From NCBI RefSeq assembly GCF_000186865.1, contig NW_008705572.1, positions 517,384 to 581,383 of the forward strand: 64,000 bases of DNA, written 5' to 3'. The notes under the pieces were generated by a model. That model was not told the DNA's origin and ran no database searches. It saw only the letters and a list, made by a program, of their open reading frames with translations. Source of the stretch: Aureococcus anophagefferens (Eukaryota > Sar > Pelagophyceae > Pelagomonadales > Pelagomonadaceae). The position numbers and the translations under genes are program-made. Of this stretch, positions 1 through 64,000 are shown in pieces. Every line of letters starts with the position of its first letter. The first letter of the stretch is position 1.

Positions 1-680
1 GCAAGGTCGCCGCGGACGCGCCGGGCTTCGCGCTCCGGGGCCCCCGGGGCCGGTGCCTGCTCTACCTGGCCGTCGCGCGCGACGACGTCCTCGGCGCGTC
101 GCTCATCCTCCAGACCGCGCGCATCTTCCGCCTCGACGACGGCCGCGAGGCGCCGCTCCGCGACGCCGTCCACCCGGACCACGCGACGACGGCCGCGGGC
201 CTCGCGCGGCGCCGCGGCCACGACGAGCTCGTCAAGCTGCTCGCGGTCCAGAAGCACGCGGACCTCGTGCCGTCGCGGCGCAAGAAGGCGTACCGGGTGC
301 GCGCTTACGACTACGCGACGTGCGCGGACCACGAGGTGCTCGCGCCCGAGACCGTGCGCTGGCTCAACGCGGACCTGAAGGCCGACTTCCTCGAGAAAAA
401 CCCGGCGCTCGTGAAGAAGCGGACGTCCGGCGTCAGTGCGAAGCTCCTCAAGAGCCTGCCCACCTTCCAGACGTCCCCGAAGCCGGCGCCCCGGAAGCTC
501 TCCGACATCCTCGCGCCGGCGCCCGACGTGTGGACGCGGCCCGTCGCCGCCATGTCCGCGCCCCCCGCGGCCTCGCGGGACTCGACGCCCGCGGCGTCGC
601 CGGCCGCGTCGCCCGCGATCATGGCGCGCGAGCTGCCCAGCTACGGCGCCGCGCGGCGCGCGCCCCTCTCGGCCTACTAG
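1..680 (+). CDS. Ankyrin-repeat-like protein, C-terminal part
   Basis: The frame is open from base 3 to the TAG ending at 680, so this is the 3' part of a gene that begins left of the window. The first 80 residues resemble degenerate ankyrin units: a stretch reading TTAAGLARRRGHDELVKLL has the helix pair and spacing of an ankyrin repeat. A charged middle section (LNADLKADFLEKNP) leads into a Pro/Ala/Ser-rich, probably disordered tail ending PLSAY. No catalytic motif is visible, so a protein-interaction role is inferred from the repeat type only. The tail converges on the minus-strand gene ending at 791. Confidence 0.55.
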   Translation, partial: KVAADAPGFALRGPRGRCLLYLAVARDDVLGASLILQTARIFRLDDGREAPLRDAVHPDHATTAAGLARRRGHDELVKLLAVQKHADLVPSRRKKAYRVRAYDYATCADHEVLAPETVRWLNADLKADFLEKNPALVKKRTSGVSAKLLKSLPTFQTSPKPAPRKLSDILAPAPDVWTRPVAAMSAPPAASRDSTPAASPAASPAIMARELPSYGAARRAPLSAY

Positions 681-790
681 ACATAACACGTACGCGCGCG
701 GCTTCGGAACAGACAGTGAAACGCGCGCGCCGAGAACGATGGGCGATAAGACGAGACACCCGTGGTTTGTCGTTTATCGGCGCGCCGCTC

Positions 791-1405
791 CTAGAAGCAG
801 GAGAGCTGGGACCAGTCGAAGACGCAGGACGCGTCGTCGTCCGGCGGCTCGACGCGGGCCTCGGCGGCGACGACGCCGCCCTCGCCGTCGTCGTCGACGA
901 CGAGGGCGAAGCAGCTCGGGTCCCAGCAGGCCGGGTACTCGTCCTCCTCCTCGCCGTCGCCGGTGACGAGCTGCGCGTCCACGGGGCTCCGGGGGCACGT
1001 CCGCCGGCCCCCGGCGCGCGGCGGCGAGCCGTCGCGCGCCGCGCCGCGGGCCGGCGACGGGCCCCGGCGCGCGCCCTTCTCCGCGAGGCCCGTCTTCTGC
1101 TTGTAGATCTCGAGGATCTTGGACATGGGCGTGCCGCGCGGCGCGCGGAGGAGCACGACCTCGCCCGTCGAGCGGTTGTGCGCGCGGACCGTCATCATGC
1201 CCCCCTTGGGCCCGCCGCCCGTGGGCGGCGGCTCGTCCGTGGAGTCGCCGTGGTCCACCGTCGGCGCCTCGTCGCCGCCGTCGTCGTCCGTGTCCGACGC
1301 GTAGGACTCGCTCGCGCCCTCGCCCTCGTCGGTCCAGTGGGGGTCGCCCTCCTCGTCGTCGTCGGGGACGGGCACGGGGACGGCCTTGGTCTCCAGGGCG
1401 CTCAT
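791..1405 (-). CDS. Acidic hypothetical protein with possible SUMO-like segment
   Basis: A 204-aa protein starting at the ATG complementary to 1403-1405, the only Met upstream of the acidic N-terminus. The N-terminal 65 residues are very rich in Asp, Glu and Ser. Around residues 70-115 the stretch MMTVRAHNRSTGEVVLLRAP followed by TPMSKILEIYKQKTGL has the strand-strand-helix pattern of ubiquitin/SUMO-like (Rad60-SLD type) folds. The rest is basic-Pro then acidic again (ALVVDDDGEGG). The SUMO-like reading is a weak inference from spacing and hydrophobic pattern; no zinc or catalytic motif is seen. It may also simply be an unclassified nuclear or cytosolic protein. Confidence 0.45.
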   Translation of the reverse strand: MSALETKAVPVPVPDDDEEGDPHWTDEGEGASESYASDTDDDGGDEAPTVDHGDSTDEPPPTGGGPKGGMMTVRAHNRSTGEVVLLRAPRGTPMSKILEIYKQKTGLAEKGARRGPSPARGAARDGSPPRAGGRRTCPRSPVDAQLVTGDGEEEDEYPACWDPSCFALVVDDDGEGGVVAAEARVEPPDDDASCVFDWSQLSCF

Positions 1406-1664
1406 CGATATGTGGGTGTTGCGTCGAGTCCCGGCGCTGCCTCTCGGCTTTTGGCGGCAGGATGGGGCAGCCCTCGTCGCGTGTTTTTTGACGTGTGAGA
1501 GGGTCGATGGTACCGCGGTACCGAAGCCGAGGATTTCATTGCATTGAACCTCGAGAGTCCGTCGCGTCGACGCCGCCTCGCACGGCGTGCACGAGCGCAT
1601 CCGGCGACCGTCACGTAGCGTCGCGACCGCGCGCCTTCGCGCTTGCGACACAACAAAAGCGACC

Positions 1665-2549
1665 ATGGGCGCGCCGAAGAACGCGCTGCAGCTGCCGATG
1701 AAGCTGGAGGACTACAAGCCCGTGTCCTACGCGACGACGGCCTGCCTCTTCGCCATCGCCATCGCCGGCTGGGTCGCGACGTGGTGCGCGCAGATGGCCT
1801 TCACCTACAGCGTCGGGCTGACCATGAGCAAGAAGCGCCTCGAGTTCTGGAACGGCTACATCTTCCGGCTCCTCGCGGCGGCGCCCGTCGCGAACCTCAC
1901 GCCCGGCGTGACCGTGACCAAGACGCGGACCTCCTGGACGCCGACCAAGGCCATGACGGACGGCAAAAGCCCCGTCATGGTCATCTGCAACCACCGCTCC
2001 TACATGGACCCCTTCGCGCTCGCGTCCGCGCTCCTCCCGCTCGAGACCAAGTACGTCGCGAAGAGCGACCTCTTCAAGGTGCCCTTTGGGGGCTGGGCGA
2101 TGAAGAACGCGGGCGACCTCGCCGTGCGCTTCGACGCGAACAAGAACGCGGGCTGGGGCACGGTCAAGGGGAGCACGGGCCAGCTCCTCGCGCAGGCGGC
2201 CGCGCACTTCGAGGCGGGCAACTCCGTGTGCATCTTCCCCGAGGGCGCGCGCATGGGCATCAGCGACGAGAAGTGCCTCGAGGCCAAGGCCCACCCGTCC
2301 AAGCTCATGCTCTTCAAGCCCGCCTTCTTCGACCTCTGCAAGAAGCAGGGCGTGCCCGTCGTGCCCGTGTCCATGATGGGCACGGACGAGGTCTGGCCCT
2401 GCGGCGCCATGTCCATGCGGCCGGGGAACATCGTCGTCCACGTCGGCGAGCCCCTCAAGGGCGAGGACTACGAGTCCGACCAGGCCTTCTGCGACGCCGC
2501 GCGCATGGCCGTCGGCAACGGCTACCTCGACCTCGTCAAGGCCGCCTAA
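1665..2549 (+). CDS. 1-acyl-sn-glycerol-3-phosphate acyltransferase (PlsC/LPAAT family)
   Basis: A 294-aa enzyme predicted to acylate lysophosphatidic acid to phosphatidic acid in membrane and storage lipid synthesis. The catalytic NHX4D box is visible as NHRSYMDP (about residue 108) and the substrate-binding block as FPEGAR (about residue 195); a third conserved stretch, GVPVVPVSMMGTDEVWP, follows. One hydrophobic segment (residues 25-45) precedes the catalytic block, typical of an ER or plastid-envelope anchored LPAAT. The start at 1665 (GCGACCATGG) has a good Kozak context; longer upstream starts encode Arg-rich sequence unlike the family. Length fits the family. Exact acyl specificity cannot be read from the sequence. 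Confidence 0.9.
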   Translation: MGAPKNALQLPMKLEDYKPVSYATTACLFAIAIAGWVATWCAQMAFTYSVGLTMSKKRLEFWNGYIFRLLAAAPVANLTPGVTVTKTRTSWTPTKAMTDGKSPVMVICNHRSYMDPFALASALLPLETKYVAKSDLFKVPFGGWAMKNAGDLAVRFDANKNAGWGTVKGSTGQLLAQAAAHFEAGNSVCIFPEGARMGISDEKCLEAKAHPSKLMLFKPAFFDLCKKQGVPVVPVSMMGTDEVWPCGAMSMRPGNIVVHVGEPLKGEDYESDQAFCDAARMAVGNGYLDLVKAA

Positions 2550-2663
2550 CTTCTTCCCCGAGCTCAGGTCATGAATGATGCGAACCTTCTTCGATACTGT
2601 ACCGTCAAGGTTGTGCTTTGGGACCGCAGCTAGGGGACTCGTGTACGCCTAGGGGCACGCGCC

Positions 2664-3935
2664 CTAAGGAAGCGGGTTCCCGTTGCCCCCGAGGCGCCGA
2701 ACCGCGGCGGGCCGGCCGCACTTGGCCGGCGCCGCCGGCGGGAGCCGCGCCTCGAGGGTCCGGGCCAGCTCGACGGCGAACGCGTAGACCGCGGCGTCCG
2801 GGCCGTTCGCGGCGACGAGCCGCCGCGTCTGGTCCGCGTCGAAGACGATGGACTCGTCGCCCTTGCCGAAGGACTGGCGCATCTCGTCCCGCGGCGGCTC
2901 GCACCAGCCGAGGCGCCGGAAGAGCTGCTGGAACGACGCGTCGAGCGTCTCGAGGATGAGGACCGCGTCGAAGGCCGCGAGCGCGTCCATGGCCGCCGCG
3001 GCGTGGCGCGCCGTGACGCCGCCGGGCCCGACGCCGGCGTAGACGTCGGCGCCGAGCAGGGACCGCACGTAGAAGTTGTCGACGACGGCCGTGCCCTCGC
3101 GCACGAGCATGTCTCTGTCGAACGACGGCGCCGAGAGCCAGCCCAGGGCCTTGGCGCTCGGGATGCGCTCGAAGCGGCAGTGGCTCACGATGCGCTTGAT
3201 GGGGTCCCGGAGCACGGTGACGAAGAAGAAGTCGCGCCGGCACTTGAGGGCCGTGCCCGCGTCGAGCCAGCGCTCGACGGCGACGAAGTCGACGGCCGTC
3301 TTCGCGGCCCACCGCTTGCGCCCCGCGCAGTCGCCGTCGAGCTGCCCGTTGGCGTAGCCCGCGACGCCGTCGAGGAGCGTCCGCGGGCCGTCGCCGGCCA
3401 TGTTGCAGTTCCGCTTCGCGGCGCGGAGCTTGTTCGACATCCGCGCGACGTGGCAGACCGTCGTGCCGCCGGCCTTGTGCAGGTGCAGGAAGTAGGGCAG
3501 CCGCGCGTCCGTGGCCGGGAACGTGCGCGCTCCGACGGCGGCGAGGAGCGCCCGGCCGTGGGCCTCGAGGTCCGTGCCGTTCCGCGCGGCGGGCGGTTTC
3601 GGCTTCGGGAGCGGCGGTTTCGGCTTCGAGAGCGGCGGTTTCGGCTTCGGGAGCGGGGGCGCCGGCAGCCCGGCGACGTGAGCGTCGAGCCGTGTTTGCA
3701 GCGCTGCGACCGTCTCCGTGATCTCCGTGACCTTCTCGCCGAGCGCGACGACGTCGGTGGGTGGTGGCTCCGGCGCCCAGCTCGTCGCGCGCGGCAGCGG
3801 CGACGCGCGCGACGACGCGGTCTCCGGCGGGCGCGACCGCCACGCCAGGAGCCCGGCGACGACAACGAGGCCCACGAGCGTGACCTTGTTGGTCGAACTC
3901 GTCCTGCCGCCGGGCTGCCCGCGCGGCGAGACCAT
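2664..3935 (-). CDS. Type II membrane sulfotransferase-like protein
   Basis: A 423-aa protein with a short cytosolic N-terminus, one membrane anchor (VTLVGLVVVAGLLAW, about residues 20-36), a Pro-Lys repeat stem (PLPKPKP units, residues about 95-115) and a lumenal catalytic domain. PAPS-binding motifs are visible: a 5'-phosphosulfate loop LHLHKAGGTT (about residue 145) and a 3'-phosphate-binding block FVTVLRDPIKRIVSH (about residue 240). This is the layout of Golgi carbohydrate sulfotransferases of the galactose-3-O / heparan sulfotransferase group, so sulfation of a cell-wall or secreted glycan is inferred. The Met at 3935 is preferred because the anchor then sits close to the N-terminus. 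The next gene starts divergently within about 140 bp. Confidence 0.75.
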   Translation of the reverse strand: MVSPRGQPGGRTSSTNKVTLVGLVVVAGLLAWRSRPPETASSRASPLPRATSWAPEPPPTDVVALGEKVTEITETVAALQTRLDAHVAGLPAPPLPKPKPPLSKPKPPLPKPKPPAARNGTDLEAHGRALLAAVGARTFPATDARLPYFLHLHKAGGTTVCHVARMSNKLRAAKRNCNMAGDGPRTLLDGVAGYANGQLDGDCAGRKRWAAKTAVDFVAVERWLDAGTALKCRRDFFFVTVLRDPIKRIVSHCRFERIPSAKALGWLSAPSFDRDMLVREGTAVVDNFYVRSLLGADVYAGVGPGGVTARHAAAAMDALAAFDAVLILETLDASFQQLFRRLGWCEPPRDEMRQSFGKGDESIVFDADQTRRLVAANGPDAAVYAFAVELARTLEARLPPAAPAKCGRPAAVRRLGGNGNPLP

Positions 3936-4075
3936 CGACCTTGCCGCCGCTCTTGGTAAAGGTGACGCCTCTGTTGGCGTGGGAGAGCGTTTTTGAATTA
4001 TGCTTCCTGAAGGTTTCAGCCTCGACGGACGCTCCGAGCAAGCCAACGGACTCAGACGCCGCGCCGAGCAAGCCA

Positions 4076-5782
4076 ATGGACTCGGACGCCGCGCCGAGCA
4101 AGCAGGCGGACTCGCCGAGCAAGTCTACGGCCGCCGCGCCGAGCAAGCAGGCGGACTCGCCGAGCAAGTCTGCGCCCACCGCGAAGCCGACTGACTCGCC
4201 GCCGGCCAAGAAGGAGGCCACGAAAAAGAAGGCCGCCGGCGCCTGGACGTCGACGGTCAAGAAGTCGCTGGCGCGCGCCGAGGCCGCGGCGCGCGACGCC
4301 CTGGCGGAGAACGACGCGTCGACGGCGCGCGTCGAGGCCGTGCTCTGCGGCCTCGACGAGTGGCCGACGCAGGCGCGGCCGAACGTGTCGCCGAACGAGA
4401 AGCCCGTGACGGGCATGTGCCTCGGCGCGGTGAACGTCCTGGGCGGCGTCGGCATGCAGGTGTCGGCCGTGAGCCAAAACTTCCCGAAGCTCACGGAGCT
4501 CGTGGCGGCGTGGACGCGCGCGGAGCTGCCGGGCTTCCCCTTCAGCAGCCTGCAGATCAACTACAACTACGCGGCGAAGAAGCACGTCGACGGCAACAAC
4601 ATCGGCCCGAGCTACATCGTGAGTTTGGGGGACCACGAGGGCGGCGGCCTCTGGGTCGCGGACACGTTCGTCGAGAAGGCGACGGACGACGGCGGCACGG
4701 TGCTCCGCGGCGGCGGCGGCGAGGCCGTCGTCGAGTGCCACCGGCGCTGGTCGCTCTTCGACGGCAACAGCGAGCACATGACGCTGCCCTTCTCGCCCGC
4801 GGCGAACGGCGGCATGACGCGCGTCTCCGTCGTCGCCTTCAGCCACTCGTCCTACAACAAGCTCGACGCGGAGACGGCCGCGGACATGGCCGCGCTCGGC
4901 TTCACGGCGGGCTCGAGCGACGGCGCGGAGCTCGACTACTTCAAGCCCTTCCGCATCGACAAGAGCGAGCTCGCGGGCGACGCCTTGGACTCGTATTTGG
5001 AGCTCCGCGCGGCGCGCAAGGCCGCGCGGCCGCCGCCGACGGGCGCGGGCGCCGTCGGCATCGAGTGCAACGGCTACTCCGCGGGCAAGGGCGCGGGCTG
5101 GTTCTCCTTCGTCGGCGGCCAGGCCGCGAAGAAGCGGCGCATCGACGCCTTCTTCAAGCCCAAGAACGCCGCGCCAAAGCCGGCCGGGCCCGTGACCTAC
5201 GAGCTGCCCAAGGCGACGAACAAGGTGAGCACGAACCTCGAGCAGCCCGCGACCATCGACGGCGACAACGTCGTCCGCGTGGAGCTGCCCAAGAACCGCG
5301 TCGGCCTCTGGTACCTCGAGCTCGACCCGAAGCCGTCCGGCGCGCTCCAGTGCTGCGCGCTCGAGCGCTTCGACCTCTACAACGACGCGACCTTCGTCCA
5401 GAGCGACGCGTTCCACGCGCACGTCGCCGCGCTCCCGCCGGGCCGCGTCGTCCTCATCTCCATCACGGACACGGCCATGGCGAAGACGCGGCCCCTGCCC
5501 AAGAAGGTCTACGACACGCTCCGCCTCCTCGGCGCGCCGGACCACATCGAGCCCATCGGCTACCGCATGCCCTTCGCGTTCATCGGCGCCAGGGGCGCGG
5601 CGCCGGGCGCCGCGTCCCTCGCGCTGGACAAGACGAAGGTCATCCTCCGCCTCGAGGCCTCCGCCAAGCGCGACGGCGACGGCGCCGTCGTCATCGCGGA
5701 CCAGAACGAGGAGCGCACGGACATCACGGAGCACGTCCTCACGAGCGGCGCGCCCGCGGACGCCGCGCCGGCGACCGAGTAA
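4076..5782 (+). CDS. 2OG-Fe(II) oxygenase-like domain fused to ILEI/FAM3-type domain
   Basis: The first in-frame ATG is 4076, but the SDAAPSK repeat continues in frame upstream to about 4010, so the true start may lie in an unseen 5' exon. Order: SDAAPSKQADSPSKS repeats; a dioxygenase-like core with HVDGNN (H-x-D metal-binding type, about residue 171), a glycine-rich turn GDHEGGGLWV and a distal EHMTLPF...RVSVVAFSH segment that could supply the second His and the 2-oxoglutarate Arg; a basic linker with RRIDAFFKP (about 355); then a C-terminal ILEI-like domain (about 406-540: GLWYLELDPK, LPPGRVVLISITDTAM, FAFIGARGA). ILEI domains are extracellular in animals, yet no signal peptide is visible here. 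Substrate unknown. Confidence is higher for the ILEI part than for the oxygenase. Confidence 0.65.
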   Translation: MDSDAAPSKQADSPSKSTAAAPSKQADSPSKSAPTAKPTDSPPAKKEATKKKAAGAWTSTVKKSLARAEAAARDALAENDASTARVEAVLCGLDEWPTQARPNVSPNEKPVTGMCLGAVNVLGGVGMQVSAVSQNFPKLTELVAAWTRAELPGFPFSSLQINYNYAAKKHVDGNNIGPSYIVSLGDHEGGGLWVADTFVEKATDDGGTVLRGGGGEAVVECHRRWSLFDGNSEHMTLPFSPAANGGMTRVSVVAFSHSSYNKLDAETAADMAALGFTAGSSDGAELDYFKPFRIDKSELAGDALDSYLELRAARKAARPPPTGAGAVGIECNGYSAGKGAGWFSFVGGQAAKKRRIDAFFKPKNAAPKPAGPVTYELPKATNKVSTNLEQPATIDGDNVVRVELPKNRVGLWYLELDPKPSGALQCCALERFDLYNDATFVQSDAFHAHVAALPPGRVVLISITDTAMAKTRPLPKKVYDTLRLLGAPDHIEPIGYRMPFAFIGARGAAPGAASLALDKTKVILRLEASAKRDGDGAVVIADQNEERTDITEHVLTSGAPADAAPATE

Positions 5783-5919
5783 GCGAGCTAAAAGTACTGC
5801 AACAACCTCGAGGTGGCTGAAAAAGCTGCCCGCTCTATCAGTCTGGTTCACTGGGCTGGCCGCGCCGCGCGCATCGTTCCAGCGGGCGGCGGGCGCCGCG
5901 CCGCGCGCGGGGTCCGCTC

Positions 5920-6606
5920 ATGCTCGCGGGCCGCGCCGTCGCGCGGCGCGGCGCCGATGCCGTCGAGTGGTACCGCAGGATGCTGGCCGAGCGCCCCATC
6001 GCGGCGAACGCGGTCACGTGCGGCACCCTCTACGCGGCGGGCGACGGCATCGCGCAGCACCTCGAGCGCGCCTTCGGGCTGCAGTCGCCGGGCAAGAGCC
6101 AGTACAACTGGCGGCGGACGCTGCGCGTCTTCGTCGGCGGCGCGTGCTTCGCGGGCCCGGCGCTGGCCCTCTGGTACCCGCGGCTGCACGCGATGACGGC
6201 GCCGGCCCGGCGGAAGCTCATCCCCATCCCCCGGACCATGCACCCGAGGCTCGGCGCCCAGCTCTACGAGAAGGTGCCCTGCGAGAGCCCCTGGAAGAAC
6301 GTCGCCGCGAAGATCTTCATGGACAACGCGTTCTTCCAGGCGCCCTTCCTCACGGGCTACTTCTGCCTGCTGGGCGCCCTCGAGGGGCTGAGCCCCGCGG
6401 AGATCAAGGCCAAGGTGAAGCGCGACTTCCACGACGCCTGGTGCTACTCGACCTTCGTCTGGGCGCCCGTCGGCTGCGTGAACTTCCTCCTCACGCCCGT
6501 CTACCTCCAGCCCGTCGTCATCAACACGATCCAGGTCTTCTGGCAGACCGCGCTGTCGCTCTGGTACCACGCGCGCGACTACGGCCCGGACGCGCCCGCG
6601 AGCTAA
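5920..6606 (+). CDS. Mpv17/PMP22 family membrane protein
   Basis: A 228-aa protein of the family found in inner mitochondrial or peroxisomal membranes. Family signatures are visible: an N-terminal helix with YRRMLAERPIAANAVTCGTLYAAGD, an RTLRVFVGGACFAGPALALWYPRL block, a central KIFMDNAFFQAPFLTGYF segment matching the family's DQ...P..-type motif, and the C-terminal FVWAPVGCVNFLLTPVYLQPV signature close to the Pfam hallmark (W.P.Q..NF..VP). Length and four hydrophobic segments agree with the family. Proposed channel or membrane-homeostasis roles come from family knowledge. It reads in the same direction as the next gene, 95 bp downstream. Confidence 0.85.
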   Translation: MLAGRAVARRGADAVEWYRRMLAERPIAANAVTCGTLYAAGDGIAQHLERAFGLQSPGKSQYNWRRTLRVFVGGACFAGPALALWYPRLHAMTAPARRKLIPIPRTMHPRLGAQLYEKVPCESPWKNVAAKIFMDNAFFQAPFLTGYFCLLGALEGLSPAEIKAKVKRDFHDAWCYSTFVWAPVGCVNFLLTPVYLQPVVINTIQVFWQTALSLWYHARDYGPDAPAS

Positions 6607-6700
6607 CATTTCCCGGTTGTTGACGATTCCAAGGCTGAACAACGCATGGGCAGCCGCCCGTGCTAGGAAGCCCGAGTTCGAGCAACACACCGACGCAGCG

Positions 6701-8770
6701 ATGGGCGCCGGAGCGAGCGCGCTGAGCGGCGAGGGCGCGGACGTCATCGGCGGCAAGCTCACCGTGGAGGTCGCGAGCGGCCACGACCTGCTCGCCGCCG
6801 ACGGCGGCATGTTTTCCAAGAAGACGTCCGATCCCTACGTCAAGGTGACGCTGGGCAGCGCCGTCGTCGCCAAGAGCGAGGTCGCCAAGAAGGACCTGAA
6901 CCCCGTCTGGAACCTGAGCGCGGAGTACAACGTCGGCCCGAGGGCGCGGAAGACGCCGACGCTCGTGTTCACGGTCTACGACTACGACATGGTGGGCAGC
7001 GACGACCCGCTGGGCGCCGCGGAGGTGCCCCTCAAGCAGCTCCTCGGCGGCGCGGTCTTCGAGCGGAAGCTCGCGCTCCAGCCGTGCACGGGCTGCAAGA
7101 AGGCCAAGGGCGAGATCGCCGTGCGGCTCGCGTTCCTCGCGAGGAAGGCGCTGACGCTGACCAAGGGCGGCGCGATCGACGTCGAGAACGCGGGCCACCT
7201 CGCGCTCGCCATGGGCTGGGACATGCTCCCGGGGAACCAGGCCGTCGACGTGGACGCGTCCGTCGTCGCGTTCGACGACCGGGGCCGCGTGCTCATGGAC
7301 GAGGTCGTCTACTTCGCGGACCTGATCAACTCCAACAAGACCATGGTCCACTCGGGCGACGAGCAGGAGGGCGACGAGGACCTCGGCTGCGGCGACGACG
7401 AGGTCATCCGCATCAACACGAAGGGCCTGTCGTCGCGGGTCAAGGCTTTGATGCTCGTCGGCACCGTCGCGACCGAGGGCAAGACGTTCCAGGACATCCG
7501 GTCCGCGCGCGCGCGCGTCGTCAACCTCGACACGGACGACGAGCACTGCCGCATCTACCCCGCGACGGCGGGCGCCTACACGTGCATCATCGTCGCGTGC
7601 CTCTTCCGCACGGGCCCCGCGTCGTGGCACCTGAGCGTCATCGACGACTACGATTCCACGGCGCGCGACTTCGGAAGTGTCGTCCCCGAGCTCCAGGGCT
7701 ACCTGAAGCCGCTGATCCCGTCCGTCGAGGTCCGGGAGCAGGACCGCGTCGCGCTCATGCGAAAGGGTGGTACGGTCGCCCTTTCCGACTTCGCGGCGAC
7801 GGCGTCGCCCGACCTGACCTTTGGCCTCGCGTGGGACATCACGAACGGCGCCAACATCGACCTCGACGCGTCGGCGATCTGCCTCGACGCGAACCTGCGC
7901 TGCGTGGATCTGGTGTTCTTCCAGAAGCTGCGATCGACCTGCGGCGGCATCCAGCACGGCGGCGACGAGCGCGAGGGCGACGAGAAGGGCGACGACGAGA
8001 AGATCCACCTCCACCTGAACCTCATCTCGCCGAGCATCCAGTACATCGGCTTCTGCATCAACTCCTACTCGGGCCAGGAGCTCGACGACGTCTCGAAGAC
8101 CGTCGGCCACCTCTACACGACGGCGACGATGAAGGACCTCGCGAGCTACAAGCTCTCCGGCGACCGCTCGCTCGACAAGAAGACGGCGCTGATCATGGCC
8201 GTCCTCTACCGCGACGTGTTCACGAACCCCAACGAGTGGTGCTTGCGCATCTGCTCCGTGCCCGCGATGGGGCGCACGGCCCAGGACAACGTCGACGAGC
8301 TCCAGCGCGAGCTCCAGCACAACCCCATCAAACCGGTCAGGCGCCGCGCGCCGATCCCGGCCATGGTCTTGCAGCCTCCTCAGGGCTACGCGCAGCCGCA
8401 ACCGGGGCAGCCCGCGATGTACGCGCCGCAGCCGGGGCAGCCCATGTACGCGCCGCAGCCGGGGCAGCCCGCGATGCAACAACCGGGGCAGCCCATGTAC
8501 GCGCCGCAGCCGGGGCAGCCCGCGATGCAACAACCGGGGCAGCCCATGTACGCGCCGCAGCCGGGCCAGCAGATGTACGCGCCTCAACCCGGCCAGCAGA
8601 TGTACGCGCCGCAACCAGGCCAGCAGATGTACGCGCCGCAACCAGGCCAGCCGATGTACGCGCCGCAGCCCGGGCAGCAGATGTACGCGCCGCAACCAGG
8701 CCAGCCGATGTACGCGCCGCAGCCCGGGCAGCCCATGTACGCGCCGCAGCCGGGTAACCAGCCCTTCTAG
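6701..8770 (+). CDS. C2 domain - TerD - TerD protein with PQPGQ-rich tail
   Basis: A 689-aa protein starting MGAGAS, a canonical N-myristoylation context (Gly2, Ser6). Residues about 18-125 form a C2 domain (SDPYVKVTLG, VYDYDMVGSDDPLG). Two TerD domains follow (about 165-350 and 370-545): AMGWDMLPG...VDVDASVVAFD and FGLAWDITNGANIDLDASAIC, each with the acidic GDEQEGDED / GDEREGDEK loop that binds calcium in bacterial TerD. The tail (about 560-689) is a Pro-Gln-Gly-Met-Tyr repeat (QPGQPMYAP). Inferred role: calcium-responsive membrane-binding adaptor. TerD pairs are known in bacteria, slime moulds and algae; the C2-TerD-TerD order with lipid anchor and annexin-like repeat tail is noteworthy. 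Confidence 0.85.
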   Translation: MGAGASALSGEGADVIGGKLTVEVASGHDLLAADGGMFSKKTSDPYVKVTLGSAVVAKSEVAKKDLNPVWNLSAEYNVGPRARKTPTLVFTVYDYDMVGSDDPLGAAEVPLKQLLGGAVFERKLALQPCTGCKKAKGEIAVRLAFLARKALTLTKGGAIDVENAGHLALAMGWDMLPGNQAVDVDASVVAFDDRGRVLMDEVVYFADLINSNKTMVHSGDEQEGDEDLGCGDDEVIRINTKGLSSRVKALMLVGTVATEGKTFQDIRSARARVVNLDTDDEHCRIYPATAGAYTCIIVACLFRTGPASWHLSVIDDYDSTARDFGSVVPELQGYLKPLIPSVEVREQDRVALMRKGGTVALSDFAATASPDLTFGLAWDITNGANIDLDASAICLDANLRCVDLVFFQKLRSTCGGIQHGGDEREGDEKGDDEKIHLHLNLISPSIQYIGFCINSYSGQELDDVSKTVGHLYTTATMKDLASYKLSGDRSLDKKTALIMAVLYRDVFTNPNEWCLRICSVPAMGRTAQDNVDELQRELQHNPIKPVRRRAPIPAMVLQPPQGYAQPQPGQPAMYAPQPGQPMYAPQPGQPAMQQPGQPMYAPQPGQPAMQQPGQPMYAPQPGQQMYAPQPGQQMYAPQPGQQMYAPQPGQPMYAPQPGQQMYAPQPGQPMYAPQPGQPMYAPQPGNQPF
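8388..8763 (+). repeat. Tandem repeat encoding QPGQPMYAP
   Basis: Degenerate 27-42 bp units built on the string ccgcagccggggcagcccat repeat about ten times inside the TerD gene. They encode QPGQ(P/Q)MYAP with occasional AMQ inserts. Units are near-identical at DNA level, pointing to recent slippage or unequal exchange. The pattern resembles the Pro-Gln-Gly-Tyr tails of annexins and related membrane-binding proteins. Confidence 0.85.
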
Positions 8771-8824
8771 GAAACCACCCGTTCGAAGCAGGTCCCTTAC
8801 AGACAGTGGGGGCCTCGATCCGGC

Positions 8825-9634
8825 TCAGAAGCGGAGGTAGTTCGCGATGAGCGTGTCGACCTGGGGGAAGATCTCCGCGGGCTTCTTGGCCGCGTCGACG
8901 AGCTTGACGACGGGCTTGTAGTGCTCGAGGAGGGGCGTCGTCATCTCGTGGTAGCCCTTGAGGCGGCTCTGGAGCGCCTCCTTCGTGTCGTCGGCGCGCT
9001 GGCTCAGCGGCTCGCCGGACTCGTCGTCGAGCATGGTCTCGGCCGAGGGCTCGGCGCCCTCCGCGAGGGACTTGGGCGGCTTGAACTTGGCGTGGTAGGA
9101 CCGGCCCGACGCCTTGTGGATCCAGCGGCCGCAGATGCGCTCCTCGAGGTCCGCGTCCGGGACCTCGAGGCGCAGCACCATGGTCACGGACTCGCCCTTG
9201 GCCGCGAGCAGCGCGTCGAGCTTCTCCGCCTGGCCCACCGTGCGCGGGAAGCCGTCGAGCAGGAAGCCCCGGTGGCAGTCCGGCTGGTCGATGCGGTCCT
9301 TGATGATCGCGACGACCAAATCGTCGCTCACCAGGCCGCCGCTCTTCATGACGCCGTCGGCCTCCTTGCCGACGTCCGTGCCCGCGGCGACGGCGGCGCG
9401 CAGCATGTCGCCCGTGCTCAGCTGCGGCGTGCCGAGCTGCTCGACGATGCGGGGCGCCTGCGTGCCCTTGCCGGCGCCCGGCGGGCCGAAGAGGATGATG
9501 ATCGTGCGCTTCGTGTATTCCGTGAGCATGCCGCGGTAGCGCGTGACCTCGGCCTTGGCCGCCTCGAGGTCCGCGAGGTCGCTCGCATCCAGCGGCTTCG
9601 CCTTCTCGTCGGAGAGCGACGCGGCGGCGCCCAT
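8825..9634 (-). CDS. Adenylate kinase, long-LID type, with myristoylation-type N-terminus
   Basis: A 269-aa nucleoside monophosphate kinase (ATP + AMP <-> 2 ADP). The P-loop GPPGAGKGT (about residue 50), [10 protein letters not shown]-binding segment, GFPRT motif, and a long LID with [17 protein letters not shown] and PLSQRADD match the AK2-like eukaryotic long form; Cys4 zinc ligands are absent. A 40-residue extension precedes the core: MGAAAS (N-myristoylation context) then a short helix ([22 protein letters not shown]). The lipid-anchored start suggests a membrane- or flagellum-tethered isoform rather than a mitochondrial one; that is inference. The start is the first ATG of the frame. Confidence 0.9.
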
Positions 9635-9767
9635 GGCTGCTGGGCTCTCAGAGCGTTAAAATAAATCTTCACAAAAAGGTTCAACGAAAAATGCACGTGG
9701 CGGCGCGCGCCGCTCCCCGCGCGAGAGACGAAGGCACAGGGGTGGCCGGTTTAAAATGGCGGCGCCC

Positions 9768-10561
9768 TCACGCCGCGCGGCCTTTGCGCCCCTGCGCGAG
9801 GAGGTGCGCGCGGTACGCGCCGGTGACGCCCGCGGGCAGCGGGGCCTTGGCGCGGAGGCGGCGCCGGCGGCGGATGGCGTCGTCGTTGGGCGCGTCGTCC
9901 GTGTGGGCGCGCTCCTGGCCGTAGTAGGGCTGCTCCTCGAGGCCCTCGGGGAGCGTGAGGTTGAGCGCGAGCATCGATTGCGCGAGCATGTTGATGTAGA
10001 GGGCCATCTGGACCTCCTGGTCCTCGCTGTCGAGGAGCCGCTCCTCCTGGTACTCGAGCAACCCCTCCTTCTCCCAGAGCTGGAACTCCTTCTCCTCGAG
10101 CACGGTCCGGACGTCGTCGAGCCCGAGCATGAGCGCCTCGCTGCTCTCCTTGAAGCTCGTGATGCGCGTCTTCTGCGCCTCGAGCGACAGGTCGTGCGCC
10201 GCCTTCCAGTCGTCGAGCTGGCTCGACATCTGCTTGAAGAGGTTCTGCGCGGGGGGGCGGCGCGGTCGCGCGGGGCGGGCGGCGCGCGGGGCGGCCGACG
10301 CGGCGCGCGCGCCTTGTAGTCGTCCTTCTCCGCCTTGAGGCGCATGTTCGTGCCCTTCATGGCCCCGCGGCTGTCCTTGAGCTTCGTCGAGTTGTGGTGC
10401 AGCCGCAGGTTCTCGGCGACGATGGTGCCGACGAAGGCCGCCACCATCAGCAGCACGACTTGGAAGAGCGTCTTCCGCGACACGATGACGTGCTGGGCGC
10501 CGCTGATGCACGTGAACTTCGACCCCGACGACTGCGGCTTCTCGCCCTTCTCTCCGTCCAT
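9768..10561 (-). CDS. Single-pass membrane coiled-coil protein, paralogue A (two exons)
   Basis: Two exons: 10561-10313 and 10244-9768, joined across a 68-nt GC-AG intron, giving about 241 aa. Order: polar N-terminus with SGAQHVIVSRK; one membrane segment (TLFQVVLLMVAAFVGTIVA); a long charged coiled coil; block EFQLWEKEGLLEYQEERL; then LNLTLPEGLEEQPYYG and a basic tail. No catalytic motif is seen. The gene at 10820-11416 aligns over its whole length and supports the splice: DDYK joined to NLFKQ matches DYRALFNK there. The start ATG directly follows a run of As in the transcript. Function unknown; an organelle or Golgi membrane tether is one possibility. Confidence 0.7.
10245..10312 (-). other. 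68-nt GC-AG intron
   Basis: In gene orientation the exon ends TACAAG, the intron starts GCGCGCG and ends CCGCGCAG. Its length (2 mod 3) is what is needed to join the frames used on either side, and the spliced protein aligns with the tandem paralogue with no gap. No GT donor fits. No target duplication is visible, so it is not called an introner. Confidence 0.75.
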
Positions 10562-10819
10562 TTTTTTTTTTTTTTTGCGGCGCGGCGCGACGACGGACGA
10601 CGGCCAACTTGGCAAACTTTTGGCTCGCCGCGATGCCCACGCGGTCTCGCCGCAGGCGCAGGCGCGCGCGACTTGTCCGCGGCGCACGCCGCGCGCAAGG
10701 CGCCATAGGGTCTGGGACCGCACGCCCCCGCTGCTGCTCGGCTCTGGAAAACGACGATAAAGGGGGGGAAGCCCCGCCGCCGCGCGCCGCCGCGCGCGGT
10801 CCGGGAGCGCGAAGCCGCC

Positions 10820-11416
10820 CTAGTCCTGGTCCCGTTTCAGCTCGAGCGCGTCGATGTCCGGGCCGTCGGCGTCGTCGGTCTTCCCGGCGGCGCCGTAGTA
10901 GGGCTGGTCCGTGAGCCCCTCCGGGAGCGTCGCGTTCTTGGCCAGGAGCGCCGCGGCCATGCCGTTGATGAAGCCGCTCATCTCGAGCTCGAGGTCCTCC
11001 GTGTTCATGAGGCGCTCCTCCTGGTACTCGAGGAGGCCCTCCTTCTCCCAGAGCTGGAACTCCTTCTCCTCGAGGAGGTCCTGCATGGACTGGAGGCCCT
11101 CGAGGAGCCGCGTCGCGAGCTGGTGGAAGCTCCCGACCTGGTCCTTGCTCAGGTCTCTGTCCGTGCCCTTGCCCTCGTCCTGGTCGAGCTGCCACGTGAG
11201 CTTGTTGAAGAGGGCCCGGTAGTCCTCCTGCTCGCCCTCGAGCTGCTTGTTGCTCTTGGCGACGGACTTCGTCTTCTGGTGGAGGAACGTCTCGACGCGC
11301 CGCGAGTAGACGTGGTTCGACACGAGCACGCCCGTGAACCCGCCGAGGAGCGCCAGGAGCGACACGGCGAGGATCTTCTTCGGGATGATGAGGTGCGAGC
11401 TCCCGGACACGATCAT
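10820..11416 (-). CDS. Single-pass membrane coiled-coil protein, paralogue B
   Basis: A 198-aa intronless relative of the gene downstream at 9768-10561. It begins MIVSGSSHLIIPKKILA, has one membrane segment (VSLLALLGGFTGVLVS), a charged coiled coil and the same C-terminal blocks EFQLWEKEGLLEYQEERL and LPEGLTDQPYYG, then an acidic end (ADGPDIDALELKRDQD) where paralogue A is basic. The two genes lie head to tail on the minus strand, 260 bp apart, so they arose by tandem duplication; the 18-residue block is the most conserved part and is probably the functional contact. Not recognised as a named family. Confidence 0.75.
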   Translation of the reverse strand: MIVSGSSHLIIPKKILAVSLLALLGGFTGVLVSNHVYSRRVETFLHQKTKSVAKSNKQLEGEQEDYRALFNKLTWQLDQDEGKGTDRDLSKDQVGSFHQLATRLLEGLQSMQDLLEEKEFQLWEKEGLLEYQEERLMNTEDLELEMSGFINGMAAALLAKNATLPEGLTDQPYYGAAGKTDDADGPDIDALELKRDQD

Positions 11417-11685
11417 CGCGCGAGGCGGTCGCGCCGCGCGGAGCGTCGCCGGCGCGCGGTCAAAAAAGGGCCGACGGCGGTCGCGGCAGTCGCCGGGCGC
11501 GGGTCACGGAGCGGGCGCCGGCGTCGACGAGTGCGTCGAATGCGTTCCCGCGTTGCGCCAACCGGCGGCTATCAATAATTATTGCGCGCAGCCCAAGCGA
11601 TTGCGATGCGTGTTGGCGGCACTTCGGCTGCATCTTCGACCCGCAATCGATGTTGAACTCCGCCGCTCTGCGAAAAAACACCGCG

Positions 11686-12942
11686 TTACCAGTCGTTGAG
11701 GAACTGCTCCTCGCGCGCGTTCTGCATGCGGGCGCGGAGCTTCGACTTGCGCGGCGGCGGCTGGAGGGGCCCCATGGCCGGGGGCGCGGGCATGGGCGCG
11801 GTGAGCGTCCGGGAGAACATGCGCGGGTTGCCCTGCTTGTCGCGGGCGTCGCTCTTGCGCTCGATGGGCCCCGTCTTGGAGAACTTGGCCTTGCCCGGCG
11901 GCGACGGGAGGAGCGCCGCGGCCGCGGCGCGCGCGGCGCGCGGCGGCGACGCCGTCTCCGGCGCCGCGGGCTCGTCGATGAGCTGGCGGACGAGGTCCGT
12001 GACGGGCGACGCCACGACCTGGGGCGACGCCGGCGCGCCCGGCGGCCGCTTCGCCCGCGCGAGGACGCCCTTGACGTCGCGGCGGTGCTCGATCGCGAGC
12101 CACCGCTCCTCGAGCAGCTTCCCGATCTCGCGGAGCTCGGGCAGCGACGGCGGCGCCGGCGCGCCGTCGCTCGGCCGGGGCGCACCGCCCTGGGCGCGCT
12201 CGACGACGGCCTCGTCGACGCGGTCGAAGGTCGCCGTGAGGTCGTCGATCTCCCGGAGGAGGTCCTCGGCCTCGGCGTCGAGCAGGCTCCGCACCTCCGC
12301 GAGCACCTCGTCGAAGGTCTCGACGTTGAGGCTCTTGCGCAGGGCCTCGACCTCCTTGCGCCGCGTCGGCGCCTTGTCCGCGGTGCCCGGCCGCGCGGGC
12401 GACCGCGGCGCCTTCGACGGCGACGACTCGCGCGCCTCGGGCTCCGCGTCCGCGCGCTTGCTCGCGAGGTAGCGCCGGACGCGCGCGTCCTTCTCCGCCG
12501 ACGGCGCCTCGCCCTGCTCGCCGAGGTAGTCCAAGAGCATGGCGATCTTGCGCTCGAGCATGTCGCGCTCGGGGCCGCCGCTGAGGAGCAAGGCGCCGCT
12601 CGCGGACCGCCGCGCGGCGTCGGCGCCGTCGTCGAGGGGCGCCGCGTTCTCCGAGGCGTAGCCCTCGACGATCTCCCGCAACGCGTCGGCCTCGGCGCGC
12701 AGGTCCCCGCACTTCTCCATGCGCTCCTCGCCCACGGCGCGCGCGAGCTCGGGCAGCTCCGACGCCGGCACGAGGGACGCGATGACGGCCCAGACGCCGG
12801 CCATGGCGCCCGCCCGGGTCGGCGTCGGCGGCCCCGCGGTCGCGTCCCCGGCCCCGGCCCCGGCCCCGGCGGGCGACCCCGCAGAAAAACGGCCTGGGGC
12901 GGCCGCCCAGCGTCGAGTTGTGTGTGAGTAGCTCTTCAACAT
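11686..12942 (-). CDS. Hypothetical helical/coiled-coil protein
   Basis: A 418-aa frame with a Gly/Ala/Pro-rich start. An internal Met (MAGVWAVIASLVPASEL, near 12804) is a plausible alternative start because the first 46 residues are low complexity. Helix-rich blocks include GEERMEKCGDLRAEADALREI, ERDMLERKIAMLLDYLGEQ, and ETFDEVLAEVRSLLDAEAED, separated by Ser/Pro/Ala linkers. The C-terminus is basic and conserved-looking (PPPRKSKLRARMQNAREEQF). No enzyme motif or membrane segment is seen. It is divergent from the RING gene starting at 13027, 84 bp away, with which it must share a promoter. I do not recognise the family. Confidence 0.55.
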   Translation of the reverse strand: MLKSYSHTTRRWAAAPGRFSAGSPAGAGAGAGDATAGPPTPTRAGAMAGVWAVIASLVPASELPELARAVGEERMEKCGDLRAEADALREIVEGYASENAAPLDDGADAARRSASGALLLSGGPERDMLERKIAMLLDYLGEQGEAPSAEKDARVRRYLASKRADAEPEARESSPSKAPRSPARPGTADKAPTRRKEVEALRKSLNVETFDEVLAEVRSLLDAEAEDLLREIDDLTATFDRVDEAVVERAQGGAPRPSDGAPAPPSLPELREIGKLLEERWLAIEHRRDVKGVLARAKRPPGAPASPQVVASPVTDLVRQLIDEPAAPETASPPRAARAAAAALLPSPPGKAKFSKTGPIERKSDARDKQGNPRMFSRTLTAPMPAPPAMGPLQPPPRKSKLRARMQNAREEQFLNDW

Positions 12943-13026
12943 ATTCTAATATCTTTTTAACCGCACGGGAGCCCCGTCTTCTGCTGCCTCTCGCAGACCG
13001 ACGACCTCCGCGCAGCGCCCCGGGGG

Positions 13027-15814
13027 ATGAGCGACGCCGAGGGCCCCGCGCCCGCGCCGGCGGCGGACGAGGAGGCCCCGGGGCTCGCCGAGGCCGCGGG
13101 CGCCCGGCTCGAGGCGCTGGCCGCGGCGGCCCAGGGCGCCGCCGTCGAGGGCGGCGAGGCCGTGCGGGCGCGGCTCGTCGGGGAGGCCGCGCCCGCCGGG
13201 CTCCCCGGGGACGAGGCGCCCGCCGACGACGACGCGGCCGTCGCCGAGGCCGCCGACGGCGGCGACGGCGGCGCGCCGGACCGGGGGTCCGCGTCCGAGA
13301 GCTGCCGCGCGGTCGGCGCCGCGATGGTGCTCCCGCACGTCTTCGGCTGCCTCTTCTTCGTGCTCCTGCTCGTCAAGCTCCGGGACCCGCGATCGCTCGC
13401 CTGGGCCGCCGTCTTCCTGCCGCTCCTCTGCGCGGACCTGAGCTCCTTCGCGCGGCGCGCGGACGAGACGCGCGCGGCGCTCAAGGGCCTCGACGACGCG
13501 CGGGAGACGGGCGTCATCCCGCCCGACGCCCTCGACCAGATGCGCGGCGGCGCCGGCGGCGCGCCCGTCGCGCCGGAGAACGCCGGCGGCGACGTCGAGG
13601 CGCCGCCGCTCGCGCCCGTCGTGGCGCCCGCGGCGGCGCGCGCGCCGCTCGCGCTGTCCGAGCCGGCCCTCGCGCCCCTCCTGCTCAACGTCCTGCGGCC
13701 CGCGGCGCACGCCGTCGACGCCGTCGGCGTCGCCGGCGCCAAGGCCGCCGTCTGCGCCTACCTCAGCGGCGCCGCGGCCGCGTGGACCGTCGAGGAGCTG
13801 TTATTTCCGTTCTGGGCCGCGACGGTCGCGTCGTCCGCGCTCCGCGGGCTCGGCGGCATGCTCCGGCGGGACCTGGAGCGCCGCGCGCGCCTCGCGGACC
13901 TGCGGCGCCAGCGCGGCGGCGAGCTCGACGCGCCGAGCCGGCCGCGGCGCCGCCGCCGGCCCGACGTCGCGCCCGAGCCGCGGCCCGAGCCGGCCGCGGC
14001 GGCCCCGGCGACGCCCCGCGACGGCGACGCCGCGCCGGCGGCGGCGGAGACACCCGACGACGACGACGACGACGCGTCGCGCGCGGACGACGACGAGCCC
14101 GACGCGGCCGCGAAGCGCGCCGCGGCGTTCGCGTGCGGCTTCGTCGCGCACTGCGCGTGCCGCGCGGTCCAGCCGGCGCTCGTCGCCGCGAAGCTCGACG
14201 GCGACTTGGACGCGACCTGGGGCCTCGTCTTCGCGCCGGCCTGGGGCGTGCTGGCCATCTTCGTCGGCGTCGCGACGACGCTCTGCAACTGCGCGCCGCT
14301 CCTAAGCGCGGGCATGCCCGCGCGCGTGCGGCGCCGCGCCGTGCGCCTCGTGAGCCTGTGCGCGGCGCAGCTGCTCGTGCTCGCGGGCTGCAGCTTCCTC
14401 TTCCTCCTCGCGCGAGCCAGGGCGGGAAAAGGGTGCGAACTTCCCAACTTCAAAGGCTCCTCTCTCGGCCGTTTTCCGCTCGTTTCGGCTGATATTTGGA
14501 CGAGCGATCATCCTTCGGAACGGTCTCGAAGCGTGGACGCCTTTTTCGGAACGCGCGCGCGCGGAACACTCACGTTGAAGCGACGTTGAATCACCCCTTT
14601 CCCGCCCAGGCGCTCGCGCGGCGCCTCGACGCGGACGAGGCGCACCGCGGCCGCGTCGACCGCGTCTGGGACCGGCGCGACTGCGGCGCGCTCGAGGCGG
14701 CGTCGCTCGCCGGCGACGCCTACGGCGCCCTGCCGGCGCTCAACGTGACGGCGGCCTTCGACTCGCTCTGCGGGGCGCTGGACAAGCGCGACGCGAAGTC
14801 GTCGCCGACGACGGACGCGATCCTGCTGCCCGTCATCTGCATGTACGCGGCGCTCTTCGTGCTCCACCCCCTCGTCCTCCGGGACAGCAAGAAGTTCCAG
14901 CAGGTCGTCCAGATCGTCGTCATCGAGGCCGACGACGGCCTCGCGGAGGCGCGCGCGCAGCTCGCGCGGCAGCAATTGCAGGGCGTCTTCGAGCTCAGCG
15001 GCGCGCCGCGGTCCATGATCGGCGTCGAGGACGATTCCGTGTTGGTGGAGGCCCTGGCCATGCCCACGCGGCTCCTCAAGCACTCGTCGACGCTCTACGC
15101 GCGCGCGGCCGTCGCGCCGCTCGACGTCGACGACGCGCTCCCTCCTCTCGGGCTCCAGCTCCCGGACCTCAAGGCCGCCGCGGCGCCCCCGGACCTCGAC
15201 GACGCGCCGGAGACGCCGAGGAAGCCGCCCCGCAAGGTGCTGGAGGCGCCCGCGGCGCCGGAGGACGACGGCGCGGCCGCGGCCGGCGACGGCGGCGCCG
15301 CGCCCGAGGTCGGCGACGGCGACGACGACGACGACGCGAGCCTCGGGTCGTCGGCCTGCGAGTCGTCGATCTTCGACGACGGCGCGCTCGACGCGGACCT
15401 CGACGCGCCGCCGCCGCGCCGCGCCGCGTCGCCCGTCAAGGACAAGCACCTCTGCTACGTCTGCTGCCTCGCGCGGCGCAACGCGGTCATCATGGAGTGC
15501 GGCCACGGCGGCCTCTGCTTCGAGTGCGGCAAGTCGCTCGCCCAGCGCCACCCGCGTACGTGCCAGCGTCCTGTGGCCGTGAAGATTTTCGAGAGATTTT
15601 AGGTGGGAAAACAATGAAAACACCGTCATGCTTGGTAGGCACGTGCCCGATATGTCGCGGGCCCATCTCCTCCGTGCTGAAGGTCGAGCGCCGCGAGCGC
15701 GGCTCCTCGCTCGTCATCTCCAACGAGGGCGTCGTCGTCACGACGCGCGCGAGCGACGAGCCGCCGTCGCCCGCCGCCGACGACGCGGTCCCGCCGACGA
15801 CGACGACGCTCTAG
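13027..15814 (+). CDS. Polytopic membrane RING-finger protein (three exons, two introners)
   Basis: Exons 13027-14409, 14610-15555 and 15639-15814 give an 834-aa protein. Acidic/Ala-rich N-terminus, then several membrane segments (AMVLPHVFGCLFFVLLLVKL, SLAWAAVFLPLLCADL, VFAPAWGVLAIFVGVATTL, LVSLCAAQLLVLAGCSFLF, ILLPVICMYAALFVLHPLVL), an acidic cytosolic linker and a C-terminal C3HC4 RING (CYVCC...CGHGGLCFECG...CPICRGPI, about residues 742-795). It is predicted to be a membrane-bound E3 ubiquitin ligase. Both introns are transposon insertions: the first sits at the end of a membrane helix, the second inside the RING between the sixth and seventh cysteine ligands. Splicing from the 8-bp target copy to the element's AG restores the RING exactly (RTCPIC). 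Confidence 0.8.
14418..14609 (+). mobile_element. 192-bp introner forming intron 1 of the RING gene
   Basis: Ends are CAGGGCGGGAAAAGGGTG and CACCCCTTTCCCGCCCAG, an 18-bp terminal inverted repeat with two mismatches. Flanks are GCGCGAGC (14410-14417) and GCGCTCGC (14610-14617), an imperfect 8-bp duplication (6/8). The intron is read as 14410-14609: a GC donor from the left flank and CAG from the element end; its 200 nt are 2 mod 3, as the flanking frames require. It is in the opposite orientation to the copy at 31493. Confidence 0.85.
15564..15638 (+). mobile_element. 75-bp short introner forming intron 2 of the RING gene
   Basis: Starts CAGCGTCCTGTGGCCGTG and ends CATGCTTGGTAG, the same ends as the 80-bp copy at 37645. 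Flanking 8-mers are GTACGTGC (15556-15563) and GCACGTGC (15639-15646), 7/8 identical. The single difference turns the donor dinucleotide from GC to GT. Intron 15556-15638 (83 nt, 2 mod 3) restores both the frame and the RING motif. Confidence 0.85.
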
Positions 15815-15938
15815 GTAGCGGCGTTTGTAAGCGGAACGATCTTAGCGTGGCGAGCGCATCGGTGGTCTCGTGGTATAGTGTCAGCGGCTTTGGGCTTTCG
15901 CGCGCGTGTGGAACCTGGCGGCTTTCTTGGCGGGCTTC

Positions 15939-18900
15939 TTAAGATCGAGAAAGCCATCGCCCAAGGAGGCTGGCTTCTTGCGACCCGTTGTCGGCATGGA
16001 GACGAAGTTGAGTCTGCATTTCCTCCTCGAGATTCCAGACGCGCGCCGTTTTATCCTGGCTCGCAGTGATCGCGCGCTTGCCGCAAGGCGTAACACAAAT
16101 ACCGTTGACCCAGTACGTGTGGCCCTCGAGCGTGAGAATGCACGTGCCGTCAACGAGATTCCAGACCTTGGCCGAATTGTCACCGCTCGCGGTGAGCGCG
16201 CGCTTTCCGTCGGGCGTGACGCAGATATCGTTGACCCAGTCCGTGTGACCCTCAAGCGTGAGGACACACTTGGCTGTATCGATGTGCCAGACTTTGGCGC
16301 TGTAGTCACGGCTCGCGGTGAGCGCGCGATTTCCGTCTGGCGTAACGCAAATTGATTCAATGTAGTGCTCGTGACCCTCAGGGTAGTGCTCGTGACGCTC
16401 AAGCGTGCGAAGTAATTTGCCAGTGTCGAGACGCCAGACTTTGGCCGTTGCATCGCGGCTCGCGGTGAGCACTCTCGCGTTGTCCACAACGCAGACAGAA
16501 TTCACATAGTCTCCATGGCCCTCGAGAGTGAAAAGGAAATCATCCGTGGCGAGGTCCCAAATTTTGGCAGTTTTGTCGGCGCTCCCGGTGACGGCGTGCG
16601 TTCCGTCGAGAGTGAAGCACACGGCGCGGACAACTCCTGAATGACCTACCAGCGGGCGCAGACAGTTGCCGGTTTTGAGGTCCCAGAGCTTGGCGGTGTT
16701 GTCACAGCTCCCGGTGAGAGCGCGCTGCCCGTCGGGCGAAACGCAGACGTCAGTTACGTAGTTCTTGTGAGGGAGGTCGAGGCTGCACTCGCCGTCGAGG
16801 AGATTCCATAATTTTGCTGACTTATCGTTGCTGCCGGTGAGCGCGTAACACCCATCTGGCGTGACGCAGACGGCGTTGACGAAGCTGCGGTGCGTTGACG
16901 TAGCTGGCGGCTGACGTAGCGGGCCGACAAATTTGCTCTCGGCTCCATTGGCCTTCGCGTGACCGTCGAGTTTGCGGATGCAGCTAGCATCAAGAAGATT
17001 CCAGACCTTGGTGGTCTTGTCGCGACTCCCCGTGAGCGCAAAGTTGCCATCCTTGGACACGGAGACGGAAGATATGGGCATCGTGTGCCCCTCGATCGGA
17101 TATCCGCGGATGCACGTGCCGTCATCGAGTTTCCAGAGTCTCAAAGTTTTGTCGCCGCTCGCCGTGAGCGCGTAGTCATTGGGTGTGACGCCGACGGCGT
17201 TCACGTTATCTTTGTGTCCCTCGAGCGTGTGAGCGCAGACACCGTTCGCAATGTGCCAGACTTTCGCGGTCTTGTCGCCGCTCGCCGTGAGCACTCGATC
17301 CTCGCCGAGCGTCAAGCAAACCGCGTGAATTATGCCCGCATGCCCACGGACTCCGCCCAGCGGGGTCACGCACCTCTCGGTCGCGACCTCCCAGATTTTA
17401 GCTTTGAAGTCCTCGCTCGCGGTCACCGCGAGCCTCGCGTCATGTGTCACGCAAACTGAAGAAACGGCCTTCGCATGGCCCGAGAGCGTCGCGACGCAAA
17501 TGCCAGTCTCGAGATCCCAGACCTTGGCGGTTCTATCACGGCTCCCAGTGACAAGGCGCGTCCCGTCTGGCGTGACGCAGACGGATTCCACGGCCTGCGT
17601 GTGGTGCTCCTCGAGCGTGAGGACGCACTCCCCGGTGACAAGGTTCCAGACCTTGGCGGTTTTGTCCTTGCTCGCAGTGATCGCACAGCCCTTCTCTCCG
17701 CCATACGCGCAGACAGCGGTGACTCGATCGGTGTGGCCCTCGAGCGTGTGGATGCACACGCCGTTCGCGAGGTCCCAAAGTTTCGCGGTGCAGTCGCGGC
17801 TCGCAGACAGCCCGCGCTCGTTGCCCGCGAAGCAGACGGACGTGACGTATTCCGTGTGGCCATCGCCCACATCATCGACACTGCGCGTGCTTGATTGGGG
17901 CGAGTTGCTCTGCAGCGCCGCGCTCGCGTGGTCCACCTCGCGGCAGATCTCGGCCTCGCTGTGGGCACTGCAGTCCTCGGAGTTGCGCTTGGAGAAGGGC
18001 GCCTCGGCCTGCCAGGGCTGGCCGGGGGCGAGGGGGAGGTTCTCCGCGGTCTCGCGCATTGCCAATTCCGTGTCCTCGTCGAAGCGCTTGTCGTCGTCGT
18101 CGCGGTGCTCGCGCGGGAGCCCGCGCGGGGGCGCCGCGGCGGCCTTCGGATGCACGGCCGCGCGGCTCACGTACGCGCCCGGCCAGTCACCGTTCACCGC
18201 GACGCCGTACAGCGTCAGAATCTCCAGCAGGACCTTCATCTTCTCGACGCCGTACAGCGGCAGGGGCACGCCGTGGACCTTTTTGAAGGCAGCTGGCAGT
18301 CCAGACGCGAAGATCGAGCCCGAGTCCGCCGCGTCGCAGAGCTCGAGCACTTGGCCGGCGAGGGCCTGGAGCTGCGCCGGCGATGCGTGGCAGTTCTTGG
18401 GGTTGAGCGACAGCTTCGGCGCGGCGGCGTTCGGAGGCGGCGGCGCCGCCGCGAGGCCCGCGCCCGCCTCGGCGGCGACGCCGGGCGGCTTCGGCGAGAC
18501 GGCCTTCTTCTTTTTCGGCGCGCCGGCCTTCGGATGCGCCGCCGCCGCCGCCGCGCGGCTCACGTACGCGCCGGGCCAGTCGCCGCCCACCACAACGCCG
18601 GGCAGCATCTGCAGCAGGACCTTCATCGTGACGCCGTAGAGCGGCAGGTCCTTGCCGTAAGCCTTCTTGAAGGCGGGCGCCAGGTTCGAGACCATGATTG
18701 AGCCCGTCCGCTCCGCGCCGCAGAGCTCGATCACATGGGCGGCGAGGTTCTGGAGCTCCGCCGGCGACGCGGTGCAGTGATCGGGGTTGAGCGACCCCTT
18801 CGGCGCGGCGGCCTTCGGACGCGACGGTCCTGCGAAGACCGAACCCCCGACGCCGCCTCCGAAGGGAGCACTGCTGCTGCTAGCAGGGCCGCCTGTTCCA

Positions 18901-19619
18901 AACGTGCCGCCGCCTCCTCCGAAAGGTAGACCGCCGCCGCCGCCGAAGACCGTCGAAGAAGCCGCGCCGGCGCCGCCGAACGCGGGCGCCTGGCTCGCGC
19001 CGCCAAAAGGCGTCGCCGCGGATCCGAAGGGCGCTTGCGTAGCCGGCGGGGGCGGAGCCGCCGCGGTCAACCCGGCGCCGCCGAACTGAGGAACGCTTCC
19101 GCCGCCGCCGAAGGGCGTCGAAGAAGCCGCGCCGCCAAACACGGGGCGCTGGCTCGCGCCGCCGAAGGGCGTCGCCGCGGATCCGAAGGGCGCTTGCGTA
19201 GCCGGCGGGGGCGGAGCCGCCGCGGTCGCAGCGCCGAACTGAGAAACGCGTCCGCCGCCGCCGAAGGGCGTCAAAGAAGCCGCGCCGCCGAACGCGGGCG
19301 CCGTGCCCGCGCCGCCGCTCTCGAACGGCGCGCCGGGGCCTTGCACGTCAACGACGTCGCACTCGGATAAATGCGAGACCGACGGCGGAGGGCGGGGGCC
19401 CAAAGCGAGAGAGGCATCGATGCGATCCCGTTCGTCGCACTTGTAGCACCGGACGATCTTGCTCCCGCACAATCCAAAGAATGTTGTTTTGCGAATTTGG
19501 ACATCGTTATGGTCCTTACACACGCCCTTCTTGTGGTAATAGATCTCCAGATCGTGCGCGTTCGTCGGCGCTTTGTGCTCTGTTTTGCCATGGTACTGAA
19601 GGCTCGCCTCCGCTCCCAT
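15939..19619 (-). CDS. FG-rich / double LOTUS-like / 14-WD40 protein
   Basis: A 1226-aa protein; Met at 19619 (MGAEAS, myristoylation context) is preferred over an upstream Arg/His-rich extension. Residues 28-62 are Cys/His-rich (VCKDHND, FGLCGSKIVRCYKCDERDR). Residues about 96-260 are nucleoporin-like FG repeats (ATPFGGASQ, PAFGGAG). Two related domains follow (about 280-350 and 403-490): LAPAFKKAYGKDLPLYG...MKVLLQML and LPAAFKKVHGVPLPLYG...MKVLLEIL, with the helix pattern of LOTUS/OST-HTH RNA-binding domains, each ending GDWPGAYVSRAA. From about 590 on there are 14 WD40 repeats (VTASxDKTAKVWDL type), enough for two seven-bladed propellers. Inferred: scaffold of an RNA or nuclear-pore-type granule. 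The LOTUS call is by pattern only. Confidence 0.75.
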   Translation of the reverse strand: MGAEASLQYHGKTEHKAPTNAHDLEIYYHKKGVCKDHNDVQIRKTTFFGLCGSKIVRCYKCDERDRIDASLALGPRPPPSVSHLSECDVVDVQGPGAPFESGGAGTAPAFGGAASLTPFGGGGRVSQFGAATAAAPPPPATQAPFGSAATPFGGASQRPVFGGAASSTPFGGGGSVPQFGGAGLTAAAPPPPATQAPFGSAATPFGGASQAPAFGGAGAASSTVFGGGGGLPFGGGGGTFGTGGPASSSSAPFGGGVGGSVFAGPSRPKAAAPKGSLNPDHCTASPAELQNLAAHVIELCGAERTGSIMVSNLAPAFKKAYGKDLPLYGVTMKVLLQMLPGVVVGGDWPGAYVSRAAAAAAHPKAGAPKKKKAVSPKPPGVAAEAGAGLAAAPPPPNAAAPKLSLNPKNCHASPAQLQALAGQVLELCDAADSGSIFASGLPAAFKKVHGVPLPLYGVEKMKVLLEILTLYGVAVNGDWPGAYVSRAAVHPKAAAAPPRGLPREHRDDDDKRFDEDTELAMRETAENLPLAPGQPWQAEAPFSKRNSEDCSAHSEAEICREVDHASAALQSNSPQSSTRSVDDVGDGHTEYVTSVCFAGNERGLSASRDCTAKLWDLANGVCIHTLEGHTDRVTAVCAYGGEKGCAITASKDKTAKVWNLVTGECVLTLEEHHTQAVESVCVTPDGTRLVTGSRDRTAKVWDLETGICVATLSGHAKAVSSVCVTHDARLAVTASEDFKAKIWEVATERCVTPLGGVRGHAGIIHAVCLTLGEDRVLTASGDKTAKVWHIANGVCAHTLEGHKDNVNAVGVTPNDYALTASGDKTLRLWKLDDGTCIRGYPIEGHTMPISSVSVSKDGNFALTGSRDKTTKVWNLLDASCIRKLDGHAKANGAESKFVGPLRQPPATSTHRSFVNAVCVTPDGCYALTGSNDKSAKLWNLLDGECSLDLPHKNYVTDVCVSPDGQRALTGSCDNTAKLWDLKTGNCLRPLVGHSGVVRAVCFTLDGTHAVTGSADKTAKIWDLATDDFLFTLEGHGDYVNSVCVVDNARVLTASRDATAKVWRLDTGKLLRTLERHEHYPEGHEHYIESICVTPDGNRALTASRDYSAKVWHIDTAKCVLTLEGHTDWVNDICVTPDGKRALTASGDNSAKVWNLVDGTCILTLEGHTYWVNGICVTPCGKRAITASQDKTARVWNLEEEMQTQLRLHADNGSQEASLLGRWLSRS

Positions 19620-19886
19620 GATGCGGCGCCGCTCGGTGTGCCTCAGGGCGTGCGCAGGGACGGCGCGACGAAGGTGAAGAGCTGCAGTGAGCAAAGGAGG
19701 TGCGACTGGACCCCGCGATGTATAAGCCTCGCGATTAGGCGCTGAGCATTTGCCGCTGGCGACAGCCGTATGCTTACACTGCTCCCCGCATTCCGCGCCC
19801 CTCGACCTCGGGTCTCCCTCGCGCTCGTAGAGACCCCTTCAGCCTCTCCCACGATCTATCTATACACGTCCCTCGCGGGACCGCCC

Positions 19887-21335
19887 CTAGTAGTCGCCGT
19901 CGTCCTCGTCGTCCTCGAAGTAGTCGTCGTCGTCGCCCTGGTCGTCCTCGAAGAAGGCGCCGCGGAGCGAGTTCTCGAGGTCGCGGCGCGCCTGCTCGCG
20001 GGCCGCCTCGAGCTCGCGGCGCGCCTGGTCGCGGAAGGCCTGGAGGCCCTGGTGCGTCGTCGGCGCCGGGAAGGACGCGTTCGCGAGGCGCGCGCGGCCT
20101 TGCGCGATCGCGGCGCGGCAGAGCGGATTCGTCGCGTAGGTGTGGGGCACCGGGCGGAGGCTCGGTTCGCAGATGCAGGCGTGGCTCGTCGACTTGCACG
20201 TCGCCGTGCTCGCCGCGGTGAAGAGGCCCCCGGACGTCTTCTCGAGGAACGCGCAGCAGCACCGGTGGCCGTCGTCCGCGCGGCAGGCGCCGGGCCCCGC
20301 CTTCGGGCACACGCAGGCGTGCGCGCGCGCGCGGCACGACGACTGCTTGCCGAAGAAGGTGTCGCAGAGCGCGTCGCAGGCGCAGGCGTGCTTCCCGGTG
20401 GCGAGGCACGACGCGGGGTCCTTGGAGCTCGCGCACGAGCACGCGTGCTTCTTCGCGCGGCACTTGGCGACGCTGTCCTCGACGCAGGTGCAGGCGTGCG
20501 CCGCGGCCTTGCACAGCGCCTGGCCGTCGAATAGGCAGGAGCACTCGTGCACCGCGGCCCGGCAGACGCGCGTCGACTTGCCCGCGACGAACATGGACGC
20601 CGCCTTGGTCGCGCAGACGCACGCGTGGTCGCCGCCGAAGCGGCACGGCGCCGTGCCCTGGAGCGTCTGGCGCAGCTCGGGGCAGGCGCAGCCGTGGCGG
20701 TCCGTGTCGCCCGCGGGGCACTTGAGCAGGCGCGCCGTCGCCGTGATCGGGTAGCGCTCCGTCGCCTTGATCGCGCACGTGCACGGGCCCTTGTAGGGCA
20801 TCGGCGCGCGCTCCGGCTCCGGCTCCGGCGCCGCGGCGCGGGCGCGCTTCGGCGGCGGCGGCGCCTTCTCCGGCGGCGACGCGTCCGCCGGCGGCGCCGC
20901 GCGCTTGGCTGCGGGCTTCTTCGGCGCGGGCTCCTTCCTCGCCGCGGGCTCGGCCTTCGGTGCGGGCGCCTTCTTCTTGGCCTTGGCCGCGGGCGCCTTC
21001 TTCTTGGCCTTGGCCGCGGGCGCCTTGGCCGCGGGCTTGGCCTTGGTCTTGGCCGCAGGCTTCTTCGGCGCCGGCTCGCGGGCCTCGCGGAGCTCCAGGT
21101 CGTAGGCCATGCGCGCGTTCTGGTCGCAGAGAACTTCTTTGGCGTTCGCGAGCTTCTTGAACGCCGCCGCGTTGCCGCCCTTGTCGGGGTGGACCGTGCG
21201 CGCGAGGTCGCGGTACTCGCGGCCGATGTCTTCGGCGCTCGCGTCCTCGTCGACGCCCAGGACCTCGTAGTGCGTGGGGGCGCCGAGGATGCTCTTGATG
21301 AGGCGCTTAACGGCGGCGCTCTCGCCGCGGCTCAT
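19887..21335 (-). CDS. J-domain protein with nine C-x(4-7)-H-x-C-x-C repeats
   Basis: A 482-aa protein. Residues about 19-82 are a DnaJ domain (HYEVLGVDEDASAEDI, HPDKGGN with the invariant HPD), so it should stimulate an Hsp70. A Lys/Ala/Pro linker of KKKAPAAKA units (about 90-165) looks like a histone-H1-like or nuclear-targeting segment. Residues about 190-385 hold nine Cys-His units such as CRAAVHECSC, CKAAAHACTC, CRAKKHACSC, CRARAHACVC and CKSTSHACIC, each able to supply three Cys and one His. A helix (ARRELEAAREQARRDLE) and an Asp-rich end follow. The units are shorter than NFX1 fingers (H-x-C-x3-C) and I cannot assign them to a named class; metal binding is inferred. Confidence 0.8.
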   Translation of the reverse strand: MSRGESAAVKRLIKSILGAPTHYEVLGVDEDASAEDIGREYRDLARTVHPDKGGNAAAFKKLANAKEVLCDQNARMAYDLELREAREPAPKKPAAKTKAKPAAKAPAAKAKKKAPAAKAKKKAPAPKAEPAARKEPAPKKPAAKRAAPPADASPPEKAPPPPKRARAAAPEPEPERAPMPYKGPCTCAIKATERYPITATARLLKCPAGDTDRHGCACPELRQTLQGTAPCRFGGDHACVCATKAASMFVAGKSTRVCRAAVHECSCLFDGQALCKAAAHACTCVEDSVAKCRAKKHACSCASSKDPASCLATGKHACACDALCDTFFGKQSSCRARAHACVCPKAGPGACRADDGHRCCCAFLEKTSGGLFTAASTATCKSTSHACICEPSLRPVPHTYATNPLCRAAIAQGRARLANASFPAPTTHQGLQAFRDQARRELEAAREQARRDLENSLRGAFFEDDQGDDDDYFEDDEDDGDY

Positions 21336-21554
21336 GCTCGCGTGGTGGCGCTTCGCGGCGCAGCGGTCGAGGGTCGGGGAGGCGCGCTGCGCGACGCGGC
21401 GGACGACGGTGTTAGTGGCCGAGGGGGCGCGTGACGGCAGCGCTGGGTCGAGGGACGAGGCCCCAGGCGGCGGACCCAGTCGAGCTCTGCTTCGAAGCTT
21501 CGCGAATCCTCACGATAGGGGCGGACCGAGAGTCAACCACGGACAAAAGATCCG

Positions 21555-21967
21555 ACAACATGACGGGGTGGGTGGGTGGGTCCGGAGGTCGGGTTTCAAA
21601 AACCCAAAGTGTACTTAAAGGGTACTTGTAACGCGCGCGCGCGCGCGCGGAGGCCGCGCGCGTCTCGCGTCCCGCGCCGCACCGGGAGTCGGGAAGAGGT
21701 GCCATGGAGCACGGCGGTGTCCTCGTCGAGTCGGGCCGCGCCCGGCGTGCGTCGGGTGGCCCGCGGCCGCACGGTGGCGGCTCCTGCCGCGGCACCGGCG
21801 ACTCCCGGTCGACCGCGGCGCCGCGCGCGCGGTGTGGCAATTCAGCGATCGCCCAGCGGCGCGCGGCGCGGCAACTTGAAGGCAACCAACGACGAAGGAG
21901 CTCGTTGATTGGCCGGGAGGTGGGTGGGTGGGCGCCGGTGGCCGGCACCAAAAATCCGTCATGTTGT
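21555..21967. mobile_element. 413-bp inverted-repeat (MITE-like) element
   Basis: A perfect 12-bp inverted repeat, ACAACATGACGG at 21555-21566 and CCGTCATGTTGT at 21956-21967, bounds a non-coding stretch in a gene-poor gap. Both ends also carry a (GGTG)3 tract just inside, but in the same orientation, and a GC alternation lies at about 21633-21650. No target duplication is clear. The whole of 21336-22546 shows no gene I can support. Confidence 0.35.
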
Positions 21968-22546
21968 TTGGTACTTTTTTTTGGGTAGCCCCCTGGGCGG
22001 ACAGTGAAAGTCGACCGGCGGTGGACCGTCGAGTTCGACCTTGCGGTCACTTGCGATGGATAGCCGACTTCTAACTGATACTTAGAGAGTCTGGGTTCGC
22101 GTAAATCGACCTCGATCTCGCGGAGCTACGACCTCGCAAAGTCTCGATTTTCCTCCCGCGCGGGCAAAACGCGGTCGCGTGTACGAGGCGCTCCGGCGAC
22201 TTTGGGCTGGCGTGGGCGCACTCGAGTCGATATACATGTCGTCGGAACCCATCGCGCAGCCGTCCGACGCCTGTAGCCCGCGAGGACGCGTTGTGGCCCA
22301 TCGCCTCGTTTCCAGGCGAGAAACGCCAATCCCGTCTCGCGCCTGTGCCAGCGCAGACGCCACGAGCGGTAGGCGCAGCGCGTGTTCCCGCGCCTCGTAG
22401 GTCGACCTGGGAGTGCACTGAACACTCGACACGTCGGCGCGACGCCCAGCAGCGCCCAGCGAAGCGATCTAGTTCCAGTGCCTCACCGAAGCCTCACCAG
22501 AGCGGGCGCTCCAGGCGCGCACGAGCAGCGCCGAAGGCTCTGCGGC

Positions 22547-22990
22547 TCAGAGTAGCGGCGCAGGGTACGCAGGAACGGTTCCGAACGCGCGGCGACGTGA
22601 TTCCGCGCCGACGGGAGGCGCCTGGCGTCGACCCGCGACGTCCCGAAGCGCTTTGTCGAGGGCCGCCACCACTGCTGTCGGCACCATGCATTCGCGGTCT
22701 TGAATACCAAAGAGGATTGGGAAGTCCACTTGCAGAGTGTAGTACCAGACTCCACTATCCGCTCCACTTGAGGCAGCTATGAGTTCGGCTTGCATTGTGC
22801 TCCCTGCAGTGATTGTCTGACGTTTGGAAGACCATTGTACTAAGTTTCCAAAACAATAGAAACAGAGGTTCTATCTGTGCTAATACTGTTTTGACTATGT
22901 CCTCTGTGTCAACAGACTCTCCCTTTATTTTCAAGGCTTTGCCTCTAATGTCACTTAGTACGGTCTTCTGTTTTGCTTCAAGTATCTGCA
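22547..22990 (-). pseudogene. Ty1/copia-type RNase H remnant
   Basis: On the minus strand a frame reads VQWSSKRQTITAG, MQAELIAASSGADSGVWYY and ECMVPT. These match the copia RNase H core (W-S-KRQ, then the acidic A-E-L/Y catalytic helix, then a W-x-x-x-L helix). Upstream the homology continues in another frame (SISTDRTSVS) after a stop and a frame change, so the copy is dead. No reverse transcriptase or integrase remains upstream; the similarity stops near 22990. Downstream the frame runs into GC-rich host-like sequence at about 22640. Confidence 0.65.
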
Positions 22991-23003
22991 ATGAGGGGGA
23001 GAG

Positions 23004-23666
23004 ATGACGTCCGAAGGTGGCGAGAAAGAGGCCGCCGAGAAACGCGTTGCAAAGCTAGTCGCGGAAGCGGCGGAAGCTGACCACAGATTCCTCGCAGTCA
23101 TGGGGATGACTGGCTCAAACCTTATACACTCACCTTTTCCAGCCTTAAATGCATTACTAGCACCCCAATACGAAGACGACATCGTTAAGGAATGCATCTG
23201 CGAAAAGGTCGACCCAGATGAAGAGAAAAGTATTTACAAGTGGATGACGTCCCACAGCTTTGACTCACAAGTAGCCACCGCCCTATGGACACAATATAAT
23301 GCCGGCGCAGACTCTGGATGGTTTGCAGAAAACTTACTAGTCCATCACTCTGTCTCACTTCTGAATCCTCAACCAAGCAATGAGAATCAAGACGGACCCA
23401 GCGCTTCAGTGAAGTCCAAACTGACTGTTGCCCGGACTCTCTATAGACAAGAGATGGCTAGAAGAGCTACTAGATTGGTGCAAGATCATCGCAGGCGTGG
23501 ACTCTCTCCACCCGTTCCATACTGTCAACCTACATCTAACATAACCTCACCGTTTGTACTAACCGATCATAAGTACGCTTCCTTGGCTACTTGTATCGAA
23601 TGTGTCATGTTGAGCATAGTATTTCTTTGGGTCATGAGCAATCCCCAAAGTAATCACACTGGTTGA
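23004..23666 (+). CDS. Hypothetical protein inside the AT-richer island
   Basis: A 220-aa frame from an ATG at 23004 with codon use much less GC-biased than neighbouring genes. The N-terminal 30 residues are charged and helical (GGEKEAAEKRVAKLVAEAAEA). The middle contains YKWMTSHSFDSQVATALW. The C-terminus has one hydrophobic stretch (LATCIECVMLSIVFLWVM) that could span a membrane. No zinc knuckle, protease or polymerase motif is visible, so it is not recognisably gag or pol, although its neighbour is a copia relic. It may be an element-encoded accessory frame or a chance frame. Confidence 0.35.
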   Translation: MTSEGGEKEAAEKRVAKLVAEAAEADHRFLAVMGMTGSNLIHSPFPALNALLAPQYEDDIVKECICEKVDPDEEKSIYKWMTSHSFDSQVATALWTQYNAGADSGWFAENLLVHHSVSLLNPQPSNENQDGPSASVKSKLTVARTLYRQEMARRATRLVQDHRRRGLSPPVPYCQPTSNITSPFVLTDHKYASLATCIECVMLSIVFLWVMSNPQSNHTG

Positions 23667-24311
23667 GTGTATCAATCTTTTAACTCACACATATCAAGGA
23701 AGGTCTTCTGAAGAACGTGTACTTAGCAGATACTCGATTCCCATCTACTTCATTCGCTTAATTGACTCCATTCATGATGAAGCTGAAGTCCACTATCATT
23801 TGGGATTTACACGGAGTTTCAATCCAGGGGGAGTAGAGAGATAGAGAGATTTCTATCTTCATCTTCAGTGAACAGTGAACTGCATCTTGATGTTGCAGTG
23901 CACCTTACCCCACTGCGCTCCTACTGCGTATCCTGCTAGTTTTCCCTTCCCTTCCTTAATTCATTCTAATCCAGTTTCAAGTCTTATAGACAGCGAACTG
24001 AAGGAGTGACTGCCAAGCAGGCACAGAGTGCATAGCGCTCTTCTGTGTCTGTGGTGTCTGTCTGGTTAGCGTCACAGCGACGTGCCAGGTAGCACCAGGC
24101 TCAGCGAGGTTGCACAGTCGCCGGACAGTGCACCTGCTGGATAGTAGTTTGACTGACGTCATAGCGACGTTAGGAAGCTAGTAAACTATCCTAACTTTCT
24201 ACGGACCCAGCCGAAGCGGCCCCGAAGCGCCCGGGCTTCACTGTCCGCCCCTACTCACGATGTTGGCGTGCACCATAACCTCAACGAGGGGTGACGACCT
24301 TATGCCATCCC

Positions 24312-27300
24312 TCACGCGACGACGCAGCCGCCGTCGTTGGCGGGGCGCTGGCCGCCCCGGTGGGGCGCCGGCCCGTCGTCGTCGTCGTCGCTCGGCTCCT
24401 CGACCTTCGCCGCGCGGCGCTTCGTCTTCTTCGGCGTGGCCCCGGACGGCGGCGGCGCGGCGGCCGGCGGCGCGCCGCCGTGGGCGACGGCGAGGGCGTC
24501 GGCGAGCTCGCGCATCTTCGCGCCGATGACGCCCTCGACGTCCTTGTAGATGCTCGCCGTGTTCGCGACGCCGATGCCCGTGCCGTCCGCGAGGCACACA
24601 GTCGCGTTGTCGAGCTTGATGTCGTTGACGTGGCGCATGCAGTCGTCGATGGTCAGCGCCGCGTCGTAGAAGGCCGCGGCCACGGGCTTGGTCTGGCCGA
24701 TGCGGTGGCAGCGGTCCACGGCCTGCTCGTGGACCTGGGGGTTGAACCAGCGGTCCGTGAAGACGACCGTCGTCGCGCGCGTGATGTTGAGGCCCGTGCC
24801 GCCGCTGTGGACCGTCGCGAGGAGCACGTCGGCGCCGCCGGCGCGGAAGTCGTCGAGGACCGCGCCGCGCTCGTCCGCCCTTACGTCGCCGTCGAAGCGC
24901 AGGCTCGAGACGCCGTGCGCGTCGAGCATGGCCTCCGCGAGGTCGGACACGCCCTTGTAGAAGGTCCAGAAGACGACGGCCTCGCCGCGCGCCACGGCCT
25001 TGCGGACGGCGGCGACGGCGGCGACGAGCTTCGCGCTCGCGCGGAAGCCGCCGTGGACCTCGGCGCAGTAGAGCGGGCCGTCGCCCATCTGCGCGCGGCG
25101 CAGGAGGTCGCCGCAGCGCGGGCAGCCCGCGCCCGGCGCGAGCTTCGCGGCGCAGCACCGGTGGATCATGTGGCCGGGGAACGCGCAGGCGCCCCCGGGG
25201 AAGGGCACGAGCGGCTCGCCGGCGGGCACCTTCGCGTAGGCCGCGGGCGCGGACGCCGCGAGCTCGTCGTCGTCCGCGTCCTTGGCCTCCTCGCCGTCGT
25301 CGAGGTCGATGGCGTCCGTCGCGCGGCCGCCGGAGCCGACGGCCTCGGCGCGCGCGCCGACGCGCGCCGCGGAGCCCATCTGGAGCAGGCCCGCGCGGTC
25401 CGCGTCGTCCGCGGCCTCGACGAGCGACTGGTGGCATACCTGAGAGTTACAGTGGTGTTGGTGGAGGAGACGCCGACGGACGCGGCGACCTACGACGCAC
25501 TGGTCCGCCTTCCAGCAGGCGAGGCGCTTCGCGCGGCGCCGCGACTTCGAGAAGAGCTTCGTGAGCTCGCGGCCGTTGCGCGGGAGCACGGAGTGGACCG
25601 TCGCCATGCGCATGAGCGTCATGATGGAGAGGAGCAGCTTGAAGAGCTTGATCTTCTCGCGCTTCTCCAGACCCTGTTCCGCGAGCCGCGCGAACTTGCT
25701 CAGGACGTCGAAGAACGCCGCCTGCAGCGGCACGTAGCAGTAGAGCTCCGCGAGGCTCGGGGTCACGGGCAGCGACCGCACGACGCGCGGGGGCAGCTGC
25801 TCCGAGAGGACGCTCTTGTCGCGGCGCAGGAGGCCGCGCGGGCGCCACGTCGCGACGGCCTTCTGGACCGCCGCGGTCTTCGCGGGCGACTCGTGGGTCG
25901 CGCAGGCGTCGACCCACCACGCCTTCGTCGCCGCGTCCTGCCGCGCGTCGAAGAACGACACGAGCGCGGCCATGTCCTGGGGCCCGTTGTTGTAGGGCGT
26001 GCCCGTCGCCGAGACGCAGAACTTCGAACTGTGGCCCAGCAGCGCGGCGCCGATGCCCCACTTCGACGTCGCGTTCCGGAGGAAGTGCGCCTCGTCGATG
26101 ATGACCGTCGTCGACGAGCAGGCGACGCGGCGCGCGGCGCCCTCGGCCTTGGCGGCTTCGGCCTTGACGACGGCCGACGAGCGCCCGCCGCCGAAGAAGA
26201 AGCCGGCGACGAGGCGCCGCACGCAGTCGGCCTCGGTCTCGCCCTTGTGCAGGAGCGTGTTCTTCTCGCCGCGCTTCGCCTTGCCCGCGGCGCTCCGGTA
26301 CTGCGCGAAGAGGTCGGGCAGGAGCGCCGCGGCGCGCGGGAAGAGCGGCGACGCGAGGCTCGCGCCGTCGAGGGCCGCGTCGTAGGCGCCCTGGACCTCG
26401 GTCTGCAGCGTGTAGCGCGTCAGGAGCACCCAGGTCGCGCCGCGCGCGACGGCCGACTCGTAGCGCGCGACGCGCGACTTGAAGGCGCCCTTGTAGACGT
26501 GGACCTTCGACGCCGCGGCGACGACGCCGCGCAGCAGGTGCTCGCGCCACTGCGTGAGCACGGCGTCGTTCGGCGCGACGACGAACGTCGGCAGGTCGTC
26601 GTCGCCCGTGGCGCGCGATACGGCGTCGCGCAGGACCGCGCCGGCGAGGCACTCGACGGTCTTGCCCAAACCCATGACGTCGGCCAGGAGCACGCCGCGG
26701 CCGACGAAGGGCGGCGCGGCGCGGAGGACGCCCTCGAGGTCGCCGCCCAGGTCGTCGCGCGGCCAGCCCCGCGGCAGGCCCGCGCAGAGCCGCGCGGCCT
26801 CGGGCTGGTGCGTCTTCAGCGAGAAGCCGAAGCCGCAGTGCCAGAGCACGCGCTGCAGGAGCCGGTCCGCGTCCGTCCGCAGCGTCGCCAGGTGCGCCGC
26901 GCGGTCCGCGCCGTCCACGCGCCGCTTCTTCTTCGCCGCCGGCTGCGCCGTGAGGTCGACGACCGAATCCTCCGAGTCGGACCCGAGGTCGTCGACGGCG
27001 CCGGCTTTCTCCGCGGCCTCGCGGGCCCGCCGCGCGCGCTCCGCCTCGGACAACGTCTCGCCCACCTCGAAGTCGTCGTCGTCGCCGGCGCCGGTGTCCG
27101 CGAGGACGAGCTGGGCCGCCGCCGCGAGCGAGCGGAGCTCGCTCTTCTCCGCGACGCCCGCGAGCGACCCGCCGCCGTGGACGACGAGCGTGCGCAGCTC
27201 GCGGACGGACAGATCCTCGAGGGGCTCGGCGGCCAGCGCCAGCGCGTCGCGGCGCGAGTCGACGTCCGTGCGGGGCGCCGGGGCGGGCGCCGCCGCGACG

Positions 27301-27731
27301 CTGCCCGTCCAGAGCTCCTCGGGCCGCGGCGCGGCCGCGGACCCGAGGATCTCCCGCTCGAGGAGGGGCAGCGTCTCCGGCACCGAGACGAAGTTCACGC
27401 CGCAGTCGCGCGCGAGCGCGCGCACGTCGTCCTCGACGGTCTCGCCGCGCGCGACGCCGCAGTCGCCGAGCAGCCGGTCCACGCGCTGCTCGAGCGACGG
27501 CGCCGCGGCCGACGGGCGCGCCGCGAGGGCCCCGCCCTGAAAGGGCGCCGCAGCAGGGACGAGGGCGCCGCTCGCGGCGTCCTGCGCCTGTTTGCAGGCG
27601 CCGAGGCGGGCGACGGCCGTCGCCGCGCGCTCGACGAGCGCGTCCTTGTCGAGGCAGTCCGCATGTTCCAGGCCCGCGCGCTCGATGAGCGCCTTCAGCT
27701 CCTTGATTTTGAGGGCGCGCACAGTGTCCAT
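24312..27731 (-). CDS. SNF2-family helicase with RING-like insert (RAD5/RAD16/HLTF type)
   Basis: About 1120-1139 aa depending on a 57-nt intron. A SAP-like N-terminus (VRALKIKELKALIERAGL) is followed by an acidic region, then the SNF2 N-lobe: nucleotide-binding LLADVMGLGKTVE (about 347), VIIDEAHFLRN (DEAH box, about 544) and SATGTPYNN (motif III). Between the lobes lies a RING-like zinc cluster (CHQSL...CAFPGHMIHRCC...CPRCGDLL, about 744-877). The C-lobe is complete: RFDGDVRADER, LATVHSGGTGLNIT, HRIGQTKPV. This arrangement is typical of Rad5/Rad16/HLTF/SHPRH ATPases with ubiquitin-ligase activity in DNA damage tolerance or repair. The start at 27731 places the SAP-like helix at the N-terminus. 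A divergent neighbour starts 240 bp away. Confidence 0.85.
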   Translation of the reverse strand: MDTVRALKIKELKALIERAGLEHADCLDKDALVERAATAVARLGACKQAQDAASGALVPAAAPFQGGALAARPSAAAPSLEQRVDRLLGDCGVARGETVEDDVRALARDCGVNFVSVPETLPLLEREILGSAAAPRPEELWTGSVAAAPAPAPRTDVDSRRDALALAAEPLEDLSVRELRTLVVHGGGSLAGVAEKSELRSLAAAAQLVLADTGAGDDDDFEVGETLSEAERARRAREAAEKAGAVDDLGSDSEDSVVDLTAQPAAKKKRRVDGADRAAHLATLRTDADRLLQRVLWHCGFGFSLKTHQPEAARLCAGLPRGWPRDDLGGDLEGVLRAAPPFVGRGVLLADVMGLGKTVECLAGAVLRDAVSRATGDDDLPTFVVAPNDAVLTQWREHLLRGVVAAASKVHVYKGAFKSRVARYESAVARGATWVLLTRYTLQTEVQGAYDAALDGASLASPLFPRAAALLPDLFAQYRSAAGKAKRGEKNTLLHKGETEADCVRRLVAGFFFGGGRSSAVVKAEAAKAEGAARRVACSSTTVIIDEAHFLRNATSKWGIGAALLGHSSKFCVSATGTPYNNGPQDMAALVSFFDARQDAATKAWWVDACATHESPAKTAAVQKAVATWRPRGLLRRDKSVLSEQLPPRVVRSLPVTPSLAELYCYVPLQAAFFDVLSKFARLAEQGLEKREKIKLFKLLLSIMTLMRMATVHSVLPRNGRELTKLFSKSRRRAKRLACWKADQCVVGRRVRRRLLHQHHCNSQVCHQSLVEAADDADRAGLLQMGSAARVGARAEAVGSGGRATDAIDLDDGEEAKDADDDELAASAPAAYAKVPAGEPLVPFPGGACAFPGHMIHRCCAAKLAPGAGCPRCGDLLRRAQMGDGPLYCAEVHGGFRASAKLVAAVAAVRKAVARGEAVVFWTFYKGVSDLAEAMLDAHGVSSLRFDGDVRADERGAVLDDFRAGGADVLLATVHSGGTGLNITRATTVVFTDRWFNPQVHEQAVDRCHRIGQTKPVAAAFYDAALTIDDCMRHVNDIKLDNATVCLADGTGIGVANTASIYKDVEGVIGAKMRELADALAVAHGGAPPAAAPPPSGATPKKTKRRAAKVEEPSDDDDDGPAPHRGGQRPANDGGCVVA
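25440..25496 (-). other. Probable 57-nt in-frame GT-AG intron in the SNF2 gene
   Basis: In gene orientation it starts GTCGTAGG and ends with a branch-like CTGTAAC then TCTCAG. It is a multiple of three, so it does not break the frame, but the residues it would encode (VVGRRVRRRLLHQHH) are basic and interrupt the acidic RING-like insert. Removing it brings two zinc-type cysteines together (QCVCHQ). Confidence 0.5.
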
Positions 27732-27970
27732 CTTGTCGACGTTGCGAAGCACCCAACGTCGGCCGCCTCGACCCAAGGCGCGCCCGCGTCGAGGCTCGGT
27801 CGCACTACTCACCTGTGAGCAAGGCTCAGACTCGAGAAGCTTCGGCTTCGTCAACGTCGGCCGATCCACGGCAACTCACCATACATGCAGCCCGGCTGCC
27901 GGAGTTGGTTGGCATGGGGAACTAGAGGACGAGGCGGAAATCCCGCGCAGAGCAGCGCGCCGTCGACCAG

Positions 27971-30900
27971 ATGGCCTCGCCTCCTCCGCCGCAGCGCCGC
28001 AAGGCGCCCAGGTCCGGCGACCGCGTCGTCGACGCCTACCTCGCGCAGCTCCGGCGGCAGACCAAGGCGCTGAGCCTCGACGCGCTCGTCATGCCCGTCG
28101 CGTCGCCGCACCCCGCGCCGCGGCCCGCGCACTACTCGCCCTACGCCGTCGGCGCGACGCCGGTCCGCGGCGACGGCGACGACGCGGCCTACAGCCTCGC
28201 GGCGCTCCTGACTAAGGACGAGAACGCGTCGCCCGAGCGGCGGCCGCCGTCGCCGGAGCGCGCGGTCCGCGACGACGAGCCCCTCCCGGAGAAGCCGCCC
28301 GCGCCGCCGAGCGACCGCCGGCCGCTGGCCCCCGCGAGCCTCGTGCAGCACGAGACCATCGAGCACCCGCGCGAGCGGGAGGATCGGAAGCCCGACGTGC
28401 CCAAGCGGTGGCCGCCCGCGCGCGCGGCGCCCGCGTCGCCGCCCCGCGGCGCCCTCGTGGCGGCCGAGGACGCCGCGGCCAAGCAGGCGCACTACGCCAA
28501 GTGCGCGAAGCGCTACCTCGAGGTCGAGCGGGGCCGCGCGGCCGCCGCGGAGGCCGACGACCGCGCGCGCCGCGAGGAGAAGCGCCTGAACGCGGAGCGG
28601 AGCCGCCTCTACGCCGCGGAGCAGCGCGTCGTCTGGCGCCTGCGGGCCATCGCGCGCAAGGAGCTCGCGCTGAAGCGGCGGACGAAGGAGGAGGCCGCGG
28701 CCGCGGCGTACGCGCGGGCCAAGGCCGACCGGGGCGCCGCGCGCCGCGCGTCGACGGCGGCGGCGACGGTGCTGGCGAAGCAGGACGACGCCGAGGCCGT
28801 CTACGCGCGCGCGCGGCGCGCCGAGGCCGACGCGCTGTCCGCGCGCGCGGCCGCCGTGGCCCTCGACGACGCGAAGCGGTCGACGGCGGAGCTCGCGGCC
28901 CTGCGGCTCCGCCGGGCCATCGCCGGCGGCGGCGCCCCGCCCGCCGACCGCGACTTCCGCGCCAAGTGGGCGTCGAAGCTGGCGGACATCGAGTCCGTCA
29001 TGGCCGCGGCGCGGTCCGAGCTCGAGGCGCCGCCGCCGCCGCCGCCGCCGGCGTTCTCGCCCGTGCGCGCGCGCCGCGGCGGCGGCCGCGCGGCCTTCGG
29101 CGCCGCCGACGCCTACGGCTCCGACGGCGGCGCGCGCGAGCGGCGGCGGTTCGTGGCGTCGGGGACCGCGGGCGCGCTGGAGCAGTGGACGGACGCCGAC
29201 GGGTGGCGCCTCTGGTACTTCGAGCTCTTGAACGCCGCGGGCGCGGCCGACGGGGGCGCCGCGGGCGGCCGCGGCGCGCCCCTCGCGCTCTTGCGCTACG
29301 CGTCGGCCGCCGGCGGCCGCGGCGGCGGCGCGCACGCGATCTACCGCGACGGCGCGTCGACCGTCGAGGACGCGCCGGGCGAGTTCGCCGTCGCGTCCTT
29401 CGTCGGCGCGCGGCCCGTGCGCCTCCGCGGCGCCGACGACCGCGAGCGCGCGGCCTGGATCGCGGCCATCGCCGACGCGCTGGCGTCGCCGAGCGACGAG
29501 GCCGCGGCCGCGCGGACGCGCGAGCTCGTCGCCGGCGCGCGCGCGGCGCCGCCGCCCCGGCGGCCGCCGCGGCCGCCGCCGTCGTCGGACACGGGCTCCG
29601 ACTACGACGAGCCGGCGGCGGCGAAACGGCCGCCGCGGCCCCCGGGCGGCCGCGCGCACGGCCACGTGAGCCCGCCGGAGTCGCCGCCGGAGTCGCCGCG
29701 GCGCCCGTCGCCGCCGCGCGAGCGGCCCGTCGACCCCCTGGCGACGCTCGCGGCGGCGCTCGACGCGCGGGCGGGGCCCGCCGTGCCGAGGAAGCCGGTC
29801 GCCGGCGGCGCCGCGCCGCGGAAGCCGCCCGCCGAGGAGCCGCTCCGGAAGGCGTCGATGGACTCCTTCGATTCCTACGCGGACTCGGGGCCCGAGGACG
29901 CGCCGGCGCTGGCGCGCGCGCCGCCCGGGGCGGCGGAGCCGCCCCGGAAGCCGTCCGTCGACGACCTCGACTCCTACGCGGACTCGGGCGCCGAGGACGC
30001 GCCGGCCGCCGTCGCGCCGCCGCCGGCCCCGCTCGCCGCCGACGACGACCCCTACGCGGACGACGCCGAGGAGCACGACATCGTCGCGCCCTACGTGCCC
30101 GCGCCCGTGGTAGCGCGGCCGCCCTCCGCGAAGGCGCCGGCCGTCCGGCCGCCGCCGGCCCTCGCGCGGCCGCCGGCCGCGAAGGCGCCGCCGGTCGCCC
30201 AGGCGCCGCCGCCCCGGCCGCCCGTCGCGAGACCGCCGCCGGCCGCCCGGGCGCCCGTCGCGAGACCGCCGCCGGCCGCCCGGGCCCCGCCGGCCGCGAG
30301 CCCGCCGCCGGGCCCGGCGCCCGCGGCCGCGCCGGCCGCGTACGTCGCGCTCGCGGACCTCTCGACGCCGGAGAAGGCCAAGGCGTCGAGCCCCGTGTCG
30401 AGCTTCTTCTCGGAGCCGAGCCCGGACGACACGTCCGTGGCCGCGGCGGCCGTGCGCCGCGCGTCGTCCATCCTCACGTGGATCGCGTCGCCGTCGGCGG
30501 GGTCGCCGTCGGCGGAGGCCAGGGCGCGGGCCGACGAGCCCGTCGTCGAGGACCTCCGGCCGCCGGACCCCTACGCGGCGCCCGGCGACGGCCGCGACGC
30601 GCCGGGCGACTCGCCGGACCCCTACGCGGCGTCCGCGGAATCCCGCGAGGCCGCGGTCGACGCCGACGACCGCGTCGAGGAGCCCGACGCCCGCGCCGAC
30701 GAGCCCGCCGCCGCCCCCGCCGAGGAGCCCCGCGTGCACATGGACTTTGGCGCGCGGCTGTCGATCACGGACACGCAGGAGAACGTCCTCGACGCGATCC
30801 GCCACCAGTTCCTCGACGAGCTCGTGGACGAGGAGTTCGAGGAGGAGGTCCACGTCGTGCCCGCGCGGCCCGCCTTCCTCCCCGCCGAGGAGGCCTTCGT

Positions 30901-33777
30901 CGCCGACGACCTCCCGCCGTCGGCCGAGGCCGCGGCGAACGACGAGCTCATCGCCGCGTCGCGCGCGCCGCCGCGCGCGGCGGCCCCGCGAGCGCCGTCG
31001 CCCTTGGACTCCGACGGCGAGGACGACGACGCCGACGACGACTCGGGCGACGGCGCGGAGGTCGACGCGACGCTCCCGGCGGCGTTCCGCGAGTCGGGGA
31101 AGGTGCCGTTCCCGGGCGGCATCCCGAACGCGCTCGCGGCGGTCGACCCGGCGCCCGCGGCGCCGGCGGCGAAGGCGACGGCGGCTCGAGCGGCGGCAAC
31201 GCCCGAACCGAAGGCGCCGGCCCCGACGAAAGCCGCGGCGGCGGTCAAACCCGCGCCGGCGGCGGCGAACCCCGCGCCGGACCTGCCGGCCGCGCCCCCG
31301 GCCGCCGAGGCCGCCGCGCCCGTCGCCGCCGAGGCCGCGGCCGCGCCCGTCGCCGAGACCGCCGACGCCCCGGTCCCAAAGGCGGTGCCGGCGGTCCGGA
31401 ACGGCATCTGGAGATGCAAGCGGTGCGGCAAGAAGAACGGCTCCGGGAAGGCCGCGTGCCTGGTGTGCCGCGCGCCGAATCCGAGCGCGGCCCAGGGCAG
31501 GAAAAGGGTGATTCAACGTCGCTTCAACGTGAGCGTTCCGCGCGCGCGCGTTTCGGAAACAGCACCCGCGCTTCGAGAGCGCTCCGAGAAATGATCGCTT
31601 GTCCAAAAATCAGCCGAAACGAGCGGAAAACGACCGAGATAGGAGCCTTTGAAGTTGGGAATTTCGCACCCTTTTCCTGCCCAGGCGCGGCCGAGGCGCC
31701 GCCCGCCGCGAGGCCCGCGCCGGCGGCCGCGCCGGCGGCCGCTTCGACGCCCGCTGTACAAGCCGCGCCGGCGCCCGTTGGAGAGCCCGCGTCGACGCCC
31801 GCCGCGACGCCGGCGGCGCCCGCTCCGAAACTGGCGGCTCCACCGGCGGCCGCGGCCCCCGCCGCCGCGGCCCGCGAGCCCTGGCGCTGCAAGAAGTGCG
31901 GCAAGGCGAACCCGGCGTCGAGCGACGCGTGCCGCATGTGCCGCAAGCGGCGGCCGAGCCTCGCGGCGCCGGCGCCGACGGCCGTCGCCGCGCAGAGGGC
32001 CGTCCGCGCGTCGATGCGCCGCGCGTCGTCCGCGGCCGTCGCGCCGCCGCCCGACGTCGCGGCGCCGGCGGCCGAGGCCGCGGTCGAGGCCGCCGCCGAC
32101 GACGGAATCAACGAGGGTGCCGCCGCGGAGCCGCGGCCGTCGACGCTCTTCAAGCTCGAGCTCGACGCGGCCGCGAAGCGCCGCGCCGACAAGCGCGCCG
32201 ACGCCGACGCCGCGGGCGCGCCGGCGCCGGCCCCCGCCCCGGCCGCCGCGTCGCCGTCGGCGGCGGGCCTGCCGCCGCGGTCGCCGCGGCCCGGCGACGA
32301 CAAGCCCGCGACGCCGCGGCGGAGCTCGCGGCGCAAGAGCCACCTGCGGCGGCGGCCGAAATCCGCCGCCAAGGCCCAGCTCCTCGCGGCCGTCGAGGGC
32401 GCGAGCCCCGCGTCGCTCCGGCGGTCCCACCAGGGCTCGTCCGTCGACGACTGCTCGTCCGTGCGGTCGTCGCTCGGCGACGAGGACAGCGTCGTCTCGT
32501 CCCGCGGGTCGCCCCGGGGCGGCGGGAGCCGGGTCGCGATCGACGACGACCTCAACCAGCGCCACAGCATCTCCGCCGTCGTCGAGGCGGACCTGCGCGC
32601 GTCCCTCTTCCCCGAGCACGCGGCGACCCTGGACGCCATCAAGGGCCGGTCCCAGCGCGAGAAGCGGCGGAGCCGCCGCGCGTCCGTCGCGTCGAGCCCC
32701 CGGCGCCGCGAGTCCGCGGCGGCGTCGGCCATCGCCGGGCAGCTCGGCGCGGCCGCGGCCGAGGCCGCGGGCCGCCGCGCGGACGCGGCGGCGGCGGCGG
32801 CCGTGAAGCGCCGGTCCGGCGCGCCCGACGACGCCCTCGCGCGCCAGAGCTCCGCGGAGTTCCGCGACCTGCTTCGCGTTTTGCAGGGCGGCGCGACGCC
32901 GCCGAAGCCGTCGCCGAGCGGCCGCCGCGCGTCGACGGTGGCCAGGAAGGGCCTCCTCGCCGCCGTCGCCGGCGCCGCGCGCAGGCTCGCGCCGGAGACG
33001 CCGCCCGCGGTCTGGGACGAGACGGTGTCGTTCCGCGCGCCGGCGCTCGCGTGCGCGTCCGCGGACTGCGGCAACGACGCGGCGGCGCTCCGCGGCGCCT
33101 ACACCAAGGCCGGCGACGCCTGGTTCTGCGCCGACTGCTGGGTCGAGTTCTCCAACGCCTACCCGGACGAGTGGACCGACTCCTTCGGCGAGGAGACGCG
33201 CGCGGCCGAGAGCCCGCCGTCGTCGCCCGACGACGCGCCCGCGCCCGCGCCGCGCGCGCGGACGTCCATCGGGCGCCTCTTCGGCGGCGGGGCCCTCATC
33301 GAAGACGACGACGACGACGACGAGGTCGCCGCGGCCGCGCCGCCGGAGCCGTCGCCGCGGCGCCGGTCGACGAGCGACGCGTGGGACGCGTTCGCGCCCC
33401 CGGCCGCGGCGAACGAGGAGGCGTCCGCGGCCTACCGGCGGCGCCGCGAGTCGCTCACGCCCGTGCCCCACCAAGACAGGGGCGGGCCCGAGCCCCCGTC
33501 CGACGGCGAGAGCCCGCTGCTCGTCGAGCGCCGCGCGTCGCTCCTGCCCGTGCGGACCCGCGCGGCGTCCGACGGCGCGTCGCCCCAGGAGGCCGCGCTG
33601 TCGCCCGAGTTCGTCCAGCGCCGGTCGTCGCTGCTGCGCGTGGCGACGCGCGGCGCGTCCGTGACGCCGAGCCGCCGCGGCGCGCCCGACGCCGCCGCCG
33701 TCTTCGCCGAGCCCGCGGAGCCGCCGCCGGAGTTCGTCGCGCGCCGCGCGTCGCTCCGGCCCGTGAACCCGCCCTAA
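27971..33777 (+). CDS. PH-like / double RanBP2 zinc-finger protein (two exons)
   Basis: Exons 27971-31484 and 31685-33777 give 1868 aa. A long charged helix (about 165-340: ARREEKRLNAERSRL...) precedes a PH-like domain (about 390-510: LEQWTDADGWRLWYFELLN ... ADDRERAAWIAAIADAL). Pro/Ala-rich disordered sequence follows, with paired units SFDSYADSGPEDAPA / DLDSYADSGAEDAPA. Two RanBP2-type zinc fingers (WRCKRCGKKNGSG...C..C about 1145; WRCKKCGKANPAS...C..C about 1236) lie on either side of the introner. A Cys4 motif (CASADCGN...WFCADCW) is near 1626 and three RRASLLPV-type repeats end the protein. It is probably a scaffold linking phosphoinositide membranes to ubiquitin or RNA ligands; the function is inferred from domains only. 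Confidence 0.75.
31493..31684 (-). mobile_element. 192-bp introner between the two zinc-finger exons
   Basis: Ends CAGGGCAGGAAAAGGGTG and CACCCTTTTCCTGCCCAG form an 18-bp inverted repeat with one mismatch. The target duplication is perfect, GCGCGGCC at 31485-31492 and 31685-31692. Intron 31485-31684 (GC donor from the left target copy, CAG from the element) is 200 nt and joins the two frames as NPSAAEAPP. The interior is the inverted counterpart of the copy at 14418: same length, with GTCCAAAAATCAGCC near the middle. Confidence 0.9.
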
Positions 33778-33923
33778 AGAGCGTCGTGGTGCGGTCCTGT
33801 GTCGTGATCCTGGAGTCGCGCCTCTGCCACTCGTGCCACCCGTCGGCGAGCGCCCCGTCGGCGCGCGCCGCGCGCGACCTCGGCTCTACGAGACCCGTTT
33901 TTTTGCGCGAAGCTTACGCGGTG

Positions 33924-34306
33924 CTAGCCCTTTCGCCGCTTCGCGTCGTCGAGGATCTTCTGCAGCGCCGCGCGCTGCGATTCGACGGTGTCGTGCTGCT
34001 TGAAGCCGTCGCGGTCCCGGAGCTTCTCTCCCGCCTCCCCGATGCTATCGTGGGACCGGCCGATGGCCCACTGCATGATGTAGTAGCCGCCGACGATGAC
34101 GGGCCAGGGGTAGACGAACTGCATGTACTGGTGCGCCGGGATGCCGGCAGCAGGATTTTCGTGCCGTGGATGGGCTTGACGACATTTTCCCGCCACCAGT
34201 CGAAGAAGGACTGCTTTCTTTGGCCTGTGAGCGAGCGCGTGGGGCTGGCGAGCAACTGCCTGGAGCTGGAGAGCGATTGCCGAGCCGCCGCGCGGAGGGA
34301 GAGCAT
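33924..34306 (-). CDS. Small mitochondrial-type single-pass membrane protein (broken or spliced frame)
   Basis: The N-terminal part (from the ATG at 34306: MLSLRAAARQSLSSSRQLL, then FFDWWRENVVKPIHG) and the C-terminal part (HQYMQFVYPWPVIVGGYYIMQW, then RDGFKQHDTVESQRAALQKIL) lie in different frames that meet near 34145-34195. The N-terminus is Arg/Ser-rich without acids, like a mitochondrial presequence; the C-part has one membrane helix and a charged tail, like a small respiratory-complex subunit. A 53-nt GT-AG intron (GTCAAG...CACCAG) would join them, but a single-base indel in IHGTKILLPA / AAGIPAHQY is equally possible. It is divergent from the carrier gene at 34388. Confidence 0.45.
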
Positions 34307-34387
34307 TTCGCCGCGCCGTGCTTGGGCCAAAATTGCCACAGCAATGTCAGCATCGCCGCCGTCGCCTTCTCGTCCTTCGCGGTCACC

Positions 34388-35458
34388 ATGACGCTCCCGT
34401 CGCCCGCCGAGGGCCGCGAGAAGCTCAAGGCCGCCGGCGGCGAGCAGATGGCGGACCCGGCGAGCATGGCCTACCGCTCCTTCGGCCTCGGCTGCTACGC
34501 CGTCGTCGTGCGCTACTGTACGATGCCCCTCGAGAAGACAGCCATGATCATGAACAGCGCGCAGGTCAGCGGCAGCGGCCAGCTCGCGCAGGCGAGCAAG
34601 ATCGTCTTCGCGGACGGGCCCTTGACGCCGTTCCGCACCGTCGGCCGCGCGTCGATCGTCGCGTGGTTCTTCCAGTACAGCGTCATGGGCTTCATCTTCC
34701 AGGCCTGCGACCGGGGGCTGAGTTCGGCGCTGGGCGTCGCGCCCGTGGTCTACGGCGACCAGCTCATGGAGGACGCGTCGAAGGACGAGACCGCGATGAC
34801 GACGGCCGACGCGCTCAAGACGGCGGGCAAGCTCGCGCTCGTGCCCGTCGTCGCCGGCGCCATCGAGTCCGGCGTCGCGAACCGCGCGGAGACGCAGCGG
34901 TTCTACGGGCTGGCCACGTCCGCGGCCGTCGAGGCGCGCATCGGCGCGAACGCCTTCGTGCGAGCGTGCGGCCCGGCCTTCGGCGCGAACGCCGCGCGCA
35001 ACGCCATCATGGCGACGACGTCCTTCGTCGCGACGCCGACGCTCTACCGGAAATACTACCCGCAAGATCAAAAGTCCAAGGGCAGCCTCTTCTGCTTCGG
35101 CCTCGGGCTCAACATCTTCTTCGGCAACGTGCTGGCGATCACGCAGCAGTCGCTCTGGGGCCGGGCGCTGGACTCGGCCGCCGCGACGGGCCGGCCCGTG
35201 TCCTACGCGGCGGTCGTGAGCCAGGGCTACAAAGCCGAGGGCCTCGGCGCGTTCATCACCGCGCCCAAGTGGTTCTCGCGCGTCATGATGAACGCGCCGA
35301 TCCAGGGCACGATGCCCTGGTTCTACAACAACGTGCTCCCCCTCGGCGAGGGCCTCGCGCTCGCGGGCGTCGCCTCGGCGCTCGGCACCGTCGCGCCGCG
35401 CGCGAAGCGGCCCTCGGTCACGCTCCGCGGCCACGGCTCGGGCCGCGAGCGCGTCTGA
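34388..35458 (+). CDS. Mitochondrial-carrier-like membrane protein
   Basis: A 356-aa protein with several amphipathic and hydrophobic helices. The C-terminal third reads NVLAITQQSLWGRALD ... YKAEGLGAFITAPKWFSRVMMNAPIQG, close to a mitochondrial carrier repeat (signature helix, matrix helix with EG, then G..P.R.....P). Weaker versions occur near MPLEKTAMIMNSAQ and NAARNAIMATTSFVATPTLY, consistent with three repeats whose P-x-[DE]-x-x-[KR] signatures have decayed. Substrate unknown. The spacer to its divergent neighbour, the small mitochondrial-type membrane protein, is only 81 bp, so the two may share regulation. Confidence 0.6.
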   Translation: MTLPSPAEGREKLKAAGGEQMADPASMAYRSFGLGCYAVVVRYCTMPLEKTAMIMNSAQVSGSGQLAQASKIVFADGPLTPFRTVGRASIVAWFFQYSVMGFIFQACDRGLSSALGVAPVVYGDQLMEDASKDETAMTTADALKTAGKLALVPVVAGAIESGVANRAETQRFYGLATSAAVEARIGANAFVRACGPAFGANAARNAIMATTSFVATPTLYRKYYPQDQKSKGSLFCFGLGLNIFFGNVLAITQQSLWGRALDSAAATGRPVSYAAVVSQGYKAEGLGAFITAPKWFSRVMMNAPIQGTMPWFYNNVLPLGEGLALAGVASALGTVAPRAKRPSVTLRGHGSGRERV

Positions 35459-35666
35459 GCCCCGGCGGACGGCGCGCGCCGAGCCCCCGAGGCCGCGGCC
35501 GCGGCCGGCTCCGTGACGAGCCGCCCGCGCCCGCGCCCTCGCAGCCTCGTCGATGCGCCCCCTGCCCCTTCCTGTGCATGTCCGAGCCCCCGCGGGCCTC
35601 GTCGATTTCCTGCCGCGCGTGCGGCACTGTAAGCTCCTCCGAATCGAGGTCGCTTGCTTGCTTTGT

Positions 35667-36635
35667 TTACGCGGCGACGCGGCCCGGCGGGTTCGGGAGC
35701 GCATCGAGGAGCTCCCGCGCGTCCATGCCCTCCGTCGCGTCGAAGATCTTCTTCGCGTCGCCGGCGCCGAGCTGGTAGACCGGGTTCGTGTCGAGCCAGG
35801 ACCGGAGCACGGCGGCGCCGTCGCGCGGCGGCTGCGTGAACGGGTTCGAGAGCTTGGCGACGAGCCTGCGGCCGAGCGGGTCGTCGGCGACGGACGCGCC
35901 GGCCCAGACCTCGCGCTCCTTGAGGCCCTCGAGGGGCCCGGCGGAGGCGTGGACGCAGTTGCAGCTGATGGCGGGCTCGCGCGCGAGGCCGAGGCTGTGC
36001 CAGTGGGTGCGGAACTTGCCGCGGAGGCTCTTCGGCGACGCGGTCGACGGGTCCGTCGGGCCGACGACGACGTCGCGGAACTGCCGCCAGCTCAGCACGG
36101 ACGGCAGCCAGGTGACGACGAGCACGCGCACCGTCGCGGCGTCGGCGACGAACTCCTGGCGCATGGCCGGGTAGAAGCCGTTGATCGTGTAGACGTCGCC
36201 GCAGGCCGCGCCGACGAGCTTGGCGACGTAGACGCCCGGCGACAGCTTGAGGCAGGGCCCCGCGCGCCACATGGTCTCGAGCTCGAGGCCGTCGACCTGG
36301 AGCTCGGCCATGATCACGGGGTTCAGCGCCGTCCGCGCGGCGCCGTACTCGACGCCGAACATGTCGGAGAACGCGACGGCCTTGTCCGGCGACAGCGTCG
36401 ACGGCGGCGCGCCCATGGCCGCCGTCGCGAGCGACCCGTAGTGCTGGTCGATGAGCTTCTTCTCCTCGACCATGGGGCCGGAGATGCGGAGGCGCTTCGC
36501 GACGGTGCAGCCGGCGGCCTCGAGGCCCGCGACGACGACCTTCTCGGCCTTGTCGTTGTCGGCGTGCGGCTTGAGGAAGACGACGGCCTCGTTCTGCAGC
36601 TCCTCCTGCACGAAGAGCGGGAACATGGCGGACAT
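35667..36635 (-). CDS. Nucleoside-diphosphate-kinase-like protein
   Basis: A 322-aa protein. An NDPK-type first strand and helix (AVVFLKPHADNDKAEKVVVAGLEAAGCTV), a middle KLIDQHYGSLA, and an active-site-like block CNCVHASAGPLEGLKEREVW, where the His aligns with the phospho-acceptor His of NDPK (consensus N-x-x-H-G-S-D), are visible. The GSD is changed to ASA, and there is a long insertion between the halves, so phosphotransfer is uncertain. The C-terminus continues with SNPFTQPPRDGAAVLRSWLD and AGDAKKIFDATEGMDARELLDAL. It is divergent from the metallophosphoesterase gene. Confidence concerns the fold, not activity. Confidence 0.6.
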   Translation of the reverse strand: MSAMFPLFVQEELQNEAVVFLKPHADNDKAEKVVVAGLEAAGCTVAKRLRISGPMVEEKKLIDQHYGSLATAAMGAPPSTLSPDKAVAFSDMFGVEYGAARTALNPVIMAELQVDGLELETMWRAGPCLKLSPGVYVAKLVGAACGDVYTINGFYPAMRQEFVADAATVRVLVVTWLPSVLSWRQFRDVVVGPTDPSTASPKSLRGKFRTHWHSLGLAREPAISCNCVHASAGPLEGLKEREVWAGASVADDPLGRRLVAKLSNPFTQPPRDGAAVLRSWLDTNPVYQLGAGDAKKIFDATEGMDARELLDALPNPPGRVAA

Positions 36636-36801
36636 TCCTGCGGTGCTGCTCGGCTCTCAGGTGCGCTTAGTTGTCGGTATAGGGAACTGAATTTTAGACC
36701 ACCATGCCGCGCGCCAAAACAATCGGAGATGTCAATGTTGATGACCACCCAGCCCTCACGATGGCCATCCGGAAGAAGTAGCCATCACCGCTGCTCCGAC
36801 G

Positions 36802-38022
36802 ATGCGCGTCTTCCTCGTGTCGGACCTCCACGCCGACTGCAGCCACAACATGCGCTGGTGCGAGAACCTGGAGCGCGAAGCGGACAGCGCGCTCATCGTC
36901 GCCGGCGACGTCGCGACGGATCTCGGCGCCATCGGCCGCTGCCTGAAGGTGCTGCTGGACCGCTACGACGTCGTGTTCTACACGCCGGGCGCGCCGCGGC
37001 GTCGCCGAAGACGCAACCCAAAGAAACGACCGAAACTCTAGGCAACCACGAGCTCTGGCGGTCCTCCGGCTTCGCCGACAGCTTCGCGAAGCTCGACGCG
37101 GTCCTCGCGCTCTGCGCGGACCTCGGCGTGCGCACGGCGCCGGAGCTGCTGCCCTGCGGCGTCTTCATCGTGCCGCTTTTATCGTGGCCCCACGAGGACT
37201 TCGACCGCGAGCCGCCGCTCGCGCTGCCGCCCGGCGAGACGCTGCGGCGGCCCGTCGAGCCCGCCTGCCGCTGCATCAGCGACTACGGCGCGTGCGTCTG
37301 GCCGGGCTTCGAGAACGGGTCGCGCGCGCTCGCGGCGCGCTTCGACGCCATGCAGGACCTCGCGCCGCTCCTGGAGCTGCGGCGGCGGGCCTACCCGACG
37401 GTGCCGCTGATCAGCTTCTCCCACTTCCTGCCGCTCCAGTCGCTCCTGCCCGAGAAGCGGTTCCTGTTCTCGCCGAACCTCGCCAAGGCCGTCGGCAGCG
37501 ACTTCCTCGAGGCCCGCGTGCGCGCGCTCGACGCGGACATCCACTGCTTCGGCCACACGCACTTCTCCTGGGACTCGACGGAAAACGGCACGCGCTACGT
37601 GCAGCACTGCCTCGGCACGCCCGACGAGGCGAAGCGGCGCGAGGCAGCGTCCTGTGGCCGTGACGAGTTTCGAGGGATGTCGACCGGGAAAACGAAGAGA
37701 ACTCGTCACCGACATGCTTGGTAGGCGCGAGGCCTTCCAGGACGGCATCTGGTCGGGCCACGCGCGGCCGCTGTTGTTGTGGGACTCGGAGGGCCCCGTG
37801 CCGCCGCGGGCCCACGAGCCCTACTGGAGCGCGTTCTACGCGACGCGGAAGCGCGAGCCGACGAGCTACCGCATGGCCGAGTACGTGCGGTGCGTCTACT
37901 GCCCCGCCGCGCCCGCGGAGCCCATGCCCGCGCCCCGCGCGTCCGCGGCCGCGCGGGACGAGTCCGCCGCGTCCATGCAGCGGCGCCTCGTGCGCCTCGC
38001 GACGGCGTCGACGAGGGGGTAG
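36802..38022 (+). CDS. Calcineurin-like metallophosphoesterase (three exons, one introner)
   Basis: Exons 36802-36988, 37042-37636 and 37725-38022 give 359 aa. All five metal-binding blocks of the family are present after splicing: SDLH (residues 7-10), AGDVATD (about 34), GNHE (about 62-65, created across intron 1), SFSHF and GHTH with a downstream Trp-Asp (FGHTHFSWDS). A hydrolase acting on a phosphoester or nucleotide is predicted; the substrate is unknown. Intron 1 is a 53-nt GC-AG intron, intron 2 an 80-bp introner. The C-terminal 60 residues are Ala/Pro/Arg-rich. No signal peptide is seen, so it is probably cytosolic. Confidence 0.8.
36989..37041 (+). other. 53-nt GC-AG intron that completes GNHE
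   Basis: The exon ends CCGG, the intron starts GCGCGCCG and ends AACTCTAG, and the next exon starts GCAACCACGAG. This choice gives PGNHELW, the family's invariant motif. A GT donor 12 nt further in would also keep the frame but gives RNHE and destroys the motif. Confidence 0.7.
37645..37724 (+). mobile_element. 80-bp short introner in the phosphoesterase gene
   Basis: Starts CAGCGTCCTGTGGCCGTG and ends CATGCTTGGTAG, with an internal inverted pair GTGACGAGT / ACTCGTCAC. The perfect 8-bp target duplication is GCGCGAGG (37637-37644 and 37725-37732). Intron 37637-37724 (88 nt, 1 mod 3) restores the frame as KRREAFQDG. Confidence 0.9.
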
Positions 38023-38281
38023 TCTAGACTGTCGTCGCTGTCCAGCGACTTCTGGGTCTCGACTCGGAAGGCCGACTGACCCGGCGCGCGCTTTTTTTTC
38101 CGATCGTAGTGGTTAGTGCCCCTCGATCGGCGGCGGGCGCGAGTTTGTCTCGGCCCGCGGTGGAGCGCCGCGGCGGCTTGGCGAGGCCGTCGGCGCGGGG
38201 CAGCGACGTCGCGCTGAGCGCGGCGTCGGGAGCCCGGGGGTACATATCTCTCAGAGGGGGGGGTGGGGAGGAGCGCGTCTG

Positions 38282-38404
38282 CGGCTCGCCGCGGGGCATG
38301 GGCCCGCGGCGCCGTCCGACGCGCCCCCTCCGGCTCGCCGCGGGGCATGGGCCCGCGGCGGCGGGCGCCTCCGTCGGCTCGCCGCGGGGCATGGGCCCGC
38401 GGCG
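38282..38404. repeat. Three direct copies of a 29-bp GC-rich unit
   Basis: The unit cggctcgccgcggggcatgg (continuing gcccgcggc) occurs at about 38282, 38331 and 38375, between the converging phosphoesterase and receptor genes. The gap 38023-38521 holds no clear gene. A minus-strand stretch at 38419-38484 encoding GCKWSDKKCNPPASECKSKK then stop looks coding and could be a small last exon of the receptor or of an unseen gene. Confidence 0.5.
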
Positions 38405-38521
38405 GCGCCGCGGCGCGCCTACTTCTTGCTCTTGCACTCGGAAGCCGGCGGATTGCACTTTTTGTCGGACCACTTGCAGCCCGCCTTGAGTTCGATGCGC
38501 GAGGAGGCACGCACCGTTGAG

Positions 38522-41500
38522 TTAGATGCGCGCGCTCGCCAGCGCCACGTCCGCGCGCTCCACCGCCTCCGCGTCGACGGTGGCCGCGCCGCCGTCGTCG
38601 TTCGCGTCGTCCGCCCGCCGGACCCGACGCCGCAGCCCCGCGACGCAGGAGCGCAACTCGTCGCCGCTAAAGTTCGCGAGGATGATCAGCCAGAGCGCGA
38701 TGAGAAGCGTGGACGCGAGGAGCACGACGAGGAGGCTCGCGAACACCTTGCCCGAGAAGACGCCGTCGTGCTGCTCGAGATTGTCCGTCGCGAACACCAT
38801 CAGCGCGTAGAAGAACACGAGGACGAGCTCCGTCTGCGCGACCTCCGAGACGACCCCGTCGTCCTCCTCGACGTAGGGCTCGTAGTGGCTGAAGACGCGG
38901 TAGGAGATGAGGCTGCCGAGGAGCCCGATGGCGATCTGGGAGATGGAATCGGGCACGAACATGGACAGGCACCCCGTGAGGAAGATGCGGCGGGAGACCT
39001 CGTAGACCATGAACATGAAGCAGCTCGGTTTGAACTCCTCGTAGAGGAACCGCACGCTCTCCAGCGTCGGGTCGTTCGCCCGCGCCTCGAGCTTCTGGAA
39101 CTGGACCATCGATTCCGCGTGCCGCTCGAGCGCCTCGTGGAGGAAGTCCTCGTCCTCCTGGTTCGCCGCGTGGGCGCCCGCTTCGCCGATGGTCCGTCCT
39201 GAAGGCGTTCGAACCGTTTGATGGTCCACGTCGGGGTCCAGCCGCCGCCGCAGCCGCCAGAGCAGGCACGCGAAGCCGAGGGGCACGCCGACGGGGTAGG
39301 CGACGATCGAGAACAGCACGTAGGGCAGCCACGCGTCGTACGTCGGGCTGTCGCAGCTGATCGTCGGGTCGATGCGCATGACGTTGACGCCGTCGCCGTA
39401 GCCGCCGTCGTACTTTGCACACGCGAAATACCGCAGGCAGTACGCGGACGTCGAGGGCACGAGGACGTAGAGCGTGAAGAGGATCCAATACGAAGCCCCG
39501 GAGAGGATCTCGTCCCGCCGCGACCGATCCACGCACGCGTAGCGGATCGCGAATCCGACCGCGATCAAGAGGACGAAGACGACGGGGAGCAGGGTCACGA
39601 AGAGAAGCTTGTCGAAGTAGTCGAAATCTCCGAAGCACTCCGTTTTGGCGAAACTGATGAAGCTCAGATTCACGACGGATCCAAGCTTCAGGGCCTCTTT
39701 GAAGATGGTGGGGAAGCGCACTTGCGGGAGCGACCACGGGATGCTGCACGCGATCTGGTACGTCGCGATGACGATCTTTGCTTTCGTCATGACGTTCTGC
39801 TCCATGGACCGTCCCGACGACTCCTTGTCGTCGGCGCTCTGCGTGTCGCTGCCGGCGGCTTCTCCGTCTTCGTCATCTTCGTAATGCTCCTCGAGCTTTG
39901 CCTTCGCGATATCTTTGACTGCCTCGCCCTGGACGACTTCGCGAATCGCGTCGACCCCGTGACCCAAAACGGTGAAGATGCCAAACTTTCGCATCACGAC
40001 GCCGATGGCCGCGACGACAAATAGGACGGCCAGCACGGTCCCGATGATATTGTCCCCGCTCGCCTTGATCTTGTTGCCGCAGTCCACGCAGCGGTTCGCG
40101 GCCGTGTCGTAGAAGTAGTGCGCCTTGCACGCGCCGCAGAGCGGGCCCTTGTGGCCGCGCGCGCACGAGCTGTTGGCTCCGCCCTTGCACGACTCTTCGA
40201 AGATACATTCGTAGATTGACGTCGCGTCGATCGACGCGCGCCAGAAATTCTTCTTCAGGTCCATCGTCTCCAAGGTCGTGCGCGCGCCCTGGGGACAGTT
40301 CGCGCACGTCTCGACGCCGCCTTCGCACGCGTCGTCGCACTCGACGCAGCACTCCTTGCACGGCAGCGGCTGTCCGTTTCCGTCAAGGAGCTTCTTGTCG
40401 GCGTGCGTGGCGTACTTTCTCGAGTCCCAGTAGTAGGCCTCGCGGCACGCGTCGCAATACGTCTTGCCCTCTTCGAGCGTAGTCGTCGGCGTCTCGCAGA
40501 GCTGACACGAGGACTGGCCGGTGAGATTGCTGTAGTAGCCGAGCGGACACTGTGCGCAAGATGACGCCGCAGCACCCGACGTCGTCCCGACGGGACACGG
40601 CGTCGCGGCCGAGGCGCCCTCGACGGGCACGAACGTGCCGGGCGACGCGAGCTTGCAGCTTGTCTGACCGAGAGCGTCCGAGTACGTCCCGCGCGAACAC
40701 GGCGTGCAGTCGCTCTCGCCGGCGGCGGAAATGGTCCCCGCGGGGCACTCGACGACGAGCGCGTCCGTCGTCGAGCGAGCTTCGGTAACCGCGACCTCCG
40801 TGCTTCCAGTGATGGTCGCCGCGCTCGACGCCTCGTCGATGGCCGCCGACGCGAGCGACGTGCCGGCCGCGCGGTCGTCGAGCGCACTTTGCGCGTCTCC
40901 GGTCGATATCGAAGAGAGCAGCGTGTCCTGGAAGCCATCCTTGAACCGGTCGAGGTCGAGTTCCTCTCCGGGAACGAGGGTGTAGTTCGCGTAGGCGACG
41001 AAGGAGATTTGATCGTGGTTCGCCGCCGTCGCGAGACGACGGCGAGCGGCGAGATGCACGTCCCGCGCTGGCACGTCGTAGACTTCATCCGAGTGAATGC
41101 TTTCCTGGACTGCGGATGCAAAGGCCTGAAGAGCCGCGTGGTCTTCGGGAAAGCGATCCGCGTCCAAGCCCTCGAGCACGAGCGCGGAAGAGATCTCGAC
41201 GGTGACCGTGGAGAGCTCCGCGTTCGTGGAGCCGGCGTCGACGGGTCTGCACGTCGCCGACTCCCGATCGCTGGTTTGCCCATCGGGACACAGCGTGCAG
41301 GAGACCGCGCCGGATCCAGAGTATCGCCCCGCGGGACACGACGACGGCGCGACGGCTCCGTGGACCCACGCGAACTTGCCCGGAGGAGCGGCTTCGCAAG
41401 TGGCGGCCGCCTCGAGGTTCGCGTAGCGGCCGGGCTCGCAGAGCGTGCACGTAGAGGCCTTCGCGCCCGAGTAGGAACCGGGTGGACACTTCGTCTGTTC

Positions 41501-44500
41501 CGAACCGCCCTCCTCCTCGACGACGTAGCCCGCGTCCGCGATGACCGCGGCGAAGGCGCCCGACCGCGGGACGTACGATCCCGCCGGGCTCAAGTCGCAA
41601 GACGTTTGCCCGGCGCCGCTCAGAGTGCCCGCTTTGCAGGGCTCCTGTTGGGACGCGCCGTCTCTGGCGACGTAAGAGCCGGCGTTCGCGAGGACGCACG
41701 ACGTCGAGCCTTCCTCGGCGGCGTAGGAGCCCGCGGGACAGTTCGTACACTTGCTCTCGCCGGGGCGGCTAATCGTGCCCGCCGGGCAAAGCTCTTGCGA
41801 GGTGGCGCCGTCTTCTGAGGTATAGGAGCCCGCGTTCGCGATCGAGCACATCGTCGATCCAACCGCGCTCGCGTATTTGCCGGCCGGGCACTCGTCGCAC
41901 GCGCTCTTGCCGCTCTCCTCGGCGAACGTGCCCGCTTCGCAGAGATCGCACGTCGTAGACCCGGCATCGGACGCGTAGGTGCCGGGCTGACACTGCTCGC
42001 ACTTGCTCTGGCCGACGCCGCTGCGTTCTCCTGGTTCGCAGCGGACTTCTGAGGTCGCGCCCGGCTTCGCGACAAAGCTGCCCGCCGACGCGGCCGTGCA
42101 GGTCGCCGATCCTTGCTTGGAAGCATAAGATCCTTCGGCGCACGGGGTGCACTTTGAGGCCGCGGCGCCTGAATAGCGCCCAGCTTCGCACGGCACCTGT
42201 GCAGAGGCGCCTTCGTCTGCGCAAAAGTAGCCCTCATCCGCGAGCTCGCACGTATCCGCGCCCTCGTCGGCGTATCGACCGGCTTCACAATCCGCGCAGG
42301 ACGTCGCGCCCGAGGCGGAATATTTGCCAGCCTGACACGCCGTCGGCTCCGAGGCGCCGGAGCCTTCCACGTAGAATCCGCCTTTGGAGAGTTGGCACGA
42401 GGTCTTTCCCGACTCGCCCTGATACGCACCGGGCTCGCAGTCGTCGCACGCGAATGAACCGCCGCCCGGCGAGATCTTGCCCGGAGCGCACGGAGTCTGC
42501 GCGGTCGCGCCGGCGTCGGCCACGAATTCGCCCGCGCTGGCTAACTTGCAGACATTCTGACCTTCATCATCGGTGTATGACCCGCGCTCGCACTCGACGC
42601 ACTCGGACGCCCCGCTCGACGAGAACGTGCCCGGGGGACACGACGAGGTCTCGCCGGTGGAAAATCCTCCTGGTGGAGAATCTGTAAATACGGTCGCTGC
42701 GTCCACGCCTTCGGAGCTCATTTCGACGTCGACGGTCGCAGAGCCGAGCGCCGACCCCGAAAGCGACCGCCGCGAGGCCCAAAGCGCGCGCCGTCCCGAA
42801 GAGACCGCCTCCTCAATATTCCGCTGCAGGGTGCCGTCCTCGATCTTGGCGAGGAGGTCGAGCTCAAAGTCTTCGAGAACGAGCTCCTCGGTCGACATGA
42901 GATCTTCGCCGGCCGCCGCCGTGTAGTTCGCTTCGAGCTCGAAATCGATCTTCGCGCTCGAGCCGTTGGCGACGGCGGGGCCCACGGAAGCAATGCCGGC
43001 GCTGTCCACCATGAAGCTGAACAGATCCGCGACCAGCGTCGCCTCGAGAGCCGCCTTCAATTGCGCGTTGGCCACGGCGTCGTCGTTGAATGCGGACGCG
43101 TCGACGCCGTTCAGGGCCAGAGACGACCTGATGGTCATCAGCACGACCTCGGCCGGGGGCGCCCGCTTTCCGGCGTCGACCGTGGTACAAGCCGCCTCGC
43201 CGGCTTTGTTCGTCGTGCCGGCCGGGCACACCGCGCAGTAGCTCGCGGCCGCACCGGAATACCGGCCCGCGGGACACATGGTCTCCGCCGTGGCTCCCGT
43301 CGAAGCCACCATGGTCCCGCCGCTCGAGAGGGCGCAGGACGATTGTCCGCTCTCCGCGGCGAACGTTCCTTCCTCGCAGCGTGTGCACGCGGACGCGCCC
43401 ATGCCGCTGTAGGACCCCGCCGGGCATGGCGTCGCTTCGAACGCGCCGGACGCGCCGACGAAGGAGCCGGCGTTCGACAACTGGCAAGAGGTGCCGCCGC
43501 GCTCGTCCGCGAAGGTCCCGGGCTGGCACGCGTCGCACTCGGTGGCGCCCGAGCCGCTGATCTTGCCGGCATCGCACAGTGTCTGCGTCGAAGCGCCGGT
43601 CTCGTTCACGAAGGAGCCAGCGTCGGCGAGGGCGCAGCTCGACTGCCCGGTCTCGGGTCCGTAGGTACCGACGCCGCACTCGATGCACGGTCCCGAGCCG
43701 GCGCCCTTGAAGGTCCCGACCGGGCACGCGCTGCACTCGCTCGCTCCGGCGGAGCTGCTCGAGTAGCCCGCGGGGCACGACGTGCAGGATGATTCGCCCT
43801 CGCCGCTGAAGGTGCCGATCTCGCAGTCGACGCACTCGCTCGCGCCGGAGCCGGAGAAGCTTCCCGCGGGGCACGATGTCTGCTCGGGGGCGCCAGCCAA
43901 GTCGACGAAGGACCCGCCGTCCGCGAGGGCGCAGCTCGACTGGCCGGTCGCGTCCTGGTACGTCCCGCGCTCGCACTCGTCGCACTCGCTCGCGCCAGAG
44001 CCGGAGAAGCTTCCCGCGGGGCACGCGGTCTGCTCTGAGGCGCCGGTGTCGTTCACGAAGAAGCCGGAATTTGCGAGGAGGCAGCTCGACTGCCCGGTCT
44101 CGGGTCCGAACGTGCCCGCGCCGCACTCGACGCACGGCCCCGAGCCGGCGCCCTTGAAGGTCCCGACCGGGCACGCGCTGCACTCGCTCGCTCCGGCGGC
44201 GCTGCTCGAGAAGCCCGCGGGGCACGACGTGCAGGATGAGTCGCCCTCGGTGCTGTAGGTGCCGACCTCGCACGTCGCGCACGCGGAGCTGGCCGTCGCA
44301 GAATACGTCCCCGCGAAGCAAGCCGTGGACGCCGAGGCGCCCGTGCTGCCGACGAAGCTGCCCGCCTCCGCGAGCTTGCAGTCGCTCGAGCCCTCCTCGT
44401 CCGCGTACTTGGCCGCGGCGCAGTCGAGGCACGGTCCCGAGCCGGCGCCCTTGTACTTGCCGACCGGACACGCCTCGCACTCGCTCGCGCCCTCGGCGTC

Positions 44501-47500
44501 GCTCGAGTACCCGCTCGGGCACAGCGTGCACGTGTCGCTGCCCTCGGTGCTGTAGGTGCCGACCTCGCACGTCGCGCACTCTGAGCTGGCCGTCGCGGCA
44601 TACGACCCCGCGAAGCACGGCGTGGACGCCGAGGCGCCCGTGCTGGCGACGAAGCTGCCCGCCTCCGCGAGCTTGCAGTCGCTCGAGGCCTCCTCGTCCG
44701 CGTACTTGGCCGCGGCGCAGTCGAGGCACGGTCCCGAGCCGGCGCCCTTGTACTTGCCGACCGGACACGCCTCGCACTCGCTCGCGCCCTCGGCGTCGCT
44801 CGAGTACCCGCTCGGGCACAGCGTGCACGTGTCGCTGCCCTCGGTGCTGTAGGTGCCGACCTCGCACGTCGCGCACTCTGAGCTGGCCGTCGCGGCATAC
44901 GACCCCGCGAAGCACGGCGTGGACGCCGAGGCGCCCGTGCTGGCGACGAAGCTGCCCGCCTCCGCGAGCTTGCAGTCGCTCGAGCCCTCCTCGTCCGCGT
45001 ACTTGGCCGCGGCGCAGTCGAGGCACGGTCCCGAGCCGGCGCCCTTGTACTTGCCGACCGGACACGCCTCGCACTCGCTCGCGCCCTCGGCGTCGCTCGA
45101 GTACCCGCTCGGGCACAGCGTGCACGTGTCGCTGCCCTCGGTGCTGTAGGTGCCGACCTCGCACGTCGCGCACTCTGAGCTGGCCGTCGCGGCATACGAC
45201 CCCGCGAAGCACGGCGTGGACGCCGAGGCGCCCGTGCTGGCGACGAAGCTGCCCGCCTCCGCGAGCTTGCAGCTCGACTGGCCCGTCGCGTCCTGGTACG
45301 TCCCGGCCTCGCAGTCGAGGCACTCGCTCGCGCCGGAGCCGGAGAAGCTTCCCGCGGGGCACGCAGTCTGTTCCGAAGCTCCAGTGTTTCCGGCGTAGAA
45401 GCCCTGACCTGCGAGCGCGCAGCTAGACTGACCCGTCAACACCTGGAACGTGCCGGCCGCGCAGTCGTCGCACTTGCCCGAAGCGGAGCCGGAGAATGAG
45501 CCCGCGGGGCATTCGCGTTGCTCCGAGGCGCCCATCGCGTCGACGAAGGACCCGCCGTCCGCGAGCTTGCAGCTCGACTGGCCCGTCGCGTCCTGGTACG
45601 TCCCGGCCTCGCAGTCGATGCACTCGTCCGCGCCGGAGCCGCTGTACTTGCCCGCATCGCACGCGGTCTGCTCCGACGCGCCGTCCGCTTGGACGAAGGA
45701 CCCGCCGTCCGCGAGCGCGCAGCTCGACTGGCCCGTCGCGTCCTGGTACGTCCCGGCCTCGCAGTCGACGCACTCGTCCGCGCCGGAGCCGCTGTACTTG
45801 CCCGCATCGCACGCGGTCTGCTCCGACGCGCCGTCCGCTTGGACGAAGGACCCGCCGTCCGCGAGCGCGCAGCTCGACTGGCCCGTCGCGTCCTGGTACG
45901 TCCCGGCCGCGCAGTCGTCGCACTCGCTCGCGCCGGAGCCGCTGTACTTGCCCGCATCGCACGCGGTCTGCTCCGACGCGCCGTCCGCTTGGACGAAGGA
46001 CCCGGCGTCCGCGAGCGCGCAGCTCGACTGGCCCGTCGCGTCCTGGTACGTCCCGGCCTCGCAGTCGACGCACTCGTCCGCGCCGGAGCCGCTGTACTTG
46101 CCCGCATCGCACGCGGTCTGCTCCGACGCGCCGTCCGCTTGGACGAAGAAGCCGGCGTCCGCGAGCGCGCAGCTCGACTGGCCGGTCTCGCCCTGGTACG
46201 TCCTGACTGTGCAAGTTGAGCACTCGCTCGCGCCGGAGCCGCTGTACTTGCCCGCATCGCACGCGATCTGCTCAGAGGCGCCGATCGCGTCGACGAAGAA
46301 GCCGGCGTCCGCGAGCTTGCAGCTCGATTGACCCGTCAAGTCCTGGTACGTCCCGGCCTCGCAGTCGATGCACTCGTCCGCGCCGGAGCCGCTGTACTTG
46401 CCCGCATCGCACGCGATCTGCTCAGAGGCGCCGATCGCGTCGACGAAGAAGCCGGCGTCCGCGAGCTTGCAGCTCGATTGACCCGTCAAGTCCTGGTACG
46501 TCCCGGCCTCGCAGTCGATGCACTCGCTCGCGCCCGGAGCAGAATACGACCCCGCGGAGCAGCTGGCGCACTCGCTCGCGCCCGCGGCCGAGGACTTGCC
46601 CGCGGCGCACTTCGTACACTGCGGGTCGCCCTCGGCCGAGAAGGTGCCCGCGTCGCACGACGTGCAGTTTGCGATGTTGAAGTAGCCGTCGAAGGTCGCG
46701 GTCTCGACGGTCCCCGCTGGACACGTCCCCTCCGTGCAGCCGCTCCCCGAGAAGACGTCGCCGAAGCACGCGCACGTCCCGGTGCCGCCCCTACCGTCGT
46801 CGCAGGAGCCGCGCGACCGGCCGCTCCCCGCGACGCCGCAGGTGTCCGTGAGGCGCGGCGCGTTGCGGTCTTCGTCACCCCCTTGCGGGCAGGGCTCGCA
46901 CGTGCTCCCGTAGAAACCCGCCTGGCACTCGCCGCACTGCATGACCACGTCGGGCACCTCGTGGTCGAAGCCGCCGAGGCACTGGCAGGACGCTTCGGAG
47001 AAGATGACGGAGGTCAGATCGCAGACGCCCTTGCTACTGCAGGCATTGCCGCCTTGCGTGCAGTAACCGTTCGCGAAGAAGTTGAGGACGCCGTCATCTT
47101 CGCCCACGACGAGGTCGAGGTCGCCGTCGCCGTCGAGGTCGGCGAAAGCGGGCTTGCTGTCGTCACCGATGTCGATGCCGTAGAAGGGGTTCGCGGTGCC
47201 GGTGACGGGCGCGTAGTCTGGCGACGCCGCGGACCCGACGTTCTCGTAGTAGTTGAGGGCGCCGTTGTCTTCGCCCACGACGAGGTCGAGGTCGCCGTCG
47301 CCGTCGAGGTCGGCGAGCGCGGGCGTGCTGCCGCTGACGTCGATGCCGTCGAAGGGGTTTGCGGTGCCGGTCCTGGCCGCGTAGGTCGGCGACGCCGCGG
47401 ACCCGAAGTTCTCGTAGTAGTAGAGGCCGCCCCAGTATTCGCCCACGACGAGGTCGAGGTCGCCGTCGCCGTCGAGGTCGGCGAACGCGGGCGCGCTGCT

Positions 47501-48841
47501 CCAACCGACGCCGATGCCGTCGAAGGGGCTCGCGGTGCCGGGGACGGCCTCGTAGCTCGGCGCTGTCGCGTTCCCGACGTTCGCGTAGTAGAAGAGGACG
47601 CCGTAGTTTTCGCCCACGACGAGGTCGAGGTCGCCGTCGCCGTCGAGGTCGGCGAACGCGGGCGCGCTGTAGTAACTGACGTCGATGCCGTCGAACGGGT
47701 TCGCGCTGCCGGTCCTGGCCGCGTAGGTCGGCGACGCCGCGGACCCGACGTTCTCGTAGTAGTAGAGGAAGCCGTACACTTCGCCCACGACGAGGTCGAG
47801 GTCGCCGTCGCCGTCGAGGTCGGCGAGCGCGGGCTTGCTCCGGGAACCGACGTCGATGCCGTCGAAGGGGCTCACGGCGCCGGTGACGGGCGCGTAGTCT
47901 GGCGACGCCGCGGAGCCGACGGTCTCGTAGTAGTTGAGGACGCCGTCCTCTTCGCCCAAGACGAGGTCGAGGTCGCCGTCGCCGTCGAGGTCGGCGAGCG
48001 CGGGCGCGCTGTTGTAACCGACGTCGATGCCGTCGAAGGGGTTCGCGGCGTCGGTGACGGCCTCGTAGCTCGGCGACGCCGCGGACCCGACGTTCTCGTA
48101 GTAGAAGAGGGTGCCGTCGTACTCGCCCACGACGAGGTCGAGGTCGCCGTCGCCGTCGACGTCGGCGAACGCGGGCTTGCTCCAGTGACCGAAGGCACCG
48201 ACGTCGATGCCGTCGAAGGGGTTCGCGGCGCCGGTGACGGCCTCGTAGCTCGGCGACGCCGCGGACCCGACGTTCTCGTAGTAGAAGAGGGTGCCGCCGT
48301 CTTCGCCCACGACGAGGTCGAGGTCGCCGTCGCCGTCGAGGTCGGCGAGCGCGGGCGCGCTGTGCCAACCGACGTCGATGCCGTCGAAGGGGTTCGCGCT
48401 ACCGGTGACGGCCTCGTAGCTCGGCGACGTCGCGTTCCCGACGTTCTCGTAGTAGTAGAGGAAGAGGTTCAATTCGCCCACGACGAGGTCGAGGTCGCCG
48501 TCGCCGTCGAGGTCGGCGAGCGCGGGCTTGCTGTAGGAACCGACGTCGATGCCGTCGAAGGGGTTCGCGCTACCGGTGACGGCCTCGTAGCTCGGCGACG
48601 CCGCGGACCCGACGTTCTCGTAGTAGAAGAGGGTGCCGTAGTATTCGCCCAAGACGAGGTCGAGGTCGCCGTCGCCGTCGAGGTCGGCGAGCGCGGGCGC
48701 CAATTGGACGTCGATGCCGTCGAAGAAGTTCGCGCGCTCGACGTACTGGTGCTCGTTCCCCCAGCAGACGGTCGCGTCCCGCAGGACGCAGAGCGCCGAC
48801 GCCCGGGCGGCCAGGAGCGCCAAGACGACGCTTCTCGCCAT
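38522..48841 (-). CDS. Giant surface receptor: signal peptide, FG-GAP, TNFR-like Cys repeats, multi-pass membrane domain
   Basis: A single 3439-aa frame. A signal peptide (MARSVVLALLAARASA) leads to ten FG-GAP/VCBS units (about 33-600: DLDGDGDLDLVVGE calcium loops), an EGF-like Cys cluster (about 600-680), then about forty ephrin-receptor/TNFR-like units (CPAGSFSGSGASEC..C..GTYQDATGQSSC) to about residue 2600. These are broken twice by a related domain (LMTIRSSLALNGVDASAF and VTVEISSALVLEGLDADRF). A Cys-rich membrane-proximal block precedes about eight hydrophobic segments (2914-3395), including VLAVLFVVAAIGVVM, LLPVVFVLLIAVGFAI and VFASLLVVLLASTLLIALWL. This resembles the TRP-like receptors expanded in stramenopiles. 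Inferred role: cell-surface adhesion or sensing. Confidence 0.85.
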   Translation of the reverse strand: MARSVVLALLAARASALCVLRDATVCWGNEHQYVERANFFDGIDVQLAPALADLDGDGDLDLVLGEYYGTLFYYENVGSAASPSYEAVTGSANPFDGIDVGSYSKPALADLDGDGDLDLVVGELNLFLYYYENVGNATSPSYEAVTGSANPFDGIDVGWHSAPALADLDGDGDLDLVVGEDGGTLFYYENVGSAASPSYEAVTGAANPFDGIDVGAFGHWSKPAFADVDGDGDLDLVVGEYDGTLFYYENVGSAASPSYEAVTDAANPFDGIDVGYNSAPALADLDGDGDLDLVLGEEDGVLNYYETVGSAASPDYAPVTGAVSPFDGIDVGSRSKPALADLDGDGDLDLVVGEVYGFLYYYENVGSAASPTYAARTGSANPFDGIDVSYYSAPAFADLDGDGDLDLVVGENYGVLFYYANVGNATAPSYEAVPGTASPFDGIGVGWSSAPAFADLDGDGDLDLVVGEYWGGLYYYENFGSAASPTYAARTGTANPFDGIDVSGSTPALADLDGDGDLDLVVGEDNGALNYYENVGSAASPDYAPVTGTANPFYGIDIGDDSKPAFADLDGDGDLDLVVGEDDGVLNFFANGYCTQGGNACSSKGVCDLTSVIFSEASCQCLGGFDHEVPDVVMQCGECQAGFYGSTCEPCPQGGDEDRNAPRLTDTCGVAGSGRSRGSCDDGRGGTGTCACFGDVFSGSGCTEGTCPAGTVETATFDGYFNIANCTSCDAGTFSAEGDPQCTKCAAGKSSAAGASECASCSAGSYSAPGASECIDCEAGTYQDLTGQSSCKLADAGFFVDAIGASEQIACDAGKYSGSGADECIDCEAGTYQDLTGQSSCKLADAGFFVDAIGASEQIACDAGKYSGSGASECSTCTVRTYQGETGQSSCALADAGFFVQADGASEQTACDAGKYSGSGADECVDCEAGTYQDATGQSSCALADAGSFVQADGASEQTACDAGKYSGSGASECDDCAAGTYQDATGQSSCALADGGSFVQADGASEQTACDAGKYSGSGADECVDCEAGTYQDATGQSSCALADGGSFVQADGASEQTACDAGKYSGSGADECIDCEAGTYQDATGQSSCKLADGGSFVDAMGASEQRECPAGSFSGSASGKCDDCAAGTFQVLTGQSSCALAGQGFYAGNTGASEQTACPAGSFSGSGASECLDCEAGTYQDATGQSSCKLAEAGSFVASTGASASTPCFAGSYAATASSECATCEVGTYSTEGSDTCTLCPSGYSSDAEGASECEACPVGKYKGAGSGPCLDCAAAKYADEEGSSDCKLAEAGSFVASTGASASTPCFAGSYAATASSECATCEVGTYSTEGSDTCTLCPSGYSSDAEGASECEACPVGKYKGAGSGPCLDCAAAKYADEEASSDCKLAEAGSFVASTGASASTPCFAGSYAATASSECATCEVGTYSTEGSDTCTLCPSGYSSDAEGASECEACPVGKYKGAGSGPCLDCAAAKYADEEGSSDCKLAEAGSFVGSTGASASTACFAGTYSATASSACATCEVGTYSTEGDSSCTSCPAGFSSSAAGASECSACPVGTFKGAGSGPCVECGAGTFGPETGQSSCLLANSGFFVNDTGASEQTACPAGSFSGSGASECDECERGTYQDATGQSSCALADGGSFVDLAGAPEQTSCPAGSFSGSGASECVDCEIGTFSGEGESSCTSCPAGYSSSSAGASECSACPVGTFKGAGSGPCIECGVGTYGPETGQSSCALADAGSFVNETGASTQTLCDAGKISGSGATECDACQPGTFADERGGTSCQLSNAGSFVGASGAFEATPCPAGSYSGMGASACTRCEEGTFAAESGQSSCALSSGGTMVASTGATAETMCPAGRYSGAAASYCAVCPAGTTNKAGEAACTTVDAGKRAPPAEVVLMTIRSSLALNGVDASAFNDDAVANAQLKAALEATLVADLFSFMVDSAGIASVGPAVANGSSAKIDFELEANYTAAAGEDLMSTEELVLEDFELDLLAKIEDGTLQRNIEEAVSSGRRALWASRRSLSGSALGSATVDVEMSSEGVDAATVFTDSPPGGFSTGETSSCPPGTFSSSGASECVECERGSYTDDEGQNVCKLASAGEFVADAGATAQTPCAPGKISPGGGSFACDDCEPGAYQGESGKTSCQLSKGGFYVEGSGASEPTACQAGKYSASGATSCADCEAGRYADEGADTCELADEGYFCADEGASAQVPCEAGRYSGAAASKCTPCAEGSYASKQGSATCTAASAGSFVAKPGATSEVRCEPGERSGVGQSKCEQCQPGTYASDAGSTTCDLCEAGTFAEESGKSACDECPAGKYASAVGSTMCSIANAGSYTSEDGATSQELCPAGTISRPGESKCTNCPAGSYAAEEGSTSCVLANAGSYVARDGASQQEPCKAGTLSGAGQTSCDLSPAGSYVPRSGAFAAVIADAGYVVEEEGGSEQTKCPPGSYSGAKASTCTLCEPGRYANLEAAATCEAAPPGKFAWVHGAVAPSSCPAGRYSGSGAVSCTLCPDGQTSDRESATCRPVDAGSTNAELSTVTVEISSALVLEGLDADRFPEDHAALQAFASAVQESIHSDEVYDVPARDVHLAARRRLATAANHDQISFVAYANYTLVPGEELDLDRFKDGFQDTLLSSISTGDAQSALDDRAAGTSLASAAIDEASSAATITGSTEVAVTEARSTTDALVVECPAGTISAAGESDCTPCSRGTYSDALGQTSCKLASPGTFVPVEGASAATPCPVGTTSGAAASSCAQCPLGYYSNLTGQSSCQLCETPTTTLEEGKTYCDACREAYYWDSRKYATHADKKLLDGNGQPLPCKECCVECDDACEGGVETCANCPQGARTTLETMDLKKNFWRASIDATSIYECIFEESCKGGANSSCARGHKGPLCGACKAHYFYDTAANRCVDCGNKIKASGDNIIGTVLAVLFVVAAIGVVMRKFGIFTVLGHGVDAIREVVQGEAVKDIAKAKLEEHYEDDEDGEAAGSDTQSADDKESSGRSMEQNVMTKAKIVIATYQIACSIPWSLPQVRFPTIFKEALKLGSVVNLSFISFAKTECFGDFDYFDKLLFVTLLPVVFVLLIAVGFAIRYACVDRSRRDEILSGASYWILFTLYVLVPSTSAYCLRYFACAKYDGGYGDGVNVMRIDPTISCDSPTYDAWLPYVLFSIVAYPVGVPLGFACLLWRLRRRLDPDVDHQTVRTPSGRTIGEAGAHAANQEDEDFLHEALERHAESMVQFQKLEARANDPTLESVRFLYEEFKPSCFMFMVYEVSRRIFLTGCLSMFVPDSISQIAIGLLGSLISYRVFSHYEPYVEEDDGVVSEVAQTELVLVFFYALMVFATDNLEQHDGVFSGKVFASLLVVLLASTLLIALWLIILANFSGDELRSCVAGLRRRVRRADDANDDGGAATVDAEAVERADVALASARI
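44259..45265 (-). repeat. 297-bp tandem repeat (3.4 copies) in the receptor gene
   Basis: Units at 44259-44555, 44556-44852 and 44853-45149, with a partial fourth, differ at only a few bases. Each encodes 99 residues, that is two Cys-rich modules (SECATCEVGTYSTEGSDTC and CLDCAAAKYADEE). Near-identity means very recent duplication or gene conversion. Confidence 0.9.
45421..46570 (-). repeat. 150-bp tandem repeat (about 7.7 copies) in the receptor gene
   Basis: The string agctcgactg (or a one-base variant) recurs at 45421, 45571, 45721, 45871, 46021, 46171, 46321 and 46471: an exact 150-bp period. Each unit encodes one 50-residue Cys-rich module (CDAGKYSGSGADEC..C..GTYQDATGQSSC). Confidence 0.9.
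47050..48741 (-). repeat. Ten FG-GAP-encoding units of about 170 bp
   Basis: Ten tandem units, each encoding FDGIDVG...PALADLDGDGDLDLVVGE...YYENVGSAASPSY. Calcium-loop codons are nearly invariant between units while linkers vary. The number fits one large integrin-alpha-like propeller plus extra blades. Confidence 0.9.
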
Positions 48842-49727
48842 CGCTTCACTTCACCGGCCTGTGGGCGAGGGGTGTCGGCGGTCGGCGGAGCGCGCGATGT
48901 GGGGGCGGGGGAGGGCGGGCTGGGCGACGTGGCGGTCGGCGGACGAGGGCGTCGGCGGTCGGCGGGATCGCGTTCCGACGAGCGGGCGGCGGGGCGCGCG
49001 CGCGGGTACAGAGGCTGGCGTCGGCCAAGTCCTCGAAGCAGAGCGCCGAGGTCTCGACGACGCCTCGAGGCCTCGGCGTGGGGCGTTGAAGAGACGCGGC
49101 GATTCGCTGCTCGTTTTCTTTCGCCGCAGAAATTCGTGTTCGGCGTCGACGAAGCAGGGGGTCCACGATGCCGTGCGCAGGGCCACCCGAAGGTCGCGGA
49201 CAGCGCGGGTGCCGGTGTGCCCCGCGCGAGCGCCGACGTCGAATCGCGACGGTCGGTCGATCGACTCCGATCGGCGGACCGCCGACGGGCCGCGGGGCCG
49301 GCCGCTCACCCGGAAAGCGTCGCGACCGGTCGACGTTTGGGGCAAAACGAGGCGGGCGGACACTGTATGGGACGCGGGGCGGGGCGGTCAATTGACCACG
49401 GAGGTTGACGCTTTTTCCGCTTTCGACGAGGCTAGGTTCGTTTTCGGTTCGGCGACGACGAATTCGGGTTAGGTGGAGAGGAGGAACGGGGTATGGAGCG
49501 TTGCGTTCCGGGAAGACGCAGGCGAGAGGCGCCCGCGCGCGCAGCGGGGAGTGGGCGACGTGTTGCCGTAAATGTCGACAAGTCGATGCGCGATGCGGCG
49601 ACTCGCTTGGTGCACCTTTAGCCTAAATTTCCGGGAACTTGCCCCGATCCCGATCTACTCGCTCGCTGCGGAACGCGGAACTCACGACGGCCGCGCCGCC
49701 GACCATGAAGGGTAGTCCTCAAAAATA
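48842..49727. other. Intergenic region, no gene recognised
   Basis: Between the receptor start and the end of the mTERF gene. Frames here are short and Arg-rich shadows; no RNA gene, repeat or domain is evident. The left end must hold the receptor promoter. Confidence 0.5.
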
Positions 49728-51855
49728 TTATCGCGTCGTCAGGGGCATAGCTTCCCCGGCCTCGCGCTCGAGCTTCTCGACGCGCCCCTCGAGCTTGGCC
49801 AGAAAGAGCCGCTCGGGGACCTGCGCGAGGTTCGTGATGTGCACAAAGGGCAAGCCCCGGAGCCGCATCTCCTCGAGGCGCGGCCGGAGGCGCGAGTCGA
49901 GGGAGTAGCCGAGGAGCGCCGGGCACGCGATGACCGCCGCCGCGGCCGCGGCCGCGCCGTCGTCGACGCCCGGCGAGTCCGCGGCCGCCGCCGCGAGCGC
50001 GTCGAGCTTCGGGGCCAGGTTCGCGTCCACGGAGAGGCCGAGCACCGTCGGGTAGGACGCCACGAGGCTCGCGAGGTTCGCGCGCGTCCGCGTGTCGAAG
50101 ACGTCGTCGAGCGCCTCCGGCGGCGCCGACGCGTTGAGCGGCGGCGCGCCGAGGAGCCGCGCCGCCAGGAAGCGGCACGTCGTCCGCAGCGTGCCCGGCA
50201 CGCTCAGCCCGAGGCACTGGGGCCGCTTCGACACGACGGCCGCCGCGCGGTCCACGCCTAGCCCGAGCTCGTCGCGGAGGAACGCGAGGCGCTGCCGCAG
50301 CTTCGCGACCGCGACGGAGTTCGCGACCTTCGCCGCCTTGGTCGCGACGAGCGTCCCGAGCGACGCGGCCGCGCGCGCCGACAGGGCGAGCTCGTCGCCC
50401 AACGCGTCCGTGAGCCGCGCCAGCTGGTCCGGCGACGTCAGCAGGAGCTCCGGGTGCCGGTAGCACGCGTCGGAGGCCGCGCGCGCGCCCAGCGACGCCA
50501 CGAGGCCGTTGACCCGCGCGGCGAGCGTCGCCGCGTCGAGGCAGAGCACGCGCGGCGCCTTCTCGGCGACGCGGAGCGCCAGCGTCTTCGGCGCGTCGAG
50601 CGACGCGTTCGCCGCGCGCGCGGCGACGAAACCGCCGCTGCCCTCCGCGTCGAGCGCGTCGAGCGCCCGGAGCCGGCCCCGCAGGCCCGTCGCCCGGAGC
50701 GCGCCGGGCCACGTGCCTAGAAGCGCCGCCGGGAGCGCCGCGTCCAAATGCGCGTAGGTGCGGAAGTTGGGCTCGAGCGTCTTCCGGAGCGACGCCGTGA
50801 GCAGCTGCCTGTGTGGAAATCAACCAGTGAGCTGGGACGTCGGGGCCAAACTTCAGAAATCTCCAGCTCGGTCAAATCGAAGTCGATTTGGCTGATTTTT
50901 GGACGAATCGATTGCTCTCGTCAAGTTCTCGAAGCACATCCGAAGAGCTTGTGTCGAAACGGTCGCATACGCTCACATTCAAGTCGGGTTGAAGATTTGA
51001 TTTGCACGCAGGCAGCTGCGGGCACCTGACGCACGCGTCGCCGAGCCGCCTCCGCGGCACGCCGCAGCGCGCCGCGAGCCAGGCGATCTTCGCCGCCAAC
51101 GCGTCGGCGTTGAGGCCCAGGATCGTCGGCTGGCTCGACACGAGGCGCCGCAGCGCCGCGTCGTCGAGGTCCAGGGCCTCGCGGAGCGCCTCGCCCTTGC
51201 GCTGCAGCGTGTCGCGCCGCTGGCTCAGCACGGGCCCGTGCTGCGCGAGCACGCGGCTCAGGGTCTCCTCGTCGACCTGGAGCTCGTCGCGGAAGTAGAA
51301 GTAGCCCACGCGCTTCTCGAAGAGCGTGAGCATCAACGAGCCCTCGGCGAGCGCGCGCCGCGCGTCGTCGCTCTCGAGCTCCCGAATCTCCCCCGTCGTC
51401 TCCAGCTTGCGCCGCGCGGCCCGCTCGAGCTGCGCGACGCGCGCGAGCGACAGGTCGAGCCGCAGCGAGCACTCGAGCTGCGTCGACGGCTCCATCCAGT
51501 AGCGCTCCAATAGCACGTCGGCCTCGCGGTCCGTCAAGGGCGCGAGCGCGAGCTCCGCGTCGCCGCCGGCGGCGACGATGGCCGCGTGCAGCCAAAACGG
51601 CGCGTCGGGCCGCGGCGGGCTGAGGCCGTAGTACGCCTCCTCGTCGTCGTCGCCGTCGAAGGCGGACACGGCGTCGGCCCAGACGTCGAGGGGCTCGTCG
51701 GCGGCGCTCCGGCGCGTCGCTCGCGCGCGCGAGCACGCGTCGAGGCGCGGCGTTCGCGTGCGCGCGAACGCATGCGTCGAATCGACGAGGAGGGCCAGGG
51801 CGATAAAGGCGACTGCGTGTGTGTGCCAGGACGTTGCGCTGCGCGTCAGCGCCAT
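49728..51855 (-). CDS. Plastid-targeted fusion of sigma-70 region 4-like HTH and mTERF repeats (two exons)
   Basis: Exons 51855-51020 and 50808-49728 give 638 aa. The N-terminus is a signal peptide (HTHAVAFIALALLVDSTHA) followed directly by FARTRTPRL, the Phe-plus-basic transit pattern of secondary-plastid proteins. Residues about 105-150 read LTDREADVLLERYW ... LSLARVAQLERAARRKLE, a close match to bacterial sigma-70 region 4 (LT-RE-x-VL, then the recognition helix S-RV-Q-E-A-RKL). The remainder is repeated mTERF motifs (SSQPTILGLNADAL, RCPQLLTASLRK, KRPQCLGLSVPGTL, SYPTVLGLSVDANL). mTERFs bind organelle nucleic acids and act in transcription or RNA processing; the fusion suggests a plastid transcription factor. 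The splice across the introner restores RCPQLLTASL, an mTERF hallmark. Confidence 0.8.
50809..51011 (-). mobile_element. 203-bp diverged introner in the mTERF gene
   Basis: Ends CTGTGTGGAAATCAACC (left) and, inverted, CTGCGTGCAAATCAAATC form an imperfect inverted repeat. The target duplication is the palindrome GCAGCTGC (50801-50808 and 51012-51019), perfect. The interior (GTCCAAAAATCAGCC, then GACCGAG, TGAAGTT) aligns with the 192-bp elements at 14418 and 31493, though the ends have diverged. Intron 50809-51019 uses GC of the target copy as donor and ends ACACAG. Confidence 0.85.
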
Positions 51856-52143
51856 CGTCTTGGGCTTCAGGTTGAACGGCACGAGCACCCCTCTTGAACC
51901 GTAGAAGCAGCCCTCTCGAGGCACGACTCCATCGAGCAAAAGACCCCCAAGGCGCGTCGTCGGCCCGCGCGCCCGCCCCGCGCGCCTCCTCCGCCGGTCC
52001 GTCGCCCCGCCGCGGCCCCGCGCCCCTCGGCTTCGCGTCGTCGCGCCGCGAAACGTCGCGCTCCGCGCCGCGGCTTCGCGAAATCCGACATTTTTTAGGC
52101 ACCCACCGCAGCTCGCACGCCGCCGCCCCGACGCTGCTCGTCG
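51856..52143. promoter_or_regulatory. Bidirectional promoter, duplicated copy 1
   Basis: The spacer between two divergent genes. From about 51872 it is nearly identical to 60898-61153 (shared runs such as gactccatcgagcaaaagac and ccacattttttag-like DNA before the start), apart from a 16-nt insertion after cttgaaccg. It drives the HNH-like gene rightwards and the mTERF gene leftwards here. Confidence 0.6.
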
Positions 52144-52968
52144 ATGAACCTCGTCCTCTTCATGGCCGCCCTTCACCACCGCGAGCACGCGCACCCCTTC
52201 GCCATCTACCAGGCGGACGGCTTCTCTGGGACGACCTGGGGGACCACGATCTTCGCCGGCGGCCCCACCGCGCTGGTCCAGTACAAGCCCAACGCCGCCG
52301 CGGGCGTGCTCTGGAGCGACGACGCGAAGGACACCTTGTACACGATCGGCATGCGCCACCACGACGTCGTCCACTACACGCCCGGCAGCTACGAGCACGA
52401 GCGCGCGATCCACCCGGTCACGGGCGAGGAGATCCACTACCCCCGGGGCCTCGGCGGCAAGTTCAACACGCACAACCCGTACCACCAGCAGCACCTGGAC
52501 CCCGCGGGCAACTACCTCCTCGACATCACGGACGACATTTGGTACGACGGCGTGGGCCAGAACACGACCTACGAATCTTCGGTCATCGCGACGAAGTTCA
52601 AGAAGATCGCCACCAATTTGAACGCAGACGGGCGGGCGGTCGCGTCGGACAACCTCCGGGGCTACCCGTACCAGCGCTGGCCGACGGCCGCCGCGATGCC
52701 GGCCGGCTGGGACCCGGCGTTCGTCCAGCCCGCCGGCGGCCGCGTCATGTCTCAGCGGGACGCCATCTACCACTTCTGCCGCCAGGGCGGCATCTGCGCG
52801 CACCCGCACTGCCGCACGCCGCTGAACTTCTACGCGCCCAAGACCGACCCGAACTCCGCGTGGATCGCGCGGAAGAACGACATGATCAACCACTACGGCA
52901 TGGAGTCGCTCACGGCCGCCGACGACAACATCCTCGGCTGGGTGTGCAAACACTGCAAATGCGAGTAA
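52144..52968 (+). CDS. Conserved hypothetical, HNH-like zinc protein, copy 1
   Basis: A 274-aa protein, about 85-90% identical to the copy at 61154. The N-terminal 200 residues have no recognised motif (conserved-looking stretches QADGFSGTTW, NAAAGVLWSDDA, HERAIHPVTGEE, DDIWYDGVGQNTTY). The C-terminus has QGGICAHPHCRTPL (C-x4-C), then MINHYGMESLTAADDNILGWVCKHC. This order, Cys pair - His - Asp-Asn-Ile - C-x2-C, resembles the beta-beta-metal core of HNH / recombination-endonuclease-VII nucleases (DH - N - C..C). It is a pattern argument only; the first catalytic His pair is not certain. No signal peptide or membrane helix. Confidence 0.65.
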   Translation: MNLVLFMAALHHREHAHPFAIYQADGFSGTTWGTTIFAGGPTALVQYKPNAAAGVLWSDDAKDTLYTIGMRHHDVVHYTPGSYEHERAIHPVTGEEIHYPRGLGGKFNTHNPYHQQHLDPAGNYLLDITDDIWYDGVGQNTTYESSVIATKFKKIATNLNADGRAVASDNLRGYPYQRWPTAAAMPAGWDPAFVQPAGGRVMSQRDAIYHFCRQGGICAHPHCRTPLNFYAPKTDPNSAWIARKNDMINHYGMESLTAADDNILGWVCKHCKCE

Positions 52969-52998
52969 ACTAGCTTTGTTCGTAGACTACGGGTAGCA

Positions 52999-55376
52999 CT
53001 ATTCCTCGCGGGCGCGAGGGCGTGCGCACGGAGGGCGCTCATTCGCGGCGCCCGGGCGACGCGTCGCGGCCGCTTCTCGGCGACGTCTCGAAGTGGTCGT
53101 CGTCGAAGGCGGTGTCGTCCGCTGTGCCCCCCGGTCGCCGGGGTCGGAGACGTCGAAGACCGCGGCTTCGCGGAGACATGCGTCGACCGAGACCGCGGCG
53201 ACGCTCGGCGCGCGCCCGCGCGGCCACTCCATCATCTCGGCGACGTGCGCCGCGACGCGCGACGCGAGCATCGCCGCGCGGTCCGCCGGCGCGGCCGCCG
53301 CGAGCTCCCCGAGGAGGCCCGCGGCGGGCGCGGGCGCGGCGGGCGCGGCGGGCGCGGCCGCGAGGCGTCCGGCGAGCGGGTGCGGGCCCGCGGCGCCGCG
53401 GCGCTTCGCGTACTGGGCCCAGTCCGCGGGGAGCACGGCCGCGTGGCACTGCGTCCGGCCCGCGACCTGCGAGAGCGCCGCGAGCGCCTGGAAGCCGCCG
53501 TCGAGGGGCACGAAGCGCATGCCCGTCGACTTGACGTGGGCCTCGAAGCCCGACCCGAAGCGGTGCGCCATGCCCGCGTCGGCCCAGGTGCCCCAGGACA
53601 CGGCGAGGGCCGGGAGGCCCGCGCGCGCGCGCGCGGCGGCCAGGCCGTCCTGGAACGCGTTCGCGGCGCCGTAGTGCGTGAGCTCGCGCGAGCCCAGGAG
53701 GCCGTAGATGGACGAGAAGAGCACGAAGGTGTCGACGGGCGTCTTCAGGGACGCGGCGTGGAGGTGCAGCGAGCCGTCGACCTTGGGCTTGAGCACGTCC
53801 GCGAAGCGGTCCCAGGTCAGCGCCGGCGCGGCGCCGTCGTCGACGACGCCCGCGAGGTGCCAAACGCGGAGCTTCGTCGCCGGCGTCGGCTTGAGGGCCG
53901 CGCCGCGCGCGAGGAGCGCCTCGGCGCCGGACGCGAGCGACACGTCGGCCTGCTCGACGACGACGGTCGCGCCCGTGTCGCTCGCGAGCTTCGCGAGCTT
54001 CGCGGCGAGCTCCGGGCTCAGCGCGCGGCGCGACGCGAGGACGAGCGTCGCGGCCTTGCCGCCGGCGGCCGCGAGCTTCGCGGCCCACTCGACGCCGAGC
54101 CCCCCCGTGCCGCCGGAGACGACGTGCACGCCCGCGGCGACGTCCGCGTCGACGACGGGCCCGCCCTCGAGGAGCCGCGGCACGGGCAGGGGCGCGAGCC
54201 GGGGCGCCTTGCGCACGCGCTTGCGCCAGGCGGATTCGGCGCGCGACGCCGGCGGCGCCGCGCCGAGCTCCCGGAGGAGGAAGGCGGCGTCGCGCTCGCG
54301 GCTCGGCTCGCAGGGGCAGAGGTCGACGACGCGGAATCCGAGCTTGGGCATCTCGGCGGCCGCGGACCGGACCATGCCCCAGACGGCGCAGGACGCGAGC
54401 GCGGCGTCGGGCGCCGTCGCCTCGACGCCGTCGAGGGACGCGTCGTCCGCGGCGCCGCGCGTCGCGACGACGACGCGCGGCGCGTCGTCGCGCTCGTCGA
54501 GGGCCTGGAGGAGCGCGAGGAGCGTCTTGAGCGCGGCCTTGGTGGCGCCGGCGACGTCGTCGCCGAGCGCGGCGCCCGCGCCGAGCGCCGTGAGGCACAC
54601 GACGCCCGCGACGTCCTCGCCGCTCTCCTCCAGCGCGCACGCGACGCGCGCCTTCTCCTGCTCGAGCGTCGCGCCCGCCGGGGCGGGGGGCAGGATGGCC
54701 GCGGTCGCGCCGGTCATCTTCGCGGCGAGTTCCTGGGCGACGCCCGTGCCGTCGTCGAGGAGGACCCAGAAGCCCTCGACGGCCGCCGCGGCCTCCGCGG
54801 CGAGGGGCGCGTCGACCCAGGTCACGCCGTAGACGTGGTCCGCGATGCCCGACGGGGGCTGGGCCGCCTGCTTGCGGCTCGCGCGCGCGGCCTTGCGCTC
54901 CTCGGCGAGCTTCGCGTCGCGCTTCTTGAGCGCGGCCTTGGCGACCTTGCCCGAGCCCGTCATGGGCAGGTCGGCCCGGGCCATGAACTCGATGGACGAC
55001 GGCACCTTGAAGTCCGCGAGCTTGGCCGCGGCGTGGCGCCGGAGCGCCGCCGCCGTGAGGGACTCGTCCTGCTTGACGACGACGGCCTTGACGCGCTCGC
55101 CCATGGCGTCGTCGGGCATGCCGTAGACCGTCGCGAGCTCGACCCTGGGTGCCCGTCGAGCACGCGCTCGACCCCGACGCGGTAGACGTTCTCCGAGCAC
55201 ACGACGATCATGTCCGTGGCGCGGTCGAGGACCGTCAGGTAGCCGTCGCCGTCGACCTTGACGAGGTCGTCCGTGCGGAACCAGCCGTCGGCCGTGATGG
55301 CCTCGGCCGTCGCCTCGACGTCGTTGCCGCGGCCGGAGAAGAGCGTCGGGCCACGGATCCAGACCTCGCCGACGCC
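52999..55376 (-). pseudogene. Acyl-adenylate ligase C-domain plus ketoreductase (polyketide-synthase fragment), frameshifted
   Basis: In gene order: GVGEVWIRGPTLFSGRGNDV, GWFRTDDLVKVDGDGYLTVLDR and the end of an adenylation (acyl-CoA/ACP ligase) domain; a one-base loss near 55145 relative to the copy at 58290; then VELATVYGMPDDAMGERVKAV, the ligase lysine loop LPMTGSGKVAKAALKK; then a polyketide-type ketoreductase: GVHVVSGGTGGLG (NADPH loop) and LFSSIYGLLGSRELTHYGAANAF (Ser/Tyr/Asn catalytic). The terminal carrier-like segment (DACLREAAVFDVSDPG) lacks the DSL phosphopantetheine serine. The N-terminal ligase half is missing, replaced by a SET-gene tail. It reads as a rearranged, probably non-functional piece of a modular synthase, unless the frameshift is a sequence error. 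Confidence 0.7.
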
Positions 55377-55548
55377 CTAGCGCGCCGCGGCGCCGAGGCG
55401 GTTCTTCTTGACGCTGTTCATGACGCCGACGCAGGTGGCCGCGCCGCAGCAGCACCGATCGAAGCTCGTCCAGCGGTAGTTGTACGTGAGCTCGCCCGGC
55501 TCGACGGACCGCAGGGCGCAGATGCCGTAGCGGTCGCGCGCGACGGCT
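55377..55548 (-). pseudogene. SET-gene 3' tail fragment
   Basis: Encodes RDRYGICALRSVEPGELTYNY then DRCCCGAATCVGVM and ends LGAAAR stop: the last part of the SET and post-SET domains of the intact gene at 58674, with substitutions and one lost Glu. It abuts the ligase fragment directly at 55376/55377. No upstream SET domain exists here, so it is a relic. Confidence 0.75.
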
Positions 55549-55552
55549 CGAA

Positions 55553-55635
55553 CATGTCGACCATGGAGAAGCCCATCGGGGGCGAGATCGACGCCATCGG
55601 CATCTCTCCGGGCTTCGGCGGCGTCGGCGAAAACA
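55553..55635 (+). pseudogene. Inverted acyl-ligase scrap
   Basis: On the plus strand: NMSTMEKPIGGEIDAIG then GFGGVGE, which matches NVSTMEKPLEADADAV then GAAGVGE of the minus-strand ligase fragment at about 58600. It is therefore inverted relative to the neighbouring pieces, showing that the locus was scrambled, not just duplicated. Confidence 0.6.
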
Positions 55636-57316
55636 CGCTGCGCGCCGAGCTGCCACATGCTTTGTGCTTGCCGCTCACAGCCGCTTCGGCGTCACTGCCG
55701 GCTTCGGCCAGCGCGTATGGGCTCGTTCTCGGCCGAAATCGCATCGTTTTGAGCGCGGCTTGGCTCTACGGGTTCGCACAAGACCCTGTCCGAATGCTGC
55801 AACGCGCAGTCTCATTGCGCGCGCTCGTCCGCGAGAACGAGGCGGTCGGATTTGCGTCTTTTTCGGCCTCAACTCGCCGCGATGCGCTCCCATTTTGCAC
55901 GATCGACGATCAGGTGTGGGTTGAGGCGCTTCGGAGTCCACTAGTGGGGTCCCCTCGAGGTGCCAAACTTCTCTGACACCCCGGACGACGATTCCGACGG
56001 AGCTATCACTCGCTCGGGATTGTCGGTGAAACGCGACGCCGGCGACCAAGTGCTCGTTGGTCGATACGGTGCTCGCGAGGCGCGCCGACTGCTTCGCGGC
56101 GTTCGCACAGACGGGCAACGGCTCTCTGCAGCGTGGATTCCGCTGTGGGCACCGAGAACGCCTCTGTGACGTCTTCCGAGATCTCGGCGCCGCACAAGAT
56201 CTCGACCACGGCTCGCAGCAACGATCCACGTCCTGCAACCCGTGACGGTCTCAGCGAATGCTTCGGTTGATGTGCCGACCCCGTGCGACCCGTTGATCAC
56301 CTTCGTCGACGTCGTTTCCGCAGCGGACGGCGTGGCCAAATTGTCGCCCAGACCAGTAGCCGTCCAGCCACCGCCAGGACGACTCGCATCGGGTGATTTT
56401 GCTGACCGTGGCCAGCGCTGCGCGCCGCTTCTCGCCCGCGAAGGGGCCGTAAAACACTTAAACATCCCATCGCGCGCTTTTGAGCACCGGTGGCGACGGC
56501 TAGGGGTAGAGGCCCGCAGGACACGAGGCTGTGGTTCGCGGTCGCGGCGACAGGTTCAGTCCTGCGAGCCGTAGAGCGGTCGCAATCGGGCGAGTGTGTC
56601 CCGTGGAGGAAGCTGGAGCGCGCCCGAGCTCCATTCGCAGCGCCATCTCGTGCGCTGGGCGTCAAAGGCGTGCATGCGGATTTGCTGCCCTGCGAGTAGA
56701 AGCTGTGCTAGTGGCCGATGACGGGTGTCGCAGCAGCTGGAATCGTTCCGAGGCATTGGGCGACGTCCGACGTGCGTCTACAAACACTCGTGGAGCGTCT
56801 TCGCGGCGAAGTGTGCGCGCAGGCGAAGTCGTAGCGAATCTCGCGCCTGGCGCCGCCGAGCGGCTTTCCGCACCCCCGAACCCGTGCGACGTGCCCGACG
56901 TCGCGACGCTTCGTCAGAGGCACCGTCTAGGACCTCTTCGCGCGTCCTGAGCTTCCTGGAGCTGCCGCTGCCGCGGCGCCGGCGGGACCGCGCCGCAAGC
57001 ACCGCCACAGGAGGAGTGCGTCGATTCCGACCGTTCGCGTGCGCCGCCCCCGACAGCGTTTCACGGACGGATTTTTGCGTCGGGCGGCCTCTCTATGACC
57101 ATGCGAGGCTAGGCGCGGGGCAAGGGCTACAGGGTCGGCGGCCAGGCCGCGAACGACGCGCCAAGCCGAGCTCGCGGATCTAGGTCCAAATCAGCCCCAG
57201 ATCCGCGAGGATTGGCCGGGGCTGAAGCGAGGGTGAGCGGCAAGCTTTGTGGAGAGCTGGCTTCAAACTCGGGGACGAGCACGTCAACTTGCAGCTTTAA
57301 AAGCCCACTAGCAGGC
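55636..57316. other. Gene-free stretch, moderately lower GC
   Basis: No frame here shows a domain, codon bias or length above chance, and no RNA gene or repeat family stands out. It separates the scrambled ligase/SET block from the ankyrin gene. Confidence 0.45.
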
Positions 57317-57904
57317 CTAGAGGTGGCCCATCGGCAGGCTGCCGTCGAACCGCGACAAGAAGCCGAGGACGTGGCCCACGGAATCGCGGTTGAGGGCGAG
57401 GCCATCCCGCGGGAGGAGGACGCGGCAGAGGAAGTGGCGGTGCGCGCGCGTGAAGCTCTCGTAGCCGCCGCCGTCTACGACCGCCTCGATGATCGCGTAG
57501 GCATCTGCGTTGGAGTTGTTGCGCAAATGACCATTGTCGATAACCGCGAGGTCGATATCCGCGCCCTTGCTTAGCAACAGCTTCACCATTTCCACGTTGT
57601 CGCAGTGGATCGCACACTCGAGCGGTGTCCCGGCCTCAGGCGGCCGGTCTCCAAGCATCCGCGCCTCGAGGTTAGCGCCGTGATCGAGCAGCGCGAGGAC
57701 AATCGTCGTCGCCGCCTCCTCATTATACGCCGCTAGAAATGGACCGCTCACCGCTAGGTGCAGCGCAGTGCGACCCAGGACCCGCAGGTTCGGGTTCGCG
57801 CCGCGTCCTAGCCACAGCACACACCGCCGCGCGTCGAGCCGGTATGTGCAGTGGTAGACCTGCGTCCAGCCGTTTGGGTCGCGCGCATCGCCATTATGAA
57901 GCAT
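57317..57904 (-). CDS. Ankyrin-repeat protein
   Basis: A 195-aa protein with about three ankyrin units: WLGRGANPNLRVLGRTALHLAV, VLALLDHGANLEARM...GTPLECAIHCDN, and VEMVKLLLSKGADIDLAVIDNG. The C-terminus reads FTRAHRHFLCRVLLPRDG and GHVLGFLSRFDG, possibly a remnant of another helical domain. The start ATG at 57904 is the only one upstream of the repeats. A protein-binding role is inferred. It stands alone in a low-density region. Confidence 0.7.
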   Translation of the reverse strand: MLHNGDARDPNGWTQVYHCTYRLDARRCVLWLGRGANPNLRVLGRTALHLAVSGPFLAAYNEEAATTIVLALLDHGANLEARMLGDRPPEAGTPLECAIHCDNVEMVKLLLSKGADIDLAVIDNGHLRNNSNADAYAIIEAVVDGGGYESFTRAHRHFLCRVLLPRDGLALNRDSVGHVLGFLSRFDGSLPMGHL

Positions 57905-58062
57905 GGCCAGCAGCGAGCAGCGACGCGGCTAAGACCCAAAGCTCGCGCGAAGCGTCCGGACGACTATAAGCTTCAATGACAGCACGGTGCTGTTATCAAC
58001 AAAAATCTTCAAGATGCTGCGATTAGGCGTCGAGGCGAGGGGTTGCGATTAGGCGTGTGGAG

Positions 58063-58106
58063 CTAGGGCACGGTCTAGCGCGCCGCGGGGCCGACTGGGT
58101 TCTTCT
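58063..58106. repeat. 44-bp direct repeat, left copy
   Basis: Matches 58662-58705 at 43 of 44 positions. The right copy is the 3' end of the SET gene with its stop codon; the left copy is a detached duplicate. The two bracket the ligase fragment. Confidence 0.8.
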
Positions 58107-58655
58107 AGGTAGCCGCTCGGCCGGCCGTCGGCGCGACGTACTCGACGGACGACGGCAGCTTGACGTCCGCGAGCCTGACCGCGGCGTGGAGCCGGAGCGC
58201 CGCCGCCGTGCGGGGCTCGCCCTGCTTGAGGACGACGGCCTTGACGCCCAGGGCGTCGTCGGACATGCCGTAGACCGTCGCGAGCTCGACCGCCGGGTGC
58301 CCGTCGAGCACGCGCTCGACCTCGACGCGGTAGACGTTCTCCGAGCACACGACGATCATGTCCGTGGCGCGGTCGATGACCGTCAGGTAGCCGTCGCCGT
58401 CGACCTTGGCGAGGTCGTCCGTGCGGAACCAGCCGTCGGCCGTGATGGCCTCGGCCGTCGCCTCGACGTCGTTGCCGCGGCCGGAGAAGAGCGTCGGGCC
58501 GCAGATCCAGACCTCGCCGACGCCGGCGGCGCCCGGCGCGACGTCGACGGCGTCCGCGTCGGCCTCGAGGGGCTTCTCCATGGTCGACACGTTCAGGCCG
58601 TCGCGCGCGCCGACGACGCGGACCTCGAGGAGAACCCGGACGTCGCGATGAGGTC
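58105..58655 (-). pseudogene. Acyl-adenylate ligase C-terminal fragment
   Basis: Encodes NVSTMEKPLEADADAV, GVGEVWICGPTLFSGRGND, GWFRTDDLAKVDGDGYLTVIDR, VELATVYGMSDDALG and KLPSSVEYVAP, then stops just before the catalytic lysine loop (TGSGK) present in the copy at 52999. The N-terminal AMP-binding half is absent. It therefore cannot be an active ligase. It is the unshifted relative of the 52999-55376 piece and lies between two 44-bp direct repeats. Confidence 0.7.
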
Positions 58656-58661
58656 GAGGGT

Positions 58662-58705
58662 CTAGGGCACGGTCTAGCGCGCCGCGGCGCCGACTGGGTT
58701 CTTCT
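58662..58705. repeat. 44-bp direct repeat, right copy
   Basis: The SET gene's own 3' end (stop codon at 58674-58676). See the left copy at 58063-58106; one mismatch. Confidence 0.8.
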
Positions 58706-60848
58706 TGACGCCGTCCATGACGCCGACGCAGTTGGCCGCGCCGCAGTAGCACCGCTCGAAGCTCGCCCAGCGGTAGTCGTACGTGAGCTCCTCGCCCGGC
58801 TTGATGGACCGCAGGGCGACGATGCCGTAGCGGTCCTGGCTCCCGCAGCGCCACTTCTCGAGGCGGCAGCTCGGGTCGCAGCTGTGGTTCGCCCAGCGGA
58901 ACTCGTTGCCCTTGCGCGTCGCGTCGATGACGAGCCCCTTGGTCGCCGCGTCCGACGCCGCGAGCATGTAGTAGTGCTCGTCGCCGTTGGCGCGCGCCGT
59001 CGCGAGGCGCTCCTGAGCCTCTTCCTCGCTGATGAGCTCGCCGAGCGCCTCGACGACGAAGGCGCCCTCGGGGATGGGCTCGCGGGCGAAGAGGCCCCGG
59101 CCGCACCGGCCCGCCTTCTCGACGGAGACCTTGCTGCCGAGCCTGGCCGCGAAGCACCGGTTCTGGCACTTGTCGCCCATGGGGCAGGTCGCGGGGTCGC
59201 ACTCGATCTCCATGTTCCGGTTGAGGCAGTCGCCGTCGCACTCGACGCCGATGCACTTCTCGCGGCGGAACCGCGCGTGCGCGTCGTCGTCGGACTCGCC
59301 CGGCGCGCGCACGAGCGGCGCGCGGCTCAGCTTCGGCGGCGCGCCCATGGGCCCGCGGGTCGAGGACCCTTTGCCCGTCCGCGGCGCCGTGCGGCCGCAG
59401 AGGATCGCGTCGACGCGCGCGTTCCACTCGACGGCCGTGATGCACTCGCAGACCGCGGCGCCGTCGCGCGAGCCCGAGCCGCGCGCCGCCTTGGCGGCGC
59501 GCTTCGCCGACGGCGCGGCGTGCATGCACGAGATCTTCGTGAACTTGGACGGCCGCGCCGCCGATCCGCCGCTCGCGCGGCCGCGCGACGGCGCGCGCGA
59601 CGTCGTCGCGCGCGACGGCGCGGCGGGGGCCCGCGGCGCCTTCCCGGCCTCGGCCGCGGGCCGGCCGCGTAGCGGCCGCCGCAGCTGCGGCTCGGGCTGC
59701 GCGGGCGGCGCGGTGCCCGGCGGCGGCGGCGGCGACGCGCGCGACGGGTCGTAGCGCTCCTCGCGGCCCGTCTTCGGGTCCCGGAGCGCGAGCCGCCGGC
59801 CGAGGTGGAGCGCGATGACGACGTCGACGCCCTTGAAGAGCTCGCGGTGCGCGGCCGTGCCCGGCGCCGGCGCGAGGCCCGCGGGGATCGCGTGCGTCGC
59901 GAGCAGCTCGACCCTCGTCGTCTCGTAGACGCAGAACGGCCCGGCGTCGCCGCGCTGGTTTTCGATCCTGAGGTCCAGAGCCGGCTTGCCGAGGAGCCGC
60001 GACCGCCAGTACTGCGACGCCTCGCGGAACTCGACGCGCTTCTCCCCGTAGCAGATGGCCTCGAACCACTCGCGCTTGATCGGGAGCCGCACCTCGGGCA
60101 CGAGCGTTGCCCGCGTCGCGGCGGCGGCGCGCGGCGCGGCGGCGGCGCGCGGCGCGGCGGCCGCGGGGAGCGCCGCGGCTCTCGCCGCGGACCGCGTGGC
60201 CCGCGGCGCGGCCCGCGGCGCCGGCGCCGGCGCGACGACGGCGCCGCCGCCCTGAGCGGGCGACGCGGCCCGCGGCGTAGGTCGCCGTGCGGCGGCAGCA
60301 CAGCGCAGCAGGGGCGGCGACGCGGTCGGCGCCGCGGTCGACGACGCCTCCGCGCGGTCGCTGCTCCGGCTCCGGCTCCGATCGCGGTTCGCGGTGCTCT
60401 CGCCCGGCTCGACGATGACGTCGTCCTGGGCCATGTCGCGGGCCATCGCCGTCGCCGCGGGCCGAGGCGGGGACTCGGGCGCCGGCTGCGCGGGCGACGT
60501 GGGCAGCGCGACCGGCGGCGCGGCGTCGTCCGCGAGCGCGGGGGCGGCATCACCTCCTTCGCTGGTCGGCACGAGAAGGTTGCGGAACTTCTCGAGTCTC
60601 TCGTTCCACTTCCCCGTGTCCGATCCTAAATTCTTCGCGAGGTGCTCGAGGTGCTCAAGCAGCACGCGCCTTCCCTCGGGGAATGCGCTCGGCTCCAGCA
60701 GAAGCAGACGCTCTCTCAATTTAGTGCCGTCGTCGGTGAGCATAGACTTGCTCATGTATTTGAGACGTTCTTGCCGGTCCGACGGACTGCTCTCTTCCAA
60801 AATGCGCAAGCCGCGCCGCAGCATAGCGACATCCTGCGGCCGAGCCAT
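58674..60848 (-). CDS. ASCH - AWS - SET - post-SET histone-lysine methyltransferase
   Basis: A 724-aa protein from Met 60848 (MARPQDVAMLRRGLRIL). A longer frame begins at 61112 but its extra part is the duplicated promoter, so it is rejected. Order: helical N-domain (1-95), Pro/Ala-rich linker, ASCH/PUA-like domain (about 254-370: PIKREWFEAICYGEKRVEFRE), basic linker, AWS zinc cluster (about 533: CIGVECDGDCLNRN...CDPATCPMGDKCQNR), SET (about 573-693: GRCGRGLFA, WANHSCDPSC, GEELTYDYRW) and post-SET (CYCGAANCVG). All SAM- and lysine-site motifs are intact. AWS-SET-post-SET defines the SETD2/ASH1/NSD group (H3K36-type). An ASCH domain, usually RNA- or modified-base-binding, is unusual in this class. 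Confidence 0.85.
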   Translation of the reverse strand: MARPQDVAMLRRGLRILEESSPSDRQERLKYMSKSMLTDDGTKLRERLLLLEPSAFPEGRRVLLEHLEHLAKNLGSDTGKWNERLEKFRNLLVPTSEGGDAAPALADDAAPPVALPTSPAQPAPESPPRPAATAMARDMAQDDVIVEPGESTANRDRSRSRSSDRAEASSTAAPTASPPLLRCAAAARRPTPRAASPAQGGGAVVAPAPAPRAAPRATRSAARAAALPAAAAPRAAAAPRAAAATRATLVPEVRLPIKREWFEAICYGEKRVEFREASQYWRSRLLGKPALDLRIENQRGDAGPFCVYETTRVELLATHAIPAGLAPAPGTAAHRELFKGVDVVIALHLGRRLALRDPKTGREERYDPSRASPPPPPGTAPPAQPEPQLRRPLRGRPAAEAGKAPRAPAAPSRATTSRAPSRGRASGGSAARPSKFTKISCMHAAPSAKRAAKAARGSGSRDGAAVCECITAVEWNARVDAILCGRTAPRTGKGSSTRGPMGAPPKLSRAPLVRAPGESDDDAHARFRREKCIGVECDGDCLNRNMEIECDPATCPMGDKCQNRCFAARLGSKVSVEKAGRCGRGLFAREPIPEGAFVVEALGELISEEEAQERLATARANGDEHYYMLAASDAATKGLVIDATRKGNEFRWANHSCDPSCRLEKWRCGSQDRYGIVALRSIKPGEELTYDYRWASFERCYCGAANCVGVMDGVKKNPVGAAAR

Positions 60849-61153
60849 AACATTCGGGCCGCCACGCCGTGAAGCTGCCCCGGCGCTGTGAGATATTGTT
60901 GAATGGCACGAGCACCCCTCTTGAACCGAGGCACGACTCCATCGAGCAAAAGACCCCCAAGGCGCGTCGTCGGCCCGCGCGCCCGCCCCGCGCGCCTCCT
61001 CCGCCGGTCCGTCGCCCCGCCGCGGCCCCGCGCCCCTCGGCTTCGCGTCGTCGCGCCGCGAGACGTCGCGCGCCGCGCCGCGGCTTCGCGAAATCCCACA
61101 TTTTTTAGACACCCACCGCAGCTCGCACGCCGCAGCCCCGACGCTGCTCGTCG
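60849..61153. promoter_or_regulatory. Bidirectional promoter, duplicated copy 2
   Basis: Near-identical to 51872-52143 from 60898 on. Here it separates the SET gene (left) from HNH-like copy 2 (right). The left part, 60849-60897, differs from copy 1. Confidence 0.6.
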
Positions 61154-61978
61154 ATGAACCTCGTCCTCTTCATGGCGGGCGTTCACAACCGCGAGCACGC
61201 GCACCCCTTCAACATCTACCAGGCGGACGGCTTCTCTGGGACGACCTGGGAAACCACGGACGTCGCCGGCGGCCCCACCGCGTTGCTCCAGTACAAGCCC
61301 AACGCCGCCGCGGGCGTGCTCTGGAGCGACGACGCGAACGACCGCGCCTACACGATCGGCATGCGCTACCACGACGTCGTCCACTACACGCCCGGCAGCT
61401 ACGAGCACGAGCGCGCGATCCACCCGGTCACGGGCGAGGAGGTGTTTTACCCCCGGGGCCTCGGCGGCAAGTTCAACACGCACAACCCGTACCACCAGCA
61501 GTACCTGGACCCCGCGGGCAACTACGTCCTCGACATCACGGACGACATTTGGTACGACGGCGTGGGCCAGAACACGACCTACCATTCTTCGGTCATCGCG
61601 CGGAAGTTCATTGACATCAAGGTCAATTTGGGAAAGGACGGGAAGCGCGTCGCGTCGGACAACCTCCTGGGCTACCCCTACAAGCGCTGGCCGACGGCCG
61701 CCGCGGCGCCGGCCGGCTGGCCCGCGGCGTTCGTCCAGCCCGCCGGCGGCCGCGTCATGTCCCAGCGGGACGCCATCTACCACTTCTGCCGCCAGGGCGG
61801 CATCTGCGCGCACCCGCACTGCCGCACGCCGCTGAACTTCTACGCGCCCGCGGGCGACCCGAACTCCGCGGGCATCGGCCGCCGCAACATCAAGATCAAC
61901 CACTACGGCATGGAGTCGCTCACGGCCGCCGACGACAACATCCTCGGCTGGGTGTGCCGCAAGCACAGCAAGAATTAA
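61154..61978 (+). CDS. Conserved hypothetical, HNH-like zinc protein, copy 2
   Basis: A 274-aa paralogue of the gene at 52144, with identical start context and length. Differences cluster in the second quarter (EVFYPRGLGG for EIHYPRGLGG), in DIKVNLGKDGKRVAS and at the C-terminus, where GWVCKHCKCE is replaced by GWVCRKHSKN. The second zinc-type Cys is therefore lost here, suggesting that this copy has changed or lost metal binding. C-x4-C (ICAHPHC) and NHYGMESL...DNI are kept. Confidence 0.65.
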   Translation: MNLVLFMAGVHNREHAHPFNIYQADGFSGTTWETTDVAGGPTALLQYKPNAAAGVLWSDDANDRAYTIGMRYHDVVHYTPGSYEHERAIHPVTGEEVFYPRGLGGKFNTHNPYHQQYLDPAGNYVLDITDDIWYDGVGQNTTYHSSVIARKFIDIKVNLGKDGKRVASDNLLGYPYKRWPTAAAAPAGWPAAFVQPAGGRVMSQRDAIYHFCRQGGICAHPHCRTPLNFYAPAGDPNSAGIGRRNIKINHYGMESLTAADDNILGWVCRKHSKN

Positions 61979-61982
61979 GGCT

Positions 61983-63471
61983 CTAGCCACTTACCCTCGC
62001 GGCGCGGGACGCGCTCGGCGCGAACGGCTCGTCGAAGAACTTCTCGACGGAATCGGCCGCCCAGCCGACGACCTCCTCGAGCGTCGGGTCGTTGCCGTAT
62101 CGCGTCGCGTCGCCCGTCGTGCCGTAGACCTCGAGGTCCAACGCCGACGCGGGCTGGCCGCCGTCGACGGGCCGCGCGACCTCGATGACGGCCGCCCGCC
62201 ACGCGACGTCGTCGGTCATCGTCGTCGGCCAGTAGAGCGACGGCACGTTGCCCGTGGGCATGCGGTCGGCGCCGTAGATGAAGGCGTTGGGCACCTGGTA
62301 GTCCCAGACGACCATGGCGTCCACGTCCAGGTTCGCGACGGCGACGCGGCTCCGCGGGTCCGTCGCGTTCCGCGAGTTCGCGAAGACGAAGTAGTCGCCC
62401 TCGCCAAAGTATTCCAGGCCGTGGTTCACGTGTCAGAACGAGTAATTCCGCGCCTCCGCGCCCTCGCGGCTCCCGTCGATGTTCCGCCCTCGACGGCTAC
62501 CGCGCCGCCGTCGCCGAGCGACGGCGCGCCGCCGCGGAGCGCGAGGTTCTCGAGGCGGAGCGCGCCGCCCGAGGTCACCTCGAAGAGCCGCGTCGCTCCG
62601 CCCGCGAGGGCGACGGACGCGTTCGAGCCGCGCACGACGACGGACGTCGCCGCGACGCGCACGGCCTCGTCGAAGACGACGACCGCGCCGAGCGCGTAGA
62701 CGGGCGAAGCGCCAAAGGGGTCGTCGTAGGCGAACGCGTTGCAGGTCCCGCAGCTCCGCGGGCACGCGGCGAGGAGCGCCGCCACGTCCTCGGCGTTCCA
62801 GTCCTCCGCCACGGACGCGTTCCAGTCCTCCGCCGCGTTCGCGCAGTCGTAGCCGACCCAGTCGCGGCACGCGTACGGATAGTCTACTCCGGGTCGTCGA
62901 AGCAGCCGACGTCCGTCGCGTTGCCGTAGGAAGCGTAGCCCGCGGCGTCGACGAGGCCCTGGAGGCGGCCGGACGACAGGACGGGCGTGTCGTCGCCCGT
63001 CGGCGCCGCCGACGGCGGCGGCGACGCCGTCGGCGCGACGGAGTGCGTCGGCGCGCGCGTGTACGTCGGCGCGGCGCTCGGCCTGAGCGGCTCTTCGTCG
63101 CAGGCGCTCTCGATGACGCGGCCGTCGGCGAGCAGCCAGTACTCCGTCCGCGCGAAGGGCGCCGCGCCGCCCTCGACGTCGACGAGGTCGAAGTCCCACG
63201 AGATCTCGCTGTCGTAGCTGCCGGGACGCACCTCGAAGGCGAAGCACGTCGGCGCGGACGCGACGCAGAGCGAGACCTCTTCGACGAGGCCGCTATCCAG
63301 CGTGCCCTCGGAGAATGTCTCGTTCGCCTGGAAGACCCATTCGGCCCCGTTCCAGCCGTCGCCCCACGAATCGCGCAGCGTCAGCGTGTAGCAGTCGCTC
63401 GCGCCGGCGCGCGCCGCGACGAGCGCCGCAGCGATGGCCGCGACGCGCAGGACTCTTGGGCACCGGTGCAT
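61983..63471 (-). pseudogene. Broken secreted protein: signal peptide, ShKT, beta-helix-like part, arylsulfotransferase-like end
   Basis: The frame starts at 63471 with a signal peptide (VLRVAAIAAALVAARAGA) and CYTLTLRDSWGDGWNGAEW, a motif common in secreted stramenopile proteins, then a Pro/Thr linker. A ShKT-type domain (CFDDPE...YACRDWVGYDC...CPRSCGTC) is split by a frame change near 62885. Beta-helix-like sequence (GGALRLENLALRGG, GDGGAVAVEGG) follows. A second frame change near 62495 leads to RNYSF, an in-frame TGA at 62433-62435, then HVNHGLEYFGEGDYFVFANS and VPNAFIYGADRMPTGN, resembling arylsulfotransferase (ASST-type) propeller blades. Two shifts and a stop argue for a pseudogene or a mis-assembled, intron-containing gene. 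Confidence 0.55.
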
Positions 63472-63553
63472 GAATCACCGTCTGAAGTGTTCAGAGCGCA
63501 AACCGGCGCATCGGCGGGCAGCCCGCTTCATCATAAAATTCAGAACTGCACCA

Positions 63554-64000
63554 TCAACCCTTATTAGCGGCCCTTTCCTTCGCGAGCCGCTCCTTCTCCT
63601 GGGCCGCCTTGACCTTGGCCGTCGGATAGGCGCCGCCCTCTGGCGGCAAGTCCAAAATGCCGAGGTCGTCGGGGAGCCGCGGCCGGGGCGCGCGCGCGAC
63701 GGGCGCGGGCTTGTCCATGCCCTCCCACGCGAGCGGCCACTCGCGGTTGAAGAACGGGTAGTGGGGCGCGACGGCCTCGTGGAGCACGCGCTTCTTCACG
63801 GGCGGCGCGGCGTAAAAAAAGGTCGTCTCCGCGTGGCCGTAGTAGGCGCGGAGCCGCGCGACGTAGGACGAGAACGTCGAGAAGAACGTGCCCGTGAACG
63901 TGCGGCAGTTGGGCGCGGACGCGACGAGCTGCTCGACCATGCCCCGCGCGTTCGGGTCGTCCAGGTCCGCCAGCAGGTGTTCAAAGTCCGCGAGGTAGAA
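63554..64000 (-). CDS. Partial protein, C-terminal 148 residues
   Basis: The frame is open to the right edge of the window, so the start is missing. The visible part reads FYLADFEHLLADLDDPNARG, GTFFSTFSSYVARLRAYYGH, then a Pro-rich stretch with HYPFFNREWPLAWEGM and a Lys/Glu-rich helical end (KAAQEKERLAKERAANKG). The aromatic central block could belong to a glycan-modifying enzyme (sugar-transfer or sulfotransferase type), but no motif secures that. I do not recognise the family. Confidence 0.5.
   Translation of the reverse strand, partial: FYLADFEHLLADLDDPNARGMVEQLVASAPNCRTFTGTFFSTFSSYVARLRAYYGHAETTFFYAAPPVKKRVLHEAVAPHYPFFNREWPLAWEGMDKPAPVARAPRPRLPDDLGILDLPPEGGAYPTAKVKAAQEKERLAKERAANKG

What the first reader, a model, noticed from the sequence alone, without database searches (positions are those of the whole stretch)
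49728..51855. Sigma-70 region 4 fused to mTERF in a plastid-targeted protein
Residues 105-150 carry LTDREADVLLERYW...LSLARVAQLERAARRKLE, matching the -35-binding helix-turn-helix of bacterial sigma factors, directly ahead of mTERF repeats and behind a signal peptide plus Phe/Arg leader. I know of no described sigma/mTERF fusion. It could couple promoter -35 recognition, or contact with the plastid RNA polymerase flap, to mTERF nucleic-acid binding: a new kind of plastid transcription regulator.
Basis: partly seen in the sequence, partly recalled or inferred. Interest (0 to 1): 0.85.

Follow-up and report, generated by a model that had tools for sequence, protein, structure and literature searches.

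The report
Sigma-factor/mTERF fusion in an alga
A nuclear gene of an Aureococcus-like alga joins the promoter-facing piece of a bacterial-type sigma factor to an organelle transcription-terminator protein, and related database sequences keep the same joint, which suggests a new type of chloroplast gene regulator.

Summary
On the minus strand (51855-49728) a two-exon nuclear gene encodes a 638-aa protein with a significant sigma-70 region 4 (Pfam E 3.3e-8, residues 103-151) followed by mTERF repeats (E 1.5e-21). Both domains begin within one uninterrupted exon, so the fusion does not rest on a splice guess. The intron is a 203-bp introner with an 8-bp duplication. Five database proteins from two lineages have both domains (P0001 98%, P0002 47% identical). 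Between the lineages the sigma domain is 61% identical, the whole protein 49%. Predicted structures match MTERF1 and, less strongly, sigma region 4. It is not a sigma factor: regions 2 and 3 are absent, whereas the other six region-4 loci found in the genome have them. The -35-reading residues (R584, E585, R588 of sigma-70) are replaced in 6 of 6 fusion proteins, so ordinary -35 recognition is unlikely. More likely the sigma-like domain docks on RNA polymerase or clamps DNA, on an mTERF that pauses or ends plastid transcription; plastid import fits by eye but is unproven. Eight literature searches on this listed no description (listings partly seen).

The parts
49728..51855 (-). whole coding region (exon 1 51020-51855, exon 2 49728-50808), spliced protein 638 aa
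   Evidence: the junction CVRCPQLLTASLRK is identical in the separate database protein P0001
51769..51855 (-). signal-peptide-like N-terminus, residues 1-29, followed by FARTRTPR (Phe, then Arg-rich leader)
   Evidence: mean hydropathy up to 2.45 around residues 13-23 and 7 Arg in residues 30-60; judged by eye, no predictor available
51403..51549 (-). sigma-70 region 4 helix-turn-helix, residues 103-151
   Evidence: PF04545 E 3.3e-8, 37.6 bits in the genome scan, helices in both models, structure matches to sigma region 4
51190..51357 (-). most conserved block, first mTERF-like repeat, residues 167-222 (RVGYFYFRDEL ... VLSQRRDTL)
   Evidence: 41 of 56 aligned residues identical to P0002 (73%; whole protein 294 of 594, 49%)
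51020..51357 (-). mTERF repeats, exon 1 part (residues 167-278)
   Evidence: PF02536 best stretch 190-294; genome scan 26.2 bits here; matches to MTERF1/MTERF3
49790..50808 (-). mTERF repeats, exon 2 part (to about residue 618)
   Evidence: PF02536 three stretches in the spliced protein; genome scan 26.1 bits in this exon
50809..51019 (-). spliceosomal intron, GC donor and AG acceptor (211 bp)
   Evidence: spliced product equals P0001 at the junction and aligns there without a gap to P0002
50809..51011 (-). introner element, 203 bp, 49% GC, terminal inverted repeats CTGCGTGCAAATCAA / CTGTGTGGAAATCAA
   Evidence: 40 scored matches at 91% identity or more in the genome, this copy included
51012..51019 (-). 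8-bp target-site duplication GCAGCTGC (second copy at 50801-50808)

Best explanation
This is a nuclear gene of a pelagophyte alga (very likely Aureococcus or a close relative) for an organelle-directed mTERF protein that has captured the C-terminal domain (region 4) of a sigma-70 factor. Shown: both domains lie in one gene and begin in one exon, are conserved in two lineages, and are predicted to fold as sigma region 4 and as an MTERF1-like superhelix. [quoted passage not shown] The whole would then pause, terminate or block that polymerase at chosen sites, as plant plastid mTERF5 and mTERF6 are reported to do without a sigma part.
Against: No localisation, expression or binding data. Plastid targeting rests on an N-terminus judged by eye; P0002 has Leu, not Phe, after its hydrophobic stretch, and P0004 lacks the N-terminus. 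The flap-contact face was not tested (no plastid rpoB in the assembly). Position F563 of sigma-70 (a flap/AsiA-side residue, recalled) is Tyr here, though two of the genome's six sigma factors also have Tyr. Only two lineages are known, one of them by near-identical copies, and no dN/dS could be computed. Models were built from 4 sequences with pTM 0.52-0.55, so the placing of the two domains relative to each other is unknown; Foldseek E-values for the sigma matches are above 1.
Confidence: 0.42

Rival explanations
1. The sigma-4 HTH has become a plain extra DNA-binding (or RNA-binding) domain that widens or steers the footprint of the mTERF array; it has no contact with RNA polymerase.
For: HTH fold kept while the -35-specific residues changed; stand-alone proteins of similar fold (UPF0122 proteins 1xsv, 1s7o) match the models; the recognition helix still carries Arg/Lys.
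Against: Nothing direct; the conservation of the domain across two lineages fits either a protein or a DNA partner.
Confidence: 0.33
2. One reading: a promoter-specific regulator in which region 4 reads plastid -35 boxes and mTERF binds nearby.
For: Region 4 significant by Pfam; matches to DNA-bound sigma region 4 structures 1ku7 and 2h27.
Against: R584, E585 and R588 equivalents are L, A/T and A/N in 6 of 6 fusion proteins, unlike most of the genome's own sigma factors. A different specificity cannot be excluded.
Confidence: 0.08
3. The protein works in the mitochondrion, or on organellar ribosomes or RNA splicing like other mTERFs, and the sigma-like HTH is a structural relic.
For: mTERFs also act in mitochondria, ribosome assembly and intron splicing (titles; MTERF4-NSUN4 and mitoribosome chains); no localisation data.
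Against: The start looks like a signal peptide rather than a mitochondrial presequence (by eye, hydropathy); the HTH is among the better-conserved parts.
Confidence: 0.15
4. Artefact: two neighbouring genes or a misassembly read as one.
For: One GenBank model of the same locus (P0003) is itself a merger with the next gene, so annotation here is error-prone.
Against: Both domains begin within exon 1 without a stop; the same fusion in 5 separate database proteins.
Confidence: 0.02

Closest known systems
Sigma-70 family factors, including those of this alga (region 4, PF04545)
   Same: Region 4 helix-turn-helix, about 26-34% identical to region 4 of the six full sigma factors of the same genome (15-20 of 58 positions)
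   Different: No region 2 or 3 found; region 4 near the N-terminus instead of the C-terminus; -35-reading residues lost; joined to mTERF repeats
mTERF family (PF02536; human MTERF1 3n6s/3mva, MTERF3 3m66; plant mTERF5, mTERF6)
   Same: Helical repeat superhelix, Pfam mTERF above cut-off, best structural match MTERF1
   Different: Carries an N-terminal sigma region 4 domain; the one other mTERF locus found in this genome (L008) shows mTERF only
Stand-alone sigma-4-like proteins such as UPF0122 (1xsv, 1s7o)
   Same: A sigma region 4-like fold without the rest of a sigma factor
   Different: Bacterial, not joined to mTERF
Aureococcus introner elements (PMC9860276, passages seen)
   Same: Short multicopy element with inverted ends and 8-bp duplications acting as an intron
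   Different: The Aureococcus sp. family shown there carries both splice sites and adds 12 bp to the transcript; here the donor comes from the duplication and nothing is added

Membership tests
Sigma-70 factor | Region 4 (PF04545) | tested here: met
   E 3.3e-8 ours; 3.5e-8 P0001 and 1.9e-11 P0002; 7.2e-12 to 1.5e-11 P0004-P0006
Sigma-70 factor | Region 2 (core binding, -10 melting) and region 3 | tested here: not met
   No PF04542/PF04539 in ours or in P0001, P0002, P0004-P0006, while 6 of 6 other region-4 loci found in the genome have both above cut-off
Sigma-70 factor | -35-reading residues R584, E585, R588 | tested here: not met
   L, A/T, A/N in 6 of 6 fusion proteins; residue roles from passages of PMC2613000 and PMC10911233
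Sigma-70 factor | Binding of the RNA polymerase core | not testable with these tools
   No plastid rpoB over the cut-off in the assembly; needs biochemistry
mTERF family | PF02536 repeats above the curated cut-off | tested here: met
   77.1 bits ours, 77.8 P0001 and 92.6 P0002, 97.3 P0006; cut-off 23.1
mTERF family | MTERF-type superhelix fold | tested here: met
mTERF family | Nucleic-acid binding and organelle function | not testable with these tools
   Needs localisation and binding assays
Heterokont plastid-targeted protein | Signal peptide followed by transit-like leader with Phe at the cleavage site (ASAFAP-type motif, recalled) | tested here: inconclusive
   Ours THA-FARTRTPR, P0005/P0006 ASF-QIAP, P0002 TTA-LRCTP; by eye only
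Introner element | Multicopy, inverted ends, target-site duplication, lies in an intron | tested here: met
   40 scored matches, all at 91% or more, this copy included (1711 candidates, 40 scored); 9 of 10 inspected copies with a perfect 8-bp duplication, 1 with one mismatch; intron position shown for this copy only

The most novel reading that the evidence does not exclude
A pelagophyte-specific class of plastid transcription regulators in which a decoy-like sigma region 4 docks on the flap of the plastid RNA polymerase, in place of or in competition with a real sigma factor, while a fused mTERF array anchors on plastid DNA, so that promoter escape, pausing and termination are controlled by one protein.
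Probability: 0.3. Interest if true: 0.82.

Novelty: new variant of a known kind. Interest (0 to 1): 0.62.

Why it matters
mTERF proteins control organelle transcription, but how they meet the polymerase is, as far as I know, mostly open. A natural fusion with the polymerase- and promoter-facing domain of a sigma factor points to a direct physical link between mTERFs and the bacterial-type plastid polymerase, and gives a compact protein in which to test it. It may also be a lineage-specific invention of pelagophyte algae, and a case of a sigma domain recycled after losing promoter specificity.

Tried and rejected
Prokaryotic or viral origin: one scan of genome contigs (97 pattern matches, none confirmed) and one of viral contigs (71 pattern matches, none confirmed) found no relative; each used only two short peptide patterns.

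NCBIfam on P0001, P0002 and P0006: sigma-factor models over region 4, all under their curated cut-offs, plus a weak autoinducer-type regulator match and a chance L10 match. Pfam at E up to 1 gave no other HTH family for our protein.

Origin of the HTH within the six sigma factors: identities are 15-20 of 58 positions with no clear favourite, so no tree was attempted.

Wider distribution: a profile search and a region search gave only the two lineages, but the three searches scored only the roughly 8000 candidates sharing most words, so absence elsewhere in heterokonts is not shown.

Rows dropped: P0003 (merged gene model) was left out of the fusion counts; P0004 was left out of the fold alignments because it departs from the others from about column 435 of alignment A2; P0005 is short (357 aa) and was kept.

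Plastid rpoB: 5 weak matches, none over the cut-off, taken as nuclear polymerases; so the plastid genome seems not to be in the assembly.

Full report
What is there. The window is part of a 49-Mb, 86-contig assembly (G000:C12:517384-581383). The gene lies on the minus strand, ATG at 51855, stop at 49728. The raw frame is open to 50872 only; a 211-bp GC-AG intron (50809-51019) must be removed, giving 638 aa. Within the intron lies a 203-bp element of 49% GC in a gene of 75% GC, with inverted ends, flanked by the 8-bp duplication GCAGCTGC. A search of the genome with this element scored 40 of 1711 candidates; all 40, this copy included, are at least 91% identical. Of 10 loci inspected, this one included, 9 have a perfect 8-bp duplication and one has a single mismatch; in 8 of 10 the duplication starts with GC or GT and could supply a splice donor. 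[quoted passage not shown] anophagefferens (PMC9481584, passages). The splice is supported by the separate database protein P0001, identical across the junction, and by P0002, which aligns there without a gap.

Domains. Pfam finds two families in the protein at E up to 1: Sigma70_r4 at 103-151 (33.3 bits, E 3.3e-8) and mTERF (77.1 bits, E 1.5e-21, three stretches). Exon 1 alone contains the sigma domain (E 1.2e-8) and the first repeats (E 1.4e-4, 21.4 bits, just under the mTERF cut-off, the array being cut). The fusion therefore does not depend on the splice.

Relatives. Three protein searches returned six proteins, five of them with both domains. P0001 is 98% identical over 97% of ours; P0002 47% over 89%. 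P0004, P0005 and P0006 are 88, 86 and 84% identical to P0002 over its residues 88-290, and P0001 is 54% identical there. These make two lineages; I take both as pelagophytes, which is inference, because the only hit with an organism name is P0003, a protein of Aureococcus anophagefferens, 88% identical over 27% of ours. P0003 is a merged gene model that holds part of exon 1, read-through of the introner and the next gene. Between ours and P0002, identity is 61% in region 4 (30 of 49), 73% in the following block 167-222 (41 of 56), 36-57% in the later repeats, 33-46% in the linkers and 34% in the presequence.

Not a sigma factor. Of the 7 region-4 loci found in the genome, the 6 others carry regions 2, 3 and 4; the fusion has region 4 alone. 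The helix that reads the -35 box is TRERIRQIE in sigma-70; R584 and E585 touch bases at -31 and -33, and R588 changes affect the same specificity (PMC2613000 and PMC10911233, passages; the numbering of the alignment is recalled). The fusion proteins read SLARVAQLE or SLTRVN(T/N)LE: L, A/T and A/N at the three positions in 6 of 6, while the genome's own six sigma factors keep R588 in 6, E585 in 5 and R/K584 in 5. Ordinary -35 recognition is thus unlikely, although another specificity is possible.

How it most likely works. The mTERF array binds nucleic acid (family knowledge; MTERF1 is solved on DNA). In plants, plastid mTERF6 is reported to terminate transcription at rpoA (PMC6085346, title, passages), and mTERF5/MDA1 is cited as a pausing factor at psbEFLJ (PMC8420055, passages). 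Adding the domain with which sigma factors sit on the polymerase flap would tie such a factor to the plastid polymerase. That is inference, and so is plastid import, which rests on a signal-peptide-like start and a Phe/Arg leader similar by eye to those of several of the genome's sigma factors. The main rival is a simple extra DNA-binding domain.

Novelty. Ten literature searches were run; eight bear on the fusion or on sigma/mTERF in plastids or these algae: 20 of 125 matches listed; 1 of 1; 1 of 1; 0; 12 of 14; 1 of 1; 10 of 294; 15 of 57. No listed title or abstract start describes a sigma/mTERF fusion. The two algal surveys list mTERF and sigma-70 only as separate families in the passages I saw (PMC3499364; PMC4827209). 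Most subscription papers, and preprints, were not searchable. I rate it a new variant of a known kind: a new domain architecture of two well-known families, conserved, with an untested but directly testable mechanism.

Noticed in passing
window 50809-51019: The gene's only intron is an introner (203 bp, 8-bp duplication) whose splice donor comes from the duplicated target; in 8 of 10 inspected genomic copies the duplication starts with GC or GT.
   Followed up: yes
window 38522-48841 and P0003: GenBank protein JL721_12728 of Aureococcus anophagefferens is a faulty gene model joining part of exon 1, the introner and the downstream repeat-rich neighbour, so the fusion is invisible in that annotation.
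   Followed up: partly
L008 (G000:C5:54687-55505): Only one other mTERF locus was found in the genome (a lower bound), against roughly 30 in higher plants (PMC4005652, abstract). Low numbers are usual in algae (0-6 per species in the PMC4827209 table).
   Followed up: partly
L004, L005, L007: Three of the six full sigma factors have partly altered -35 recognition helices (KESVRQIC, KEWVRRCE, EKKIRAIE), suggesting diversified plastid promoter use.
   Followed up: no
window 38522-48841: A single 3439-aa open frame without an intron, with many repeats of a kind whose Pfam accessions show in P0003 (PF01839, PF13517, PF07699) and, by eye, a C-terminal membrane region.
   Followed up: no
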